Shown: positions 1 to 64,000 of the stretch, piece after piece | Layout of the letters: each line of letters opens with the position of its first letter | Numbering within the stretch: the stretch's first letter is position 1 | Source of the DNA: Mycobacterium sp. Root265 | GTDB lineage: Bacteria; Actinomycetota; Actinomycetes; Mycobacteriales; Mycobacteriaceae | Direction: 5' to 3' | Assembly: GCF_001428895.1 (NCBI RefSeq) | Contig: NZ_LMJA01000005.1 | Coordinates: forward strand, 1 to 64,000 | DNA: 64,000 bases | The notes under the pieces: model-generated | The model's input: the letters and a program-made list of their open reading frames with translations, nothing else | Told to the model about the DNA's origin: nothing | Databases searched by the model: none | Program-made: the position numbers and the translations under genes

Positions 1-31
1 CCGATACTTTCGACTGCCGTGATCTCGTCAT
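1..31 (-). CDS. Possible 5' end of an unidentified gene leaving the left edge
   Basis: On the minus strand an ATG at 31 is preceded at good distance by a GAAGGAG-like ribosome site (about 38-44), and the frame stays open to base 1. A second ATG at 50 opens a different frame that is also open to the edge. Only about 10-16 residues are visible, so no product can be named and the choice of frame is uncertain. Confidence 0.3.
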   Translation of the reverse strand, partial: MTRSRQSKVS

Positions 32-110
32 CTGACACTCCTTCTGACATGTCGCCAGTCTTACCCCGACGAACATGACAAGAAGTTTGAGTCAGTAGAT
101 CGGCGTATGA

Positions 111-126
111 TCGAACATAAGTTCGA
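111..126. promoter_or_regulatory. LexA (SOS) box
   Basis: The sequence TCGAACATAAGTTCGA is a perfect match to the mycobacterial SOS operator TCGAAC-N4-GTTCGA. It lies 143 bases upstream of the HNH gene starting at 270, and 13E12-family genes are known LexA targets in M. tuberculosis. It could also serve the partial minus-strand gene at the left edge. Inference: DNA-damage induction of the HNH gene. Confidence 0.8.
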
Positions 127-269
127 ATGCGACGTAGCTCCCACATCGCGACGGTGAGCTTCAGACCGCGACTCCGGTCGCCGAAAGGTTCGACGGTCCT
201 ACGGGACTGTGCGAGCCGTATTGACTGATCGTGCCCGTTGGGCACCTTCTGTGAAAGTCGGTATCCAGC

Positions 270-1580
270 ATGGACGCCACCTATCTCGATACGGTCAATG
301 ATGCGCTCATCGATGACCTTGCTGTTGGGCCCCCACCCGCCGACGATGCCGATCGCCGGTTGTTCGATCTGCTGGATAGTCCGCGGCGGGTGCTCGATGA
401 GCAGCCCCTGCTGGCGGTGCTGGCCGCCGCGGTGGTGACACGCAACCTGGCCGATCATGTGATCGCCCAAGCGGTTGCGGCCACTGAGCGGCTCGGGATC
501 CCGGCCCGCAAACACCTACGTTCGGGAGCCGATCTGCTCATGAGTTGTGGTGTGGCGCCCGGCGCGGCGTACCGGGCCACGCGGGTGGGGCGCGCGGCAC
601 ACACGCTGCCGGCGTTGACCCGGGCGCAGCGACTCGGTGGGGTCGGTATCGAGTTCGCCGACGCCGTCGGCAAAGGAGTCACCCACATCAACAACAGGGT
701 CGCCCTGTCCGAAGAGGAGCGGGCCGGGGTCGTCACCAAACTGATGATCCAGACCACGCCATCGCAGATAGCGGAAAAGGCCCGCGCGATCGCCATCGAC
801 AAGGCCGGCGCTCAACCCGAAGACGACCTGTCGGTGCCCGTCGCGGAGAACGCTGACCTCAACGAGATGACTGTGGTGGTCACCGAGGAGGGGCGGGTCG
901 CGGCGACCCTCGATGTGGACGCGTTGACCGGTGAGGAATTGCTCACCGCATTGGACCCGTTGTGCCGGCCAATGCCACTGCCGGACGGATCACCGGACCC
1001 ACGTCCGGTCGGTAAACGTCGCGCGGACGCCCTCGGGCAGCTGGTGCGCACCTACCTGTCGAACTCGCGGCGCCCAGCGTCGGGTGGGGTGCTTCCGCAC
1101 GTCACCCTCATCCGGCCCGCCGCAGCAGGATTCGTCGACACCCTCGGTTTCACCGGACCGGTGAGCGCCGATACCGCCGACCTGATCACCTGCGACAGCA
1201 CCGTCGGGGTAGTGACCGTTGATAGCGCCGGGGCGCCACTCGACGTCGGGCGTAGCGAGCGACTTTTTACGCCCGTGATCCGGAAAGGGTTGGCAGTGCG
1301 TGACGGTGGGTGTGCGCATCCAGGATGCGGGTGCCCGGTGTCGTGGTGCGATGCCCACCACATCACCCCGTGGAGCAGCGGAGGCACCACCAGCATCGAC
1401 AACGGCGTGCTGCTCTGCCGACGCCACCACACCGCGATCCACCACAACGGCTGGCAGGTCTACCTCGGCCCCGACCGCCACCCCTGGTTCATCCCACCCC
1501 ACAACCCTGGCGAACCCGAGCCGGCGCACCTGCGCTCCCACTCACGACGCACCATGACCGACCTACCCACCGCCGCGTAA
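270..1580 (+). CDS. 13E12-repeat family protein, DUF222 with C-terminal HNH endonuclease domain
   Basis: 436 residues. The N-terminal two thirds is the helical DUF222 region. The C-terminus carries an HNH nuclease: zinc-type cysteines near C348/C353, the DAHH motif at about 361-364, an Asn in the DNG motif near 377, and CRRHH at 383-387. The family is multicopy in mycobacteria (13E12 repeats) and probably cleaves DNA, though its biological role is not settled. ATG 270 fits the family N-terminus. The perfect SOS box at 111-126 suggests DNA-damage induction. No transposase or integrase lies beside it, so it is annotated as a gene rather than a mobile element. Confidence 0.85.
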   Translation: MDATYLDTVNDALIDDLAVGPPPADDADRRLFDLLDSPRRVLDEQPLLAVLAAAVVTRNLADHVIAQAVAATERLGIPARKHLRSGADLLMSCGVAPGAAYRATRVGRAAHTLPALTRAQRLGGVGIEFADAVGKGVTHINNRVALSEEERAGVVTKLMIQTTPSQIAEKARAIAIDKAGAQPEDDLSVPVAENADLNEMTVVVTEEGRVAATLDVDALTGEELLTALDPLCRPMPLPDGSPDPRPVGKRRADALGQLVRTYLSNSRRPASGGVLPHVTLIRPAAAGFVDTLGFTGPVSADTADLITCDSTVGVVTVDSAGAPLDVGRSERLFTPVIRKGLAVRDGGCAHPGCGCPVSWCDAHHITPWSSGGTTSIDNGVLLCRRHHTAIHHNGWQVYLGPDRHPWFIPPHNPGEPEPAHLRSHSRRTMTDLPTAA

Positions 1581-1625
1581 ACCTTTTGCGTACCTTGACA
1601 ACTACACAGTGAAACCGCGTAAGCA

Positions 1626-1660
1626 GCGGGTCCGGCGGCAGATCACGCCGCCGGACCCGC
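1626..1660. terminator. Hairpin between convergent genes
   Basis: A perfect 14-bp inverted repeat (arm GCGGGTCCGGCGGC) with a 7-base loop sits between the convergent HNH gene and the 2OG oxygenase. There is no T-run, as is common for mycobacterial terminators. It could act in both directions. Confidence 0.6.
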
Positions 1661-1715
1661 CACCGCGGCTCGATCCCGATTGAAGCTGACGCCGGTGGGC
1701 ACCAGTGTCGGTCGG

Positions 1716-2681
1716 CTACCGCGCAAAGTTCGCGCTGATCCGTTGCTGCAGATAATCTTTCGCGCTGATCGGCGGATACTTACCCCCGGGTCCGGCGATC
1801 ATCACCTCATGGTTGGCCTGGGCGAAGAACGCGATGCTGTAGCGCGCGCCGCGGTGATCTGTCGGTCCGGGGCTCCTGACCCGGTGGAAGTTCGACGGCA
1901 GCAGATCGTCACTCCAGCGCATCAGCATGTCGCCGATGTTGCAGGTGATGGCCTCTTCCGAGGGATGTACCGACGTCCACACCTGGGCGTCGCGTTCCTT
2001 GCCCGGGCACACCTGCAGGCCTCCTTGACCGTCCCGCTGGAACAGCAGTGTCAGACAGTCGAAGTCGGTATGTGCACCCGCGCGCCACACGCCGGTCAGG
2101 TCGGCATCCGCTGGGAGCGCGAAGTAGTGCAACAGGCGCAGTGTGCTCTGGTAGGTCGGTGACGACGGGTCGTGCGCCCGGGTGAAGAAATCCCGGTCGA
2201 AACCGAGTTTGCCGGCGAACAGGGACAGTAGCTCCATGGCCAGCGCCCAGCACTTGTGCTCGAAATCGCGGATGGTCGTGGAAAAGTGCGCGAGTTCCTG
2301 GTCGCTGGGCCACAACCCGTCCATGTTCGACAACGTGACCTGATAGGACTCCTTCTGATCGGGCACCCCGACGGACGGCCGGATCTGGGTCAGCTGCTCC
2401 CAGCCCGAGTTGTACCGCTTGGGCCAGCGGGCCTTGACCTCGTCGGGCAGCGCGAAGAACCGCTCGGACATCGCGAACGCGGCACGTACGTCCGCGAGGT
2501 CGATACCGTGATCGACCACCTGGAAGAACCCGATATCGGTTGCTGCGCTCCATAATTCGTCGGCGATCTGGTCACGCCTGGTGGCCAGGTCGGCCAGCGA
2601 TATCCGTCGCACCTCCCGGTCGCTCTCGGTGCCCAGCGCGCCCATGGCACGTTCGCGCTGCAGTTCGGTCATCTCGACCAT
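1716..2681 (-). CDS. 2OG-Fe(II) oxygenase, isopenicillin N synthase-like (first of two)
   Basis: 321 residues with the DIOX_N plus 2OG-FeII_Oxy architecture. The iron facial triad is visible as H204-x-D206 (AHTDFD) and H266, and the 2-oxoglutarate-binding R280-x-S282 follows. These enzymes hydroxylate or cyclise small molecules using 2-oxoglutarate and O2. The gene follows the substrate-binding protein at 22 bases on the same strand and is probably co-transcribed with it. A second, divergent paralogue lies at 5824-6870. The substrate is unknown; the importer and amidohydrolase nearby point to uptake and catabolism of a nitrogen-containing compound. Thymine-hydroxylase-like chemistry is one option, not shown by the sequence. 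Confidence 0.85.
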   Translation of the reverse strand: MVEMTELQRERAMGALGTESDREVRRISLADLATRRDQIADELWSAATDIGFFQVVDHGIDLADVRAAFAMSERFFALPDEVKARWPKRYNSGWEQLTQIRPSVGVPDQKESYQVTLSNMDGLWPSDQELAHFSTTIRDFEHKCWALAMELLSLFAGKLGFDRDFFTRAHDPSSPTYQSTLRLLHYFALPADADLTGVWRAGAHTDFDCLTLLFQRDGQGGLQVCPGKERDAQVWTSVHPSEEAITCNIGDMLMRWSDDLLPSNFHRVRSPGPTDHRGARYSIAFFAQANHEVMIAGPGGKYPPISAKDYLQQRISANFAR

Positions 2682-2703
2682 GTCGGTGTCTCCTTTGTCG
2701 GCG

Positions 2704-3882
2704 TCAGCTCATCGCGATCGAGGGATCGCTGAACTGGTTGGTGAACAGGTCGTCCGCGGTCATCTCGGCGGGTACGACATTTCCGGTGGTGGCGAGCACG
2801 CCGCGCAGATCCTCGACGTTACGGGCGGTCCGGGCGGTGTCGTAGACGCCGAACGACCCGTCGTCCTCGGCGGCCAACAGGCCCTTCTCCACCAGGGTCT
2901 GCGCCCCGTAGGCTGCCTCCCCCTCGGTGTAGGGAGAGTAGGTGCTGTCCTGCGCGATGATGTCGACGATGACGGAATTCACCGGTGCGGGCTCGGCCGC
3001 GTAGTCGACGCCGGACTGCTGGATGATCGGCACCAGCTTCTCCAGGCACGGCGCGAGTTCGTCGACCCGGTCGGCACGCACCGACATGTTGGATGCGTAG
3101 ATGTCGTAGCCCGCGTCCTTGACGAGCCCGTAGCCCACCGGCTTGTTCCACGCGGGGGTGTCGTGTTCGTACACGTGGGGCTCGGAGTTGGCGAACCCCT
3201 GCTGCACGATGGTGGGATCGCCGACGAAGCGCGCGGGCGAACCGTCGTAGCTGGGGTCGATCTGCGACTGCTTGAGCAGGCCCTTGTCGACCAGCCAGGC
3301 GGGGTAGATCTGGCCTTCGGAGGTCACCACGGTGGCATCGGTCTTGCCGATGTCGGCGACGGTCCTGAAGTCGGGGTGGGTGGCCGGATCCCACATCAGG
3401 ATGGCCGGGCTGTACTTCAGCAACGGGGTGACCCCGACGACCGGCTGCTCGGCGGCGGCGGCGACCAGCATGTCACCGTGCACGATGCCGAGGATCAGCG
3501 AGTCATCCAGATAGAGCTGGGACGGCACCGACTGGAAACCGATGGCGGGCCCGCCGGACTTCAGGGTGATGTCGACGCCGGTGTCCAGGCCGCCGGCCAC
3601 CAGCGGCCCGGTGACCGACTTGTCCTCGGTGTCCACCTGGTAGCCGGGACCGAGCATGCCGAAGACCGCACCCATGTCCGACTGCGGTTGCCACTGCAGT
3701 TGGATGCCGATATCGGCGGGGCATACGTCGGCGAGCTGTTGTGCCGCGGGAGCCGGCGCCAGCGAAGCCGCCGGCTCGGAGGCCTGTCCGCCGGGGGACT
3801 CGGAGGCCGACGAACAGGCGGTGAAGGTGAAGGAGGCGACGGCGCCGGCGGCGGCCGCACGCCAAAAGGCTGATCGGTTCAT
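2704..3882 (-). CDS. ABC transporter substrate-binding lipoprotein (NMT1/SsuA-like)
   Basis: 392 residues. The N-terminus MNRSAFWRAAAAGAVASFTF precedes a lipobox with C23 (TAC), indicating a membrane-anchored lipoprotein facing the cell wall space. The fold class is the NMT1/nitrate-sulfonate-taurine binding family, judged from overall pattern and from the partner ATPase and permease of the same class across the divergent promoter. It probably captures the small nitrogenous or sulfonated substrate of this locus. A GAGGAA ribosome site lies very close to the ATG. The promoter region holds a CATGTAAT-type element at 3953-3960. Confidence 0.85.
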   Translation of the reverse strand: MNRSAFWRAAAAGAVASFTFTACSSASESPGGQASEPAASLAPAPAAQQLADVCPADIGIQLQWQPQSDMGAVFGMLGPGYQVDTEDKSVTGPLVAGGLDTGVDITLKSGGPAIGFQSVPSQLYLDDSLILGIVHGDMLVAAAAEQPVVGVTPLLKYSPAILMWDPATHPDFRTVADIGKTDATVVTSEGQIYPAWLVDKGLLKQSQIDPSYDGSPARFVGDPTIVQQGFANSEPHVYEHDTPAWNKPVGYGLVKDAGYDIYASNMSVRADRVDELAPCLEKLVPIIQQSGVDYAAEPAPVNSVIVDIIAQDSTYSPYTEGEAAYGAQTLVEKGLLAAEDDGSFGVYDTARTARNVEDLRGVLATTGNVVPAEMTADDLFTNQFSDPSIAMS

Positions 3883-3952
3883 GGGTTCCTCGTGACTTCG
3901 TCAGTAACGTGGCGGGCAGAGACGGTTGCGCTGCATCGATGGGGCGCATGCA

Positions 3953-4131
3953 ATTACATGCAATCATGGTCACTGTTGCGGCTGTGTAAACGAATCGTCG
4001 TGGCACCTCGTGTGGGCAGCTTTCCAGGGCTTTCGGCGGGAATCCTTACCTGCGCTTTACCGCCCGAAATGCGGACGTAATACATGTAATCAACGCTGTA
4101 GGCATCCCACAGCGGTCACGCTGCATGTAAT
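3953..4131. promoter_or_regulatory. Divergent promoter region with three CATGTAAT operator-like repeats
   Basis: The 269-bp gap between the divergent arms contains ATTACATG at 3953-3960 and CATGTAAT at 4083-4090 and 4124-4131. The middle copy lies in the palindrome TACATGTA, and ATGCAAT is repeated at 3948-3954 and 3958-3964. AT-rich palindromic sites of this size are typical of FadR/FCD-type GntR operators, and a GntR/FCD gene is in the right-hand operon (6883-7527). One copy is near the substrate-binding protein start and one is 20 bases before the ATPase start, as expected for autoregulated control of both arms. Confidence 0.6.
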
Positions 4132-4151
4132 GCCAATCTTCGGGAGTTCTA

Positions 4152-4943
4152 GTGGAACCGGACAGGACCCTTCGCGAGCCCGCCCAGCCGCCCGGCGGGG
4201 TCGCCCTCGCCGCCGCGCAGATCGAGTTCAGCGACATCACCAAACGTTTCGACACCGGCACCGTCGCGCTCGATGGAATCGACCTGTCGATCCGGCCCGG
4301 CGAGTTCGTTGCCGTGGTCGGTCCGTCCGGGTGCGGCAAGTCGACGCTGTTGCGGATGGCGGCACATCTTGAGCAGCCCACCTCGGGTTCGGTGCGGCTG
4401 GGGACCTCGTCGGTGGGCTTCATCTTCCAGGAGCCCACCCTGCTGCCGTGGCGCAGCGTCCGGGCGAACGTCGAGCTGTGCGCGGAGCTCAGCAAGGCCG
4501 GTCGCGCCGAGACGAAAAAGCGTGCAGCGGAATCCATCTCAGCGGTCGGATTGGAGGCCTTTGCCGATCAGCTGCCCAGGTCGTTGTCCGGCGGCATGAA
4601 GATGCGGGTGTCGATGGCCCGGGCGCTGACGTTGTCGCCGGACGTGCTGCTGCTCGACGAGCCGTTCGGTGCGCTGGACGAAATGACGCGGCTGGAGATG
4701 CAGGTCGAACTCCAGCGCCTCTACGCCGACCGGGGTTTCACCGCGATGTTCGTCACGCACTCGGTGTCGGAGGCGGTGTACCTGGCCAACCGCGTCGTGG
4801 TGATGACACCGCGGCCGGGTCGCATCGCCGGCATCGTGGACGTGGGGTTCGACTATCCCCGTTCTCCCGAACTGCGTTTCGAGTCACAGTTCATCGATTA
4901 CACCGCCGAGATCTCGGCACTTCTCCACGGGAGGGCGTCATGA
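4152..4943 (+). CDS. ABC transporter ATP-binding protein (SsuB/TauB-like)
   Basis: 263 residues from a GTG start. Walker A G57PSGCGKST, Q-loop FQEPTLLPWRS near 92-102, signature LSGGMK 145-150, Walker B LLLDEP near 166-171 and switch H203 are all present. It energises import with the permease at 4940-5827. The stop overlaps the permease start by 4 bases (ATGA), so translation is likely coupled. The FQEPTLLPW Q-loop is typical of the nitrate/sulfonate/taurine importer class. Confidence 0.92.
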   Translation: MEPDRTLREPAQPPGGVALAAAQIEFSDITKRFDTGTVALDGIDLSIRPGEFVAVVGPSGCGKSTLLRMAAHLEQPTSGSVRLGTSSVGFIFQEPTLLPWRSVRANVELCAELSKAGRAETKKRAAESISAVGLEAFADQLPRSLSGGMKMRVSMARALTLSPDVLLLDEPFGALDEMTRLEMQVELQRLYADRGFTAMFVTHSVSEAVYLANRVVVMTPRPGRIAGIVDVGFDYPRSPELRFESQFIDYTAEISALLHGRAS

Positions 4944-5827
4944 CCGTGCTCGGGACCGCGCTGGAAGCGCCGGGCAGGCTGCTGGCCCGCAGGACTGCCG
5001 CCGCGCAGTCCGCGCCGGCGGTGGCCAGAGACAGCCGGGGCAGAAAGATCAGCGGCGCCGTGCTTTATCCCTTGTTGTCCCTGGGATTCGGTCTGGCGTT
5101 GTGGTCGGCGGTCAGTTACCTGGTCCTCGAACCCCACCGCCGGTTCCTGTTGCCGCCACCGATGGACGTGTTCCGCAACTCGCTGATGGACTGGACCCGG
5201 CTGAAGCCGATGCTGGAGGCACTGGCCGTCACCGCGGAGGTCACCCTCATCGGGTTCGCTGTGGCCGCCGTCGTCGGCGTCGGCACGGGAGTGCTGATGT
5301 GCCAGGCGAAGTGGCTGGAGAAGATCATCTACCCGTACGCGGTGGTCATCCAGGTCATCCCGATTCTGGCCATCGTGCCGCTGATCGGGCTGTGGATGGG
5401 CTACGGCATGGCCGCCCGCACCTTGGTCTGCATGCTGATCGCGGTATTCCCCATCATCACCAACACCCACTTCGGCATCCGGTCGGTGGACCGCGGCATG
5501 CACGAATTGTTCACCGTGTCGGGCGCCTCCCGCTGGGACAGGATGGTGAAACTCGAACTGAGAGCGGCTCTTCCGGCGATCATGACCGGGATGCGCACCG
5601 GAGCGGGGCTGGTGGTGGTCGGCGCGATCATCGGCGACATGTTCTTCGCAAAAGGTCAACCCGGCATCGGCACCCTGCTCGACGTGTACCGCGCACGGCT
5701 GCAGTCCGAGGACCTCGTCGCCGCGATCGTGCTGGCGTCGGTGTTCGGCGTACTGGTGTTCGCCGTGATGGGCGCGATCTCGCGGGTGGCCGTCGGTCGT
5801 TGGCACGAGTCAGGGAGTCCGCTGTGA
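4940..5827 (+). CDS. ABC transporter permease (SsuC/TauC-like)
   Basis: 295 residues from the ATG that overlaps the ATPase stop. A basic N-terminal tail of about 45 residues precedes multiple hydrophobic segments of the BPD_transp_1 type. The EAA coupling loop is visible as ELFTVSGASRWDRMVKLELR followed by ALPAIMTG. It forms the membrane channel with the ATPase and the lipoprotein at 2704-3882. Its stop overlaps the next oxygenase start (GTGA), continuing the tightly coupled operon. Confidence 0.9.
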   Translation: MTVLGTALEAPGRLLARRTAAAQSAPAVARDSRGRKISGAVLYPLLSLGFGLALWSAVSYLVLEPHRRFLLPPPMDVFRNSLMDWTRLKPMLEALAVTAEVTLIGFAVAAVVGVGTGVLMCQAKWLEKIIYPYAVVIQVIPILAIVPLIGLWMGYGMAARTLVCMLIAVFPIITNTHFGIRSVDRGMHELFTVSGASRWDRMVKLELRAALPAIMTGMRTGAGLVVVGAIIGDMFFAKGQPGIGTLLDVYRARLQSEDLVAAIVLASVFGVLVFAVMGAISRVAVGRWHESGSPL

Positions 5828-6870
5828 ACCGTTTCGTCGTCCCGGTCCTGGATGTCAGCCCGTATGTGGCCGGCCGCAACGCCGCATCCGACCCGGAGTG
5901 CGCGGCCGTGGCCGCCGCCTTCGATGCCGCGTGCCGCGAGGTCGGATTCATCCAGATCGTCGGTCACGGCGTCGATCTGGACGCCATCGCCGGTCTGACG
6001 GCGGCGCTGGACGAGTTCTTCGGGCTGCCACTGGCGGTGAAACAGGCCTACCGGCGGGATCCGTCGACAAACCGCGGCTATTCGCCCCCGAAGAGCGAAT
6101 CGCTGAGCATGAGTCTGGGCATCTCGGCCAATCAGATGAACGACTACTACGAGGCCTTCACCATCGGCACCGAGGTGACGTCGTTTCCCGGGTTGAATCT
6201 GCCCGAGACCAGTTACGCGCCGAACAACTGGCCCGATGCCGCCCCGGGGTTCCAACCGCAGGTGCAGCATTACTTCGGCCAGGTGCAGGCGCTGGCCCGA
6301 ACACTGATGGGCACCGTCACCGACGCGTTGGCGTTGCCGCACCGCTACTTCGAATCGATGATCGACCATTCCATCGAGGTGCTGAAGATGAACAACTTCG
6401 CGCTCCCCGAAGGCGACCAGCGCTTCGCCGGTGACCTCCAGGGCATGGGCGCGCACACCGATTTCGGGATCCTGACCATCCTGTGGGCCGATCAGGTGCC
6501 CGGTCTGCAGGTGCTGGACCGCAGCGGGACGTGGCACGATGTGCAGCCCGCGGACGGCGCCCTGCTGATCAACCTCGGCGACGCCATGGCCCGGTGGACC
6601 AACGACCGCTGGCTCTCCACCGTGCACCGTGTCGATCCACCGGTGTTCGACGGCCGGATCCAGCGCAGACGGTCGGCGGCCTTTTTCTTCGACGGCAACC
6701 ACGATGCGGTCCTGGCGCCGCTGCCGGGCACCGTGGCAGACGGCGAGACCGGCTATGAGCCGATCACCGTCGCGGAGAACATCGCGATGAAGGTCGCGGG
6801 TCTGCGCACCGGTGCGGCACCACCGATAGCGTTGCGGGAAGCCGCCCGGGTGTCCGCCGCGGCCGAGTAG
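5824..6870 (+). CDS. 2OG-Fe(II) oxygenase, isopenicillin N synthase-like (second of two)
   Basis: 348 residues from GTG 5824, overlapping the permease stop by 4 bases. The iron ligands are H211-x-D213 (AHTDFG) and H268, with R283-S284 for 2-oxoglutarate. It differs clearly from the oxygenase at 1716-2681: it has a longer middle region (NRGYSPPKSES) and a different tail. Two paralogues flanking one transporter suggest two successive oxidations or two related substrates. The substrate cannot be read from the sequence. Confidence 0.85.
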   Translation: MNRFVVPVLDVSPYVAGRNAASDPECAAVAAAFDAACREVGFIQIVGHGVDLDAIAGLTAALDEFFGLPLAVKQAYRRDPSTNRGYSPPKSESLSMSLGISANQMNDYYEAFTIGTEVTSFPGLNLPETSYAPNNWPDAAPGFQPQVQHYFGQVQALARTLMGTVTDALALPHRYFESMIDHSIEVLKMNNFALPEGDQRFAGDLQGMGAHTDFGILTILWADQVPGLQVLDRSGTWHDVQPADGALLINLGDAMARWTNDRWLSTVHRVDPPVFDGRIQRRRSAAFFFDGNHDAVLAPLPGTVADGETGYEPITVAENIAMKVAGLRTGAAPPIALREAARVSAAAE

Positions 6871-6882
6871 GAGGGCACCACC

Positions 6883-7527
6883 ATGACCAGTTCGGACGGT
6901 GCCCTGCTCACCGAGTCGGTGCACAGTGCGTTGCAGGAGCTTATTTTCAGTGGTGAATTGGCGCCCGGCAGCCCGCTCAGCGTGCCGGCCCTGGCGGCCC
7001 GCCTCAACGTCAGCCGCACGCCGGTACGTGAGGCCGTTCAACAGCTGATCTACGAGGGGCTGGCCACCCACACCCGGAACGCAGGCGCCCGGGTGACCCT
7101 GCTGGACGAGGAAGCGGTCAAGTCCGTCTTCGACGTCCGCGAGGTGCTCGACGGATTGGCCGCCCAGAACGCCACCCTCAACGCCAGTCGGGCCACCGTC
7201 GAACAGCTGCGCAAAATGGTTCAGGTGCAACGCGAGATGCTCGACGAGTCCGCGGACCGGTTCCGCGACGCGAAACTCGACCTCGAGTTCCACACCCTGA
7301 TCCGGGACACCGCGCGCAACCGGCCGCTCAGCGATGCGCTGGCACGGCTCGACGGTCAGTCGCACCTGTACCGGTCCGATATGTGGACCGCGGAACTGAA
7401 CCGCCGCCTGGCGGTAGGTGAGCACGAGCGCATCGTGGCGGCCATCGAGGCCGGCGATGCCGAGGGGGCCCGCGCCGCAGCCTGCGCGCACGTGTCCGGA
7501 CTGTATGTGCGGACCCGGCGAGGGTGA
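6883..7527 (+). CDS. GntR family regulator with FCD ligand domain
   Basis: 214 residues. An N-terminal winged helix-turn-helix (NVSRTPVREAVQQL near 46-60) is followed by an all-helical FCD domain whose likely metal or ligand residues are in DLEFHTLI, GEHERIV and the final HVSGL histidine. FCD regulators usually repress catabolic genes and are released by the pathway substrate or an intermediate. It is the likely binder of the CATGTAAT repeats at 3953-4131. Its stop overlaps the amidohydrolase start (GTGA). Confidence 0.9.
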   Translation: MTSSDGALLTESVHSALQELIFSGELAPGSPLSVPALAARLNVSRTPVREAVQQLIYEGLATHTRNAGARVTLLDEEAVKSVFDVREVLDGLAAQNATLNASRATVEQLRKMVQVQREMLDESADRFRDAKLDLEFHTLIRDTARNRPLSDALARLDGQSHLYRSDMWTAELNRRLAVGEHERIVAAIEAGDAEGARAAACAHVSGLYVRTRRG

Positions 7528-8780
7528 CGATGCCCGTTTCAGAAACAGGGCCGGCGGGACAACAGCTCTCGACGCTGACGAACGCGACGCTGGCCGACGG
7601 TTCGGTGGTGGATGTGAGCCTGGGGCGCGACGGCGGGCATGCCGTCGTGGCCGCCGTCCACCCGGCCTCCGGTGCCGGGCACGGCGATGTCCCCGGCGTA
7701 CTCGATCTCGATGGCTTCGTGCTGCTGACCGCGCCCGCCGAGCCGCACGCCCACCTGGACAAGGCGCTGTCCTGGGACGAACTGCGACCGGAGCCCGGCG
7801 ACCTGCACCATGCCATCGCCACCTGGAAGGAGGGTTCGCTGCGGTTCGACGAGGAGTCGTTCCGGCGGCGGGCCCGCACGGCGGCATTGATGTTGCTGCG
7901 CAATGGAACCACCGCAGTGCGTACCCACGTCGATGTGCTCTACGGCGATGACCCGCTGCGGGGCATCCGCGCCGTGCATGCGGTACGTCGTGAACTGCGC
8001 GCCGTGATGGACATTCAGATCGTCGCGTTGATCAAGGCCTATTCGGATGTCGAATTGCTGCACGGCGCACTGGATGCCGGCGCCGACCTGGTGGGAGGGT
8101 CCCCGCACAGTGCGCCGGAACCGCTGGCCGAGCTGGATCGCCTGCTCGGTGTCGCCGAGGACCGCGGCGTCGGCACCGATCTGCACACCGACGAATTCCT
8201 GGTCGGCGACCACCACACCCTGCCGGGGTACGCCGCCCGGGTGCGCGACTGGCCGGCCGATCGCAACCGCACCGCCAGCCACTGCACCCGGCTGTCGATG
8301 ATGACGGCCGCTGAACTGGACGAGCTGCTGCCGCAGGTGGTTTCGGCGCGGCTGGGGGTGGTCGCGAACCCGCTGACGAACCTGTCCATCCACGGCCGCG
8401 ACATCGAGACCGCGACACCGCGCGGGATCACCCCGATGGCGCGCCTGCGCGCCGCCGGTGTGCCGGTGGCCGCCGGCGCCGACAATGTCCGCGACCCCTT
8501 CAATCCGCTCGGCCGCAGTGACGCGCTGGAGACCGCGATGCTGGCTGTCGTCGCCGGGCACGTGGACCCCGACGCCGCCATCTCGCTGGTCACCGATGAC
8601 GCGCGGGCCGTCCTGGGTCTGCCGGCGGCGGGCCCGCGGGTGGGCGCACGCGCCGAACTGCTGGCGGTGCGGGGCACCGGGGTGACCGATGTGATCGCCA
8701 ACGCCCCGGCCGATCGCATCGTGATCCATGACGGTGTGGTGGTGTCCCGCAGCGAGACCCACACCTGGATGGCGGTTTAG
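7524..8780 (+). CDS. Amidohydrolase, cytosine deaminase (CodA/AtzC)-like
   Basis: 418 residues from GTG 7524 (ATG 7530 is an alternative). The CodA-type metal motif HAHLDK is at 75-80, followed by THVD, a DLHTDE histidine near 215, and the GADNVRDPFNPLG segment near 323 that carries the metal-binding Asp in this subgroup. Family members deaminate cytosine or hydrolyse N-substituted triazines and hydantoin-like rings. As the last gene of the right arm it probably removes an amino or alkylamino group from the imported or oxidised compound. It overlaps the convergent HAD gene by 4 bases. Confidence 0.85.
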   Translation: MTMPVSETGPAGQQLSTLTNATLADGSVVDVSLGRDGGHAVVAAVHPASGAGHGDVPGVLDLDGFVLLTAPAEPHAHLDKALSWDELRPEPGDLHHAIATWKEGSLRFDEESFRRRARTAALMLLRNGTTAVRTHVDVLYGDDPLRGIRAVHAVRRELRAVMDIQIVALIKAYSDVELLHGALDAGADLVGGSPHSAPEPLAELDRLLGVAEDRGVGTDLHTDEFLVGDHHTLPGYAARVRDWPADRNRTASHCTRLSMMTAAELDELLPQVVSARLGVVANPLTNLSIHGRDIETATPRGITPMARLRAAGVPVAAGADNVRDPFNPLGRSDALETAMLAVVAGHVDPDAAISLVTDDARAVLGLPAAGPRVGARAELLAVRGTGVTDVIANAPADRIVIHDGVVVSRSETHTWMAV

Positions 8781-9451
8781 ACAGCGAGGCCGTGCGCCCG
8801 AAGCGCGGTGACCAGCCCGTCCGGTCGCTGGCCGGTGGGCAGCGGGTCGACCAGCGCGAAGGCGCAACCCACCGCGCGGGCCCCGCCGTCGGCCTCCTCG
8901 CTGTCACCGACCATCAGCGCATCGGCGGGCTCGACACCCAGCCGCGCCAGTGCGGTTTCGAAGATCGCCGGGTCCGGCTTGACCGCGCCGACCTCGAAGG
9001 ACAGCACGTATTCGTCGGCCGCGGTACCGATGGCGACCAGCGCAGGCCGCAGGTCGAAGGCGATGTTGGACACCACCGCCGTCTTGATCCCGGCCTCGCG
9101 CAACCCGTTCAGGGCGGCCGCGGTGTCCGGGTACGGCGTCCAGGACGCCGGGTCGACCAGTTTGGGATACAGCGCGGCGGCATCCGCACCGGTGAGCCCG
9201 GACTCGCGCAGCACATGTAGATACGCCTCGCGGTGCAGGTGCGGTTCCAGATCGCGGTTGGCCCAATTGTGCTGCTGCTCTTCGGACATCGGCACCGAAC
9301 TGCCGGTGGGGGCGGTGACCCGGCGCATCAGCTCGGCCTGCACGTGACCGTCCACCGCCTTCTCGTCGACGGTGATGCCGTCGAACCAGCTGTCGTCTTC
9401 CTCCAGCCGGAAGAGGGTGCCGGAGAAATCGAAGAGCACGGCGCTGATCAC
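8777..9451 (-). CDS. HAD-superfamily hydrolase
   Basis: 224 residues from a GTG start. Motif I reads DFSGT, so the nucleophile Asp is present but the usual second Asp of DxD is Ser. Motif II is VSN, motif III the Lys in AVKPD, and motif IV GDSEEAD. The missing general acid/base Asp is seen in some HAD branches (dehalogenases, phosphonatases), so phosphatase activity should not be assumed. It follows eis by 15 bases and is the last gene of the leftward sigma-eis-HAD run. Confidence 0.8.
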   Translation of the reverse strand: MISAVLFDFSGTLFRLEEDDSWFDGITVDEKAVDGHVQAELMRRVTAPTGSSVPMSEEQQHNWANRDLEPHLHREAYLHVLRESGLTGADAAALYPKLVDPASWTPYPDTAAALNGLREAGIKTAVVSNIAFDLRPALVAIGTAADEYVLSFEVGAVKPDPAIFETALARLGVEPADALMVGDSEEADGGARAVGCAFALVDPLPTGQRPDGLVTALRAHGLAV

Positions 9452-9466
9452 GGGGTGCCATCCTTC

Positions 9467-10705
9467 CTAGAAGTGGTCGGGGATCGCGGGTGCGACGGGC
9501 CAGCCGAAGGCTACCGCGGCCCGCAGCGCCGAGCCCGGGGTGAGTTCGTCGACCAGGCCCGCGGCGACCAGTTGCGTCAGATTGGTGCCACCCAGATAGA
9601 CGGCGCCGAGGTCGCGCGCGGAGATCGCGATGTCGGCCGGCGCGTCGGTGCTTTCGCAGGCGGCGTCGTGGAGGCCACCCCGCAGCCGGTAGCGGCCGGT
9701 GTTCCACGGGCAGAACGCGTCCCGCACCTCCAGCACGATGTCGACGGGTGCGGCATACCGGCGCAGCGCCAGCGCGCGGCCCACGTCGACCAACCGCACG
9801 AAGATGCCGTCGACAACCTCGCATTGCAGTGCACGCTGGTCGGCCGGCAGGTAGCGCACCGGCTCGTCCACCGCCGCCCCGTCGTACTTGATGCTGCGGA
9901 CCAGGTCGATATCCAGCAGGAAACGCCAGATACGGGCGTAGGCGCGTGGATTGGTGGCGCGCACCTCCTCGATGTGCAGGGTGCCGTTGGGCCCGGTCGC
10001 CGCCCAGTCGGACTTGGGCCGGTAGATCGCGAAACCGCTCGGGGTGCCGTCGGGTTCGTGGTGCAGGGCGAACCGGATCCGGCCGCTGTCCTTGCGCCGT
10101 TCGTCGTTGTCGTGGATGTGGTAGTCCCACCACGGGCGCGGCCGGTCCATCCGGCCGGGTAGGCCCGCGATCGCCCGGTCGTAGATCGCCGGGCCGTGGG
10201 CCAGCAGTGTCGCGGCGTCGGTCTCGGTCACGCTTCCGTCGCCGAGGTCGACCTCCGGCCGGAATCCCAGGTCGCGTACCTGGCCGGTCAACACGGTGTT
10301 CTGGCTGGCCAGCCCGTAGCCGAATCGGCCGTAGATCATGGTCTCGGAGGCGAACAGCATGGCCAGGGCCTCGGTGCCGCGGGCCCGGATGCCGTCGAGC
10401 TGGTAGCGCATCATCTGCGTCAACAGTCCCTGGCGACGGTGCGACGGTGACACGGTGACGGCGGTGACCGCGGCGACGGGCACCAGCGCACCGCCGGGCA
10501 GGATCACCTGCTTGCGGTAGTCGCCGGCCGTGGAGGCCCACCGGGTCCCGTCATGGAAACCGAACATCCGGTCCAGGTCGGTGATGGTTCGGGACAGCTC
10601 GGTCTCGTCGGGTCGCGGATCCTTCAGGAACACCGAGTACAGCGCATGGTCGAAGGTCACGAAATCGTCGTCGTCGCGGACGGTGCGCAGGGTCAGGTCA
10701 ACCAC
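9467..10705 (-). CDS. eis: Eis-type GNAT N-acetyltransferase
   Basis: 412 residues, the size of mycobacterial Eis. The first GNAT domain has the acetyl-CoA loop VTVSPSHRRQGLLTQMM near 85-101. A second GNAT-like region and an SCP2-like C-terminal domain follow. The protein ends in Phe, and in Eis the C-terminal carboxylate takes part in catalysis. Eis acetylates several amines of aminoglycosides and protein lysines. The start is GTG, 10 bases after the sigma factor gene, so it is probably co-transcribed with an ECF sigma factor; I recall no such pairing in M. tuberculosis. Confidence 0.9.
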   Translation of the reverse strand: MVDLTLRTVRDDDDFVTFDHALYSVFLKDPRPDETELSRTITDLDRMFGFHDGTRWASTAGDYRKQVILPGGALVPVAAVTAVTVSPSHRRQGLLTQMMRYQLDGIRARGTEALAMLFASETMIYGRFGYGLASQNTVLTGQVRDLGFRPEVDLGDGSVTETDAATLLAHGPAIYDRAIAGLPGRMDRPRPWWDYHIHDNDERRKDSGRIRFALHHEPDGTPSGFAIYRPKSDWAATGPNGTLHIEEVRATNPRAYARIWRFLLDIDLVRSIKYDGAAVDEPVRYLPADQRALQCEVVDGIFVRLVDVGRALALRRYAAPVDIVLEVRDAFCPWNTGRYRLRGGLHDAACESTDAPADIAISARDLGAVYLGGTNLTQLVAAGLVDELTPGSALRAAVAFGWPVAPAIPDHF

Positions 10706-10715
10706 ATGCTCATGT

Positions 10716-11960
10716 CTACCGTGCCGCCCCCTGTGAGCGCGCGGCCTTTTTCTCCAGTACGCCGCGTTCGCGCTCGTTGGCGGTCAGGCCGGCCGCGGCG
10801 GTGAACTCGGCGGCGGCCTCGGCGTCGCGGCCGAGCCGCGCCAGCAGTTCACCGCGCACACTGGGCAGCAGGTGGGAGCCGTCGAGCCCGTCGATGGCAT
10901 CGACGATCAGCAGTGCCGCCGCCGGCCCCTCGGACATCGCGACGGCCACCGCCCGGTTCAGTTCGACGATCGGGGATCCGGCGATCTGCAGCAACGCGTC
11001 ATAGAGCGCCACGATGCGGGCCCAGTCCGTGTCGGCGGCCGTCGGCGCCACGGCATGGCATTCCGCCAGCGCGGCCTGCAGAGCGTAGGGGCCCCAGCCG
11101 CGCTGCCCGCGGGCCTGGTCGGCGCGCTGCATGGCGGTGACACCCCGACGGATCTGGGCGCGGTCCCAGCGGGTGCGGTCCTGGTCCTCCAGCAGGATCG
11201 GATTGCCGTGTGCGTCGGCGCGGGCGGCGAACCGCGACGCCTGGAATTCCATCAGCGCCACCAGGGCGTGCACCTCCGGTTCGGTCGGGGTCAGCGCCTG
11301 CAGTATCCGCCCCAGACGCAAAGCCTCACTGCACAATTCGTCGCGGATCCAGCGCTGTCCGGCAGAGGCCGCGTAGCCCTCGTTGTAGATCAGATAGATC
11401 ACCGCCAGCACCGCGGACAGTCGCGAACCGAACTCGGCGCGGTCGGGCACCTCGAACGCGGTCCCGGCCAGTGTCTTCTTGGCGCGGGTAATCCGCGCGG
11501 CCACCGTAGCCTTGGAGGTCAGCAACGCCCGGGCGATCTCGTCGGTGCTCAGCCCGCCGACGACCCGCAGGGTCAGCGCGATCTGCGATTCGCGGGTCAG
11601 CGAGGGGTGGGCGGCGATGAACACCAGCCGCAGCACGTCATCGTCGATGCGATCGGGATCCCACGCGTCCTCGACGCGATCCTCGAGTTCACGCGCCAGC
11701 ACCGCGTACTTGGTGTCCAGGTTGTCCTGCCGGCGCCACAGGTCGATGGCCTTGCGTTTGGCGACGGTGGTCAGCCAGGCCCCGGCGTTACGGGGCACGC
11801 CGGTGGACGGCCACTGCGCCAGGGCGTCCACCAGAGCTTCCTGCGCCAGATCCTCGGCGAGTCCCACATCGCCGAACGCGCGGGTCAGGGTGGCGACGAT
11901 CTTGGCGGCTTCCATCCGCCAGACGGCATCGACGGTGTCGCGCAGGTCGGTGTCTGCCAC
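10716..11960 (-). CDS. ECF sigma factor with long C-terminal TPR-like extension (ECF42/DUF6596 type)
   Basis: 414 residues from a GTG start. Sigma-70 region 2 spans about 15-80 (AEDLAQEALVDALAQWP, then RKAIDLWRR). Region 4 is near 130-170 (GLSTDEIARALLTSKATVAAR). A C-terminal helical extension of about 230 residues resembles the SnoaL-free, TPR-containing ECF42 group. These sigma factors lack a classical anti-sigma and are usually paired with DGPF/YCII proteins; one is encoded at 14186-14644. The small membrane protein at 11977-12207 is upstream and eis downstream. Confidence 0.85.
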   Translation of the reverse strand: MADTDLRDTVDAVWRMEAAKIVATLTRAFGDVGLAEDLAQEALVDALAQWPSTGVPRNAGAWLTTVAKRKAIDLWRRQDNLDTKYAVLARELEDRVEDAWDPDRIDDDVLRLVFIAAHPSLTRESQIALTLRVVGGLSTDEIARALLTSKATVAARITRAKKTLAGTAFEVPDRAEFGSRLSAVLAVIYLIYNEGYAASAGQRWIRDELCSEALRLGRILQALTPTEPEVHALVALMEFQASRFAARADAHGNPILLEDQDRTRWDRAQIRRGVTAMQRADQARGQRGWGPYALQAALAECHAVAPTAADTDWARIVALYDALLQIAGSPIVELNRAVAVAMSEGPAAALLIVDAIDGLDGSHLLPSVRGELLARLGRDAEAAAEFTAAAGLTANERERGVLEKKAARSQGAAR

Positions 11961-11976
11961 GCCGCCACGCTAGCGC

Positions 11977-12207
11977 CTAGGTGGCGTCGTGGTCCTGCGC
12001 GTCGGCGCTGAAGAAGAACATGCTGGCCACGAAACTGGTCAGCGAGAGCAGGCCGGCACCCAGCGACAGGCCAATGTTGTCGAATCCGAAGGTGCCGACG
12101 GACATCGCGAACCCGACGATGGCGATCATGCTCAGGAAGAGCGCCCAGGTGCTGAGCGCTTCCGAGGTGCGGGCGGGTGCTGCGGCGACAGCGGTGCGGT
12201 CGTCCAT
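11977..12207 (-). CDS. Small two-helix membrane protein, unknown function
   Basis: 76 residues with two hydrophobic segments (about 18-40 and 45-67), a polar N-terminus and a short acidic tail. I do not recognise a family. It lies 16 bases upstream of the ECF sigma gene on the same strand. It might tether or sense for that sigma factor, but it lacks visible anti-sigma motifs; this is only an inference from position. Confidence 0.65.
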   Translation of the reverse strand: MDDRTAVAAAPARTSEALSTWALFLSMIAIVGFAMSVGTFGFDNIGLSLGAGLLSLTSFVASMFFFSADAQDHDAT

Positions 12208-12270
12208 CGGGCGGGTCCTATCTGGGCGAAGCTACGTGGTCAGCGCATCTGTACCCCGCTTCGCCTCCCG

Positions 12271-13872
12271 CTAACCCACCGAACGTCCTGCGCCCTCCCA
12301 GAACTGCGCGCGGACGGCCTTCTTGTCGGGCTTGCCCAGCGCGGTGATCGGCACCGAATCGACGACGACGACCTGCTTGGGTACCTGTACCGATCCCTTG
12401 CGCTCCTTCACCGACGCCTGGATCTCGGCGATCATGGTCGTCACCGCATCCTCGGACGTGTCGGCGTCGGGCCGCAGCACCACCACCGCGGTCACCGCCT
12501 CGCCCCACTTCTCGTCGGGGGTGCCGATGACACACACCTGGGCGACCGACGGATGTTCGGCCACAACATCTTCGACCTCGCGCGGGAAGACGTTGAAACC
12601 TCCGGTGACGATCATGTCCTTGGTGCGGTCGACGATGAAGTAGAAGCCGTCCTCGTCCTCGCGGGCCAGGTCGCCGGTGTGCATCCAGCCGCCCTTGAAG
12701 GTGTCGGCGGTCGCCTCGGGCAGGTTCCAGTAGCCACCGGACAGCAGGGGACCGGCCACGCAGATCTCACCGACCTCGCCCTGGGGCACCGGCTGGCCGT
12801 CCTCGCCGAGCAGCGCCACCTTCGCGAACAGGGTGGGCCGCCCGCAGGAGGTCAGCCGCTTCTCGTCGTGATCCTTCTTGGACAGGTAGGTGATCACCAT
12901 CGGCGCCTCGGACTGCCCGTAGTACTGGGCGAAGATCGGCCCGAACCGCCGGATCGCCTCGGCCAGGCGCACCGGGTTCATCGCCGAGGCGCCGTAGTAC
13001 ACGGTCTCCAGCGAGGACAGGTCGCGGGTGTGGCTGTCGGGGTGGTCCATCAGCGCGTAGATCATCGACGGCACCAGCATCGTCGCGGTGATCTTCTGCT
13101 CTTCGATCACCCGCAGCACCTCGGCGGGATCGAACTTCGTCAGCACGATCAGCTCGCCACCCTTGACGATGACCGGGGTGAAGAACGCCGCGCCGGCATG
13201 CGATAGCGGCGTGCACATCAGGAAGCGGGGATTCTCCGGCCATTCCCATTCGGCCAGCTGCACGGTCGTCATCGTGGTGATCGACTGGGTCGTGCCGATG
13301 ACGCCCTTGGGCTTGCCGGTGGTGCCGCCGGTGTAGGTCAGGCCGCCGATGTGATCGGCGGGCAGGTCCGCAGCGACCAGCGGTTGCGGCGCGTACTTGG
13401 CGGCTTCGGCGCTGAGGTCGGTGGCCACATCGGCGAGCTCTTCCGGGACCGGTCCGATGGTCAGCACCTGCTTGAGCGAGGGCACCTTCTCCAGCAGTCC
13501 CAGCGCGCGCTCGGTGAACATCGGGTTGGGGTCGATGATCAGCGAGGTGACCCCGGCGTCGGACAGCACGTAGGCGTGATCGTCCAGCGAGCCGAGAGGG
13601 TGTAGTGCCGTGCGGCGGAAGCCCTGGGTCTGGCCGGCGCCGATGATCATCAGCACCTCGGGACGGTTGAGCGAGAGCAGCCCGACGGCGGCGCCGGTTC
13701 CCGCCCCGAGGGCCTCGAAGGCCTGAATGTACTGGCTGATGCGGTCGGCGAGCTCGCCGCCGGTCAGCGTGGTGTCCCCGAGGAACAGCACGGGACGGTT
13801 CTTGTGGCGCTTCAGCGCGCCGACGGTGAGGTGGCCGGAGTGCTGGAAATGGCGGAGATGCTCGTCACTCAT
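12271..13872 (-). CDS. fadD8: Fatty-acid-CoA ligase FadD8-like
   Basis: 533 residues, class I adenylate-forming enzyme. The AMP-binding P-loop is YTGGTTGKPKG near 184-194. The acyl-CoA ligase signature TGDLAREDEDGFYFIVDRTKD and the hinge GGFNVFPREVE follow, with the catalytic Lys in the C-terminal GKPDKK. It activates a carboxylic acid to the acyl-adenylate and then the CoA thioester. Its place before an Rv0552-like amidohydrolase and menC matches Rv0551c (fadD8). The true substrate is not known. Confidence 0.85.
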   Translation of the reverse strand: MSDEHLRHFQHSGHLTVGALKRHKNRPVLFLGDTTLTGGELADRISQYIQAFEALGAGTGAAVGLLSLNRPEVLMIIGAGQTQGFRRTALHPLGSLDDHAYVLSDAGVTSLIIDPNPMFTERALGLLEKVPSLKQVLTIGPVPEELADVATDLSAEAAKYAPQPLVAADLPADHIGGLTYTGGTTGKPKGVIGTTQSITTMTTVQLAEWEWPENPRFLMCTPLSHAGAAFFTPVIVKGGELIVLTKFDPAEVLRVIEEQKITATMLVPSMIYALMDHPDSHTRDLSSLETVYYGASAMNPVRLAEAIRRFGPIFAQYYGQSEAPMVITYLSKKDHDEKRLTSCGRPTLFAKVALLGEDGQPVPQGEVGEICVAGPLLSGGYWNLPEATADTFKGGWMHTGDLAREDEDGFYFIVDRTKDMIVTGGFNVFPREVEDVVAEHPSVAQVCVIGTPDEKWGEAVTAVVVLRPDADTSEDAVTTMIAEIQASVKERKGSVQVPKQVVVVDSVPITALGKPDKKAVRAQFWEGAGRSVG

Positions 13873-13939
13873 AGCTTCAGATTAGAACGTGTTACAGAAT
13901 TGCTGGCAAGGGCCGCCCGATTCGGCTTGACTGGACGGG

Positions 13940-14185
13940 GTGAACCACGACATCCGCGCCGCGATCCTGTCGCTGGCCCGCGAACGCGGACCGGACAAGA
14001 CGATCTGCCCCTCGGATGCCGCCCGCGCGGTGGGCGGGCAGCAGTGGCGCGACCTGATGGACGACGCCCGCGCGGAAGCGCGAGCGCTGGCCAGGCGCGG
14101 TGAGGTCGAGATCAGCCAGCGGGGTGAGGTGCTCGACCCGGACGCGCAGTGGCGCGGACCCGTGCGGATCCGCGCCACATCCTGA
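13940..14185 (+). CDS. DUF3253 domain protein
   Basis: 81 residues from GTG. The pattern MNHDIRAAILSLARERGPD, then CPSDAARAVGG and a tail of DPDAQWRGPVRIR, is typical of DUF3253, a small winged-helix-like family of unknown function. It is divergent from fadD8 and abuts the convergent DGPF gene with no gap at all. It might bind DNA, but that is inferred from fold class only. Confidence 0.75.
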   Translation: MNHDIRAAILSLARERGPDKTICPSDAARAVGGQQWRDLMDDARAEARALARRGEVEISQRGEVLDPDAQWRGPVRIRATS

Positions 14186-14644
14186 TCAGCGGTCAGCGGC
14201 CTCCCGTGCCGCCTTCGCGATCTTCTCGGCCAGATCCGCCTTCCACTGGATCTCCTTCTGGATCCAGGGGTTGTCCGCGGCGAACTCCTCGATCTCGCTG
14301 ACGCGGCGCACCTCCAGCTTCACGCCGGGACCGAGCGGGCACTTGCGCGCCCATTGCTTGGCCTCCTCGGCCGATGACGTCTCGATGATCCAGAACCCGT
14401 TGAACAGCTCCTTGGCCTCGGCGTACGGGCCGTCGGTCACCACCGGCGGGTCGGAATCGAAATCGACGACGAAGCCCTCCTCGGGTCCGGTGAGTCCCTC
14501 ACCGGCCAGCATCACGCCCGCCTTGATGAGTTCCTCGTTGTAGCGGCCCATCGACGCGATGATCTCGTCGAAGTCGATCCCGGCCATGGCGGCCTCGGCG
14601 GCGGCGGGATCGGCGACTCGCATGATCAGCATGTAGCGCGACAT
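14186..14644 (-). CDS. YCII-related (DGPF) protein
   Basis: 152 residues, ferredoxin-like YCII fold. The DGPYAEAKE segment near 92-100 is the DGPF-type motif of proteins that accompany ECF42 sigma factors. Their biochemical role is unresolved. The ribosome site GAAGGAGA is strong. A possible ECF promoter lies at 14698-14727, and an ECF42-like sigma factor is encoded about 2.2 kb away at 10716-11960. Confidence 0.85.
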   Translation of the reverse strand: MSRYMLIMRVADPAAAEAAMAGIDFDEIIASMGRYNEELIKAGVMLAGEGLTGPEEGFVVDFDSDPPVVTDGPYAEAKELFNGFWIIETSSAEEAKQWARKCPLGPGVKLEVRRVSEIEEFAADNPWIQKEIQWKADLAEKIAKAAREAADR

Positions 14645-14697
14645 CTCGGTGTCTCCTTCTATTCGGGAAGGGGCACGTCGATCGTGCCCTCATGGAT

Positions 14698-14727
14698 ACG
14701 TCGAACGGAACCCACACAGAATCGACA
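14698..14727 (-). promoter_or_regulatory. Candidate ECF promoter for the DGPF gene
   Basis: Reading toward the DGPF gene, TGTCGA (14727-14722) is followed 18 bases later by CGACGT (14703-14698). TGTCGA as a -35 element agrees with my recollection of ECF42 target promoters. This is pattern recognition only. Confidence 0.4.
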
Positions 14728-14788
14728 CGCGCCGCGAACTTTTCTCATCGCGCAGTCCGGTCGCCCGCCGCGAACTAGCCTTTGCGGG

Positions 14789-16411
14789 ATGACCAGCCCA
14801 CAGCAGCCGGCCGATCTGATCATCACAGGAACCATCCTCACCGTCGACGACGCGCTGCCCACCGCGCGCAATCTGGCCGTCGCCTACGGGCGGATCGCCG
14901 CGGTGGACCTGCCCGACGACGAACTGCCGCACTGGATCGGGCCGGACACCATTGTGGTCTCGGTGGGCGAGGGCTGCGTGCTGCCCGGTTTCGTTGAGGC
15001 GCACGGGCATCCGTTGATGGAGGCGGTGGCGCTGTCGGACCGGATGGTCGACATCCGGCCGGTGACGCTGCCGTCCACCGATGACGTCGTCGCGGCAGTG
15101 CACACCGAGGTGGCCCGGCGCGGTGCCGAGGGTGCCTATCTGAACGGCTGGGATCCGCTGCTGCAGAAAGGGTTACCGGAGCCGACGCTGGAATGGCTGA
15201 ACGGTGTCGCCGACACCCCGCTGGTGATCATGCACAACTCCGGGCACAAGGCCTTCTTCAACTCGGCGGCGGCCCTGGCGGTGGGGATCAGCCGCGACAC
15301 CCCGGACCCCAAGGGCGCCCGGTACGGTCGTGACGACAACGGCGACCTGGACGGCTCCGCGGAGGAATCGGCGGCGGTGTTTCCGCTGATCGGTGGCGCC
15401 ATCTCGGTGGGGGACTACCCGGCGATGCTGATGGCCGAATGCGACCGCCTCAACCGGGCCGGCCTGACCACCTGTTCGGAGATGGCGTTCGACCCGATGT
15501 TCCGGCCGATGCTGGAGGCTCTGCACGATCGGCTGACGGTGCGGCTGCGCACCTATGAGATGTCCACCGCCGAACTGCACACCGATGCCAGCCCGTTCGA
15601 CGGTGACGATGTGGTGCGCCAGGTCGGTATCAAGATCTGGGTGGACGGTTCGCCGTGGATCGGCAACATCGACCTGAGTTTCCCGTACCTGGACACCGAC
15701 GCCACCCGCAGCATCGGCGTGATCCCCGGCTCGTGCGGGCACGCCAACTACACCCGCGAGCAGCTGGCCGAGATCGTCGGGACCTTCTACCCGAAGGGCT
15801 GGCAGATGGCCTGCCATGTGCAGGGCGATGCCGGCGTCGACACCATCCTGGATGTCTACGAGGAGGCCTTGCGCGCCCACCCGCGCGATGACCACCGGCT
15901 GCGGCTGGAGCACGTCGGCGCCATCACCGACGCGCAGCTGGCCCGGGCCCATGCGCTCGGGGTGACCTGCAGCCTGTTCGTCGACCAGTTGCACTACTGG
16001 GGTGATGTCATCGTCGACGGGCTCTTCGGGCCGGAACACGGCGAGCGGTGGATGCCGTGCGGTTCGGCGGTGGCGACCGGGATGCGCATCTCGCTGCACA
16101 ACGATCCGCCGGTGACACCCGAAGAGCCGCTGCGCAATATCAGCGTGGCCGCGACGCGGCGGGCGCCCAGCGGCCGGGTGCTCGCACCGCAGGAGCGGCT
16201 CACGGTGGAGCAGGCCATCCGGGCGCAGACCCTCGACGCCGCCTACCAGTTGTTCGCCGACGACCGCATCGGCTCGATCAAGGTCGGCAAGTATGCCGAT
16301 CTCGTTGTGCTGTCGGCAGATCCGCGCGCAGTGGACCCCGAGGAGATCGCCGATCTGGAAGTCCGGGCCACCTATATGGCGGGTCGGCAGGTTCATCCGA
16401 AACCCGCGTGA
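14789..16411 (+). CDS. Amidohydrolase family 3 protein, Rv0552-like
   Basis: 540 residues from the ATG at 14789; upstream in-frame starts would add a non-homologous stretch. The first metal motif is EAHGHP near 70, a second His set is in the central barrel (CHVQGDAG and RLEHVGAI), and a late Asp is in LHNDPPV. The family (YtcJ-like, amidohydro_3) hydrolyses amides or related bonds on unknown substrates. It occupies the Rv0552 position next to menC. A distinct amidohydrolase sits at 7524-8780 and is not a close relative. Confidence 0.85.
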   Translation: MTSPQQPADLIITGTILTVDDALPTARNLAVAYGRIAAVDLPDDELPHWIGPDTIVVSVGEGCVLPGFVEAHGHPLMEAVALSDRMVDIRPVTLPSTDDVVAAVHTEVARRGAEGAYLNGWDPLLQKGLPEPTLEWLNGVADTPLVIMHNSGHKAFFNSAAALAVGISRDTPDPKGARYGRDDNGDLDGSAEESAAVFPLIGGAISVGDYPAMLMAECDRLNRAGLTTCSEMAFDPMFRPMLEALHDRLTVRLRTYEMSTAELHTDASPFDGDDVVRQVGIKIWVDGSPWIGNIDLSFPYLDTDATRSIGVIPGSCGHANYTREQLAEIVGTFYPKGWQMACHVQGDAGVDTILDVYEEALRAHPRDDHRLRLEHVGAITDAQLARAHALGVTCSLFVDQLHYWGDVIVDGLFGPEHGERWMPCGSAVATGMRISLHNDPPVTPEEPLRNISVAATRRAPSGRVLAPQERLTVEQAIRAQTLDAAYQLFADDRIGSIKVGKYADLVVLSADPRAVDPEEIADLEVRATYMAGRQVHPKPA

Positions 16412-16441
16412 GGGCGTTGCCGGCGTGGCAGGCTGTCGGAC

Positions 16442-18004
16442 ATGTCTGACCTGGCAGTCCCACGGTTCCTCGACGAGCGCGTCGCCCACTGGGCGGCCAC
16501 CAAACCCGATGACGAGGCAGTCACTTATCTGAGCCGGAGTTGGACCTGGGCGCAGTGGGATGACCGCGTCCGCCGGGCCGCCGGCGCGCTGGCCGACCGC
16601 GGTGTCGGGCGGGGTGATGTGGTCGCCTTCCTGGACAAGAATCACCCGGCGTGTGTGGAGGTGACCCTCGGTGCGGCCTCGCTGGGGGCGGCGACCGCGA
16701 TCGTGAACTTCCGGCTGGCCGCCGACGAGATCGACTATGTGCTCAACGATTCCGGGGCCAAGGTGCTCTTCGTGGGGGAGGAACTGCTGGCGGCGGTGAC
16801 CGCGATCAGGGACCGGTTGCCCGGGGTCGCCGATGTCATCGAGGTCAAGCCCGAGGGTGACGACGAGTACGAGGCGGTGCTGGCCGCGGCCACCCCGGTG
16901 CCACGGTGCGCCGATGTGGAGTCCGACGACACCGCCATCGTGATGTATTCGTCGGGAACCACCGGAAAGCCCAAGGGTGTCGCGCTCACCCACGCCAATG
17001 TCATCGCCCACACCGTCAACGCGTTCGACGAGTGGCCGTTCGACGAGGGGGACAAGAACCTGGTGGCGATGCCGCTGTTCCACGTCGGCGGCACGTCCTA
17101 CATGCAGATCGGGCTGTACAACGGCGTGCCGAGCTACATGACACGCGATGTCGACGGCGCCGCGCTGGCCACCGGGATCCTGGCCGGCGCGAACCGGACG
17201 TTCCTGGTGCCCGCGGTGCTGGCCAAGGTGCTGGAGGCCGGCCCGGATGCGGTCAAGCTGTTCGGGGCGCTGAAGACCTACGCCTACGGGGCGTCACCGA
17301 TGCCACTGCCGTTGCTACGGGAGGCGCTCAAGGCCTGGCCGGACACCGATTTCATCCAGGTGTACGGGCTGACCGAGGTGTGCGGTGTGGTCACGCGGCT
17401 GGGCCCCGAGGACCACCGTTCCGGTGATGAAGAGCGGATCATCAGCGCAGGAAAACCGATTCCCGGTGTCGAGGTGCGCTTCGTCGATCCGGACACCCTG
17501 CAGGATGTCGAGGCCGGCAAGCAGGGTGAATTATGGTTCCGCACAACACAGTTGATGAAGGGATACCTGAACAGGCCGGAGGCCACCGCGGAGGCGGTCA
17601 CCGAGGACGGCTGGTTCCGCACCGGTGACATCGGTCGGATGGATCCCGACGGCTATGTCTTCGTGGAGGACCGGATCAAGGACATGATCATCACCGGCGG
17701 TGAGAACGTGTACTCGATCGAGGTCGAGCGGATCCTGGCCGAGCATCCGGCGGTCATCGAGGTCGCGGTGTTCGGTGTGCCCGACGAGAAGTGGGGTGAG
17801 GCGGTCAAGGCCGTGGTGGCCCTGGAGGGTGACGGTGTTGCCGAAGCCGAGCTGATCGCCTGGGCTCGTGAGCATCTGGCCGCCTACAAATGCCCCAAGA
17901 CCGTCGATATCATTGACGCGCTGCCGCGTAATCCCACCGGCAAGATCCTGAAGAAGGATCTGAGGCAACCGCACTGGGAGGGTCGCGATCGCGCCACCGT
18001 TTGA
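16442..18004 (+). CDS. Acyl-CoA synthetase (FadD family)
   Basis: 520 residues. The AMP-binding motif YSSGTTGKPKG is near 166-176, the TGDIGRMDPDGYVFVEDR signature is near 398-415, and the catalytic Lys is in the final NPTGKILKK. It activates a fatty or aromatic acid to its CoA ester. It ends inside the likely true N-terminus of menC, suggesting co-transcription. It could in principle be mistaken for MenE (o-succinylbenzoate-CoA ligase) because it abuts menC, but its length and motifs fit generic FadD enzymes better. The exact substrate is undetermined. Confidence 0.82.
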   Translation: MSDLAVPRFLDERVAHWAATKPDDEAVTYLSRSWTWAQWDDRVRRAAGALADRGVGRGDVVAFLDKNHPACVEVTLGAASLGAATAIVNFRLAADEIDYVLNDSGAKVLFVGEELLAAVTAIRDRLPGVADVIEVKPEGDDEYEAVLAAATPVPRCADVESDDTAIVMYSSGTTGKPKGVALTHANVIAHTVNAFDEWPFDEGDKNLVAMPLFHVGGTSYMQIGLYNGVPSYMTRDVDGAALATGILAGANRTFLVPAVLAKVLEAGPDAVKLFGALKTYAYGASPMPLPLLREALKAWPDTDFIQVYGLTEVCGVVTRLGPEDHRSGDEERIISAGKPIPGVEVRFVDPDTLQDVEAGKQGELWFRTTQLMKGYLNRPEATAEAVTEDGWFRTGDIGRMDPDGYVFVEDRIKDMIITGGENVYSIEVERILAEHPAVIEVAVFGVPDEKWGEAVKAVVALEGDGVAEAELIAWAREHLAAYKCPKTVDIIDALPRNPTGKILKKDLRQPHWEGRDRATV

Positions 18005-18056
18005 GTGCCCGCCGCTCGACGATCTGCTGGATCGTCTGCACGTCGTCGCGCTGCCC

Positions 18057-18956
18057 ATGCGGGTGCGCTTCCGCGGTATCACCGTTCGCGAGGTGGCGCT
18101 GTTCGACGGCCCGGCCGGTTGGGGCGAGTTCGGTGCCTTCGGTGAGTACGGGCCGCCCGAGGCGGCGCACTGGCTGCTGTCGGCCATCGAGGCCGCCTAC
18201 CGGAAGCCACCGGTGCCGCTGCGTGACCGCATCCCGGTCAACGCTACCGTTCCCGCCGTCGAACCGGAGCGGGTGCCCGAGGTGCTGGCCCGCTTCCCGG
18301 GGGCGCAGACCGCGAAGGTGAAGGTCGCCGAGCCCGGGCAGACGCTGGCCGATGACATTGCGCGGGTCGAGGCGGTGCGTGCGGCGGTGCCGAAGGTGCG
18401 CGTCGACGCCAACGGCGGCTGGAGTGTGGCCGAGGCGGTGGCCGCGGCCGGCGTGCTCGGTCCGCTGGAGTACCTCGAACAGCCGTGTGCCACGGTCGAA
18501 GAGCTCGCCACGCTGCGGCGGCAGATCGACGTCCCGATCGCGGCGGACGAATCGATTCGCAAGGCCGCCGACCCTTTTCGGGTGGTCGCGCTGGGGGCAG
18601 CCGATATCGCGGTGGTGAAGGTCGCGCCGCTGGGCGGGGTGGATCCGCTGCTGGTGATCGCGGCCCGGATCGGTATTCCGGTGGTGGTGTCGAGTGCGCT
18701 GGACAGTGCGGTCGGTATGTCGCGGGGGTTGCTGGCCGCGGCCTGCCTGCCCGAGCTGCCCTACGCCTGCGGTCTGGGCACGGGTGGGCTGTTCGTCGAG
18801 GATGTCGTCGACCCGGTAGCGCCCGTGGACGGCTACCTGCCGGTCGGCCCGGTGATCCCGGACCCGGCCCGGTTGGCTGGGCTGGCGGCGCCTGCGGACC
18901 GGCGGCAGTGGTGGATCGACCGGATCCGCGCCTGCTACCCGCTCTCATATAAGTAG
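18057..18956 (+). CDS. menC: o-Succinylbenzoate synthase MenC
   Basis: Enolase-superfamily dehydratase of menaquinone synthesis, converting SHCHC to o-succinylbenzoate. From ATG 18057 (299 residues) the catalytic K87-x-K89, metal ligands D117, E141 and D164, and K188 are all present. The same frame continues upstream with DDLLDRLHVVALPM, which resembles the start of known mycobacterial MenC. However, there is no ATG, GTG or TTG before the stop at 17961, so the real start may be a rare codon such as ATC 17988, or the capping region is shortened. Confidence 0.88.
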   Translation: MRVRFRGITVREVALFDGPAGWGEFGAFGEYGPPEAAHWLLSAIEAAYRKPPVPLRDRIPVNATVPAVEPERVPEVLARFPGAQTAKVKVAEPGQTLADDIARVEAVRAAVPKVRVDANGGWSVAEAVAAAGVLGPLEYLEQPCATVEELATLRRQIDVPIAADESIRKAADPFRVVALGAADIAVVKVAPLGGVDPLLVIAARIGIPVVVSSALDSAVGMSRGLLAAACLPELPYACGLGTGGLFVEDVVDPVAPVDGYLPVGPVIPDPARLAGLAAPADRRQWWIDRIRACYPLSYK

Positions 18957-18965
18957 GCGCCTACT
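18952..18965. promoter_or_regulatory. 14-bp perfect palindrome
   Basis: AGTAGGCGCCTACT spans the menC stop codon and lies 37 bases before the LLM oxidoreductase start. It could be a repressor operator for that gene; the stem is too short for a convincing terminator. Confidence 0.4.
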
Positions 18966-19002
18966 CTGCTCGGCCCCGACCAACGGTTTCAGACTCGAGG
19001 TC

Positions 19003-20148
19003 ATGACCGATTTCAAAGTGGGTCTGATGGACCCGATCATTGCGTCCAGGCCCACCGTCGATACCTTCACCCGAGCCACCTACCTGTCGGCGGTGGCCAA
19101 CAGGGTGGACTCGTTCTGGGTGCCCGACCACCTGAATGCGCTGTTCCCACGTGCTTTGTGGCAGCCGAAGTTCAGCGGCGCCGCCAGGATTCTGCCCTCC
19201 GCGGATGCCTATCTCGAGCCATGGACCATGCTCGGGCACATCGCGGCGCGAAACAGGGTGGGCCGGCTGCGTCTCGGGGTCGGCGTCACGGACACCGGCC
19301 GGCGCAACCCGGCCGTCACCGCGCAGGCCGCCGCCACCCTGCATCTGCTCAGCAAGGGCCGCGCCATCCTCGGGATCGGAACAGGGGAGCGGGAGGGCAA
19401 TGAACCCTATGGTGTCCCCTGGGACAAGCCGGTGGCGCGATTCGAGGAAGCCATGGCCACCATTCGCGCGCTGTGGAATTCCGGCGGTGAGTTGGTGAAT
19501 CGGGATTCCCCGTATTTCCCGCTGCACAACGCAAGTTTCGATCTCCCGCCGTACCGCGGGAAGTGGCCGGAGATCTGGATTGCCGCACACGGGCCCCGTA
19601 TGCTGCGTGCCGCCGGCCGCTACGCCGACGGGTATTTTCCGGCCTTTCCACACATGCCGCAGGAGTACGCCCAGCGGTTGGCGGCGGTGCGCACGGCCGC
19701 CTCCGATGCCGGACGCGATCCTTCCGCGATCGTTCCGGCGATGTGGTTCATGGTCGTGACCGGCCGCACCCACGACGATGTCGAGGAGGCGCTCGATTCA
19801 GAGGTGTTTCGCGCCGGGGCCTTGAACGCGCCAGATGCGTTCTACGCGAAACACGGTGCACAGCACCCGCTCGGTGAAGGTTTCGCCGGCGCGCAGGACA
19901 TCCTGCCTCAGAGCTGGGATGAGCAGACCGCGCTGTCACACATCAAGAAAGTTCCCAAAGACGTGGTGCGCAGCATGCTGTTGTGCGGTACGCCCGATGA
20001 GATCCTGGAGCGGGCGGCAGAGTGGCGTGATCACGGGGTGCGCTACCTCGTCCTGTCCGATGTCACTGCCTTGCAGCGCAACACGCGAAAGGGCTTGGCC
20101 GCGATGCCGTCCTTCTTCAAGGTTGTGCGTTCCCTGAAGAAGTTCTGA
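19003..20148 (+). CDS. LLM-class (F420-dependent) oxidoreductase, phthiodiolone ketoreductase-like
   Basis: 381 residues, the same length as the M. tuberculosis phthiodiolone/phenolphthiodiolone dimycocerosate ketoreductase I recall (Rv2951c). Long shared stretches include HLNALFPR, YEPWTMLG-like LEPWTMLG, GRRNPAVTAQAAATLHLL, GEREGNEPYG, VARFEEA-ATIRALWNS and PPYRGKWPEIW. The family uses F420H2 to reduce a ketone in a very long-chain lipid. No polyketide synthase or dimycocerosate gene is visible nearby, so the substrate here may be a different keto-lipid or the gene may act alone. Confidence 0.85.
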   Translation: MTDFKVGLMDPIIASRPTVDTFTRATYLSAVANRVDSFWVPDHLNALFPRALWQPKFSGAARILPSADAYLEPWTMLGHIAARNRVGRLRLGVGVTDTGRRNPAVTAQAAATLHLLSKGRAILGIGTGEREGNEPYGVPWDKPVARFEEAMATIRALWNSGGELVNRDSPYFPLHNASFDLPPYRGKWPEIWIAAHGPRMLRAAGRYADGYFPAFPHMPQEYAQRLAAVRTAASDAGRDPSAIVPAMWFMVVTGRTHDDVEEALDSEVFRAGALNAPDAFYAKHGAQHPLGEGFAGAQDILPQSWDEQTALSHIKKVPKDVVRSMLLCGTPDEILERAAEWRDHGVRYLVLSDVTALQRNTRKGLAAMPSFFKVVRSLKKF

Positions 20149-20200
20149 TCGCTTGGCGGCTGCCCGGGCCGACATGACCTTGTGGAAATCGGTACTGCCG

Positions 20201-20239
20201 GTAGTACTACGTGTACCGCAGTACTACCGCTGGTACTAC
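20201..20239. repeat. Three GTACTAC repeats in a convergent gap
   Basis: GTACTAC occurs at 20204-20210, 20221-20227 and 20233-20239; the first is within the palindrome GTAGTACTAC. They lie in the 110-bp gap between the convergent LLM gene and hicB. Their function is unknown; they may be a protein-binding array or part of a terminator. Confidence 0.5.
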
Positions 20240-20258
20240 ATTTCGCAGGGTCTTGTCG

Positions 20259-20585
20259 TCACCGGCGGCGGTTCGTCAGTTTCTGCAGCACCCACTGGTT
20301 GAGAGAAACTCCCTGTTCTGCCGATTCGACCGCCAGGTGCGCGTGCAACTCCGGCGACATGCGCACCACGAATTTTCCGCTGTACTGGCGGTCGGTGAGC
20401 GATTCCGGCGGCGTCCAGCCGGTGCCCTCGGCCAGCGCTACGTCGTCGTTCACCAATTTCTCGACCGCGGCGATGGACTCGGCCGCCGTCTGCCCGCGTC
20501 CCCGGAGCCCGGGAAATTCGAGGCAGGTACCGACGTAGCACCGATCGCCGGGCGACCACATGGCGCGGTAGGTGTATTCAGTCAT
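20259..20585 (-). CDS. HicB-like antitoxin-type protein (orphan)
   Basis: 108 residues from the ATG at 20585. The N-terminal HicB fold (TYRAMWSPGDRCYVGTCLEF, then GQTAAESI) is followed by a ribbon-helix-helix-like C-terminus (VVRMSPELHAHLAVESAEQG). HicB proteins neutralise the HicA RNase and repress their own operon. I find no HicA-like reading frame next to it, so this is an orphan and may act only as a DNA-binding regulator. It is divergent from the GlxA-type regulator at 20666. Confidence 0.82.
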   Translation of the reverse strand: MTEYTYRAMWSPGDRCYVGTCLEFPGLRGRGQTAAESIAAVEKLVNDDVALAEGTGWTPPESLTDRQYSGKFVVRMSPELHAHLAVESAEQGVSLNQWVLQKLTNRRR

Positions 20586-20665
20586 ACCGCAGGATCGCGG
20601 GTACCTCCGACATGTCCTGATCTGTGGGGTGCCCGGCGTAGACGCCATCGGAAATCACGATCACC

Positions 20666-21637
20666 ATGAGAGACGTGAAGCGATCAGTGGTGCTGCTCGG
20701 CTACCCGGGCGTGCAGGCACTCGATCTGGTCGGGCCGTTCGAGGTGTTCAGTACCGCCACGCTCATCCTGGCAAGCCAGGGCCGCTACGAGGATGGCTAC
20801 GAGATCATCATCGCCTCGCCGGACGGCAGCCCGGCCAGTACCTGGAACGGCCTGCAGATCGTCGCGCAACCGCTGCCGCACCACCCGGTCGACACGGTGC
20901 TGGTCCCCGGCGGCGCCGGGATCGAGGATCTGCGCCGCAACCCCGATGTCATCGACTGGCTCCGGCGCGCGGCCAAGACCGCCCGCCGGGTGGTCAGCGT
21001 GTGCACCGGGGCCTTCCTGGTGGCCGAGGCCGGCCTGCTCGACGGGTGCCGGGCGACCACCCACTGGGCCTTCGCCGACCGGTTGGCCGCCGAATTCCCC
21101 GATGTGTCGGTCGATCCCGATCCCATCTTCGTGCGCAGCTCGGACACGGTGTGGACGGCGGCCGGTGTCACCGCCGGCATCGACCTGGCGCTGTCCCTGG
21201 TCGAAGACGACCACGGCACCGAACTCGCGCAGACCGTGGCCCGCTGGCTGGTGCTCTATCTGCGCCGGCCCGGCGGCCAGACCCAGTTCGCGGCGCCGGT
21301 GTGGGCGCCGCGCGCCAAGCGTGCACCCATCCGCGACGTCCAGGAACACATCGAGACCGAACCCGGTGGCGTACACAGCATCAGCGAGCTGGCCCGCCGC
21401 GCGGCCATGAGCCCGCGCCACTTCACCCGGGTGTTCACCGACGAGGTCGGCGAGGCCCCCGGCAGCTACGTCGAGCGGGTCCGCACCGAAGCCGCCCGCC
21501 GGCAACTGGAGCAAACCGACGACACCGTCACCGTGATCGCCGCCCGGTGCGGCTTCGGCACCGCAGAAACCATGCGGCGCAACTTCGTTCGACGGGTCGG
21601 CATCTCGCCCGACCACTACCGCAAGACGTTTGCCTGA
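20666..21637 (+). CDS. GlxA-family regulator (DJ-1/PfpI plus AraC HTH)
   Basis: 323 residues. The N-terminal DJ-1/PfpI domain carries the elbow Cys in SVCTGAFL. The C-terminal AraC-type domain has two helix-turn-helix units (SISELARRAAMSPRHFTRVF near 236-255, and VIAARCGFGTAETMRRNF). Such regulators usually sense a small nitrogenous metabolite and activate adjacent genes. The next gene, 10 bases downstream, is a stand-alone DJ-1/PfpI hydratase and is the likely target. Confidence 0.9.
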   Translation: MRDVKRSVVLLGYPGVQALDLVGPFEVFSTATLILASQGRYEDGYEIIIASPDGSPASTWNGLQIVAQPLPHHPVDTVLVPGGAGIEDLRRNPDVIDWLRRAAKTARRVVSVCTGAFLVAEAGLLDGCRATTHWAFADRLAAEFPDVSVDPDPIFVRSSDTVWTAAGVTAGIDLALSLVEDDHGTELAQTVARWLVLYLRRPGGQTQFAAPVWAPRAKRAPIRDVQEHIETEPGGVHSISELARRAAMSPRHFTRVFTDEVGEAPGSYVERVRTEAARRQLEQTDDTVTVIAARCGFGTAETMRRNFVRRVGISPDHYRKTFA

Positions 21638-21647
21638 AGGAGAGATC

Positions 21648-22361
21648 ATGCAGATCGCGATCGTGCTGTACCCCGGATTCACCGCACTGGATTTCATCGG
21701 CCCCTATGAGGTGCTGCACTACCTGCCCGATGCCGAGGTGCGCTTCCTCTGGCATGAGCCCGGACCGGTCACGGCCGACTCCGGTGTGCTGACCGTCGGT
21801 GCCACCCATACGTTCGACGAGACCCCGTCACCGGACATCATCCTGGTCCCCGGCGGCCCGACCACCTTCGAGCACGCCCGCGACGAGAAGGTGCTCGCCT
21901 GGCTGCGCACGGCCGATGCCACCTCCACCTGGACCACCTCGGTGTGCTCGGGATCGGTGTTGCTGGCCGCGGCAGGGCTGCTGGAGGGCCGCAAGGCCAC
22001 CTCGCACTGGATCGTCGTGCCGTTGCTCAAGACCTTCGGCGGGGTGACCGCGGTCGGTGACGAGCGGATCGTGCACCAGGGCAAGTATGTGACCGCGGCC
22101 GGGGTGTCCGCCGGGATCGACCTGGGATTGTGGCTGGCCGGGCAGATTTCCGGCGAGTCGCGGGCCAAAGCCATCCAGCTGGGTATCGAATACGACCCGC
22201 AGCCGCCGTTCGACTCCGGGCACCTCTCGAAGGCCTCGGTGGCCACCAAGGCCGCCGCCACCGCGTTGCTGTCCCGCGACGTGCTGAAGCCGGCCACCCT
22301 GAAGGCCAGCACACAGCTGCTGTGGGACCAGGCGATCCGCAAGGTCCGCGCCCGCAAGTAG
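21648..22361 (+). CDS. DJ-1/PfpI family protein, isonitrile hydratase-like
   Basis: 237 residues from the ATG at 21648, preceded by AAGGAGAG. The nucleophile elbow is SVCSGSVLLAAAGLL, typical of cyclohexyl-isocyanide hydratase-type enzymes that convert isonitriles to N-formamides. The C-terminus adds a helical extension of about 50 residues. It follows a GlxA regulator, a common arrangement. Function as an isonitrile hydratase is inferred; other DJ-1 chemistries (glyoxalase, peptidase) are possible. Confidence 0.8.
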   Translation: MQIAIVLYPGFTALDFIGPYEVLHYLPDAEVRFLWHEPGPVTADSGVLTVGATHTFDETPSPDIILVPGGPTTFEHARDEKVLAWLRTADATSTWTTSVCSGSVLLAAAGLLEGRKATSHWIVVPLLKTFGGVTAVGDERIVHQGKYVTAAGVSAGIDLGLWLAGQISGESRAKAIQLGIEYDPQPPFDSGHLSKASVATKAAATALLSRDVLKPATLKASTQLLWDQAIRKVRARK

Positions 22362-22371
22362 GCTCGAGCGG

Positions 22372-23160
22372 GTGAATCTCGCTTACGTCGACAAGGGCGG
22401 CACCGGCGAACCGGTGCTCTTCATCGCGGGCCGCGGAGGCGCGGGCCGCACCTGGCACCTGCATCAGGTCCCGGTTTTCCAGCGGGCCGGCTACCGCGTG
22501 ATCACGTTCGACAACCGTGGCGTCGGTGCCACCGAGAATGCCAGCGGTTTCACCACCGAGCAGGTGGTCGCCGATACCGCGTCCCTGATCGAGAAGGTGG
22601 TCGGCGGGCCGGTGCGGGTGGTCGGGGTGTCCATGGGCTCGTTCATCGCCCAGGAGCTGATGGTGTCCCGCCCCGAGCTGGTCAGCCAGGCGGTGCTGAT
22701 GGCGACCCGGGGCCGGCACGACGGCGCGCGTGACTTCTTCAACAGGGCCGAACGCGAGTTCCACGACGCGAGCATCACGCTGCCGCCCAGCTATGACGCG
22801 AAAATTCGGCTGCTGGAGAACTTCTCGCCCAAGACGCTGAACGACGACCGCGCGGTGCGCGACTGGGCCGAGATGTTCACCATGTGGCCCACGAAATACA
22901 CCCCGGGCCTGCGCAGCCAGCTCGCGGTCGCCCCGGAGGGCAACCGGTTGCCGGCCTACGCGCACATCAAGGCTCCGGTGCTGGTCATCGGTTTCGGCGA
23001 CGACGTGCTGATGGCGCCGCACCTGAGCCGGGAGGTGGCCGAGTCCATACCGGCAGGCCGCTACCTGGAGATCCCGGACGCCGGTCACCTGGGCTTCATC
23101 GAGCACCCCGATGCGGTCAACGAGGCGATCCTGGAATTCTTTGCTGAAGCCAAGCAATAG
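22372..23160 (+). CDS. bpoC: Alpha/beta hydrolase BpoC-like
   Basis: 262 residues from GTG, equal to Rv0554. The nucleophile elbow is GVSMG with S87, the oxyanion region is GRGGAGRTW, and the catalytic His is in DAGHLGFIEHP near 242. Although called a bromoperoxidase in older annotation, it lacks any cofactor motif and is a serine hydrolase. Its position just before menD suggests it may supply the MenH step (SHCHC synthase), which the sequence alone cannot confirm. Confidence 0.85.
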   Translation: MNLAYVDKGGTGEPVLFIAGRGGAGRTWHLHQVPVFQRAGYRVITFDNRGVGATENASGFTTEQVVADTASLIEKVVGGPVRVVGVSMGSFIAQELMVSRPELVSQAVLMATRGRHDGARDFFNRAEREFHDASITLPPSYDAKIRLLENFSPKTLNDDRAVRDWAEMFTMWPTKYTPGLRSQLAVAPEGNRLPAYAHIKAPVLVIGFGDDVLMAPHLSREVAESIPAGRYLEIPDAGHLGFIEHPDAVNEAILEFFAEAKQ

Positions 23161-23169
23161 GCTGTTCGT

Positions 23170-24798
23170 GTGAACCCCTCGACGACTCAGGCCCGCGTCG
23201 TCGTCGACGAACTGATCCGCGGCGGCGTCCGCGACGTGGTGCTGTGTCCCGGGTCGCGCAACGCCCCGCTGGCCTTCGCGCTGCACGACGCGGACCGGGC
23301 CGGGCGCATCCGTCTGCACGTGCGCATCGACGAACGCACCGCCGGATTCCTGGCCATCGGGCTGGCGGTCTCGGGACAGGCACCGGTGCCCATCGCGATG
23401 ACCTCGGGCACCGCGGTCGCCAATATCGGTCCGGCCGTGGTCGAGGCCAACTACGCACGGGTGCCGCTGATCGTGCTGAGCGCCAACCGGCCCTACGAGT
23501 TGCTGGGCACCGGCGCCAACCAGACCATGGAACAGCTCGGCTATTTCGGCAGCCAGGTGCGGGCGAGTATCAGCCTCGGACTGGCCGAAGACGGCGACAC
23601 GGCCGCGGCCAATGCGCAGTGGCGCTCGGCGACCTGCCGGGTGTTGGTGGCGGCCAAGGGATCTCGTACCGCCAATGCGGGGCCGGTGCAGTTCGACATC
23701 CCGCTGCGCGAGCCGCTGGTCCCGGACGCCGACAGTGACCGCGCGACCCCGGACGGCCGGCCCGACGGGCGCTCCTGGACCTACACGCCGCCGGTCACCT
23801 TCGATCAGCCGCTGGACATCGACCTCACCCCGGACACCGTCGTCATCGCCGGTCACGGAGCGGGCCCGCACCCCAACCTGGCCGGGCTGCCCACCGTCTC
23901 CGAGCCGACCGCGCCGCCGGCGGCCAACCCCCTGCATCCGCTGGCGCTGCCGCTGCTGCGCCCGCAACAGGTCATCATGGCCGGCCGCCCCACCCTGCAC
24001 CGCACGGTGTCCACGCTGCTGGCCGACTCCTCGGTGCCGGTCTTCGCGCTGACCACCGGACCGCGCTGGCCCGACGTATCGGGCAACTCGCAGGCCACCG
24101 GCACCCGCGCGGTGACCTCCGGCACGCCCGATCCGGCCTGGCTGAAGCGCTGCGCCGAGCTCAACGAGCGCACCTGCGCGGCCGTACACAGTCAGCTCGA
24201 CGAGCATCCGCACACCACCGGCCTGCACGTGGCGGCCGCAGTGGTCGCCGGTCTGCGCGACGGGGACCAGCTGGTGCTCGGCGCCTCCAACCCGGTGCGC
24301 GACATCGCCCTGGTCGGATTGAGTGCGCCCGGGGTCAAGGTGCGGTCCAACCGCGGGGTCGCCGGTATCGACGGCACCGTGTCGACCGCGATCGGCGCCG
24401 CACTGGCCCACGAACGGTCCGACGGTGGGGGCACCGTCGCGCTGATCGGTGACCTGACCTTCGTGCACGACAGCTCGGGCCTGCTGATCGGGCCCACCGA
24501 GCCGAGACCGCGCAACCTGACCATCGTGGTGTCCAACGACAACGGCGGTGGCATCTTCGAACTGCTGGAGCAGGGCGACCCGCGGTTCTCCGATGTGTCC
24601 GCGCGCGTCTTCGGCACCCCGCACGACGTGGACATCGCGGCGCTGTGCCGGGCCTATCACGTGGACAGCAGGCAGGTCGAGGTGGACGGCCTTGCCGACG
24701 CGCTGCGCGAACCGTTCGACGGGATGCGGGTGCTGGAGGTGAAGGCCGACCGGTCCTCGCTCCGTGCGCTGCACGCGTCCATCCGGGCGGCGCTCTAG
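23170..24798 (+). CDS. menD: SEPHCHC synthase MenD
   Basis: 542 residues from GTG. It is a thiamin-diphosphate enzyme that joins isochorismate and 2-oxoglutarate with loss of CO2, the first committed step of menaquinone synthesis. Visible features are [16 protein letters not shown] at the N-terminus, the ThDP-pyrimidine domain Glu in IDERTAGF, and the diphosphate/Mg segment [12 protein letters not shown] with [14 protein letters not shown] near 456-470. It is followed by a DUF3592 gene overlapping by one base. Confidence 0.93.
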
Positions 24799-25364
24799 TG
24801 CACCTGCTCACCACGCTGAAAGACCGGTGGTGGCACCGGGTTCCGCGGATGTTCGGGGACGGCACCGAGACCAGACCCCAGCGGGTCATCCGGCGGGTGC
24901 GGGTCGGGATCATCCTGGCCGCGTGTCTGGTCACGTTGCAGTCGGTGCTGCTGGTGCTGGGCGCCTGGGAGAACGACCGCCGGATCGAGGCCGATATGGG
25001 TGTCGCGGCCGCCGAGGTGCTCGACGCCGGCCCGCGACGGTCGACCATCGAATTCGTCACCCCCGACCGGGTGACCTACCGGCCTGAACTCGGCGTGCTC
25101 TATCCCTCCGAACTGGACACCGGGATGCGGATCTACGTGGAGTACGACCGCTCGGACCCCGATCTGGTGCGGGTGCAGCACCGTAACGCGGCGCTGGCCA
25201 TCATCCCGGCCGGGTCGATCGCGGTGCTGGGCTGGCTGATCGCCGGGACGGCGCTACTGGTGGTGGCGGTCATCGCCCGGCGGGTCGAGCAACAGGCCAT
25301 CAACGATCAGGCCGCCCAGGATCAGGACGACGCCATCAACTTGTCGAGCCAGTCCTCCTCGTAG
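24798..25364 (+). CDS. DUF3592 membrane protein, Rv0556-like
   Basis: 188 residues from the GTG that shares its first base with the menD stop. Hydrophobic segments lie near 36-53 and 136-158, with an extracytoplasmic beta-rich DUF3592 region between them ([20 protein letters not shown]). The function is unknown. The order menD - membrane protein - mgtA matches M. tuberculosis. The last 43 bases overlap the convergent DsbA-like gene, and the C-terminus is Ser/Asp-rich. Confidence 0.85.
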
Positions 25365-25993
25365 ATGTCGACCTTCTCGTCGTTCACCAGGTCGTACACC
25401 GTCGGTGTCCCGGTGTTCTCCGAGTCGACCATGTACAGGAAGTCGTAGTTGGTCTCATCCATCTCGACGGCGTCCACCGCGGCCTCGCCGTCGGCGATCC
25501 GCTGCGCCAGTTCGCCGGGTATCCCCGCGGTGCGGGCCTTGTCGGCCAGCTCGTCATCGGTCGGTCCCTTGCCGGACGGATCCTGGTCGGCCCACAGTTC
25601 CTCGACGAACTCCTGGAACGCCACCGCGGGTGTGCTGCCGTCCTGGGCCGCGACGAACAACGCATTGCTGACCCGCTCGGAGTAGTGCGAGCCCGACATC
25701 TCCAGGAAGGTCATGGGGCGGTAGGTGACGGCGAGTTGGCCGGCGGCGATATGGCGCTGGATCGATTCGCCGACTTCGCGCTGCAGGTCCGCGCAGTGCG
25801 TGCACTGCGGTTCGGCGAAGATCTCGATCTGCACCGGCGCCTCGTCGAATCCGGCGTGGATACCGAAACCGTCCTCACTCACCTGCGTCAACGGCTTGAT
25901 CGGGTCGGAAAGGGCGCTACCTTCGATCTGGCGTGTGCAACCCACGGCGGTCAGCAGCGTCAAACCGGTGAGCAAGGCCAACATTCGATGCAC
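25322..25993 (-). CDS. DsbA-family thioredoxin-like lipoprotein
   Basis: 223 residues from GTG 25993 (ATG 25984 is an alternative). A short signal ends in a lipobox with C19 (AVGC). The thioredoxin active site is C64-T-H-C67 within FAEPQCTHC, and a late cis-Pro is in GTPTVY. It probably acts as a disulfide oxidoreductase anchored in the outer leaflet of the plasma membrane. It is divergent from mgtA and overlaps the 3' end of the DUF3592 gene. Confidence 0.85.
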
Positions 25994-26080
25994 GTGGCCA
26001 CCGTACCGCTGTCGTGGTGTTCGCACGCCATATGCCCGCTGGCAACCGTGCTGTCAACCTGCGGTGCGACAGTCGGCGAT

Positions 26081-27208
26081 GTGCGCGTTGCAATCGTTGC
26101 CGAATCCTTCCTCCCGAACGTCAACGGCGTGACCAACTCGGTGCTTCGGGTGATCGAGCATCTCCGGCGCTCGGGACACGAAGTTCTGGTCATCGCACCG
26201 GACTCCCCGCGCGGCCTGCCGCCCGCCGATCGTGTGCACGACGGGGTCCGGGTTCACCGGGTGCCCTCGCACATGTTCCCGAAGGTGACCTCGCTGCCAC
26301 TCGGGGTCCCGCTGCCCCGGATCGTCGGTGTACTACGCGGTTTCGATCCCGATGTGGTGCATCTGGCGTCACCTGCGCTGCTCGGCTGGGGCGGCGTGCA
26401 CGCCGCCCGGTACCTCGATGTCCCCGCGGTGGCCATCTTCCAGACCGATGTCGCCGGCTTCGCCGAGAGCTACGGCGTCGGCGTGCTGTCCCGGGTGTCC
26501 TGGGCGTGGACCCGCCGGTTGCACAGCAAGGCCGACCGCACCCTGGCACCGTCCACCTCGGCGATGGAAAATCTTGCTGCCCATGGTGTTCCGCGCCTGC
26601 ACAAGTGGGGACGCGGGGTCGACATCACCGGCTTCGTGCCGTCGGCGCGCGATGAATCGTTGCGGGCCAAGTGGTCTCCGGCCGGAAAGCCGGTCATCGG
26701 TTTCGTCGGCAGGCTCGCCCCGGAGAAACATGTCGAGCGGCTGGCCACCCTTGCCGCCCGTGATGACCTGCAGGTCGTGGTCGTCGGCGACGGTGTCGAC
26801 AAGGGAAAGCTCGAATCACTGATGCCCACAGCGGTTTTCACCGGCGAGCTGCGTGGCACGGATCTCGCCGCCGCCTACGCCAGCATGGATGTCTTCGTGC
26901 ACCCCGGCGAACACGAGACGTTCTGCCAGGCCGTCCAGGAGGCGATGGCCTCCGGTCTTCCGGTGATCGCTCCCGATGCCGGCGGCCCGCGCGATCTGGT
27001 CGTTCCGATGCACACCGGCCTGCTGCTGGGCGTCGGCGAGTTCGAGACCCGCCTCTCGGGCGCCGTCGACCACCTGTTCGCCGAGCGGGCCCGCTACTCG
27101 GCGGCCGCCAGGCGCAGCGTGCTCGCCCGCACCTGGCCGGCCGTCTGCGACGAACTCCTGGAGCATTACGAGTCGGTCATCGGCCAGCGACGTCGTAAGG
27201 CCGCCTAG
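26081..27208 (+). CDS. mgtA: GDP-mannose-dependent alpha-mannosyltransferase MgtA
   Basis: 375 residues from GTG 26081 ([20 protein letters not shown]), the GT4 N-terminal pattern. The C-terminal donor domain has [12 protein letters not shown] and the EX7E region [25 protein letters not shown]. In M. tuberculosis this enzyme (Rv0557, once called PimB) adds mannose from GDP-mannose to a glucuronosyl diacylglycerol, leading to lipomannan-like glycolipids. In-frame sequence upstream is open but lacks homology. Confidence 0.9.
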
Positions 27209-27284
27209 CGAATCTGCACGACGCAATGTGTTGACACTTCTTGGCAGCGGCCACCATGGTTAGCTGCGAAGGGGGTGCGTGCGT

Positions 27285-28859
27285 GTGAACCGAATTCTCA
27301 GGGGCGTGGACCCCGCCGTGCTGTGGGGCTCGGCGGTGGTCATCACCGGTTTCGTGGGCTGGGGTCTGATCGCCCCGGAAAGCCTCGGCTCGGTGATGAC
27401 GTCCACGCTCAACTGGATCATCGGCAACTTCAGCTGGGCTTTCGTGCTGATCGCCACCGCCGTCCTGGTGGTGTGCATCGTGCTGGTGTTCAGCAGGTGG
27501 GGCAAGATCCGGCTGGGCCCTGACGATTCCCGCCCGCAGTTCAACACGTTCTCCTGGGTGTCGATGATGTTCGCGGCCGGCCTGGGTGCGGGTTTGCTGT
27601 TCTTCGGTGTGGCCGAACCCGTTACGCACTGGACCGCCCCGCCGCACGGGCTGGCCACTCCGGAGAGCGAAGAGGCCGCCCTGCTGGCCCTGCGCTACAC
27701 CTACTTCCACTGGGGTTTCAACGGGTGGGCGATGTACGCCGTGATGGGCGGCGCGATGGCCTATTTCGCGTACCGCAAGAACATGCCGATCCTGGTCAGC
27801 TCCACCCTGTCGCCGTTCCTGGGCCGTGACGCGCCGTCGCGGCCGCTGGGCCGCCTCGTCGACGGACTGGCGATCGTGGCCACCCTGTTCGGCACGGCGA
27901 CGGCGCTGGGGCTCAATGGCCTGCAGCTCAACAGCGGTCTGGAATACCTGTTCGGGGTGCAGAAGTCGAACGTGATCGCCGTGCTGATCATCGTGGTGGT
28001 GACCGCGCTGTTCATCCTCTCGGCCACCTCCGGGGTGGAGAAGGGCATCAACTACCTGGCCAACCTGGGTGCGGTGGCCACCATCGTGCTGTTCCTGTTC
28101 TTCCTGGTTCTGGGCGGCAGCACCGTTCTCGTGGTGTCCAACGGCATCGAGTCGATCGGCAACTACATCCTGCAGGTGCTGCCGATGTCGCTGCAGATGG
28201 GCGTGGGTGACGAGGCCTGGATGGCGAGCTGGACCATCTTCTATTGGGCGTGGTGGATCTCGTGGGGTCCCTTCGTGGGAATGTTCGTGGCCCGCATCTC
28301 GCGCGGCCGCACCATCCGCGAGTTCGTCCTGGGCGTGGCGGTCGCGCCGACCGGATTCGGGTTCGTCTGGTTCGCGATCGTCGGTGGCACCGGTATCGAG
28401 CTGCAACGCAGCGGTGCCGCCGACATCGTCGGCTCGCTGTCCACGCCGGAGCTGGTGCTGTTCACCGCGCTGGACGCGCTGCCGCTGGCCGGCATCGTGT
28501 CCTTCCTGTGCATCCTGCTGATCGCGCTGTTCTTCATCAGCGGCGCGGATGCCGCCGCGGTGGTGATGGCGACGATGGCGAGCAAGGGCTCCATCGCGCC
28601 GTCCAAGATCGTCACGGTGATCTTCGGCGTGCTGATGGGTGGCATCGCCTGCGCGATGCTGCTTGTCGGTGGCCTCAATGCGTTGCAACAGGCCGCCATC
28701 CTGGGTGCCGTCCCGTTCACCTTCGTCCTGATCGCGGTGACCTTCGCGTGGTTCAAGGCGCTACGGGAGGAGGACGGCACCGCGGTGCTGGAGGTCGATC
28801 TGGCCGAAAGGCCCGAGGCCACGCCGGTCGTCGTCAGCACAGACGGTTCGCCGAAGTGA
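27285..28859 (+). CDS. BCCT-family betaine/choline/carnitine transporter
   Basis: 524 residues from GTG 27285 (GTG 27279 also in frame; GAAGGGGG favours 27285). About twelve membrane helices. The BCCT hallmark is in WTIFYWAWWISWGPFVGMFVARISRGRT near 344-371, with the glycine-rich MFAAGLGAGLLFFGVAEP near 95-112. It takes up quaternary ammonium compatible solutes, driven by Na+ or H+. A TTGACA hexamer at 27231-27236 could be the -35 element of its promoter. This gene and its neighbours to 33.5 kb are not in the M. tuberculosis mgtA-menG interval. Confidence 0.92.
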   Translation: MNRILRGVDPAVLWGSAVVITGFVGWGLIAPESLGSVMTSTLNWIIGNFSWAFVLIATAVLVVCIVLVFSRWGKIRLGPDDSRPQFNTFSWVSMMFAAGLGAGLLFFGVAEPVTHWTAPPHGLATPESEEAALLALRYTYFHWGFNGWAMYAVMGGAMAYFAYRKNMPILVSSTLSPFLGRDAPSRPLGRLVDGLAIVATLFGTATALGLNGLQLNSGLEYLFGVQKSNVIAVLIIVVVTALFILSATSGVEKGINYLANLGAVATIVLFLFFLVLGGSTVLVVSNGIESIGNYILQVLPMSLQMGVGDEAWMASWTIFYWAWWISWGPFVGMFVARISRGRTIREFVLGVAVAPTGFGFVWFAIVGGTGIELQRSGAADIVGSLSTPELVLFTALDALPLAGIVSFLCILLIALFFISGADAAAVVMATMASKGSIAPSKIVTVIFGVLMGGIACAMLLVGGLNALQQAAILGAVPFTFVLIAVTFAWFKALREEDGTAVLEVDLAERPEATPVVVSTDGSPK

Positions 28860-28936
28860 CCGCGGGAAGGGAAGATTCACAGGTGGCCCGCGACTTCCTG
28901 CGCAGCGTCGATCTCGCAACACCACTGCGGCACTGA
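28856..28936 (+). CDS. Possible 26-residue peptide
   Basis: A GTG overlapping the BCCT stop (GTGA) opens 26 codons ending at 28936, 18 bases before the Hsp20 gene. The overlap suggests translational coupling, but there is no homology and no membrane segment. It may be chance. Confidence 0.2.
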   Translation: MTAGREDSQVARDFLRSVDLATPLRH

Positions 28937-28954
28937 ATCCACCAGGAGAGGCAT

Positions 28955-29443
28955 ATGTCCGGTTCGCGACCCAATATCTTCGAAGGCGTCACCGACTACT
29001 TCACCGAGCTCACCCGGATGCGCAGCCTGGGCATCCACGGTGCGCCGGAGGCCGAGCGCACGCACGCCTCCGCATGGGTGCCGGTCACCGACATCTTCGC
29101 CCGCGGCGACGACCTGGTGGTCCGCGTCGAACTCTCCGGCGTGGACCCCGAAGACGTGGCGCTGAGCTTCAGCCGCGGCGTGCTCACCATCTCGGGCACC
29201 CGCGGCCGCGAGCTGCCCGACGACGTCGAATTCCTGGTGCACGAACGCTATTACGGTGAGTTCCGCAGGCTGATCACGTTGCCCGAGGACACCCGCACCG
29301 AGCAGATTTCCTCGGTGCTGGACCGCGGACTGCTGGTCATCACCGTGCAGGGCGCACTCGGCTCGTCGGTCGCTGCCGAACGCATCGAGGTCGTCGACCG
29401 CTCCCAGGAGGCGAGCACGCCCACCGTGCGGTCCGACGAGTAG
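28955..29443 (+). CDS. Hsp20/alpha-crystallin small heat-shock protein
   Basis: 162 residues with an AGGAGAG ribosome site. The alpha-crystallin domain runs from about 44 to 135 (WVPVTDIFARGDDLVVRVEL, then SRGVLTISGTR), ending in the G-x-L signature DRGLLVITV. A variable N-terminal arm and a charged tail flank it. It is an ATP-independent holdase chaperone for unfolded proteins. It sits between an osmolyte importer and a cation antiporter, consistent with a stress gene group. Confidence 0.9.
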   Translation: MSGSRPNIFEGVTDYFTELTRMRSLGIHGAPEAERTHASAWVPVTDIFARGDDLVVRVELSGVDPEDVALSFSRGVLTISGTRGRELPDDVEFLVHERYYGEFRRLITLPEDTRTEQISSVLDRGLLVITVQGALGSSVAAERIEVVDRSQEASTPTVRSDE

Positions 29444-29449
29444 GGCCGA

Positions 29450-31000
29450 TCACTGCGGGGTGGTGCCGTGACCGTCGAGTTTGCGCAGGAGGTTGTCGGC
29501 CACCGTCGGGTCCACTCCCTGCTCGGTGCGCGCGGACAGAATGGCGTTGCGGGCGGCGGTCAGCACTTCGGCCTCAAGCTCGTCCGCTCGTTCCCGGCGG
29601 GCAGCGCTGCAGTCGTCGGCCCGCTCCTCGAAACCCAGTCGCAGCCAGACCCTCTCGATGTCGTCGCGGGCGGCCTGCGCGGTCGCCTGATCGATGTCAC
29701 CGTCTCGGGTGAGCTCGTCCAGGCGTGCGGCGCCGGCCCGGCGAGCCCGCGTGGTGAGCTCACGCTGCAAATCAGCCGTCTGCTCCGGGGGCACCCGGAC
29801 GTCGAGGCGGCGCACCACCCACGGCAAGGTGGTGCCCTGCAATGTCAACGTCACCACGATGACGACGAAGGCGATGAAGATCAGCCGGTCGCGTTCCGGG
29901 AAGTCGACCGGAAGCGCCAGCACGGCGGCCAGCGTGACCACACCCCGCATCCCGGCCCATGACGCGATGAGGCGTTCGCGCCATCCGGTGGGCTCGGCTT
30001 CCGGTTTCGACCGGGCGGCCAACCGTTGATCGATGGTGCCGACCACGAAGATCCATCCGAACCGGATCACGATCACGGCGGCCGTGACCACCAGCGCCTG
30101 GGTGATCAGCTCGCCGAGGTCGCCAGGAACGGCCTGGGCCACCACCCGCAGCTCGAGCCCCACGAAGGCGAAAGCGGCGCCCGTGACGAGCAGTTCGATG
30201 ATGTCCCAGGCGGTTTCGGAGACCAGCCGGGTTTGTGCGGATTCGCTGTCGGGATGCCTGCTCAAGGCCAGCGCCAGGGTCACCACGGCGAGCACGCCAC
30301 TGCCGTGGGCGACATCGGCGATCCCGTACGCCGCGAACGGCATCAGCAGGACGAAGGCGCTACCCACGGGGTGGGCGGGCAGCTTGCCGATCAGCCAGCG
30401 CGCCCCCACGGCAAGCACCAGGCCGATACCGACCCCGACGACGACCGACAGGGCCAGACTCGACGCGGCGCCCCACACGGAGAGCGTCCCGGCGACGACG
30501 CCGGCGACGGCAACCTCGTAGAGCACCAGTGCGGTCGCGTCGTTGGACAGTCCCTCGCCTTCCAGGGTGGTCCGCAACCGGCGTCGCAGACCCAGCTCAC
30601 GCACCGCTGCGGTGGCCGCCACCGGGTCCGGCGGTGCCACCGCCGCCCCCAGCGCCAGCGCCGCGAGCAAGGGTGCGCCGGGCACCAGGGCGTGCACCAG
30701 CACACCGACGGCGAACGCCGTCACCAGCACCAGTGCGATGGCGAGAAGACCTATGGCCCTGCGGTTGTCGAGAAACTCGCGCCACGATGTGCGGCGGGCC
30801 GCAGCGAAGAGCAGTGGCGGTAACACCAGCGGAAGGATCAGCTCCGGGTTGATCGACGGTGTCGGCAAACCCGGGATGAACGCGACCGCCAGACCCGCGA
30901 CGAGCAGCAGCACCGGGTACGGCAATTTGAGACGCGTCGCCACCGGCGCCAGAAAGACGGTAGCGACGAACAACGCCAGTAGCAGCGTCAGCTGTTCCAT
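29450..31000 (-). CDS. Na+/H+ antiporter (CPA1 family)
   Basis: 516 residues from the ATG at 31000. About twelve membrane segments cover residues 1-390. The antiporter core includes LGAAVAPPDPVAATAAVRELGL and GEGLSNDATALVLYEVA, whose ND motif is the CPA1 ion-binding site. A cytoplasmic helical tail of about 130 residues follows. It exchanges Na+ for H+ across the plasma membrane. It is convergent with hsp20 with a 6-base gap. Confidence 0.9.
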   Translation of the reverse strand: MEQLTLLLALFVATVFLAPVATRLKLPYPVLLLVAGLAVAFIPGLPTPSINPELILPLVLPPLLFAAARRTSWREFLDNRRAIGLLAIALVLVTAFAVGVLVHALVPGAPLLAALALGAAVAPPDPVAATAAVRELGLRRRLRTTLEGEGLSNDATALVLYEVAVAGVVAGTLSVWGAASSLALSVVVGVGIGLVLAVGARWLIGKLPAHPVGSAFVLLMPFAAYGIADVAHGSGVLAVVTLALALSRHPDSESAQTRLVSETAWDIIELLVTGAAFAFVGLELRVVAQAVPGDLGELITQALVVTAAVIVIRFGWIFVVGTIDQRLAARSKPEAEPTGWRERLIASWAGMRGVVTLAAVLALPVDFPERDRLIFIAFVVIVVTLTLQGTTLPWVVRRLDVRVPPEQTADLQRELTTRARRAGAARLDELTRDGDIDQATAQAARDDIERVWLRLGFEERADDCSAARRERADELEAEVLTAARNAILSARTEQGVDPTVADNLLRKLDGHGTTPQ

Positions 31001-31075
31001 TCGCACCGATTCATCCAGCGGATATACCCGCTGCCGCATGCCACAAACGCGGCCCGCAGCCTCTAGCGTGGACGG

Positions 31076-32677
31076 ATGACCTCGGTAGGCACATCGGCAC
31101 CGTCCACGTCGACGTGGGCACCGCTGCGATCGCCGGTCTACCGCGCGCTGTGGATCGCGCAGCTGGTGTCCAATCTCGGTACCTGGATGCAGACCGTCGG
31201 GGCGCAGTGGATGCTCGTCGGCGACCCGCGCGCGGCGGTGCTGGTGCCACTGGTGCAGACCGCGACGACGCTGCCGGTGATGCTGCTCGCGTTGCCGTCG
31301 GGCGTGCTGGCCGACCTCATCGACCGGCGGCGTCTGCTCATCGCCACCCAGGGCGCGATGGCCGCCGGGGTGGGTCTGCTCGCCTCGTTGACCGGCGCCG
31401 GGCTGACGACTCCGGCGGTGCTGCTGATGTTGCTGTTCGTGATCGGCTGCGGGCAGGCGCTCGTCGCGCCGGCCTGGCAGGCGATCCAGCCGGATCTTGT
31501 TCCCGCCCAGCAGATCCCGGCCGCCGCCGCGCTGGGGAGCATGAGCATCAACTTGGCCCGCGCCATCGGGCCTGCCATCGCCGGTGTGCTGGTGTCGCTG
31601 TCGGGCCCGACCCTCGTCTTCGGGCTGAACGCGGTGTCGTTCGTAGGGATCGTGGTCGTGCTCGTCATGTGGCGACCCGCCTCGGTGGAACGCAGCGAAC
31701 CGCCCGAGCGGGCGCTGGCGGCGCTCAGTGCGGGTGGACGCTTCATCCGCAGCTCACCGATCGTGCGACGGATCCTGCTGCGGGCGGCGCTGTTCATCGC
31801 TCCCGCCAGCGCACTGTGGGGGCTGCTTCCGGTGATCGCCAGCAGCCGCCTCGGCCTGTCGTCGTCGGGCTACGGTGTGCTGCTCGGCGCGCTGGGAGCC
31901 GGTGCGGTGCTCGGCGCCTTCCTGTTGTCGCGGTTGCGGTCCCGATTCGGCCAGAACGTGCTGCTGACCACCGCCGCGGCGGGTTTCGCGGTGGCCACCG
32001 TGGTGCTGGCTCTGGTGCCCAACTTCTCCATCGTGCTGGCAGCACTGTTGGTGGGCGGCGCCTCCTGGTTGCTGTCGCTGTCGACGCTGAACGCGTCCAT
32101 GCAGCTGAGTCTGCCGGGCTGGGTACGGGCCCGCGGGCTGTCCGTCTATCAGCTGGTCTTCATGGGCGGGCAGGCGGTGGGGTCGCTGGTGTGGGGGCTG
32201 GTCGCGGCCGGCACCACCAGCGTGACGAGCTTGTTGATCAGCGCGGGTTTTCTGCTGGTGTGCGGACTGTCCTCACTGTGGTGGCCGCTGCACGCCAAGA
32301 CCGGCGACCTCGACCTGACCCCGTCCTCGCACTGGCCCGAGCCCAACCTGGTCTTCGATCCCGCCCCGCTCGACGGACCCGTCCTGGTGATCACCGCATA
32401 CCGCGTCACGCCGGAGGACGAGCAGCACTTCCTCGCCGCGATGGACGTCATGGGCCGCTCCCGGCAGCGCACCGGGGCCTCGCAGTGGCGGCTGTTCCGC
32501 AGCGTCGAACACGAAGCGACGTTTGTGGAGACGTTCATCGTGCGGTCCTGGGGTGAACACATGCACCAGCACCACACCCGGCTCACCGGCCAGGACCTGC
32601 TCATCGAACAGGCCGTGGAGCGCTACACCGACGGTGTCCCGGTGTCCGAGCACTATCTCGCGGTGCGCAACCCCTAG
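31076..32677 (+). CDS. MFS transporter (MFS_3/EntS-like) with C-terminal ABM-like domain
   Basis: 533 residues. Twelve membrane segments of the EntS-type MFS_3 family fill residues 20-405 (WIAQLVSNLGTWMQTVGAQW; LPSGVLADLIDRRRLL). A soluble C-terminal part from about 434 (LVITAYRVTPEDEQHFL to YTDGVPVSEHYL) resembles the antibiotic biosynthesis monooxygenase ferredoxin-like fold. This fusion is found in some related transporters. An exporter role is likely; the substrate is unknown. Confidence 0.85.
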   Translation: MTSVGTSAPSTSTWAPLRSPVYRALWIAQLVSNLGTWMQTVGAQWMLVGDPRAAVLVPLVQTATTLPVMLLALPSGVLADLIDRRRLLIATQGAMAAGVGLLASLTGAGLTTPAVLLMLLFVIGCGQALVAPAWQAIQPDLVPAQQIPAAAALGSMSINLARAIGPAIAGVLVSLSGPTLVFGLNAVSFVGIVVVLVMWRPASVERSEPPERALAALSAGGRFIRSSPIVRRILLRAALFIAPASALWGLLPVIASSRLGLSSSGYGVLLGALGAGAVLGAFLLSRLRSRFGQNVLLTTAAAGFAVATVVLALVPNFSIVLAALLVGGASWLLSLSTLNASMQLSLPGWVRARGLSVYQLVFMGGQAVGSLVWGLVAAGTTSVTSLLISAGFLLVCGLSSLWWPLHAKTGDLDLTPSSHWPEPNLVFDPAPLDGPVLVITAYRVTPEDEQHFLAAMDVMGRSRQRTGASQWRLFRSVEHEATFVETFIVRSWGEHMHQHHTRLTGQDLLIEQAVERYTDGVPVSEHYLAVRNP

Positions 32678-33498
32678 CCCTGAGCCTCCACGGACACCGG
32701 CTGCCATTCCCGCCACGTCGCCAGCCGCTGCGCGTAGTCGGCCTCGGCCAGCTGCAGCGGGATCTCCCCGAAGAACACCCGCAGCGGCGGCTTCTCGGCG
32801 TCCACGATCTTGAGCACTGCGGCGGCCGACGCCTGCGGGTCGCCCGACTTCGCGGTGCGCTTGGCACGGGCCTCCTGCGCCTCTTTGTGGGCTTCGGCAT
32901 AGTCCGGCAGCGGCTCGGCCCGCTTGGCCGAGGACCCGGCCCAGTCGGTGTCGAAGCCGCCCGGCTCGATCAGCGTGACGTGGACGTTGAAACCGGCGAC
33001 CTCCTGGGCCAGCGACTGCGAGAAACCCTCCAGCGCCCACTTCGAGGCGTGGTAGATGCCGACGTTCTGGAACGCGGTGATGCCGCCGATCGAGGACACC
33101 TGGATGATGTGCCCGCTGCGCTGGGCCCGAAGGAACGGCAGCGCAGCCTGGGTCACCCACAGCGCGCCGAACACGTTCGTCTCGATCTGGTCGCGCGCCT
33201 CGGCCTCCGTGAGCTCCTCGATGAACCCGAATTGCCCGTACCCGGCGTTGTTGACCACGACATCGAGCCGGCCGAAGTGCTCGTGGGCGGCCTTGACCGC
33301 GGCGAAGTCGGCCTCCCGGTCGGTGACGTCGAGTTGTAGCGGCAGGATCGCCGCGCCATATTTGGTGACCAAGTCGTCCAGCGACGCGGTATCGCGGGCG
33401 GTGGCGGCCACCTTGTCGCCGCGCTCCAGGGCCGCGATGGCCCATTCCCGGCCGAAGCCACGTGATGTGCCGGTGATGAACCAGACCTTCTCAGCCAT
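32674..33498 (-). CDS. SDR-family oxidoreductase
   Basis: 274 residues, classical short-chain dehydrogenase. The NADP-type glycine motif is TGTSRGFG at 9-16, NNAG is near 87-90, and the catalytic Ser and Y-x3-K are [19 protein letters not shown] (about 138-156). The substrate is unknown. It overlaps the convergent MFS stop by 4 bases and is divergent from menG. Confidence 0.9.
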
Positions 33499-33595
33499 AT
33501 CGGTGCCTTTCGTTCGCGGAGCTCTCCAGCGGTACCAACGTCATCACGGAATCCCCATTCCCGGAACCCCGAGACTCACAGGTAGTTTTAAAGCG

Positions 33596-34285
33596 ATGAG
33601 CAGGGCATCGCTGGAGAAGGACCCACATGAGGTCGCGTCGATGTTCGACGCCGTGGCCCGCCGTTACGACATCACCAACACGGTGATGTCGCTCGGGCAG
33701 GACCGGTACTGGCGCCGTCAGACGCGTGCGGCACTGGCCATCGGGCCGGGGGAGCGGGTGCTGGACCTGGCGGCCGGCACCGCCGTGTCGACGGTCGAGC
33801 TGGCGAGTTCGGGTGCCTGGTGTGTGGCGGCGGACTTCTCGGTCGGCATGCTGTCCGCCGGTGCGGCCCGCAGTGTGCCCAAGGTGGCCGGCGACGCCAC
33901 CAAGCTGCCGTTCGCCGACGGCGTGTTCGACGCGGTGACCATCAGCTTCGGGCTGCGCAACGTGGTCGACCATGTGGCGGGTCTGCGGGAGATGGCGCGG
34001 GTGACGCGCCCCGGCGGCCGACTGGTGGTGTGCGAGTTCTCCACGCCGACCAACGGGCTGTTCGCCACCGCGTACAAGGAATACCTGATGCAGGCGCTGC
34101 CCATGATGGCGCGCACGGTATCGAGCAACCCGGACGCCTATGTGTATCTGGCCGAGTCGATCCGGGCCTGGCCCACGCAGTCCGAACTCGCCGACCGTAT
34201 CCGCGACGCCGGCTGGGAAGCCGTGCGCTGGCGCAATCTGACCGGTGGGATCGTCGCGCTGCACGCAGCCGTCAAGCCGGTCTAG
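33596..34285 (+). CDS. menG: Demethylmenaquinone methyltransferase MenG/UbiE
   Basis: 229 residues from ATG 33596 ([18 protein letters not shown]). The UbiE signature is [21 protein letters not shown], the SAM site is [12 protein letters not shown] near 55-66, and the second UbiE motif is [17 protein letters not shown]. It methylates demethylmenaquinone with SAM, the last ring modification. M. tuberculosis places it next to mgtA (Rv0558); here about 6.4 kb of transporter and stress genes separates the two. Confidence 0.92.
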
Positions 34286-34300
34286 CCGCGGAGCCGAGCC

Positions 34301-35248
34301 ATGAGCGTCCCCGTCCTGGCCCTTGCCGGCTTCCTCGGCGCCGGTAAGACGACGCTGCTCAACCACCTGCTGCGTAACACCCGCGGCGTGCGAATCGGGG
34401 CGCTGGTCAACGACTTCGGTGCGGTGAACATCGACGCCATGTTCGTGGCCGGGCAGGTCGACGCGATGGCCTCGCTGTCCAACGGGTGCATCTGTTGCGC
34501 GGTGGACGCCTCCGAGGCCGCCGAGATGCTGGGCCGGCTCGCCGCGGTGCGGCCCGCGCTGGACCTGATCGTGGTCGAGGCCAGCGGTATCGCCGAGCCG
34601 CCGGTGTTGGCGCGCACGATCGCCACCGCCGGGGACGACCGGTTCCATTACGCCGGACTGGTGTTGGTGGTCGACGCCGCCCAACCGGCCGAGCTGGGAC
34701 ACGGGGTGCGGGTGGCCGACCTGGTGGTGCTGAACAAGGCATCCGACGGTGATGCCGATGCGGTGGCGGCTGAGGTCCGCGCCGAGAACCCGCGAGTCCC
34801 GCTGGTGTACACCGACTTTGCGCGGGTGGATCCAGCCTTGCTGATCGACGCGCCGGTGAGGCGTCGGGAGCGCCCGACCCAGCTCTCCCTGGATGAACTG
34901 CTCCTCGAGGACGATCATCATCACGAGCACCCGGAATATCAGAGTGTGGAGTTCAGCGCCGATGCGCCGGTGAACCCACGCCGCTTTCTGGCTTTTTTGC
35001 AGGACCGGCCCGTCGGGCTCTATCGCGCAAAGGGTTTCGTGGATTTCGGCGACGGCGGCCGGTACTCTGTTCAGCTCGTCGGCACGTCGCTGCGCTTCGA
35101 GAAGCGCCGCGGGGCGGGGCGGGGGACCACGCTGGTGCTCATCGGCACCGGCATCAACGAAGTGGCGGTGTCGTCCGCGCTCGAAGACTGCACCCGCGAA
35201 CCGGCCGATGAGAACGCGATGCTCGGCGTGCACAAGTACCTGGTGTAG
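34301..35248 (+). CDS. CobW/ZNG-family GTPase, probable metallochaperone
   Basis: 315 residues. The P-loop is GFLGAGKTT at 10-18, the metal-binding GCICC is at 62-66, and the guanine-specificity motif reads NKAS instead of NKxD. A His-rich DDHHHEH run lies between the GTPase and CobW_C domains. The family delivers Zn2+ or other metals to client proteins. It begins 15 bases after menG, so it is likely co-transcribed with it and with ppnP. Confidence 0.88.
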
Positions 35249-35294
35249 CCGGCCGGGTATTCTGGCCGCTCACCCCATCTCGGAGGAGCTGTGC

Positions 35295-35576
35295 GTGTTC
35301 AAGGTCAATGAGTACTTCGGCGGCGACGTCGCGTCGATCGCCTTCGCGACCGCGGAAGGACCGGCCACCGTCGGTGTCATGGCAGTCGGCGAGTTCGAGT
35401 TCGGGACATCGCAGCTGGAGATCATGAGCGTGGTGTCCGGCGCGCTGACCGTGCGGCTGCCAGGTCAGGACGCGTGGCAAACCTTTGCGGCGGGAACCCA
35501 ATTCACGGTGCCCGCGGACAGCACGTTCACGGTGCGCGCGGAGGTCGAGACGGCCTATCTGTGCGAGTACCGCTGA
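35295..35576 (+). CDS. ppnP: Pyrimidine/purine nucleoside phosphorylase PpnP
   Basis: 93 residues from GTG 35295, preceded by GGAGGAGC. It aligns well from memory with E. coli PpnP (YaiE): [36 protein letters not shown]-x-F-x-AGT-F-VPA and the final YLCEYR. It is a one-domain cupin that cleaves nucleosides with phosphate. It is convergent with the lysB-like gene with a 6-base gap. Confidence 0.9.
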
Positions 35577-35582
35577 CGCGGC

Positions 35583-36569
35583 TCAGGCAGCCATGCGGGC
35601 CCCGGCGGAGGCGCACAGCGCGTTGACGTGCGCGACCGCATGCGCGATGTGGTTCACCCCGGGCACCGCGTCGGTGGTGTCATAGCTGACGTGCGGTCCG
35701 GTACCGGCGGCGACGAACTGAAGCGCCAGCACCGCCGCCTCGATGGCGTCGAACGGCGTGACGCCCTCGACCGAGTCCGACGGCAACTTCGCGATGGCGG
35801 GATTGTTCAGCAGTTGGCCCGCCAGACCGGCGGAGGGGCCCAGCGCGGCCAGCCCGCCGAGTCCGGCCAGCGGACCGAGCAGATCGATCAGCAGTTGCAC
35901 CACGCCCCGGGCGATCGACTCGACCATCGGTAGCGGGGTGGGCGCGAGGCCGATGTCCACGCCCATCGAATAGAAGTTCCGGATGATCTGGCCCGCTCCG
36001 TTGAGCGGGGTGGCGGAGTAGAGGTCGATGCCGACCGCCCGATTCTTCGGTCCGTTCGCCGCGTAGCGCCATCGCGGGTCGGGGGTGGCGATGCGGACCG
36101 GACTGATGCCCGCACCGCCCGGGTCGGGTGCGCCTCCGCCGGTGACCTTCTCCGGACGCATCGGGTCGCCGAAGCTGAAACCGCCGATGAAATCCCCGAA
36201 TCGATGCTCCAGCACACCTCCGGGCAGCAATTCCAGGTAGATCTCGCCGGCGCACTGGGCGCCCTGACTGTAGCCCCCGAGCCCGAACGTCTGGTTCGGA
36301 TGGGCATTGATCCAGTCGATCGCCCAGCGCTTGCCGGTCGCCACGCTCTGCCGGTAACTCGGGGCGTTGGCATCGGGTCCGCCGACCGGCCCGAACGACC
36401 ATGGTGACTGGACGGGCACCTCGAACACCAGATCGGGGTCGGCGTTCTGCACGACCCACGAGCTGTAGCCGGTACCGGGCGGCGCCCAGGTACCTGAACA
36501 GGTCAACCATGCGTGCCGGACCCGGCGCACGCCGCGGATATCGGCAAGCAGGTCCCCGAAATCGGTCAT
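35583..36569 (-). CDS. LysB-like mycolylarabinogalactan esterase (phage-type)
   Basis: 328 residues from the ATG at 36569. The N-terminal VRHAWLTCSGTWAPPGTGY and the G99-Y-S101-Q-G nucleophile elbow match mycobacteriophage lysin B, an alpha/beta hydrolase that releases mycolic acids from arabinogalactan during phage exit. D182 and H293 fall where the triad Asp and His would be expected. There is no signal peptide. A Leu/Gly-rich insert near 215-265 is longer than I expect. It overlaps the lysA-like gene by 4 bases (ATGA) in the lysA-lysB order used by phages. Confidence 0.82.
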   Translation of the reverse strand: MTDFGDLLADIRGVRRVRHAWLTCSGTWAPPGTGYSSWVVQNADPDLVFEVPVQSPWSFGPVGGPDANAPSYRQSVATGKRWAIDWINAHPNQTFGLGGYSQGAQCAGEIYLELLPGGVLEHRFGDFIGGFSFGDPMRPEKVTGGGAPDPGGAGISPVRIATPDPRWRYAANGPKNRAVGIDLYSATPLNGAGQIIRNFYSMGVDIGLAPTPLPMVESIARGVVQLLIDLLGPLAGLGGLAALGPSAGLAGQLLNNPAIAKLPSDSVEGVTPFDAIEAAVLALQFVAAGTGPHVSYDTTDAVPGVNHIAHAVAHVNALCASAGARMAA

Positions 36570-38209
36570 CGCGGTGCGCGTTTCGCCGGCGCTTTGGCCG
36601 GCGCTTTCTTCGCGGCCTTGGCGGCGGGCCGCTTGCGCGGCGGCCGGGGGGTGTGCCCGTTGGTGTGACCGTTGGTGGCGGCCGGCACCTCGGTGTCGGC
36701 GAAGGCGCTGGTGGACAGATCGTTGGAGGCCCGCCACTGAATGGCGAACTCCATCAGTTCCAGCAGGACATCACCGGAATCGCGTTCGATGCCGTCGGAA
36801 AATGTGTGGCGCCAGGCGATCTGTTCGTTGATCGGCACGATCTGCTCGAAGGCGTCGGTATGCCCGGCGTGATCGGTGCCATCGGGCTGCCGACGCATCC
36901 ACGGGCCCCGATCGGCGTCGTTGACGATCTCGTTGAAATCGCGCGGATGCCGCGAGTAGGCGTACCGCCAGGCGAACGGCCATCCGTTCGCCGCGGTCCC
37001 CGTGGTGGCATTGCGGATCTCTTCTGCATCGGCCATGGTGATGTCTCCTGTCTGAGTTGTCAAAGCAGTTAGTGGGGAACCTATTTCGCGGCAGCGTTGC
37101 CACCGGAGCTTGCGGTCTTCCAGGCCGTTGAGCCCGCCGTTGATGGCTCGGGTGACACCTTCGAGATCGTTGGCGTCACACATCGCGTTGATCTGCGGAC
37201 GTGCCACCGTCCAGTACCAGATCGCCCCCAGGAAGCTGAACTTGTCGGTCCCCAGCTGTTCGGGAGAGTCCACGAAGAATGTCGGGCTGGGCACCAGGCC
37301 GCGACTGTGGGCCCACTGCGACACCTTGGTGTAGTTGTGCCGGCCGGTGACCTGGATCGGGCCGCGGCCCTTGAACCGGCGGCCGTCCCCGGGATGGGTG
37401 TTCCCGAGATCGGCGCGGCCCTCGTAGGCGCCGCCGTCGGCGATCTCTTCCATGAACTTCAGGCCGCCGGATTCGTGCCCGATCTGGGCCAGCCACATGG
37501 TGATTCGCTCCGGGGTGTTGCACCCGGACTCCTGCAGTGCCTGTGTCACGGCCGGTAGCAGAGCGCGGTAGCGGTCGAACGAGATACTGCCGCCCATCGC
37601 ACGCATCAGGTTCTCCGCAACCTGATCGCTCGGCGCGTTCGGTGCGATCGGATTGACGTCGATATCGGCGTAGCAGTAGCCCTTGGGCGGGATCAGCGTG
37701 GCCGCCTGATCGAAGCTGATCCAGTAGTTGAAGGGTTTGAACCCACTGTCGGCGATCCACAACGCACGTTCGCCGGGGGTGTCGTCGTAGCCCATGCACG
37801 CGACATAGTGGAAAACGGTGCCGCCGCGGTACGCAGGTGACGTCGTGCCCTTGACGGCGCGCGGGTAGTTCGATGGTGGTGCCACCCAGTTCATCACCAC
37901 GCCGAATCCGCTGTTGATCGAGGCCACCACATCGGACCACAACCGGTCTTTCTGCTGCGGGGTCGGCGGGTCATCCGTCATGTTGACCGAGGTGTACCGG
38001 GCATCGCAGACCTTCTTGTCGAGCACCCGCTCGATCAGGCCGATGAAGTCGGTACCCGCTGTGGTGGTGCCGATCTCGCGTGCCAGATCGGCCTCGGCCA
38101 GCCGGACACCCCGGGACTCGAGCACGACCTGAGTCGATGCCGGTCCACACCAGAACGGTGTCTCCTGCACGACGATCGTCCGGTCATACGGCAACAGTTT
38201 CTCGGTCAT
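36566..38209 (-). CDS. LysA-like endolysin: C39-type peptidase plus GH19 muramidase
   Basis: 547 residues from the ATG at 38209 (ATG 38224 is also in frame; the MTEKLLPYDR start matches phage LysA). The C39-like peptidase domain covers about 10-185 with C21 in FWCGPAS and H134 in FHYVACMGYD. The GH19 lysozyme/chitinase-like domain covers about 200-375 with E246 in GHESGG, followed by MEEI. A C-terminal part of about 155 residues is unfamiliar and ends in a Lys/Ala/Pro-rich tail after an HTNG repeat. It degrades peptidoglycan in phages. It lacks a signal peptide, and no holin is visible. Confidence 0.83.
   Translation of the reverse strand: MTEKLLPYDRTIVVQETPFWCGPASTQVVLESRGVRLAEADLAREIGTTTAGTDFIGLIERVLDKKVCDARYTSVNMTDDPPTPQQKDRLWSDVVASINSGFGVVMNWVAPPSNYPRAVKGTTSPAYRGGTVFHYVACMGYDDTPGERALWIADSGFKPFNYWISFDQAATLIPPKGYCYADIDVNPIAPNAPSDQVAENLMRAMGGSISFDRYRALLPAVTQALQESGCNTPERITMWLAQIGHESGGLKFMEEIADGGAYEGRADLGNTHPGDGRRFKGRGPIQVTGRHNYTKVSQWAHSRGLVPSPTFFVDSPEQLGTDKFSFLGAIWYWTVARPQINAMCDANDLEGVTRAINGGLNGLEDRKLRWQRCREIGSPLTALTTQTGDITMADAEEIRNATTGTAANGWPFAWRYAYSRHPRDFNEIVNDADRGPWMRRQPDGTDHAGHTDAFEQIVPINEQIAWRHTFSDGIERDSGDVLLELMEFAIQWRASNDLSTSAFADTEVPAATNGHTNGHTPRPPRKRPAAKAAKKAPAKAPAKRAPR
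37034..37049 (-). promoter_or_regulatory. Internal ribosome site and ATG inside the lysA-like gene
   Basis: AGGAGA (37049-37044) lies 7 bases before an in-frame ATG at 37036 (Met392 of the lysA-like protein). Initiation here would yield a separate 156-residue product (36566-37036) starting MADAEEI, comprising the unfamiliar C-terminal part. Confidence 0.5.
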
Positions 38210-38280
38210 CACAACCCCGTTCATTCCGGTTCACCCGTGCGGTACTGCGATCGTCATCCACGCCGCGACGGGGGATATGC

Positions 38281-38346
38281 GTAGAGCCGTACTCGATTCT
38301 GCCGCCGGCGCGTACGTGCCGATCTGCGAAGTGAGTACCGCTCTAC
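38281..38346. promoter_or_regulatory. Imperfect inverted repeat between divergent lytic and hydrolase arms
   Basis: Arms GTAGAGCCGTACTC (38281-38294) and GAGTACCGCTCTAC (38333-38346) match at 13 of 14 positions with a 38-base spacer. They lie in the 197-bp gap between lysA and the DUF2235 gene. This is a good candidate for a looping or dimer-of-dimer operator that regulates both arms. Confidence 0.5.
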
Positions 38347-38406
38347 CCGGATCGGCGTCTCCACCGACTCCTACCGTGGGCCCATCGGCTCGTCGAAGGA
38401 GCAGGG

Positions 38407-39513
38407 ATGAAGAACATCGTGATCTGTCTCGATGGCACTTCCAACGAGGTGAAGGCCAGGGCTGTCACCAACATCTTCAAGATCGTGGAAATGCTGCAGC
38501 TCGCCGACCCCGACCGCCAGCAGGTGTATTACGACCCCGGTGTCGGCACGCTCGCTGCGCCGGGGTCCTGGAGCGCGCTGGGCAGGAAGCTCTCGGTACT
38601 CGGAGGTCTGGCCCTCGGGCACGGCATCCGGGAGAACATGGCCGAGGCCTACACCTACCTCATGCGCACCTGGGAACCCGGGGATCAGATCTTCATCTTC
38701 GGGTTCAGCCGCGGTGCGTACACGGCGCGCGCGTTGTGCGGTCTGCTCCGGTCGGTGGGGCTGCTGCGGCCCGGTTCGGAGAACCTCGTGCCGTACGCCG
38801 TTCGCGTCTACGCCCGAAATCCCGGGGATTCCAACCTTTCCGGTCCTGAGGGGTGGGACCGGATCGACCGCTTCGCCACGACGCTGAGCCTGCCCACTCC
38901 CGGTGAAACCGTGTCCTGTCCGGTCCGCTATCTCGGTCTGTTCGACACCGTCAAGGCCACCAGCTTCGTCGGCCCGGACTTCAGGTGGCCGTGGACGCGC
39001 CAGCTGATCAACGTCGAGACGGTGCGACACGCGGTGTCCATCGACGAGCAACGCCGGCCTTACCAGCCCTATCTCCTGAAGTTCCCGCCCGAAGGCCAAC
39101 GGTTTCCGCAGATGGAAGAGGTCTGGTTCGCCGGTATCCATTCCGATGTCGGTGGCGGATTTCCCGATAACCCGGCACTGGGCGACATTTCGATGCGCTG
39201 GGTACTGGACGGGGCGATCACCGCGGGACTGCGTGTCCGCAATGACGAGTACGCCGGGAGATACACCCTGTCCGGGGAGCATGCCTCGGCGCCGGTCAGC
39301 CGGATGGAATGGCGCGGGCGCCTCGCGGGCACCCCGCCGATCGGCAGCAGGCGCATCGTCCCCGCCGGTGCCGTCGTGCACGGAAGCGTCGCCGTCCGGC
39401 GCGACGGTGACCCTCGGTACGGCCCGAACCTGCCCGCGGATGCGCTGTTCCTCGACCGCGACGACTGGGTCGGTGAGCCCGGCACTCCCTTGGCCGGGGT
39501 GATGTCATGGTGA
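38407..39513 (+). CDS. DUF2235 alpha/beta hydrolase (Tle1-like)
   Basis: 368 residues with a strong GAAGGAG ribosome site. The N-terminal KNIVICLDGTSNE and the elbow GFSRGAYTAR with S101 define DUF2235, the family containing type VI phospholipase effectors Tle1. D180 (LGLFDTVKA) and H245 (IHSDVGGG) complete a plausible Ser-Asp-His triad. There is no signal peptide. It is the first of three overlapping genes and is divergent from the lysA-lysB pair. Lipase activity is inferred from the family. Confidence 0.85.
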   Translation: MKNIVICLDGTSNEVKARAVTNIFKIVEMLQLADPDRQQVYYDPGVGTLAAPGSWSALGRKLSVLGGLALGHGIRENMAEAYTYLMRTWEPGDQIFIFGFSRGAYTARALCGLLRSVGLLRPGSENLVPYAVRVYARNPGDSNLSGPEGWDRIDRFATTLSLPTPGETVSCPVRYLGLFDTVKATSFVGPDFRWPWTRQLINVETVRHAVSIDEQRRPYQPYLLKFPPEGQRFPQMEEVWFAGIHSDVGGGFPDNPALGDISMRWVLDGAITAGLRVRNDEYAGRYTLSGEHASAPVSRMEWRGRLAGTPPIGSRRIVPAGAVVHGSVAVRRDGDPRYGPNLPADALFLDRDDWVGEPGTPLAGVMSW

Positions 39514-41267
39514 GCCCGGACTACTGCACCGTCACGATCGTGGTGCAGGACCCGACCGTCGAACGCGACGGCAAGGTTCTCACCGCCGAGGTGCAGATCC
39601 CCCGGGAGGAACTCATCGACGGCCCGATGGGGTCCGCACTCTACGTGGTGGATTACGACGCCACCTCCCGCCGGATGTACCGGGCGGCGCCGACGAAAGA
39701 CGGTCCACCGCACTGGCAGAAGCGCGACGAGATTCTGGCCGATCCGGTGTTCCACGCGTGGAACGTGTACGCGATCGTCACCAGAACCTTGCGGCGGTTC
39801 GAGTCGGCGCTGGGACGGCGGGTGCGGTGGGGCATCCGCGGTCACCAACTCAAGGTGGTACCGCACGCTTTCGAGGACGCGAATGCGTTCTACTCACCCG
39901 AGGCCGAGGCGCTGTTGTTCGGCTACATCCGCCGCGGACCCAGTGCCTCGAACACCTACCTGTGTCTGTCGCACGACGTCGTCGCGCACGAGGCGACGCA
40001 CGCGCTGCTCGACGGTCTGCGTGGCAGCTTCATCTCGCCGTCGTCACCGGATCAGGCGGCCTTTCACGAGGCCTTCGCCGACATCGTCGCGCTGCTGTCG
40101 GTGTTCTCGTTGAAGGAGGCCGTGGAGTATCTGGTGGACCCGCGCAACGAAAACGAGTTCGTCGACAAGTCGGTGTTCAACCCGGAGCGGCTTGCCGAGA
40201 CGGACCTGTTCGGGCTCGGTGAGAGCCTGACCCACGTGAATGCACTGCGGCGTTCGGTGGGCATCGCGCCGACGCCCGGACTGCTCGACGAGCCCGGCTT
40301 TCACGAGGTCCATCGGCGGGGCGAGATCCTGGTCGGTGCCGTGATGCGCACCCTTCTGGTGGCGTGGGAAAGGCGCATGGAGGATCTTTTTCCCGGCGAG
40401 GACACCCTGATTCCGCGCAGAATTCTCGTCGAACAGGGCGCCGACATCGCCGATCTGCTGCTGACCATGAGTGTCCGCGCCATCGACTACACACCACCCA
40501 TCCACATCACCTTTGCCCATTTCCTGAGGGCGATGCTGACCGCCGACCGCGAGGTCCGCGCCGATGACAGCCGCTACAACCTGCGGAGCGCCCTGCGCGA
40601 GCAGATGGCCGGGTTCGGCATCGCCGGCACCACCCAGGATGGGGATGGTTGCTGGTGTCCGCCGAAACGCAAGGATGGCTTGCAGCGCAATGGGGTTCAC
40701 TTCTCTGCGTTGCAGAGCGATGACACCGAGATGTTCCGGCACATCTGGGGCAACCGCGGCAACCTGCACCTCAATCCACACGCCTTCACCCGCATCTCCA
40801 GTGTGCGCCCGTGCGTCAGGAGCGCACCGGATGACGGCTTTCACGTCCGCGAAACTGTCGTCGAGTGCACGCAGTACCTCAAGATCGCGGCCGGCGAACT
40901 GCCCGCCTACGGGTTGGCCCCGCTGGAGAAGCTCGACCCCGACACCCAGATCGAGCTTCGCGGGGGATCCACGCTGATCCTCGACGAATACGGCGACCTG
41001 AAGTTCGAGATCTCCGACAAACTGCCCAGCCTGCAAGGGATCGAGCCGGACGCCGACGCGGACGCGGACGCCGAAGCCGACCGCGAGCGCATCCAGCGGT
41101 GGAACCGCCGGATCGCCTACCTCTATGAGTCCAGAAGCCTCACCGACGGGCCGCGCACTGCCCATGCGCTGGCGCTGCGGCACCGTGACCGCAACGCGGC
41201 CGAGAATCCGGAGGCTGCCGCCGCAGAGATCGTGCGGCGGGCCCGGGGAGCGCGAGAGGAGTGGTGA
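39507..41267 (+). CDS. Gluzincin metallopeptidase, function unknown
   Basis: 586 residues; start ATG 39507 or GTG 39510, overlapping the DUF2235 stop. The zinc motif is H161-E162-A-T-H165 with the third ligand probably E188 in HEAFAD, the gluzincin (M4-like) arrangement. A C-terminal region of about 220 residues has no recognisable domain and contains an acidic Asp-Ala repeat near 515. No signal or propeptide is evident, unlike secreted M4 enzymes. It is probably a cytoplasmic protease or a protein delivered by lysis. Confidence 0.8.
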   Translation: MVSPDYCTVTIVVQDPTVERDGKVLTAEVQIPREELIDGPMGSALYVVDYDATSRRMYRAAPTKDGPPHWQKRDEILADPVFHAWNVYAIVTRTLRRFESALGRRVRWGIRGHQLKVVPHAFEDANAFYSPEAEALLFGYIRRGPSASNTYLCLSHDVVAHEATHALLDGLRGSFISPSSPDQAAFHEAFADIVALLSVFSLKEAVEYLVDPRNENEFVDKSVFNPERLAETDLFGLGESLTHVNALRRSVGIAPTPGLLDEPGFHEVHRRGEILVGAVMRTLLVAWERRMEDLFPGEDTLIPRRILVEQGADIADLLLTMSVRAIDYTPPIHITFAHFLRAMLTADREVRADDSRYNLRSALREQMAGFGIAGTTQDGDGCWCPPKRKDGLQRNGVHFSALQSDDTEMFRHIWGNRGNLHLNPHAFTRISSVRPCVRSAPDDGFHVRETVVECTQYLKIAAGELPAYGLAPLEKLDPDTQIELRGGSTLILDEYGDLKFEISDKLPSLQGIEPDADADADAEADRERIQRWNRRIAYLYESRSLTDGPRTAHALALRHRDRNAAENPEAAAAEIVRRARGAREEW

Positions 41268-42592
41268 TGCGCAGTATCAAGAGGGCGGGGATCCGGGCCT
41301 ACAACGTGGGATTCGGTGATTGCGTGCTGTTGTGGGTCGATTACGACGATGCGGTCCGCCGCGCGGTCCTCATCGATTTCGGATCCACCGAGTTGCCGGG
41401 CGACTTTCCCAAGGATCACATGGACCGCATCGCCGAGGACATCCGCGATGTGGTGCTCGGACGCACCGCGAACGCGGATGGCTCGATCACCCGGGGCCGT
41501 CTGCAGATGGTCGTCGCCACCCATCGCCACGCCGACCACATCAGCGGATTCGGCCGCGCAAAGGCGGGATCCATCATCAGGGATCTGAACCCGCGCAGGG
41601 TCGTGCAGCCGTGGACCGAGGATCCGTTGCTGCCCACCGATGCCAAGGCGCCGCTCATGGACCGGCAAATGGTCGGCACGATGGGCGATATGCAGCTGTT
41701 CGCCGCCGGTGTGACGGCTGCATCCGCGAAGATGAATGCGCTGCAACGATTCCCTGACGGTGTCGGCGACCGTCTGCAGTTCCTCGGTGAGAAGAACATC
41801 TCCAACCGGGAGGCCGTCGACTGTCTGCAGACGATGGCTGCCGACGGCCGGGGACGCTACGTCAAGTACGGCGACGACCTCACCGACCAGCGACTGCTGC
41901 CCGACGTGACCATCAAGGTCCTCGGGCCGCCCACGCTGGCCGCCGCGCCGTCCCTGGCACGGCAGGCGCAGATCAACAATGAATTCTGGCACCTCGCGTC
42001 GAACTGGTCCCGAGCCGCTCAGGATGGGGACGCGACGTGCGACGACCTGTCGCCGCTGTTCGAGACGGCGACCGAAGCCGTGCCGCAGGCCGCACGCTGG
42101 CTGACGCCGCGCATCGACCGCGCGCATGCCGACAACATGCTCTCGCTGCTGCGGACCTTGGACTCGTCGCTGAACAACACCAGCGTGATCCTGCAGATCC
42201 GGATCGGCGAATCACTGCTCGTGTTCCCCGGTGACGCCCAGATCGAGAACTGGAGTTGGGTGTTGTTCGACGCCGATGAGAACACCGGCAATGCCCGGTT
42301 GCTCCACGATCTCGCGAACACCAACATCTACAAGGTGGGCCACCACGGAAGTCTGAACGCCACACCGAAAACTCTGTGGGAGAAGTTCATTCACCGCGGG
42401 GCGGAGGATTCCACCGCGAATCGGCGACTGATCACGCTGCTGTCGACCCTGGACGGCCGGCACGGCAGCCGCGAGGACAACACCGAGGTGCCCCGGCAGG
42501 CTCTGGTGCGGGCGCTCAAAGCGGAGTCGAATCTGTTCAGCACCGAGTTGCACAAGACACCGTGGTGGACCGATATCGAGGTGTCGATCTAG
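41267..42592 (+). CDS. Metallo-beta-lactamase-fold hydrolase, ComEC-like
   Basis: 441 residues from ATG 41267 (TGATG overlap; two in-frame GTGs just upstream). The start NVGFGDC matches the ComEC-type MBL NVGxGD motif. The metal site is H86-R-H88-A-D90-H91, followed later by FPGDAQ and KVGHHGS. A large insert separates them. This branch includes stand-alone nucleases or hydrolases of unknown role. It is the third gene of the hydrolase operon, and its end overlaps the convergent DUF2236 gene by 4 bases. Confidence 0.82.
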   Translation: MRSIKRAGIRAYNVGFGDCVLLWVDYDDAVRRAVLIDFGSTELPGDFPKDHMDRIAEDIRDVVLGRTANADGSITRGRLQMVVATHRHADHISGFGRAKAGSIIRDLNPRRVVQPWTEDPLLPTDAKAPLMDRQMVGTMGDMQLFAAGVTAASAKMNALQRFPDGVGDRLQFLGEKNISNREAVDCLQTMAADGRGRYVKYGDDLTDQRLLPDVTIKVLGPPTLAAAPSLARQAQINNEFWHLASNWSRAAQDGDATCDDLSPLFETATEAVPQAARWLTPRIDRAHADNMLSLLRTLDSSLNNTSVILQIRIGESLLVFPGDAQIENWSWVLFDADENTGNARLLHDLANTNIYKVGHHGSLNATPKTLWEKFIHRGAEDSTANRRLITLLSTLDGRHGSREDNTEVPRQALVRALKAESNLFSTELHKTPWWTDIEVSI

Positions 42593-43491
42593 ATCAGGGC
42601 CTTCTTGCGCCGGATCCGGCGCCGCACATCACCCATCAGTATCTGACTGGCGCCCTGGCGGATGAAACGCGGCAGGAACCGGTTGACGAACGAGACGAAC
42701 ACGAACAGGTTCTCGAAGCGGCGCCGGTCGGCGTCCGACCAGTGCAGACCCATGGCGTCGCGGAACACCGGCGCCAGCGACCCGATGGTCAGGAACTTCA
42801 GCAGCGGCCCGAAGGTCACCCGCAGCGGCCACCGGATCATCTTCAGATCCACCAGGGCCATCAGGTATTCGCGGATGTGATCGTCGATCACCACCCGCTC
42901 GCAGGCGGTGTTCCAGTACACGTCGAAATCGGCCCGGGTGGCCGGCCATTGGTCCGCGGTGACCTGCAAGGTGGTGCCGAGCGGCTGTGCGGTCCGGTAG
43001 AACTGTTCGGCCTGCTCGTCGGTCATCACACCGTGCAGCAACTCGAAGGTGTCCTCGAACCCGATGAACAGGCAGGCCGCCACCCACATCTGCAGTTCAC
43101 GGTTGAAGGCGTTGTAGCGCACCGGGCTGGTGTCGGTGGAGAGCACCTGGCGATGCGCGCCGTTGACCGCCTCGCGGTAGGCGGCGCGTTCCTCCTCGGT
43201 GCCCAGAATGGCGACGGCGAGGTACTGGGTCGTGGTGCGCGCCCGTTTCCACGGATGCTCCATCAGGCTGCCGGATCTCACCCGGCTTTCGGCCACCCCG
43301 TAGCCGACCTCCGGCCAGGACAGCTGCATGACCACGTTGGCGGCGGCGCCGGCGAAGGACCAGAAGTCCAAGGCGTCCTCGATGGCGACATCGCCGTGGT
43401 ACCAGCGCGGTGTTCGCTGCTCGATGGTGATGCGGGTGTCGGCGTTGGTCAGTCGTGGGGATGATCCGGAATCGAGGTAGCGCGCCGACAT
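42589..43491 (-). CDS. DUF2236 (MpaB/latex-clearing-like) oxygenase family protein
   Basis: 300 residues from the ATG at 43491. All-helical DUF2236 pattern: an N-terminal WYHGD-type lead, PEVGYGVAESRVRSGSL with HPWKRARTTTQYL, WVAACLFIGFEDTFELLHG, and a basic C-terminus. Some relatives are b-type haem oxygenases (latex-clearing protein) and many mycobacterial paralogues are uncharacterised. It is divergent from the tandem-TetR regulator at 43746. Confidence 0.8.
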   Translation of the reverse strand: MSARYLDSGSSPRLTNADTRITIEQRTPRWYHGDVAIEDALDFWSFAGAAANVVMQLSWPEVGYGVAESRVRSGSLMEHPWKRARTTTQYLAVAILGTEEERAAYREAVNGAHRQVLSTDTSPVRYNAFNRELQMWVAACLFIGFEDTFELLHGVMTDEQAEQFYRTAQPLGTTLQVTADQWPATRADFDVYWNTACERVVIDDHIREYLMALVDLKMIRWPLRVTFGPLLKFLTIGSLAPVFRDAMGLHWSDADRRRFENLFVFVSFVNRFLPRFIRQGASQILMGDVRRRIRRKKALI

Positions 43492-43614
43492 CGCGACAAT
43501 CTCCTCCCTGGGCGAGCGAAGCGACGCGAAAGCCTTGGGCTGATCAGCAACGTCGACCGCTACGCCGTATGGCAAGCCTGACACACGGATTGACGTTCGC
43601 GCAAGGGTTTATGT

Positions 43615-43690
43615 GAATGTCCATTCTCTGATGTGAGTGAGCGGTATCGACTGAAATGTGCAGCCGTATATGGCGAAATGTGATCGATCA
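43615..43690. promoter_or_regulatory. Two palindromes in the DUF2236/TetR divergent gap
   Basis: The 254-bp gap contains GAATGTCCATTC (43615-43626) and the perfect TGATCGATCA (43681-43690), 55 bases before the regulator start. Either could be its operator. Confidence 0.4.
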
Positions 43691-43745
43691 TGAAGTGGCA
43701 TTCCCAGGATCTGTCGGTCACCGCAGAATGCGTTACCGTGAGGGT

Positions 43746-44966
43746 ATGTCTTCGGTCGGCCGCCCCGCGCAACCTGCTGTGCGTCGCCGGCCGCGTGATC
43801 GCAAGGCACAGATCGTCAAGGCCTCGGCCGATGCTTTCAGTGCGCTCGGCTACCACGCGGTCAGCATGGAGGAGATCGCCACTCGGGTGGGCATTTCGGC
43901 TGCGGCGCTGTACCGGCATTCGTCGAGCAAGTACGGACTGTTCCGGGACGCCGTCTTCGGTCTGGGTCAGCAACTGGTGGACAGCACCGATATCGGCGAT
44001 CCGGAACGTGATCCGGCCACCCTGCTGGCCGACCTCGTCGACGCCCTTGTGGAGACCGCGATCGCCAACCGCAGCTCCGGCGGGCTGTACCGGTGGGAGG
44101 GTCGCTACCTCAATGAGGATGATCAGCAGATCCTGAACGGGCAGATCGGGCTCGTCAACCGCAGGCTGCAGGAACCCCTGATCCGGCTGCGGCCGGAGCT
44201 CACTTCGCACGAACGCTGGACCCTGTCGTCGGCCGCGTTGAGCGTCATCGGCAGTGTCACCGATCACCGGGCCTCACTGCCCGTCAACGAGATGCGGGTA
44301 TTGCTGGCCGGCCTGGCCACCGCCGTGCTCTCGGCCACCCTGCCGGCCCCGTTCGAGTCACCCGAATCGAACCCGTTGACGCCCAGCGGCTCCGGCGCCG
44401 GCGGCAAATACGAGATGCTGTTGCATGAATCCCTGCTGCTGTTTCACAAGAAGGGATTCCGGGAGACCAGCATGGAGGACATCGCCGCGGCGGTGGGCAT
44501 CCAGGCATCCGGGATCTACCGGTACTTCCCGGGCAAGGCCGATCTGCTGGTCGCGTCCTACCGTCGCAGCGCCGACCGGGTGTCCGGAGATGTATCGAGT
44601 GTTCTTGCCGCGGAATCAGATCCGGAGCAGGCGTTGGCTCGTCTGATCGATCTGTATGTGGCCCGGTCGTTCCGGGAGCCCGAGATCGCCTACGTGTATT
44701 ACGCGGAACGCGGCAATGTGCCCGAGGCCGACCGGGGGGCCATCCGCAACATCCAGCGCTCCACGGTCGATGAGTGGGCGCGGCTGCTCGCCGCGGCGCG
44801 TCCCGAGTTCAGCCACGCACAGGCGAAATTCGCCGTGCACGCCGCATTCGGTCTGGTGGTCGATCTCGGCCGGCTGGTGCAGTACCAGGACACCGAGCAT
44901 TCCCGTGCCTGCGTGAAGCTGCTGATGGAGATGACGTTGTTGGGGCGCGAACCGCAACTGGTCTGA
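43746..44966 (+). CDS. Tandem TetR-family regulator (two TetR units fused)
   Basis: 406 residues from ATG 43746. Two complete TetR N-terminal HTH units are visible: SMEEIATRVGISAAALYRHS in the first half and SMEDIAAAVGIQASGIYRYF in the second. Each is followed by a helical ligand-binding part. A single chain could act as a pseudo-dimer. Such double-TetR proteins occur in mycobacteria. It is divergent from the DUF2236 gene, which it may control. Confidence 0.88.
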   Translation: MSSVGRPAQPAVRRRPRDRKAQIVKASADAFSALGYHAVSMEEIATRVGISAAALYRHSSSKYGLFRDAVFGLGQQLVDSTDIGDPERDPATLLADLVDALVETAIANRSSGGLYRWEGRYLNEDDQQILNGQIGLVNRRLQEPLIRLRPELTSHERWTLSSAALSVIGSVTDHRASLPVNEMRVLLAGLATAVLSATLPAPFESPESNPLTPSGSGAGGKYEMLLHESLLLFHKKGFRETSMEDIAAAVGIQASGIYRYFPGKADLLVASYRRSADRVSGDVSSVLAAESDPEQALARLIDLYVARSFREPEIAYVYYAERGNVPEADRGAIRNIQRSTVDEWARLLAAARPEFSHAQAKFAVHAAFGLVVDLGRLVQYQDTEHSRACVKLLMEMTLLGREPQLV

Positions 44967-44970
44967 CTGG

Positions 44971-46188
44971 TCAGCTGAACGGGGTGCGTTCGTCGAGCCT
45001 GCGCGACGCCAGGCCGGCCGTCCGCCAGACCCGGGCGATCCAGTCCTCGTCCTCCTCGGTGACCAGATTGCCCATCATCCGCACCGCCACCGTCATCAGG
45101 AAGTGCGAGCGCATCGCCACCGGGCCCGCCGCGGGCAGAAATCGCGGCAACGTGAGCAGCAGCGCCAGCCGTCGGGCCGCGGAGAACCCGCGCGCATAGT
45201 GCTCGGTCAGCACCGACGGCCACGCCGTGGTCAGATCGCCGGATCCCAGCAGTTGCGCGGCCAGTCGCCCGGTTTCCAGGCCGTAGTCGATGCCCTCGCC
45301 GTTGAGCGGATTGACGCACGCCGCGGCATCGCCGATCAGCATCCAGTTCGGCCCGGCCACCCCGGACACCGCGCCCCCCATCGGCAGCAGAGCCGACAGC
45401 CCGGCCCGTGGTTCGCCCTCGAAACCCCACTCCTCGCGCCGCAGATCGCAGTAGTAGGACATCAACGGTCGCAGGGCGGCATCCGACGGCCGCTTCGCCG
45501 TGGCCAGCGCCCCGACGCCGACGTTCACCTCGCCGTTGCCCAACGGGAAGATCCAGCCGTAGCCGGGGAGCACTTTGCCCTCCGGGGAACGCAATTCGAG
45601 GTGTGAGGTGATCCAGGGCTCGTTGGCGCGTGGGGTCGCGATGTATCCGCGGACCGCCACGCCGTACACCGTCTCCTGATGCCAGGTGCGGCCGAGCGTG
45701 CGCCCCAGTGTGGAGCGGGCGCCGTCGGCCACTATCAGCTCACCCACGCCGATCTCCGAGCCGTCGTCGAGGATCAGCTCCGAGACCCGTCCGGTTGAAT
45801 CATGGCGCACATCAACCACTTTGACGCCGAGCATCATCTTTGCGCCGTCATCGGCGGCGACCATCCGGATCCGGTCGTCGAGCTCGGTGCGTGGGACCGC
45901 GCTGCTGGTCGGGGGGAATGAGGGGCCGGGCCACCGGATCTCCACGTCGGCCCCGAACCCGGACATTCGCAGCCCGTGATGGCTGATCCGGCCGCCCAGC
46001 CAGTCACCGAGGCCGAGGCGCTGCAGCTCCGAGATCGCCCGCGGGGTCAGCCCGTCACCGCAGGCCTTGTCCCTGGGGAACTGCGCGGAGTCGATGACAA
46101 GCACGTCGCGGCCCGCCCGGGCCGCCCACGCGGCCGCGGAGGAACCGGCGGGCCCGGCCCCCACGACAACCACATCGGCCTTGATCAT
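44971..46188 (-). CDS. menJ: Menaquinone reductase MenJ (geranylgeranyl-reductase family)
   Basis: 405 residues. FAD motifs are GAGPAGSSAAAWAARAGRDV near 9-28, CGDGLTPRA near 43, and GDAAACVNPLNGEGIDYGLE near 289-308. In M. tuberculosis MenJ (Rv0561c) saturates one double bond of the menaquinone side chain, giving MK-9(II-H2). It is divergent from grcC1, which makes prenyl chains, and convergent with the TetR gene at a 4-base gap. Confidence 0.9.
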   Translation of the reverse strand: MIKADVVVVGAGPAGSSAAAWAARAGRDVLVIDSAQFPRDKACGDGLTPRAISELQRLGLGDWLGGRISHHGLRMSGFGADVEIRWPGPSFPPTSSAVPRTELDDRIRMVAADDGAKMMLGVKVVDVRHDSTGRVSELILDDGSEIGVGELIVADGARSTLGRTLGRTWHQETVYGVAVRGYIATPRANEPWITSHLELRSPEGKVLPGYGWIFPLGNGEVNVGVGALATAKRPSDAALRPLMSYYCDLRREEWGFEGEPRAGLSALLPMGGAVSGVAGPNWMLIGDAAACVNPLNGEGIDYGLETGRLAAQLLGSGDLTTAWPSVLTEHYARGFSAARRLALLLTLPRFLPAAGPVAMRSHFLMTVAVRMMGNLVTEEDEDWIARVWRTAGLASRRLDERTPFS

Positions 46189-46253
46189 CCCCGCGTCGCT
46201 CCGCTCTGCCCGCCGTGTTCATCCACCGAGTACCTCCACAGTATGTTGGACGC

Positions 46254-47261
46254 ATGAGGACACCGGCGAGCGTGGTGGCGGGGGTGGACTTCGGGAATCC
46301 CGAATTCGCCGCGCAGGTACGCGACGGAGTGGCGCGCGTCGAAGATCTGATGGCCACCGAGCTGGGTAAGGCGGATGAGCTGATGGCCGAGGCCGTCCAG
46401 CATCTGTTCCAGGCGGGCGGCAAGCGGTTCCGGCCGCTGTTCACCGTGCTGTCGGGGTCGCTGGGGCCACGTCCCGAGGACGACGACGTCACCATCGCCG
46501 GCGCCGTGATCGAGCTGGTCCACCTGGCCACGCTCTATCACGACGATGTGATGGACGAGGCCCAGGTGCGCCGCGGCGCGGACAGCGCCAACGCGCGCTG
46601 GGGCAACAACATCGCCATCCTGGCCGGCGACTACCTGTTCGCGACCGCCTCCCGGCTGGTGTCCCGGCTCGGACCGGACGCGGTGCGGGTGATTGCGGAC
46701 ACATTTGCCCAGCTGGTGACCGGTCAGATGCGCGAGACCCGGGGCGCTGCCGGCGGCACCGACGAGATCGAGCACTACCTCAAGGTGGTCTACGAGAAGA
46801 CGGCCTGCCTGATCTCGGCATCGGGCCGTTTCGGTGCCACCTTCTCCGGTGCCGGCGAGGATCAGATCGAGCGGTTGTCCCGTCTCGGCGGCATCGTCGG
46901 CACGGCGTTCCAGATCTCCGACGACATCATCGACATCGACAGCGATCCCGACGAGTCCGGCAAGGTGCCGGGCACTGACCTGCGCGAAGGCGTGCACACC
47001 CTGCCGGTGCTGTACGCGCTGCGGGAGTCCGGCCCGGACGCCGAGCGGCTGCGGGTGCTGCTGGCCAAGCCGCTGGAGGACGACGACCTGGTCGCCGAGG
47101 CGCTGACGCTGCTGCGCCGGTCCCCGGGCATGGCGCGCGCCAAGGAAACCGTCCGCGAATACGCGGTGCGGGCGCGCGAGGAACTGGACAATCTGCCCGC
47201 GGGTCCCGGGCGCGATGCGCTGGCCACCCTGGTGGATTACACCGTCAACCGGCACGGGTAG
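46254..47261 (+). CDS. grcC1: Polyprenyl diphosphate synthase GrcC1-like
   Basis: 335 residues from ATG 46254. The first Asp-rich motif is [14 protein letters not shown] (DDVMD) and the second is [11 protein letters not shown], with the GGKRFRPL substrate motif before them. It makes a long all-trans prenyl diphosphate, most likely the nonaprenyl tail for menaquinone, given menJ, menG, menC and menD nearby. The order menJ-grcC1-htpX matches Rv0561c-Rv0563. Confidence 0.9.
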
Positions 47262-47322
47262 CAGGAACCTACGGGGGTCGACCGGCGTTACATCAGCGAA
47301 GACTTTCGTAGGAGGAACTCTG

Positions 47323-48204
47323 ATGACCTGGCATCCTCATGCCAACCGGATGAAGACCTTCGTGCTGCTCGTCGGCATGTCAGCGCTGATCGTGTTCATC
47401 GGTTCGCTGTTCGGGAACCCGTCCATCCTGTGGCTGTCGGTGCTGTTCGCCGTCGGCATGAACGCGTACGTCTACTTCAACAGCGACAAGATGGCGCTGC
47501 GGGCGATGCACGCCCAGCCCGTCAACGAGATGCAGGCGCCGGCGATGTACCGGATCGTCCGCGAACTCGCGACCACCGCCCGCCAGCCCATGCCGCGGCT
47601 GTACATCAGCGACACCGCCGCCCCCAACGCGTTCGCCACCGGCCGCAACCCGCGCAACGCCGCGGTGTGCTGCACCACCGGAATCCTGCAGATCCTCGAC
47701 GAGCGGGAACTGCGTGCGGTGCTGGGCCACGAACTGTCCCATGTGTACAACCGCGACATCCTGATCTCGTGCGTGGCCGGCGCGCTCGCCTCGGTCATCA
47801 CCGCGCTGGCCAACATCGCCGTGTTCGCCTCGATGTTCGGTGGTAACCGCGAGGGCGGCGCGAATCCCTTTGCCTTGCTGTTGGTTTCACTGCTTGGCCC
47901 GATCGCGGCCACCGTGGTCAAGCTGGCGGTGTCGCGGTCGCGGGAGTACCAGGCCGACCAGTCCGGTGCGGAACTGACCGGCGATCCGCTGGCCCTGGCC
48001 AACGCGCTGCGCAAGATCGCCTACGGGGTGCAGGCGGCGCCGCTGCCACCCGAGCCGCAACTGGCCGATCAGGCGCACCTGATGATCGCGAACCCGTTCC
48101 GGGCGGGGGAGAAGATCGGCAAGCTGTTCTCCACCCACCCGCCCATGGAGGACCGGATCGCGCGACTGGAGGCGATGGCGGGTCGCGGGCCGGGTCAGTA
48201 CTGA
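47323..48204 (+). CDS. htpX: Membrane metalloprotease HtpX
   Basis: 293 residues from ATG 47323 with the ribosome site AGGAGGAAC. Two N-terminal membrane helices (about 12-52) precede the zinc site H136-E-L-S-H140, and two more hydrophobic segments lie near 150-200. The downstream Glu is in [13 protein letters not shown]. HtpX degrades misfolded membrane proteins. Position and length match Rv0563. Confidence 0.92.
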
Positions 48205-48277
48205 CCCAGCTCGCCGGCCGCGGCCCCGGCGGTCAGCAAACGTGGCCCGACGTGCACGGACAGGCTAGTGTGTCGCC

Positions 48278-48814
48278 ATGCGTATGCGAGGTCTGCTCTT
48301 CGTCATGGCGGCGGCCGCCGCTGTGAGCGCCCCGGCGATCGCGGGTGCCGAACCGGCTCCGCCGCCCCCACCGCCGCCCGGCCCGAACATCAACGCCTGG
48401 GAGCTGGTGAAGCCCTCCGCGTACGCGGTCAACGACGGCAGCCTGTACGCCTTCACCGTGCCCGGTGACATCACCTGTGTGCTGAGTCGCGGCACCGGCG
48501 GCTACGGCTGCAGCGGGCCGTTCCCGGCCGCCCCCAACGGCGCCAACGTGGTCACCGGTGGTCAGGTCGGCGCGCCCGGTTTCGCCAACGCGGCCAATCC
48601 CATCTACGTCGGCGACCAGCCGGCCCAGCCGTTGCCCGCGAACACCCGCATCGGCTTCCGGAATGTCAGCTGCGGCACCGACGGTGTGCTCACCTCATGC
48701 CAGAACTCGTTCGACCAGTCCGGTTTCGTGATCGGCCCGGCCGGCAGCTACGTCCTCAATCCGAGCAACCCGCTGCTGGACCGTCCCGAGGGCACCAACC
48801 CGTACTTCAACTGA
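48278..48814 (+). CDS. Secreted mycobacterial protein, unknown function
   Basis: 178 residues. A signal peptide (MRMRGLLFVMAAAAAVSAPA, ending near GAEP) is followed by a Pro-rich linker and a small domain with four Cys (DITCVLS, GYGCSG, VSCGT, TSCQNS), probably two disulfides. ATG 48284 is an alternative start. I recognise the general type of mycobacterial exported protein but no function. It lies between htpX and gpsA, convergent with the latter. Confidence 0.8.
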   Translation: MRMRGLLFVMAAAAAVSAPAIAGAEPAPPPPPPPGPNINAWELVKPSAYAVNDGSLYAFTVPGDITCVLSRGTGGYGCSGPFPAAPNGANVVTGGQVGAPGFANAANPIYVGDQPAQPLPANTRIGFRNVSCGTDGVLTSCQNSFDQSGFVIGPAGSYVLNPSNPLLDRPEGTNPYFN

Positions 48815-48821
48815 CGGAACG

Positions 48822-49847
48822 CTAGAAGCCCGAGCCGTGCACCTCATGGCCGGGCTTCTCCAGCATCAGTCCACGGTAGGCGTCCTCGACGGTGCAGCCG
48901 CGGTTGATCACCCCGTCGACCTCGCGGGCGATCGGCATCGAAATCCCGTACTGCTCGCCGAAATCCGCGATCACCGACGATGCCTTCACACCCTCGGCCA
49001 CCTGGTTCATCGCCGCGATGATCTCCTCGACGGTCTTGCCCGACCCGAGTTGTTCGCCGACGTGCCGGTTCCGGCTGCGCTGTGAGGTACAGGTGACGAT
49101 CAGGTCGCCGATCCCGGCCAGCCCGCCGAAGGTGTCGCGATGCCCGCCCATGGCCACGCCGAGCTTGGACATCTCGGCCACCGCGCGGGCCATCACCATG
49201 GCCCGGGTGTTCTCCCCGATGCCCAGCGAGTAACCCATCCCGACCGCGATCGCGTACACGTTCTTGAGCGCTCCGGCCATCTCGACGCCCACCACGTCGT
49301 CGGAGGTGTACGTGCGGAACCTCCTGGTGCGGAACAGATCCGCCAGATTGGCGGCCAGATGCTGGTCGGGCATCGCGAGCACGGCGGCGGCAGCGTAACC
49401 CTCGGCGACCTCGCGGGCGATGTTCGGTCCGGCCAGGATCCCGGCCGGATGCCCGGGCAGCACCTCGTCGACGATCTGGCTCATCCGCAGATTGGTGCCC
49501 TGCTCCAGACCCTTCACCAGCGAAACCACCGGAACCCACGGCCGCAGCTCTCGAGCGAGTTCCTCCAGCACACCGCGGAACCCGTGCGAGGGAACGCCCA
49601 TCACGATGACATCGGCACTCTGGGCGGCCTCGGAGAAATCGGTGGTGGCGCGCAGGGCGTCCGGCAGTGCCACCTCCTCACCGAGATAGCGCGAGTTGCG
49701 GTGGTTGTCGTTGATGTCCTTGGCGGTGTCCTCCGATCGCACCCATTGCAGCGTCGGCGTGCGCCGCGCACAGATGGTGGCGACGGTGGTGCCCCAGGAC
49801 CCTCCGCCCAGGACGACGACGTGGGGTTCGCGTTGTGCAGGTGCCAT
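48822..49847 (-). CDS. gpsA: NAD(P)H-dependent glycerol-3-phosphate dehydrogenase
   Basis: 341 residues from the ATG at 49847, equal in length to M. tuberculosis GpdA1 (Rv0564c). The Rossmann motif VVLGGGSWGTT is at 9-19, LAGPNIAREVAEGYAAA follows, and the catalytic Lys is in MAGALKNVYAIAVGMGYSLG. It makes sn-glycerol-3-phosphate for phospholipids. The divergent 377-bp gap on its upstream side leads to the mce operon. Confidence 0.93.
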   Translation of the reverse strand: MAPAQREPHVVVLGGGSWGTTVATICARRTPTLQWVRSEDTAKDINDNHRNSRYLGEEVALPDALRATTDFSEAAQSADVIVMGVPSHGFRGVLEELARELRPWVPVVSLVKGLEQGTNLRMSQIVDEVLPGHPAGILAGPNIAREVAEGYAAAAVLAMPDQHLAANLADLFRTRRFRTYTSDDVVGVEMAGALKNVYAIAVGMGYSLGIGENTRAMVMARAVAEMSKLGVAMGGHRDTFGGLAGIGDLIVTCTSQRSRNRHVGEQLGSGKTVEEIIAAMNQVAEGVKASSVIADFGEQYGISMPIAREVDGVINRGCTVEDAYRGLMLEKPGHEVHGSGF

Positions 49848-50224
49848 CCGGTCAGCGTATTGCCGCGACCGGGCCGGTGACCGCAAGTTGCTGAACTGGC
49901 TCGGATGCCGCAGGTGTGCCGCGCGATGTGCGCGGACCCGAAGACCTGTTGACCGCCCCTCTCCGCGGAATGACCTGGTCCGAATAAGTTAATGAGACAT
50001 ACCGCCTGTTGCGGGCGGAACGAAATGCCCCCGTCGGCGCACTTCGTGCAGGTTGGGCTTCTCCAGGTTCGGGGTTCGCTGCGGGTGCTACGCTGCACCC
50101 GCCAAATATGTGAATGAGAATTCTCAAAACGTTGACGCCGATCGAACCGCGGCGATACCGTGCCAAGCATTGCGAGTGATCGGGCCCGGGGGCGGTCGGG
50201 GCTCGGTACCGGGAGGGAAGCGCT
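49848..50224. promoter_or_regulatory. 377-bp divergent gap upstream of gpsA and the mce operon
   Basis: No gene is visible here. It contains a perfect 12-bp palindrome TGAGAATTCTCA (50115-50126), 99 bases before the mce operon start, and a TTGACC hexamer at 49949-49954. The strong GGGAGGGAAG ribosome site for the first mce gene is at the right end. The palindrome is the best operator candidate for the mce operon. Confidence 0.5.
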
Positions 50225-51088
50225 TTGCCCATTCAGCGCACGTCCGATGGGGCCGGACGGGGTGACGGCCTCCGGGCCATCGAGCACTGGGGCGCCGGCT
50301 ACGTCCAGCGCCACCCGATCGCCTCGCTGCGCACCGTCGGTGATCAGTTCGTCCTCGGCGTCCGTACCCTCCAGCATCTGTTCATCGATCTGTTCACCGG
50401 GCAGTTCCAATGGCAGGAATTCATCAGGCAGGGCGCGTTCATGGCCGGCACGGCGGTGATCCCCACCGTGCTGGTGGCACTGCCGATCGGCGTCACGCTC
50501 TCCATTCAGTTCGCGCTGCTGGCCGGGCAGGTCGGCGCGACCTCGCTGGCCGGCGCGGCCAGCGGACTGGCCGTCATCCGTCAGGCGGCATCACTGACCG
50601 CTGCGGTGCTGATGGCGGCCGCGGTGGGTTCGGCGATCACCGCCGACCTCGGCTCGCGGACCATGCGTGAGGAAACCGATGCGATGGAAGTCATGGGAGT
50701 CTCGGTGATCCGGCGACTGGTGGTGCCGCGATTCGCCGCCGCCGTCATGATCGGCGTGGCGCTCACCGGCGTCGTGTGCTTCGTGGGCTTCCTGGCCAGC
50801 TTCCTGTTCAACGTGTACTTCCAGAACGGCGCGCCGGGGAGCTTCGTGGCGACCTTCGCCTCCTTCGCTACCACCGGTGACATGGTCATCGCCCTGGTGA
50901 AAGCGGTGATCTTCGGTGCCATCGTGGCCGTCGTCTCGTGTCAGAAGGGGCTGTCCACGGCGGGCGGGCCGACCGGCGTGGCCAACTCGGTGAACGCGGC
51001 GGTGGTCGAATCGATCCTGCTGCTCATGGTGGTCAATGTCGCGGTGAGCCAGCTCTACATCATGTTGTTCCCGAGGGTGGGGCTGTGA
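50225..51088 (+). CDS. yrbEA: YrbE-type Mce permease A (MlaE family)
   Basis: 287 residues from a TTG start chosen because GGGAGGGAAG ends 3 bases upstream. About five to six membrane helices of the MlaE/permease type, with the EEXD-like conserved segment REETDAMEVMGVSVIRRLVVPR. With its partner it forms the inner-membrane pore of an Mce lipid or steroid importer powered by an MceG ATPase encoded elsewhere. It overlaps the next gene by 4 bases. Confidence 0.92.
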   Translation: MPIQRTSDGAGRGDGLRAIEHWGAGYVQRHPIASLRTVGDQFVLGVRTLQHLFIDLFTGQFQWQEFIRQGAFMAGTAVIPTVLVALPIGVTLSIQFALLAGQVGATSLAGAASGLAVIRQAASLTAAVLMAAAVGSAITADLGSRTMREETDAMEVMGVSVIRRLVVPRFAAAVMIGVALTGVVCFVGFLASFLFNVYFQNGAPGSFVATFASFATTGDMVIALVKAVIFGAIVAVVSCQKGLSTAGGPTGVANSVNAAVVESILLLMVVNVAVSQLYIMLFPRVGL

Positions 51089-51930
51089 CGGCCTCGACGT
51101 TCGCGGGCTCGTGGACCCGAGGTCTGCGGCGCAGCGCCGTGCCGGTGATCCGGATCGGGCACATGCTGGTGTTCTTCGTACGGGCAGTGGCCGGCGTCCC
51201 GGTGGCACTGCGGCACTACCGCGGTGAATTCGTCCGGTTGCTCTCCGATATCGCCTGGGGCAACGGGTCTCTGGTGGTCGGCGGCGGCACCGCCGGGGTG
51301 GCGGTGGTGCTGGGCATCACCGTCGGTGCGCTGGTCGGCATCGAGGGCTACAACTTCCTGGATCTGCTGGGACTGGGCCCGGCCACCGGCATCATTTCCT
51401 CACTGGTGAACACCCGCGAGCTGGCGCCGATCGCCGCCTCGCTGGCCTTCGCGACGCAGGCCGGCTGCCGCTTCACCGCGCAACTGGGCTCGATGCGCAT
51501 CGCCGAAGAGGTCGACGCGTTGGACGCCCTGGCGATCCGGCCGATCCCGTATCTGGTGACCACCCGCCTGATGGCCTCGGTCATCGCGGTGATACCGCTC
51601 TATGTCGTGGTTCTGGCGGTCAGCTACCTGACCACCCAGGTGGTGGTCTATCTGATCAGCGGCGGATCGACCGGCTCCTATCTGCATTACTTCAGCCTGA
51701 TGTTGTCGGGTCAGGACATCCTGTACTCGGTGCTCAAGACCGTCATCTTCGTGTGGATCGCCTCAACCGTGCAGTGCTACTACGGTTTCTACGCCTCGGG
51801 CGGTCCGGTCGGCGTGGGTGTCGCCGCGGGCCACGCCATGCGGGCCAGTATCACCGTGGTGATCATCGTCAACATGCTGCTCACCATGGCGCTGTGGACG
51901 GTCGACTCCGGCGCCAGGTTCGGCGGGTAG
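51085..51930 (+). CDS. yrbEB: YrbE-type Mce permease B (MlaE family)
   Basis: 281 residues from GTG 51085, overlapping the yrbEA stop (GTGA). The conserved coupling segment is AEEVDALDALAIRPIPYLVTTR. It is the second permease subunit of the Mce importer. Its TAG is followed directly by the mceA ATG with no gap. Confidence 0.92.
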   Translation: MTASTFAGSWTRGLRRSAVPVIRIGHMLVFFVRAVAGVPVALRHYRGEFVRLLSDIAWGNGSLVVGGGTAGVAVVLGITVGALVGIEGYNFLDLLGLGPATGIISSLVNTRELAPIAASLAFATQAGCRFTAQLGSMRIAEEVDALDALAIRPIPYLVTTRLMASVIAVIPLYVVVLAVSYLTTQVVVYLISGGSTGSYLHYFSLMLSGQDILYSVLKTVIFVWIASTVQCYYGFYASGGPVGVGVAAGHAMRASITVVIIVNMLLTMALWTVDSGARFGG

Positions 51931-53487
51931 ATGCCGAACTCGATCGAAACCGACGGACGCGGCCTCTCGGACCGTCAGCTGCTGGCCACGGGGACCGCGA
52001 TTCTGGTTGTCGCGGCTCTGGTTTCGGGACTGCTGTTGATCAAGGCCACCGGGCGCCTGGATGCCCGGGTTCCGGTGGTGGCCGCCCTGATCAATGTCGG
52101 TGACGGCCTGCCGCAGCGCTCCGACGTGAAGTACCACGGGGTCCTGGTCGGCATGGTCGACGATGTCACCCCGGCGGCCAACGGTGATCCGAACTTCGTG
52201 CGTATCGACCTCAAACCCGAGTATGCGGCCTCGATCCCCGACACGGTGACCGCCCGGGTGGTGCCCAGCAACGTCTTCGCGGTGTCCTCGGTGCAGCTCG
52301 TCGACCGTGGCCCCGGACCGGCGATCAACGCGGGTGCGACGATCCCCGAAGACACCGAGCTGCCGACGGTGTTGTTCCAGACCACGATCAGCAAGCTGCG
52401 CGATATCCTCGCCGCCACCGGCCGCGGCCGTGAGGACAAGACCATCGGCGTGCTGGCCGCCATCAACGCGGCCACCGAGCATCGGCGCTCCGAATTACTG
52501 GGCAGCGGAGCCCAATTGAATCGTCTGGTCGACCAGCTGGACGCGATCGTGGCCACCGAGCCGGGACCCTCGACGGTGTCGGCGTTGATCGACGCGACGA
52601 AGGGTCTGCAGAGCACGGCACCCGAACTGCTCGACGCGCTGCACGTCGCGGTGGCGCCGATGCAGACCCTGGTGGAGCAACGGGCACAGCTCACCTCGTT
52701 GATCAACGGGGGCGTCAACACCATGGGCACCACGCACACCGCGCTGAACAACCACGCCGACCGTCTGGTGCAGATCACTTCCGATCTCACCCCGGTGCTG
52801 GGCCAGCTCGCTGATACCGACCAGCACTGGGTGCCTGCCTTCGTGAAGCTGAACCAACTGTCGGACAAGTTCTTCGACCATGCGTGGATCCCCGAGCTGG
52901 ACACCGGCAACATGCGGGTGAACCTGTCGTTCACGCCCACCTACACCTACACCCGGGCGGATTGCCCGCAGTACGCCGGGCTCAAGGGGCCGAGCTGTTT
53001 CACCGGCCCGCTGGTGCCGACCCGTCCCGAGCTGCCGGATGTCCTGCTGCCGCAGAACTATCAGCCGCCCGCGGATCTGCAGCCGCCGGCCGGGACCGTG
53101 CTGGGGGCCAACGGCAACCTCACCGCGGTCGGGCCACCGCTGGTCGTGCCGAACCCCAGCCTGGCCGATCCGAACCCGCCGCTGCCGCCGTGGATGGCGC
53201 CATCGGCGCCGGTGCCCGGCACCGCCAACCCGGCGCTGGTGCCGACCCCACCGCCGCCGGTCCCGCTGTCGCCGCTGGCCCCGGTGGCACCCCGACCGGG
53301 GGACCCGCCGCCGCTCGCGGCCGAGGCCGCGCCCGCCTCGTTCGGCGGAAACGTGGGTCCGGTCGGCAGCCCGCAGGAGCGTGAGGTGCTCAGTGCCGCA
53401 ACCGGTCAACCCGCCACCACCGCAACCCAGCTGCTGCTGGGTCCGGTCGCGCGCGGCACCACCGTGTCAGTAGGGGGAGCCCGGTGA
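51931..53487 (+). CDS. mceA: MceA subunit
   Basis: 518 residues. An N-terminal membrane helix (about 12-36) precedes the MCE/MlaD domain (about 40-130, with RSDVKYHGVLVGMVDDV). A helical needle region and a Pro-rich, low-complexity tail from about 365 follow. MceA-F form a heterohexameric tube through the periplasm that carries lipids or sterols to the permease. The long Pro-rich tail may interact with the cell wall. The stop overlaps mceB. Confidence 0.92.
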   Translation: MPNSIETDGRGLSDRQLLATGTAILVVAALVSGLLLIKATGRLDARVPVVAALINVGDGLPQRSDVKYHGVLVGMVDDVTPAANGDPNFVRIDLKPEYAASIPDTVTARVVPSNVFAVSSVQLVDRGPGPAINAGATIPEDTELPTVLFQTTISKLRDILAATGRGREDKTIGVLAAINAATEHRRSELLGSGAQLNRLVDQLDAIVATEPGPSTVSALIDATKGLQSTAPELLDALHVAVAPMQTLVEQRAQLTSLINGGVNTMGTTHTALNNHADRLVQITSDLTPVLGQLADTDQHWVPAFVKLNQLSDKFFDHAWIPELDTGNMRVNLSFTPTYTYTRADCPQYAGLKGPSCFTGPLVPTRPELPDVLLPQNYQPPADLQPPAGTVLGANGNLTAVGPPLVVPNPSLADPNPPLPPWMAPSAPVPGTANPALVPTPPPPVPLSPLAPVAPRPGDPPPLAAEAAPASFGGNVGPVGSPQEREVLSAATGQPATTATQLLLGPVARGTTVSVGGAR

Positions 53488-54539
53488 AGTATCGCGGTGC
53501 GATGATCGGACTGTCACTGTTCATGGTGGTGGCTGTGACGTTGACCTGGCTGGTCTATGTCACGCTGCGCCGCGATGTCGCCGGTGACACCGTCGGCTAC
53601 ACCGCGGTGATCTCCGACGTGTTCGGGTTGCGCGAAGGCGATGACGTCCGGATGGCGGGTGTGCGGGTCGGCCGCGTCGAGAAGATCGAACTGCAGGGCG
53701 ATGCCGCGAAGGTGTCCTTTGTGGTGCAGAGCGATCAACAACTGCTCGGCAACACCGTCGCCTCGGTCACCTACCAGAACATCGTCGGTCAGCGGTATCT
53801 CGGCCTGTCCCTGGGCAACACGGGCGAGCCGGAGCCGCTGCCGCCGGGCAGTGAGATCCCGTTGGAGCGCACCGACCCGTCGTTCGACGTCGGCGCGCTG
53901 CTCAACGGGTACGAGCCACTGTTCAGTGTGCTCAACCCCACCGACGCCGACAACCTCACCAAGGGCGTCATCGAATCGTTGCAGGGTGACCGCGCCTCGG
54001 TCGTCACCCTCGTCGATGAGACTGCGCGACTGACCGATTCATTCGCCGGGCAGGACCAGCAACTCGGTGAGGTGATCACCGACCTCAACGTCGTGGTGGA
54101 CAACCTCGCCCAGCACAACGACAGCCTCGACGAGGTCATCACCCAGACCCAGGGGGTGGTGTCCACCTTCGATGCGCGCCGCCCCGAACTCGTCGACTCG
54201 ATGGGATCCATCACCAGCGTGGTACGCCAGCTGTCCACCATCGCCGACGAGGTCTACCCGTCGCTGAACGAACTCGTGGTCCGCGAGCCGGGCTTCGCTC
54301 AGCATCTGGTGGGCATCGAACCGCAGCTCGCCTTCACCGGCGCCAACCTGCCGTTGCTGCTCAAGGGCTTTGCGCGGATCACCAACGAGGGTGCCTACGC
54401 CAACTCCTACGCGTGCGACCTGAACGCCACCGGCTTCTTCCCGGGTCTCAACGACGTGACACCGATCATCGTCGACGCCGCGACCCCCGGCGAAGGGGCC
54501 CACTACACACCGAGGTGCAGGAACATGGCCAATGGCTGA
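53484..54539 (+). CDS. mceB: MceB subunit
   Basis: 351 residues from GTG 53484, overlapping mceA by 4 bases. One N-terminal membrane segment, then the MCE domain (VFGLREGDDVRMAGVRVGRVEKIEL) and a helical region with the conserved NEGAYANSYACDLN near the end. It is a component of the Mce tube. It overlaps mceC by 8 bases. Confidence 0.92.
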   Translation: MKYRGAMIGLSLFMVVAVTLTWLVYVTLRRDVAGDTVGYTAVISDVFGLREGDDVRMAGVRVGRVEKIELQGDAAKVSFVVQSDQQLLGNTVASVTYQNIVGQRYLGLSLGNTGEPEPLPPGSEIPLERTDPSFDVGALLNGYEPLFSVLNPTDADNLTKGVIESLQGDRASVVTLVDETARLTDSFAGQDQQLGEVITDLNVVVDNLAQHNDSLDEVITQTQGVVSTFDARRPELVDSMGSITSVVRQLSTIADEVYPSLNELVVREPGFAQHLVGIEPQLAFTGANLPLLLKGFARITNEGAYANSYACDLNATGFFPGLNDVTPIIVDAATPGEGAHYTPRCRNMANG

Positions 54540-55569
54540 CGGACAGCGATGGTGGCGACGGCCGTTGCTCAGCTGGGACCGGACCTGGCTGGGCGTGACC
54601 GCCATCGCCGTGGTGACGGTACTGATCGGCGCCATGCTGCTGGTGAAGGTCGCCGACATCGGCTACCGCACCTACACGGCGCGATTCCTGCAGGCCGCCG
54701 CCCTCAAGACCGGCAACCCGGTGACGGTGGCGGGCATCCCGGTCGGCGAGGTGACCGACATGAAGCTCGTCGGCGATCATGTCGAAGCCAAATTGAAGGT
54801 GCGCAATGACGTCGCGCTCGGGCAGGACTCCCGGGCGGTCATCAAGGTCACCACCATCCTGGGGTCCAGGTACCTGGCGCTGCAGCCCGCGGGGTCGGGA
54901 GCGTTGCCGGACAACACCTTCGACCTCAGCCAGACCGAGGTGCCCTACGACCTGCAGGAGGCGCTGGCCGATGTCACCACCACCTACGAACAGGTGGACA
55001 CCGACCAGTTCGCCCAGACGCTGGGCATTCTCGGCGAGCAGATGCAGGGGCTGCCCGAGGTGGTGCCCCAGGCCCTGACCAACACCCACACCCTGTCGAC
55101 GATCATCGCCGACCGCCGCGACCAGCTGGGTTCGCTGCTCAAGACCACCGAACTGGTCAGCACCACGTTGCGGCGCCAGCAGTCGGCGATCGGACAACTG
55201 GTCACCCAAGGCAACGATCTGGTCGGTGAGTTCGTGGCCCGGCGGGCGTCCTTCCGCGCACTGATGGCCTCGCTGACGAATCTGGTGGAAACCTTGAGCG
55301 GCATCGTCATCGACGACCGTCCGGAACTGGAGAACCTGCTCGTCAACCTCCGTGAACTCTCCGACATGCTCGGCAAGCACGACGATCTGTTGCGCAGCAC
55401 CCTGCAGGCCGGGCCGGTGGCGCTACGGGGGCTGACGAACGCCACGGGTACCGGCAATGCGGTGGACCTGAATGTGTCCAATGGGCTGCTGATCGACTCG
55501 TGGATGTGTGCGATCAGCGGCCGCGCCGAGCAGTTCGGGATGATCGAGTACTTCCAGGACTGCAAGTGA
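54532..55569 (+). CDS. mceC: MceC subunit
   Basis: 345 residues. It has a membrane segment near 21-43, the MCE domain (LKTGNPVTVAGIPVGEVTDMKL), a helical needle, and a Cys-containing end (SWMCAISG). It is unusually short, without the Pro-rich tail that some MceC proteins have. It overlaps mceD by 4 bases. Confidence 0.92.
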   Translation: MADGQRWWRRPLLSWDRTWLGVTAIAVVTVLIGAMLLVKVADIGYRTYTARFLQAAALKTGNPVTVAGIPVGEVTDMKLVGDHVEAKLKVRNDVALGQDSRAVIKVTTILGSRYLALQPAGSGALPDNTFDLSQTEVPYDLQEALADVTTTYEQVDTDQFAQTLGILGEQMQGLPEVVPQALTNTHTLSTIIADRRDQLGSLLKTTELVSTTLRRQQSAIGQLVTQGNDLVGEFVARRASFRALMASLTNLVETLSGIVIDDRPELENLLVNLRELSDMLGKHDDLLRSTLQAGPVALRGLTNATGTGNAVDLNVSNGLLIDSWMCAISGRAEQFGMIEYFQDCK

Positions 55570-56684
55570 GGCGGCCGTCGGTCAGGCTGCTCGCCATCGG
55601 TGCCGTTGCGGTGGTCGCGGCGGTGGTGGTGATCGGCGTCGGCTGGTCCTACGTCCGCGACCAGATCAACACCATCAGCGTCACGGCCCAGTTCGACAGT
55701 GCGGCCGGACTGTACGTGGGCAATGTCGTTGCTGTACTGGGCATGCCGGTCGGCCAGGTCACCGAGATCAACGCCAAGGGCGGCTACGTCGAGGTCGAGT
55801 TCAGCGTGGACAAGGACGTCGGGGTGCCCGCCGATGTACAGGCCGTCACCATCTCCAACTCCATCCTCACCGACCGGCAGATCGAGCTGACCCCGCCCTA
55901 CCGGGGTGGCCCGACACTGCAGAACCACGACACCATCGGACTGAACCGCACCAAGACGCCGGTCGAATTCGCCCGTGTTCTCGATGTTCTGGACAAGCTG
56001 TCGGCATCGCTGCACGGAGACGGCGCGGGTGACGGCCCGGTCGCCGATCTGGTGAACGCGTCCGCCGCAATCGCCGACGGTAACGGTCAGCAGATGAAAG
56101 ACGCGCTCGGTGAACTGTCGAACGCCCTGCGGCTCAGCGCCGATCGCGGCAGCCTGACCCGCGATCAACTCACCACCAGCATCCGCAACCTGAGCTCGCT
56201 GGTCGAGGCCACCGCCCGCAACGACGCGACTCTGCGGGAATTCGGCACGTCGGTGAACCAGCTCAGCCAGGTCCTGGCCGATGAGCAGTTCGGTACCGGC
56301 ACCACCGGCAAGAAGATCAACGATGTGATCACCCAGGTCGGTGAGGTGTTGTCCACTCACCGCGATGCGGTCAAACAGATCATCCTCAACGGCAACACCG
56401 CGGTGACCACGACGGTGGACCACCAGCGTGACCTCGCCGAGTTCCTCGACCTGACCCCGATGACGCTGGACAACCTGTACAACATCGTCGATCAGAAGAA
56501 TGGCTCGGCGCGGGTGCACGTCCTGGTGGACAAGGTGCTGTTCGACAGCCAGACGGTCAAAGAGATGTGCAACATGATGGGTCTGCGCCAATTGGGTTGC
56601 AGCACCGGAACGATGCAGGATTTCGGTCCGGATTTCGGGCTGTCCTACATGCTCGACGGCATGGCTGCGATGGGGCAGAAGTGA
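55566..56684 (+). CDS. mceD: MceD subunit
   Basis: 372 residues from GTG 55566. It has an N-terminal membrane segment, the MCE domain (SAAGLYVGNVVAVLGMPVGQ) and a long helical region (NASAAIADGNGQQMKDALGE). It belongs to the Mce complex. It overlaps mceE by 4 bases. Confidence 0.92.
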   Translation: MRRPSVRLLAIGAVAVVAAVVVIGVGWSYVRDQINTISVTAQFDSAAGLYVGNVVAVLGMPVGQVTEINAKGGYVEVEFSVDKDVGVPADVQAVTISNSILTDRQIELTPPYRGGPTLQNHDTIGLNRTKTPVEFARVLDVLDKLSASLHGDGAGDGPVADLVNASAAIADGNGQQMKDALGELSNALRLSADRGSLTRDQLTTSIRNLSSLVEATARNDATLREFGTSVNQLSQVLADEQFGTGTTGKKINDVITQVGEVLSTHRDAVKQIILNGNTAVTTTVDHQRDLAEFLDLTPMTLDNLYNIVDQKNGSARVHVLVDKVLFDSQTVKEMCNMMGLRQLGCSTGTMQDFGPDFGLSYMLDGMAAMGQK

Positions 56685-57877
56685 GGGCGCGGCTGCGCAG
56701 GTCCGTCCTGCCACTGGCCATCGCGACCTGTCTGGGCGTGTCCGGCTGCGCGACGGAGGGGCTGGCCAGCCTGCCGCTTCCGGCGCCCGGGGTGGGCTCG
56801 GGCGGCTACGAGCTGACCGCCGTGTTCGGCAATGCGCTCAACCTGCCCGCCAACGCGAAGGTGAAGCTTGCCGGCGCCGACATCGGTCAGGTCGAGACGA
56901 TGGTGGCCCGCAACTACACCGCCGTGACCACGCTACGGATCCTCGACGGGGTGCAATTGCCGCAGGGCAGTACCGCCGAATTGCGTTCCGCGACACCGCT
57001 GGGTGATGTGTTCGTCGCGATCAAACCGCCGACGCCCATCGCGGCGGACGCGGTGCTGCTGCGTGACGGTGACACCATCGATCTGGATTCCACCACCGCG
57101 GCCGCGACGGTGGAGTCGCTGCTGAGCTCGGCCGCCGTCATGGTCAACGGCGGCGCGGTGCGTAACCTCACCAACATCATCAACGGCGCGGGCAAGGCGA
57201 CCGGCGATCAAGGCAAGGCCTTCGGGGATCTGATCGCCAAGACCAACCACACGCTGGGCACGCTGAACGCCCGCTCGGACCAGATCTCCACGGCACTGAC
57301 CGAGACATCGGGGTTGCTGGGTGAGATCGAGGCCAAGAACGACACCATCGGCGAACTGATGGACGCGGCGGGCCCGGCCACCGAGACACTGGCCGCGCAC
57401 ACCACCCAGATCACCGATCTCGTCCAACTGATCGGCGACACGTCCGTGCAGCTGCAGAAGTTCCCGTCGATCGCGGGCACCGACACCAGTGGCCGCAGCG
57501 CCATCGCCGATATCAACAGCGTGGCCGGCGCCTGGAACGATGTCGCGCTGGCGCCCGATGCCAGCCTGTACTCGCTGAACCGGCTGATGCCGGCCCTGGT
57601 CAAAGCGACTGCCAGTAACGCGATCTCGACCAGGGCGAGCATCGACCGGCTGGTACTGGGTTCGATACCGGACATCGGGTTCGCCGGTGACGCCGGTCTG
57701 CACGGTCCCAAGCGCTACAACTGGCATCAACTGGTCGGCTCGTTGCAGTACACCCTGCTGCGGTTGCAGGAACGCGTCGTCGGGCGCGGACCCGGGGTAC
57801 CGCAGGTCCCGGTGATACCGAGTCCGACCGAACCGGGGCAGATCATTCCGGCACCCGCACCGGAGGCCCCCCGATGA
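56681..57877 (+). CDS. mceE: MceE subunit, lipoprotein (LprK-like)
   Basis: 398 residues from GTG 56681. The signal ends in a lipobox VSGC with C23, as in MceE/Lpr proteins, so it is lipid-anchored. The MCE domain (NLPANAKVKLAGADIGQVE) and helical region follow. It overlaps mceF by 4 bases. Confidence 0.92.
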   Translation: MRARLRRSVLPLAIATCLGVSGCATEGLASLPLPAPGVGSGGYELTAVFGNALNLPANAKVKLAGADIGQVETMVARNYTAVTTLRILDGVQLPQGSTAELRSATPLGDVFVAIKPPTPIAADAVLLRDGDTIDLDSTTAAATVESLLSSAAVMVNGGAVRNLTNIINGAGKATGDQGKAFGDLIAKTNHTLGTLNARSDQISTALTETSGLLGEIEAKNDTIGELMDAAGPATETLAAHTTQITDLVQLIGDTSVQLQKFPSIAGTDTSGRSAIADINSVAGAWNDVALAPDASLYSLNRLMPALVKATASNAISTRASIDRLVLGSIPDIGFAGDAGLHGPKRYNWHQLVGSLQYTLLRLQERVVGRGPGVPQVPVIPSPTEPGQIIPAPAPEAPR

Positions 57878-59124
57878 TCGCCGGTCTGGCCGATGCCCTG
57901 GTCGGCGTGGTACGCGCCGGGCACCGCAAGCGGGCGTGGCTGTCCGCGGGGGCGCTGGCGATGACGTTCGTCATCGCCACCGGGTACCTGCTGATCGGTG
58001 CACTGCAGGTCAATCCGTTCGACTCGGACTACCGGGTCACCGTGCAACTACCCGAATCGGCGGGCCTGCTGCCCCACCAGGACGTGACGCTGCGCGGGGT
58101 GCCGGTGGGCAAGGTCGAGCGGCTCGACATCACCCCGGCCGGGGTCGACGCGGTCATCGCGGTGAAATCCTCGGCGCCCATCCCGATGTCGAGCGATGTC
58201 CGGGTGTCCGGGCTGTCGCCGGCCGGTGAGCAGTACATCGACTTCGTGGCATCCTCCAACGACGGACCATTCCTGGGGGACGGCAGCATCGTCGAGCAGG
58301 GGCGTGCGACGGTGCCGGTGAGCCTGGCCGATCTGCTGGCCCATGCCGACGGCGCACTGGCCCAGGTGGACACCGCAAAGCTGGACATCATCCGGCGCGA
58401 GTTGAGCCTCAGCGAGGAGGGCCCGCAGAAGCTCGCCGACATCATCGACGGCGGGACGTTCCTGCTGTCCACCCTGGACTCGGTGCTCCCGGAGACCACC
58501 AGCCTGCTGCGGACAAGTCAGTCGGTGTTCACCCTGGTCGCCGACAAGAACGCCGGAATCGACGTGGCGGCAGACAATCTGGGGTCCACCCTGGACGGTG
58601 TCAGCCGGATGCGGGAAGGCTACCGTCGGCTCACCGATCAGGCGCCGGGCGCGCTCACCGATATCGACAACCTGTTCGCCGACAACTCCGACACGATGGT
58701 GCAACTGCTCGGCAACCTCACCACCACATCGAGGCTGCTGTACCTGCGCGTGCCGGCGCTCAACGCGTTGTTCCCGGACTACCGCACCTCGGTGCTGGAC
58801 GCGCTGGGCAGCATCATGCACGACAACGGGCTGTGGGCCACCGGCGAGATCTACCCGCGGTATGCCTGCGACTACGGAACACCGCGCCGCCCACCGTCAT
58901 CGGCGGACTATCCCGAGCCCTACATGTACACCTACTGCCGCGACGACCATCCCGGGGTGCTGGTCCGGGGAGCCAAGAATGCACCCCGCCCAGCCGGGGA
59001 CGACACCGCAGGCCCGCCGCCCGGCGCGGACCTCGGCCGCATGACGGATCCGACGCCCAAGGGCCGGTTCACCATTCCCACGCCATACGGGGGCCCGGTG
59101 CTGCCCATCGAGCCGCCCCGCTGA
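57874..59124 (+). CDS. mceF: MceF subunit
   Basis: 416 residues. It has a membrane segment near 27-50, the MCE domain (SAGLLPHQDVTLRGVPVGKV), a helical region, and a C-terminal tail rich in Pro and Gly. It completes the six-subunit set. The Mas gene follows after 13 bases. Confidence 0.92.
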   Translation: MIAGLADALVGVVRAGHRKRAWLSAGALAMTFVIATGYLLIGALQVNPFDSDYRVTVQLPESAGLLPHQDVTLRGVPVGKVERLDITPAGVDAVIAVKSSAPIPMSSDVRVSGLSPAGEQYIDFVASSNDGPFLGDGSIVEQGRATVPVSLADLLAHADGALAQVDTAKLDIIRRELSLSEEGPQKLADIIDGGTFLLSTLDSVLPETTSLLRTSQSVFTLVADKNAGIDVAADNLGSTLDGVSRMREGYRRLTDQAPGALTDIDNLFADNSDTMVQLLGNLTTTSRLLYLRVPALNALFPDYRTSVLDALGSIMHDNGLWATGEIYPRYACDYGTPRRPPSSADYPEPYMYTYCRDDHPGVLVRGAKNAPRPAGDDTAGPPPGADLGRMTDPTPKGRFTIPTPYGGPVLPIEPPR

Positions 59125-59137
59125 GATAGGAGTAGAT

Positions 59138-59755
59138 GTGACAGTGACGACCGACAAGAAGACCGAAGACGATCAGCTCACGGCGCAGGACACCATCGAC
59201 GATGCCGAGACCACCGATACCGGGACCACCGAACCCGAGGCCGGCGAACCCGAGTCCCCGGAACAGCCCGCGCCGACCCGGCGCCGACGCGTTCTCGTCG
59301 CGGCCGTGATCGCGGTATTCGTTGCCCTGGTGGCGGTCTCGGGTGTGCTGGGGTGGCTGCTCTGGCAGAGCCATCAGGTGACCCAGGCCGAACAGCAGGC
59401 GCGCGATGCGGCGGTGTCCTATGCGCAGGTGCTCACGAGCATCGACTCCAACAAGGTCGACGAGAACTTCGATCAGGTGCTGGCGGGCGCCACCGGTGAA
59501 TTCAAGGACATGTACTCGGAGTCCAGCGTGCAGTTGCGGCAGTTGCTGATCGACAACAAGGCCACCGCGCACGGTGTCGTGGTGGAGTCGGCCGTGCAGT
59601 CGGCGACCAAGGACAACGTGGTGGTGCTGCTGTTCGTCGACCAGTCGGTGGCGAACGCGAGTGTGCCGGACCCGCGGCTGGATCGCAGCCGTATCAAGAT
59701 GACGATGGAGAAGGTCGACGGTCATTGGCGCGCAGCCAAAGTCGAGCTGCCCTAG
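59138..59755 (+). CDS. Mce-associated membrane protein (Mas/Mam-like)
   Basis: 205 residues from GTG with a ribosome site ATAGGAG. An acidic, disordered N-terminus of about 48 residues is followed by one membrane helix (about 52-74) and an extracytoplasmic NTF2/SnoaL-like domain (DARDAAVSYAQVLTSID-type onset; KVDGHWRAAKVELP end). Proteins of this type are thought to stabilise Mce complexes. It is followed after 2 bases by the MPT64-like gene. Confidence 0.85.
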   Translation: MTVTTDKKTEDDQLTAQDTIDDAETTDTGTTEPEAGEPESPEQPAPTRRRRVLVAAVIAVFVALVAVSGVLGWLLWQSHQVTQAEQQARDAAVSYAQVLTSIDSNKVDENFDQVLAGATGEFKDMYSESSVQLRQLLIDNKATAHGVVVESAVQSATKDNVVVLLFVDQSVANASVPDPRLDRSRIKMTMEKVDGHWRAAKVELP

Positions 59756-59757
59756 AC

Positions 59758-60537
59758 ATGCACCTGGGCAAGGTTTGCGGAGCATTCATGGTGTCCGCCG
59801 GGATGCTGACGGCGCCTCCCGCGGCGGCATCCCCGGTGACATTCTGCGATGAGCTCGCCGGCAGCTGGAACGGTCAGTACTGCCAGACCTCGGTGGCCTC
59901 GGAGCGTAATGCGGTGCGCGATATCAAGATCGCCGTGCCGGGAGAGCTCATCGATGATCCGGTCGCCGGGCCGGTGCTGCGCAACTACCTGAGCACCCTG
60001 GTCGACAACTGGACCCGGGTGGGTCGTGGCATGGCGGCAAACAGCTTCGGCGAGGCCAACTATCAGGTGTTCCGGCACGGTGACACCACGTCTGCGGTGT
60101 TCCGGGAGACCTATCACGCCGACGGACCGGATTTCAACAATGCCTACCGCACCTTCACTTTCGGCGGTGGCAGGCAACTACAGCTGGCGGATCTCACCAG
60201 GCCCGGAGTGGAACCGCTCACGGCCATCGAACCGTTGGCGCGGCCCTTCGTCGAGCAGGCGCTGAATCAGGCACCGCCGCAACATCAGCCGGGCAGCTAC
60301 CCGTTCCAGCCCGAGCGCTGGACACCGGACAAGGTGTACTCCGGCGGCTATAAGGCGTGGGCGCTGACACCCGATGAGCTCATCCTCTACATGCCGGATT
60401 ACCCGGTCGCGCGGGACACTCCGACCGATTTCACACCCGGTGTCATGCAGTGGTCGATGGACGGCGGCACCGTGCAGGCGCGTATCCCGCTGTCGGTGCT
60501 GAGCCCGATCCTGCGGCCCGAATACGGCGGGAGCTGA
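59758..60537 (+). CDS. Secreted MPT64/RsiV-like (DUF3298) protein
   Basis: 259 residues from the ATG at 59758. A signal peptide ends near PPAAASP. The mature start VTFCDELAGSWNGQYCQ parallels the MPT64 N-terminus (a Cys-x-EL then G-x-x-C pattern). A DUF3298-type domain (YRTFTFGGGRQLQLADL) follows. MPT64 is a secreted antigen with esterase activity reported for the tuberculosis protein. Here it sits at the end of an mce operon, 2 bases after the Mas gene, which suggests a role with that importer. Confidence 0.75.
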   Translation: MHLGKVCGAFMVSAGMLTAPPAAASPVTFCDELAGSWNGQYCQTSVASERNAVRDIKIAVPGELIDDPVAGPVLRNYLSTLVDNWTRVGRGMAANSFGEANYQVFRHGDTTSAVFRETYHADGPDFNNAYRTFTFGGGRQLQLADLTRPGVEPLTAIEPLARPFVEQALNQAPPQHQPGSYPFQPERWTPDKVYSGGYKAWALTPDELILYMPDYPVARDTPTDFTPGVMQWSMDGGTVQARIPLSVLSPILRPEYGGS

Positions 60538-60560
60538 CTCGGGGGAGCGCTCCTGGCCCC

Positions 60561-60639
60561 TAGGAGCGAGATCGACCTCAGGGTCGTGATTCGGCGTCCA
60601 TGACGTCATTCCACAGCGCTGAGGTCGATCTCGTCCCTA
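60561..60639. repeat. Large inverted repeat between convergent genes
   Basis: Arms at 60561-60581 and 60619-60639 match at 19 of 21 positions, with a 15-bp perfect core (CGAGATCGACCTCAG at 60567-60581). The spacer contains the palindrome ATGACGTCAT around 60600-60609. It lies between the convergent mce operon and yajQ. It may be a bidirectional terminator or a dispersed extragenic palindrome. Confidence 0.6.
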
Positions 60640-60671
60640 GTAGGACCACACGGGTCCCCTGCCGGAGTCCG

Positions 60672-61163
60672 CTACCGGTAGTTGACGAACTGCAGCGCCA
60701 CCTCGAGGTCGGCGCCGCGCAACAGGGCCTGCACCGCCTGCAGGTCGTCCCGCTTCTTCGAACTCACCCGGATCTCCTCGCCCTGGATCTGCGCCTTGAC
60801 GCCCTTGGGGCCCTCATCGCGGATCAGCTTGGTGATCTTCTTGGCGTTCTCGCTGTCGATGCCCTGCTTGATGCTGCCGATCACCTTGTAGGTCTTGCCC
60901 GAGGGCTGCGGCTCGCCGGCGTCGAACGCCTTCATCGAGATGTCGCGGCGGATCAACTTCTCCTTGAACACGTCGACGGCGGCCTTGACGCGCTCCTCGG
61001 TGGAGGAGACGAGAATGATGCCTTCCTCACCCTGCCACTCGATGGTGGTGTCGGTGCCGCGGAAGTCGAACCGGGTGGACAGCTCCTTGGCTGCCTGGTT
61101 GAGCGCGTTGTCGACCTCTTGTCGATCTGCCTTGCTGACGACGTCAAAGCTTGAATCCGCCAC
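60672..61163 (-). CDS. yajQ: YajQ family nucleotide-binding protein
   Basis: 163 residues from the GTG at 61163, preceded by GAGGAGGC. The N-terminal [20 protein letters not shown] and the later [23 protein letters not shown] are typical of YajQ. Members bind c-di-GMP in some species and nucleic acids in others. In mycobacteria the role is not known. It is divergent from the tRNA-Tyr gene. Confidence 0.92.
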
Positions 61164-61239
61164 TGGAGCCTCCTCATGGTGCTGGCCGTTTTCGTCTTCA
61201 GTACATCCTCGTTGTACCCTGCTACTCGCACCAAATTCC

Positions 61240-61322
61240 GGCAGGTTGCCCGAGCGGCCAATGGGAGCGGACTGTAAATCCGTCGGCTTACGCCTACACA
61301 GGTTCGAATCCTGTACCTGCCA
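61240..61322 (+). tRNA. tRNA-Tyr (GTA)
   Basis: The acceptor stem GGCAGGT pairs with ACCTGCC (61315-61321), followed by the discriminator A. The anticodon GTA is at 61274-61276 in CTGTAAA. The T-arm ACAGGTTCGAATCCTGT is perfect. A long variable arm (CGGCTTACGCC) shows a class II tRNA, as expected for bacterial tRNA-Tyr. No encoded CCA follows directly. Confidence 0.95.
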
Positions 61323-61328
61323 CACCAG

Positions 61329-61355
61329 TCAGGCCCCCTCATCGAGGGGGCCTGA
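61329..61355 (+). terminator. Hairpin terminator after tRNA-Tyr
   Basis: A perfect 12-bp stem (TCAGGCCCCCTC / GAGGGGGCCTGA) with a 3-base loop starts 7 bases after the tRNA. There is no T-run. It also lies just beyond the convergent 3' end at 61390. Confidence 0.75.
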
Positions 61356-61389
61356 CGTGTGTGAGCGGTAGGGATCTATCCGATGCCGA

Positions 61390-64000
61390 TCAGGTGGGAT
61401 TGGCCGTGGCCACGAACACGCGATTGATGACGTACCTCACCGATCCCGTGGCGTCGAGGGACACCGTGACGAAATCCGTTCCGCCACCGTTCGCATTGAT
61501 CGAGAAGCCCGATGCCCGTCCCGGAAGATTCACCGTCACGGAGCGATTGGCGGTGTTCACGATGGTGAGGTTGACGCTGGTGCCGTCCACATCGGTCGGC
61601 AGGTAGATCACTCCATCCGGTCCGACCTGCGCGGGGTTGCTCACTAGACCGGGCGCCGGAACGATCAGGTAAGCACCATCGGCCCGCAGCACCGTGATGT
61701 AGCTGAGGAATCTGTCGACGCGCGTGGTGGCGACCACCGTGCCGTCACCGGTGACCGTGAGTCCTCCCCACCCGCTGCCGATCGTCCCTGCGGTCAAGGT
61801 GCTCTTTCCCGGGCGCATCACGACGATCTGGGTGGATACCTCTCCTGTGGGTTCGTAGATGCTGCCGACGATGAACGCGACCGTGCCGTCGCTACCGATC
61901 GTGGGTGCGATGCTGATTCCGCCGGGATAGGTGACGACGATCGGCGGTTGGCCCGGCCGGAATACGGCGATGGTCATTCCGTTGTTGCCCCACATCGAGG
62001 CCACGGTGCCGTCGGGCCCGACGGCGGGCGAGACGCGGTAGGACGCGTTGGTCGTCTTGGTCATCGTGTCGACGGTGCCGCTCCGCCGCATGATCGTCAC
62101 CGTCATGTCGGCGACGAACTCGTACGCCGGCCCCGTGTAGGTGTGGAAGGCCACCGTGCCGTCGGGGCCGGCCACCACGAAGGCGACCAGCGTGCCGACC
62201 ACGGTCGAGGCCTGATCCGGCAATCCTGGACGCAGTACGGTCACGGTCGTCGTCGTGGGGGCGTCGACCGTGCCGGAGCCCGTGGTCGTCACGTAGGCCA
62301 CGGTGCCGCCTGCGCCGGTGACCACCTGAAGCAGCGAGCCGGCGGGGGTGTTGGCCACGGCCTCTTCGCCGGCGCGCCAGACCCACAATGTCGTCGTCGA
62401 TGCCGCTCGGGCAGCGAAGCCCGCCGCACCGACCGTCGTGAAGACGAGGGTGCCGTCATCGGCGACCGTGACGGGCCCCTGCGGGGTTCCGGACAGTTCG
62501 AGGTACTCGGCGTCGGCGCCCGGTCGCAGCACGCCGATGGTGGTACCCCCGGACGCGTTGGTCGCCGTCAGAGCGATGGTCCCGTTGGCCCCCACGTTCG
62601 CCTGGTCCTGGGTGGCACCCGCGATGCGCAGCACTTCGCGCCGCTCGCCGTCACTGATGATCGTGACGGTGGTCTGTGTGTCTTCGGGGGCGCCTCCACC
62701 GGTCGCCGCGGTCAACATGAAATCACCGGCGGCGGTCAGCATCGGTCCGCCGACGGGAGTGCCGCCCGGCACCGTCCACTGCACCGGGGTCTTACCCGGC
62801 TGCAGTGTGGTGACGGTGAACTCAATGATGGTGAAATCGGCTGGGTTGTACACCACCGTGGTCAGGTGCACGGTGCCATCGTCGTTGATGAGTGGTGCGC
62901 CGCCGTACACGAGACCTGCCGCCGTCGCGGTCCCCGGAGCCCGACCGGGGCCTTGCACCAGGATCTTGGTCGTGAAGGGATCTTCTGCCGTCCCCGTCCC
63001 GAAGCGTTGGGTGATCGCCACCGTCCCGCCGGGGCCGACGATGGTGCGCGGGCTCGTCCATCCTTGCGGTACGGCGACGGGAATGGTCTCGGTGACCCCG
63101 GCGACACCACCGATGAGTTGGACCGTGACAACTCGCGTGGCCCTGTGTCCCGATCCGAACAAGAACCCGGCCAGCCCGTGGGTGTGGAATCCCTTGTCGG
63201 CTGCCGACATCGTGAAGCTGTCGGTCAGTGGATCGGTGCCGTTCCAGCCGGCCGGTGCGACGTAGGTGAACGTGCCGGCGGCGTCGATGGTGACGGTGCC
63301 GCCCTTCACGGTGGACGGTGTCACCCAGAACTTGATCGGGTCGCCGTCGGGATCGGTGCCGACCACGGTGCCGGTGACGGTGTCGTCGATCTGCTCGACG
63401 TCGACTGGTGCGGCCGCCAGACGTGGCGCACGGTTGAAGAAGGTCCGGTGCAGCTCCTGGCGTGCCCACGTGAGCATCGCAAACAGTGTGGTGGGCGCGG
63501 GCGTGCGCGGACCGGCAGGGCCCAGTAGTGCGCTGACGATGGAATCGAAGATGCGCACCGGAGCGGCCAGCAGCACCTGCAGCGGTCGGGGGGCTGCACC
63601 GGACTGAACGGTGGTGACGCTCTGGGTGCTCCGCAGGGTGGGCGCGACCGGCGCGGCCTCCGGGGTGGTGACCGCCGGGACGTCCTGCAGGTCCGGCGCG
63701 GTCAGCGCAGATACGACGCCCTGGCGAGTGGACGCGACGCCCGAAGCGTCGGCGGCCTTCTTCTTCGGCGCCCGAAACGTTCCCGGCGTCCACGCGGTCG
63801 TGTGCGAACGCGCCGCGCCCGCAACGGATCTTGCCGTCAGGACCGACGGCGGCTTTTTGTCGTCCGACACGTCGTCACCGGTCGCATCGTCGCCGGCAAC
63901 ATCGTCGCCGGCCGCCGATGAGTCCGGTGGTTCGGAGTTCGGTGTGCCGGACCGGTCGTGACCGGAATCTTCGGTGCTACCGCCGTCCGTGCCTGCGCTC
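61390..64000 (-). CDS. Ig/cadherin-like surface-type protein with repetitive beta domain (5' end beyond window)
   Basis: At least 869 residues; a GTG at 63870 could start an 826-residue form, but the frame stays open to the right edge. Upstream it is rich in Gly, Asp, Ser and Thr, the usual low-complexity lead after a signal peptide in mycobacterial Ig-like proteins, so the true start is probably outside. A cadherin/Big-like unit (TDPDGDPIKFWVT, then GGTVTIDAAGTFTY) lies at about 63,440-63,240. It is followed by many units with a GxDGTVAF-type core (about 63,080-61,600), suggesting a beta-propeller. It is probably exported and cell-surface or secreted. Confidence 0.75.
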   Translation of the reverse strand, partial: SAGTDGGSTEDSGHDRSGTPNSEPPDSSAAGDDVAGDDATGDDVSDDKKPPSVLTARSVAGAARSHTTAWTPGTFRAPKKKAADASGVASTRQGVVSALTAPDLQDVPAVTTPEAAPVAPTLRSTQSVTTVQSGAAPRPLQVLLAAPVRIFDSIVSALLGPAGPRTPAPTTLFAMLTWARQELHRTFFNRAPRLAAAPVDVEQIDDTVTGTVVGTDPDGDPIKFWVTPSTVKGGTVTIDAAGTFTYVAPAGWNGTDPLTDSFTMSAADKGFHTHGLAGFLFGSGHRATRVVTVQLIGGVAGVTETIPVAVPQGWTSPRTIVGPGGTVAITQRFGTGTAEDPFTTKILVQGPGRAPGTATAAGLVYGGAPLINDDGTVHLTTVVYNPADFTIIEFTVTTLQPGKTPVQWTVPGGTPVGGPMLTAAGDFMLTAATGGGAPEDTQTTVTIISDGERREVLRIAGATQDQANVGANGTIALTATNASGGTTIGVLRPGADAEYLELSGTPQGPVTVADDGTLVFTTVGAAGFAARAASTTTLWVWRAGEEAVANTPAGSLLQVVTGAGGTVAYVTTTGSGTVDAPTTTTVTVLRPGLPDQASTVVGTLVAFVVAGPDGTVAFHTYTGPAYEFVADMTVTIMRRSGTVDTMTKTTNASYRVSPAVGPDGTVASMWGNNGMTIAVFRPGQPPIVVTYPGGISIAPTIGSDGTVAFIVGSIYEPTGEVSTQIVVMRPGKSTLTAGTIGSGWGGLTVTGDGTVVATTRVDRFLSYITVLRADGAYLIVPAPGLVSNPAQVGPDGVIYLPTDVDGTSVNLTIVNTANRSVTVNLPGRASGFSINANGGGTDFVTVSLDATGSVRYVINRVFVATANPT

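What the first reader, a model, noticed from the sequence alone, without database searches (positions are those of the whole stretch)
38407..42592. Candidate new system: DUF2235 hydrolase, gluzincin peptidase and ComEC-like MBL enzyme in one overlapping operon
Three hydrolases of distinct chemistry have overlapping ends (7 and 1 bases) and intact catalytic motifs: S101/D180/H245, HEATH plus E188, and HRHADH. None has a signal peptide. They are divergent from a lytic pair across a shared inverted repeat, so the five genes may form one unit acting on lipid, protein, nucleotide and wall. A phage-defence suicide module or an antagonism and lysis unit are both possible.
Basis: inference. Interest (0 to 1): 0.75.

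Follow-up and report, generated by a model that had tools for sequence, protein, structure and literature searches.

The report
Protease, nuclease and lipase defence operon
Three overlapping bacterial genes, for a protein-cutting, a predicted DNA-cutting and a lipid-cutting enzyme, look like a self-destruct kit against viruses, because related kits recur in unrelated bacteria, some of them beside known antiviral systems.

Summary
DUF2235/Tle1-like lipase (38407-39513), M4-like gluzincin (39507-41267) and ComEC-like MBL enzyme (41267-42592) overlap by 7 and 1 bases, with intact motifs. The core is the gluzincin-MBL pair: in 37 of 41 strong gluzincin loci the MBL gene is directly downstream, and their distances correlate (r=0.79). 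DUF2235 or patatin genes lie within about 7 kb in 21 of 41 loci, one probably unrelated. The triplet recurs on Rhizobium and Agrobacterium plasmids. Some relatives abut Hachiman HamAB or an LmuB-like ATPase, or lie near CBASS. The MBL family has 186-267 residues where ComEC has about 76, plausibly the gate of protease-activated MBL nucleases (PMC12799240). Best reading: a metalloprotease-gated pro-nuclease plus lipase, an abortive-infection module; a new variant of a known kind. Nothing was tested at the bench, the sensor is unknown, and no defence system shows among ten window neighbours. The divergent phage-type LysA/LysB are intact but absent from the 40 other loci; 'five-gene unit' is not established, 'defence suicide module' is supported by analogy.

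The parts
38407..39513 (+). DUF2235 / Tle1-like alpha/beta-hydrolase, 368 aa; predicted (phospho)lipase; S101, D180, H245
   Evidence: PF09994 1.4e-68; motif positions; nearest relatives in an 18-protein tree sit in caspase-MBL-DUF2235 and S8-MBL-DUF2235 rows
39507..41267 (+). Thermolysin-like gluzincin peptidase, 586 aa; HEATH 161-165, E188, D192; C-terminal third of unknown function
   Evidence: Peptidase_M4 4.6e-4, sub-threshold; H161, E162, H165, H187, E188, D192 at least 90% conserved among 27 non-redundant relatives; HExxH in 27 of 27
41267..42592 (+). ComEC-like MBL-fold enzyme, predicted pro-nuclease (ATG 41267; in-frame GTG at 41261 used for residue numbers)
   Evidence: NCBIfam/PADLOC matches; ComEC MBL domain 9ic4 best by profile (5.2e-14) and by Foldseek on a weak model (3.0e-5); HxHxDH in 27 of 27, HHG in 25 of 27
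41540..42172 (+). Central segment of the MBL enzyme (residues 94-304), much shorter in ComEC; candidate gating insertions at about 121-179 and 224-301
   Evidence: spacing 186-267 aa in 26 of 27 relatives against about 76 in 9ic4 (counted); lower conservation, 0.30; low pLDDT 121-179 and 224-307
36566..38224 (-). LysA-type endolysin, 552 aa (C39 peptidase + GH19-like), divergent neighbour; membership of the unit unproven
   Evidence: phrog_1519 1.6e-191; Pfam C39_2 and GH19; 65% to mycobacteriophage lysin A over residues 2-405
35583..36569 (-). LysB-type protein (mycolylarabinogalactan esterase by recall of phage LysB), 328 aa from ATG at 36569, overlapping the LysA stop; membership unproven
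   Evidence: phrog_102 3e-56; start and overlap read
38274..38353 (.). Imperfect inverted repeat between the divergent transcripts (arms 38274-38299 and 38328-38353); possible shared operator
   Evidence: best 14-mer pairing 13 of 14, 1 of 100 shuffles as good

Best explanation
The three genes are an intracellular conflict (anti-phage, abortive) module. The gluzincin and the MBL enzyme form a protease/pro-nuclease pair: the MBL enzyme is probably held inactive by insertions over its active site; when an unknown signal activates the gluzincin it cleaves these insertions, and the freed nuclease destroys DNA. The DUF2235 lipase, whose place patatin or other lipases take in relatives, is a second effector that damages the membrane; it may be released by the same protease. 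Shown by computation: the pair, its conservation, motifs, correlated descent, recurring lipase partners, defence-type neighbours of some relatives, and extra sequence between the two halves of the MBL core. Inferred: nuclease activity, gating, proteolytic activation, lipase target, sensor, cell death and phage protection.
For: 37 of 41 gluzincin loci (A1 profile, E<1e-80) have MBL directly downstream on the same strand; DUF2235 within about 7 kb in 11 and patatin in 10 of 41; the four profiles have no hit at E<=1e-5 in 19 control loci, 370,635 bases (caveats under evidence against). PEP/MBL distances of 27 non-redundant pairs: r=0.79, 0 of 2000 permutations. 13 of 51 plasmid records with the gluzincin appear among the 60 listed of 137 with DUF2235, each within 7 kb, against about 0.1 expected if independent in 72,556 records (my arithmetic; related plasmids counted singly). 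Neighbours: HamA2/HamB2 follow patatin-gluzincin-MBL in L139 and, by annotation, in L150; HamAB lie upstream with one gene between in L147; an LmuB-like ATPase ends 15 bases before gluzincin-MBL in L140; CBASS cyclase; SIR2. 6 of 20 annotated plasmid loci hold a CBASS cyclase, DUF1837, SIR2 or DarT; 0 of 4 control stretches of 49 kb do, though one has Shedu. ComEC is the nearest solved relative. PMC12799240 (outline with abstract, first sixth of the text, sections 8 and 9, and found passages) reports MBL pro-nucleases activated by trypsin partners in Hachiman and AVAST and by a caspase in Canu.
Against: No defence system among ten flanking window genes (PADLOC: only short matches of menG to mad2 and of the TetR gene to mad1, which look generic), so the locus is not in an evident defence island. 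The gluzincin model is useless (pLDDT 47.9) and the MBL model weak (54.3, from 3 sequences), so gating is not shown structurally. The extra MBL segment has nearly full occupancy (0.90-0.95), which also fits an ordinary domain. L155, L156 and L157 have the gluzincin but no MBL hit. HHG is not found in L139 and L145, and the second gluzincin motif as I wrote it is not found in L147, L154 and L158. DUF2235 is common without the pair. The lipase profiles were built from members of these very loci, so those match by construction, and the controls are mycobacterial and not random; L112, which holds an unlinked DUF2235, was not among them. Many plasmid loci are related to one another, and distances were not corrected for a species tree.
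Confidence: 0.6

Rival explanations
1. Antagonism or predation: the enzymes are cargo released or injected into competitors, the DUF2235 protein as a Tle1-type lipase effector and LysA/LysB to open mycobacterial walls.
For: PF09994 is named for a T6SS effector. The R. phaseoli plasmid with the triplet also carries a T6SS gene cluster, some 235 kb away in record coordinates. The mycobacterial cluster L027 also holds LysM/phage-tail-X and hemopexin-astacin proteins. Cell-wall hydrolases lie near gluzincin genes in L032, L149 and L152.
Against: No hydrophobic N-terminus in the five proteins and no delivery gene among the neighbours scanned; some relatives abut HamAB or LmuB-like genes or lie near CBASS, which act inside the cell. 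The catalytic domain alone is no proof of T6SS. The own genome was not searched for T6SS or eCIS genes.
Confidence: 0.15
2. Five-gene self-lysis unit: lipase opens the membrane from inside in place of a holin, letting LysA and LysB reach the wall, while the gluzincin and MBL enzyme destroy protein and DNA.
For: Lysins intact, overlapping, without signal-like N-termini, divergent from the triplet over an inverted repeat. G018 (L171) has a chromosomal LysA-type/cutinase-like pair divergent from an alpha/beta-hydrolase and a CHAT protease.
Against: No LysA/LysB match at E<=1e-3 in the 40 other gluzincin loci. LysA matches 16 of 298 genus genomes at E<=1e-40, own included; six such loci opened show no DUF2235, gluzincin or MBL match.
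Confidence: 0.12
3. A housekeeping turnover or stress operon of cytosolic hydrolases, with no role in conflict.
For: Window neighbours include metabolic-type genes and no defence system.
Against: Patchy: gluzincin match in 17 of 397 genus genomes, 12 of them strong, and in 4 of 396 of the phylum sample, own included; 25 of 51 plasmid records are conjugative, and some copies sit beside defence systems.
Confidence: 0.1

Closest known systems
Protease-gated MBL nuclease pairs (HamM with trypsin-HamA, Avs1 pair, CanA/CanC; PMC12799240)
   Same: ComEC-like MBL enzyme paired with a protease gene, correlated descent, relatives beside HamAB and LmuB-like genes, extra sequence between HxHxDH and the NxxS strand (that this is where HamM is cut, at I118 and I218, is my inference from residue numbers)
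   Different: Protease is a gluzincin, not trypsin or caspase; a lipase gene is added; no HamA, STAND or LmuB core found beside the window genes. The paper mentions other protease families; 'thermolysin', 'metalloprotease', 'DUF2235' and 'patatin' do not occur in its main text
T6SS Tle1 phospholipase effectors (PF09994)
   Same: Catalytic domain and Ser/Asp/His motifs
   Different: 368-aa protein in a protease-MBL operon; no T6SS gene among the neighbours scanned
PADLOC Lamassu LmuA (MBL type), Avs1a, DRT RTasMBL and candidate PDC-M48B
   Same: Weak profile matches of the MBL enzyme; stronger for the A. vitis relative, LmuA 2e-20
   Different: Core partners not found among ten window neighbours; the gluzincin matches no PADLOC model at E<=1
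Mycobacteriophage lysis cassette (lysin A, lysin B)
   Same: LysA and LysB type proteins, up to about 65% to phage lysin A
   Different: Flanked by non-phage genes in the four neighbours scanned by Pfam; holin not searched for

Membership tests
Protease-gated MBL nuclease pair (Tuck et al. 2025) | ComEC-like MBL enzyme with intact HxHxDH | tested here: met
Protease-gated MBL nuclease pair (Tuck et al. 2025) | Adjacent, co-inherited protease gene | tested here: met
   37 of 41 loci; r=0.79 without species-tree correction
Protease-gated MBL nuclease pair (Tuck et al. 2025) | Protease of trypsin or caspase type | tested here: not met
   M4-like gluzincin, HExxH plus E; thermolysins are the best solved matches, but only at E 0.2
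Protease-gated MBL nuclease pair (Tuck et al. 2025) | Insertions that block the nuclease active site | tested here: inconclusive
   extra 110-191 residues between the two core halves, but models weak
Protease-gated MBL nuclease pair (Tuck et al. 2025) | Cleavage by the partner activates DNase | not testable with these tools
   needs purified proteins
Hachiman / Lamassu / AVAST | Core sensor gene (HamB, LmuB, STAND) beside the pair | tested here: not met
   not found among ten window neighbours; HamAB in L139 and L147, LmuB-like in L140
T6SS Tle1 effector | Tle1-like catalytic domain | tested here: met
   PF09994 1.4e-68
T6SS Tle1 effector | T6SS or eCIS genes in the genome | not tested
   own genome not searched for them
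Prophage lysis cassette | Flanking phage structural genes | tested here: not met
   four nearest neighbours are CobW, Ppnp, MpaB, TetR by Pfam; farther genes not scanned for phage families
Prophage lysis cassette | Holin gene | not tested
   no search for small membrane proteins

The most novel reading that the evidence does not exclude
The five genes are one programmed self-demolition unit: a metalloprotease switch frees a gated DNase and a phospholipase, and the phospholipase takes the place of a holin so that captured phage lysins dissolve the mycobacterial wall, releasing a cell whose DNA, protein, membrane and wall are all digested.
Probability: 0.12. Interest if true: 0.85.

Novelty: new variant of a known kind. 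Interest (0 to 1): 0.62.

Why it matters
If true, it extends protease-activated nucleases, reported with trypsin- and caspase-type proteases (PMC12799240), to a metalloprotease class, and suggests that a lipase is a recurring third member. In the small DUF2235 group around the window gene the lipase is kept while the neighbouring protease changes (gluzincin, caspase, subtilase), which would make protease-switched killing a swappable design. The rhizobial triplet gives a directly testable model.

Tried and rejected
Viral origin: the gluzincin alone found no viral contig, its alignment 16 loci of at most 36% identity in the best segment, the MBL alignment one; 2 of 50,697 phage records match the gluzincin. 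Prophage reading: not supported by the four nearest neighbours. ARAGORN's tRNA-Thr at 39931-40021 lies inside the gluzincin gene and Rfam did not report it. Empty-site comparison through MpaB relatives showed that gene content beside menG and MpaB varies, but gave no clean empty site with the window's flanks. Gluzincin structure: model and fold search uninformative. L032's DUF2235 was first counted as a partner; the tree puts it with a paralogue group that includes the own genome's second DUF2235 (no support values printed), so 10 rather than 11 of 41 are credible, and 8 are in or directly beside the operon (window, L027, L028, L135, L136, L144, L145, L146). The A2 profile also picks up a second, divergent MBL class in S8- and caspase-linked rows; its spacing could not be compared. 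Literature: eight searches showed no gluzincin-MBL-lipase triplet in the listings seen; the library holds open-licence PMC papers only, and two listings were cut (20 of 192, 20 of 29). PMC12419801 was seen by passages only and does not describe it there.
Full report
What is there. The reported genes are present as described. A DUF2235/Tle1-like hydrolase (38407-39513), a thermolysin-like gluzincin (39507-41267) and a ComEC-like MBL enzyme (41267-42592) overlap by 7 and 1 bases; catalytic motifs are intact. On the other strand lie intact LysA (36566-38224) and LysB (35583-36569) genes of mycobacteriophage type. The four nearest neighbours are CobW, Ppnp, MpaB and a double TetR protein; the labels menG, geranylgeranyl reductase and polyprenyl synthase for farther genes are my recall, from no family search. 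The genome has 6.67 Mb in 30 contigs; its genus is Mycobacterium in the broad sense, judged from one relative of the same genus that is also held under a name.

The pair is the core. Among 397 genus genomes the gluzincin matches in 17 (12 strongly, 5 at E 1e-11 or weaker) and the MBL enzyme in 14; the phylum sample gave 4 of 396, own included; plasmids gave 51 of 72,556 records, of which 22 were opened. Of 41 loci with a strong gluzincin match (window, 14 genus, 22 plasmid, 3 phylum, 1 archaeal), 37 have the MBL gene directly downstream on the same strand. The four without are L031 (contig end), L155, L156 and L157. The weak genus loci L040-L043 fell below the threshold; a fifth (G311) was not opened as a region. 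The pair also occurs in a Thermoplasmata archaeon MAG, a planctomycete, Hymenobacter, Deinococcus, Paraburkholderia and Alphaproteobacteria. In 27 non-redundant pairs HExxH and HxHxDH are kept in all, HHG in 25, and the second gluzincin motif as written in 24; distances correlate at 0.79, without species-tree correction.

Lipase partners. DUF2235 lies within about 7 kb in 11 of 41 loci by profile and patatin in 10, and neither in 19 control loci. The two lipase profiles were built from members of these loci, so those match by construction, and the controls are mycobacterial and were not drawn at random; L112, with an unlinked DUF2235, was not among them. One DUF2235 case (L032) is probably an unrelated paralogue. 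The triplet with short overlaps is found in A. vitis and R. phaseoli (8953-10686, 10683-11969, 11966-13099 in both loci) and with small gaps in R. gallicum. In an 18-protein tree the window's DUF2235 groups with those of G367/G066, which follow a caspase and a second MBL gene downstream of a gluzincin-MBL pair, and with that of G316, in an S8-MBL-DUF2235 row. So the lipase seems kept while the protease changes. Against a tight bond, 156 of 394 genus genomes hold some DUF2235 match.

Defence context. HamA2 and HamB2 (PADLOC E 7.5e-146 and 0) follow directly after patatin-gluzincin-MBL in R. leguminosarum 248, with the same annotated order in A. tumefaciens H25/79; in R. leguminosarum Ta1k HamA and HamB come before the pair, with an S1/P1 nuclease gene between. 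In Hymenobacter volaticus an LmuB-like ATPase (3.9e-24) ends 15 bases before the pair. CBASS cyclases lie near three loci, SIR2 proteins near one. Counting CBASS cyclase, DUF1837, SIR2 or DarT, 6 of 20 annotated plasmid loci qualify (2 of the 22 opened have no annotation); L139, L150 and L153 are related. Four 49-kb control stretches of four of the same plasmids had none of these, though one held a Shedu nuclease and one a T6SS cluster. The window itself shows no defence system among ten flanking genes.

Mechanism. The nearest solved structure to the MBL family is the ComEC MBL domain, by profile (5.2e-14) and by Foldseek on a weak model (3.0e-5). Between HxHxDH and the following NxxS strand, ComEC 9ic4 has about 76 residues (counted from the alignment), this family 186-267 in 26 of 27 (one had no motif match). 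Within it, 121-179 and 224-301, segments I set after seeing the model, are less conserved (0.30) than the flanking and middle segments (0.39-0.60), though the C-terminal tail is lower still (0.26), and they have low model confidence. PMC12799240 (parts read) reports that HamM is cut at two sites by trypsin-HamA, that one cut suffices in the AVAST enzyme, and that CanC is activated by a caspase complex. By analogy the gluzincin would cut these stretches. This is inference: the MBL model rests on three sequences (mean pLDDT 54.3) and the gluzincin model failed (47.9).

LysA and LysB. LysA at E<=1e-40 occurs in 16 of 298 genus genomes, own included. Of six such loci opened, G018 shows a chromosomal, fused LysA-type protein and a cutinase-like gene divergent from an alpha/beta-hydrolase and a CHAT protease, which echoes the window; the other five were not annotated further. 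LysA and LysB have no match at E<=1e-3 in the 40 other gluzincin loci, but other cell-wall hydrolases lie nearby in L032, L149 and L152. This is suggestive, not proof, of a five-gene unit.

Verdict. A real, cross-phylum protease-MBL pair with recurring lipase partners, most likely an abortive defence module; a new variant of protease-gated nuclease systems. The five-gene lysis unit remains the boldest reading.

Noticed in passing
L027:1088-18731 (G367); L028 (G066): Large mycobacterial cluster with a 1503-aa unknown, LysM/phage-tail-X protein, hemopexin-astacin, gluzincin-MBL, caspase, second MBL and DUF2235 (families scanned in L027 only); may be a bigger conflict island.
   Followed up: partly
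L171:7976-18941 (G018): Chromosomal GH25-C39-GH19 lysin and cutinase-like gene divergent from a DUF900-like hydrolase, a CHAT protease and an unknown 470-aa protein.
   Followed up: partly
L188:4352-19854 (G054): DUF2235 and MBL genes beside a caspase, a TIR-nSTAND-WD40 protein and another protein that looks TIR-like.
   Followed up: no
L141, L143, L146, L149, L152: Very long gluzincin proteins (1111-1291 aa), in four annotated as S8 peptidase; S8 domain confirmed by Pfam in L141.
   Followed up: partly
window 43656-44966: One 436-aa protein with two TetR DNA-binding domains.
   Followed up: no
L112:9458-10429 (own contig, match at 111529-112200): A second DUF2235 gene of the same genome groups with L032 and a G013 paralogue, apart from the window's.
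   Followed up: partly
MT836994.1:4795-5865: A 9.5-kb faecal phage record encodes a gluzincin relative at 34% over 59% of the query.
   Followed up: no
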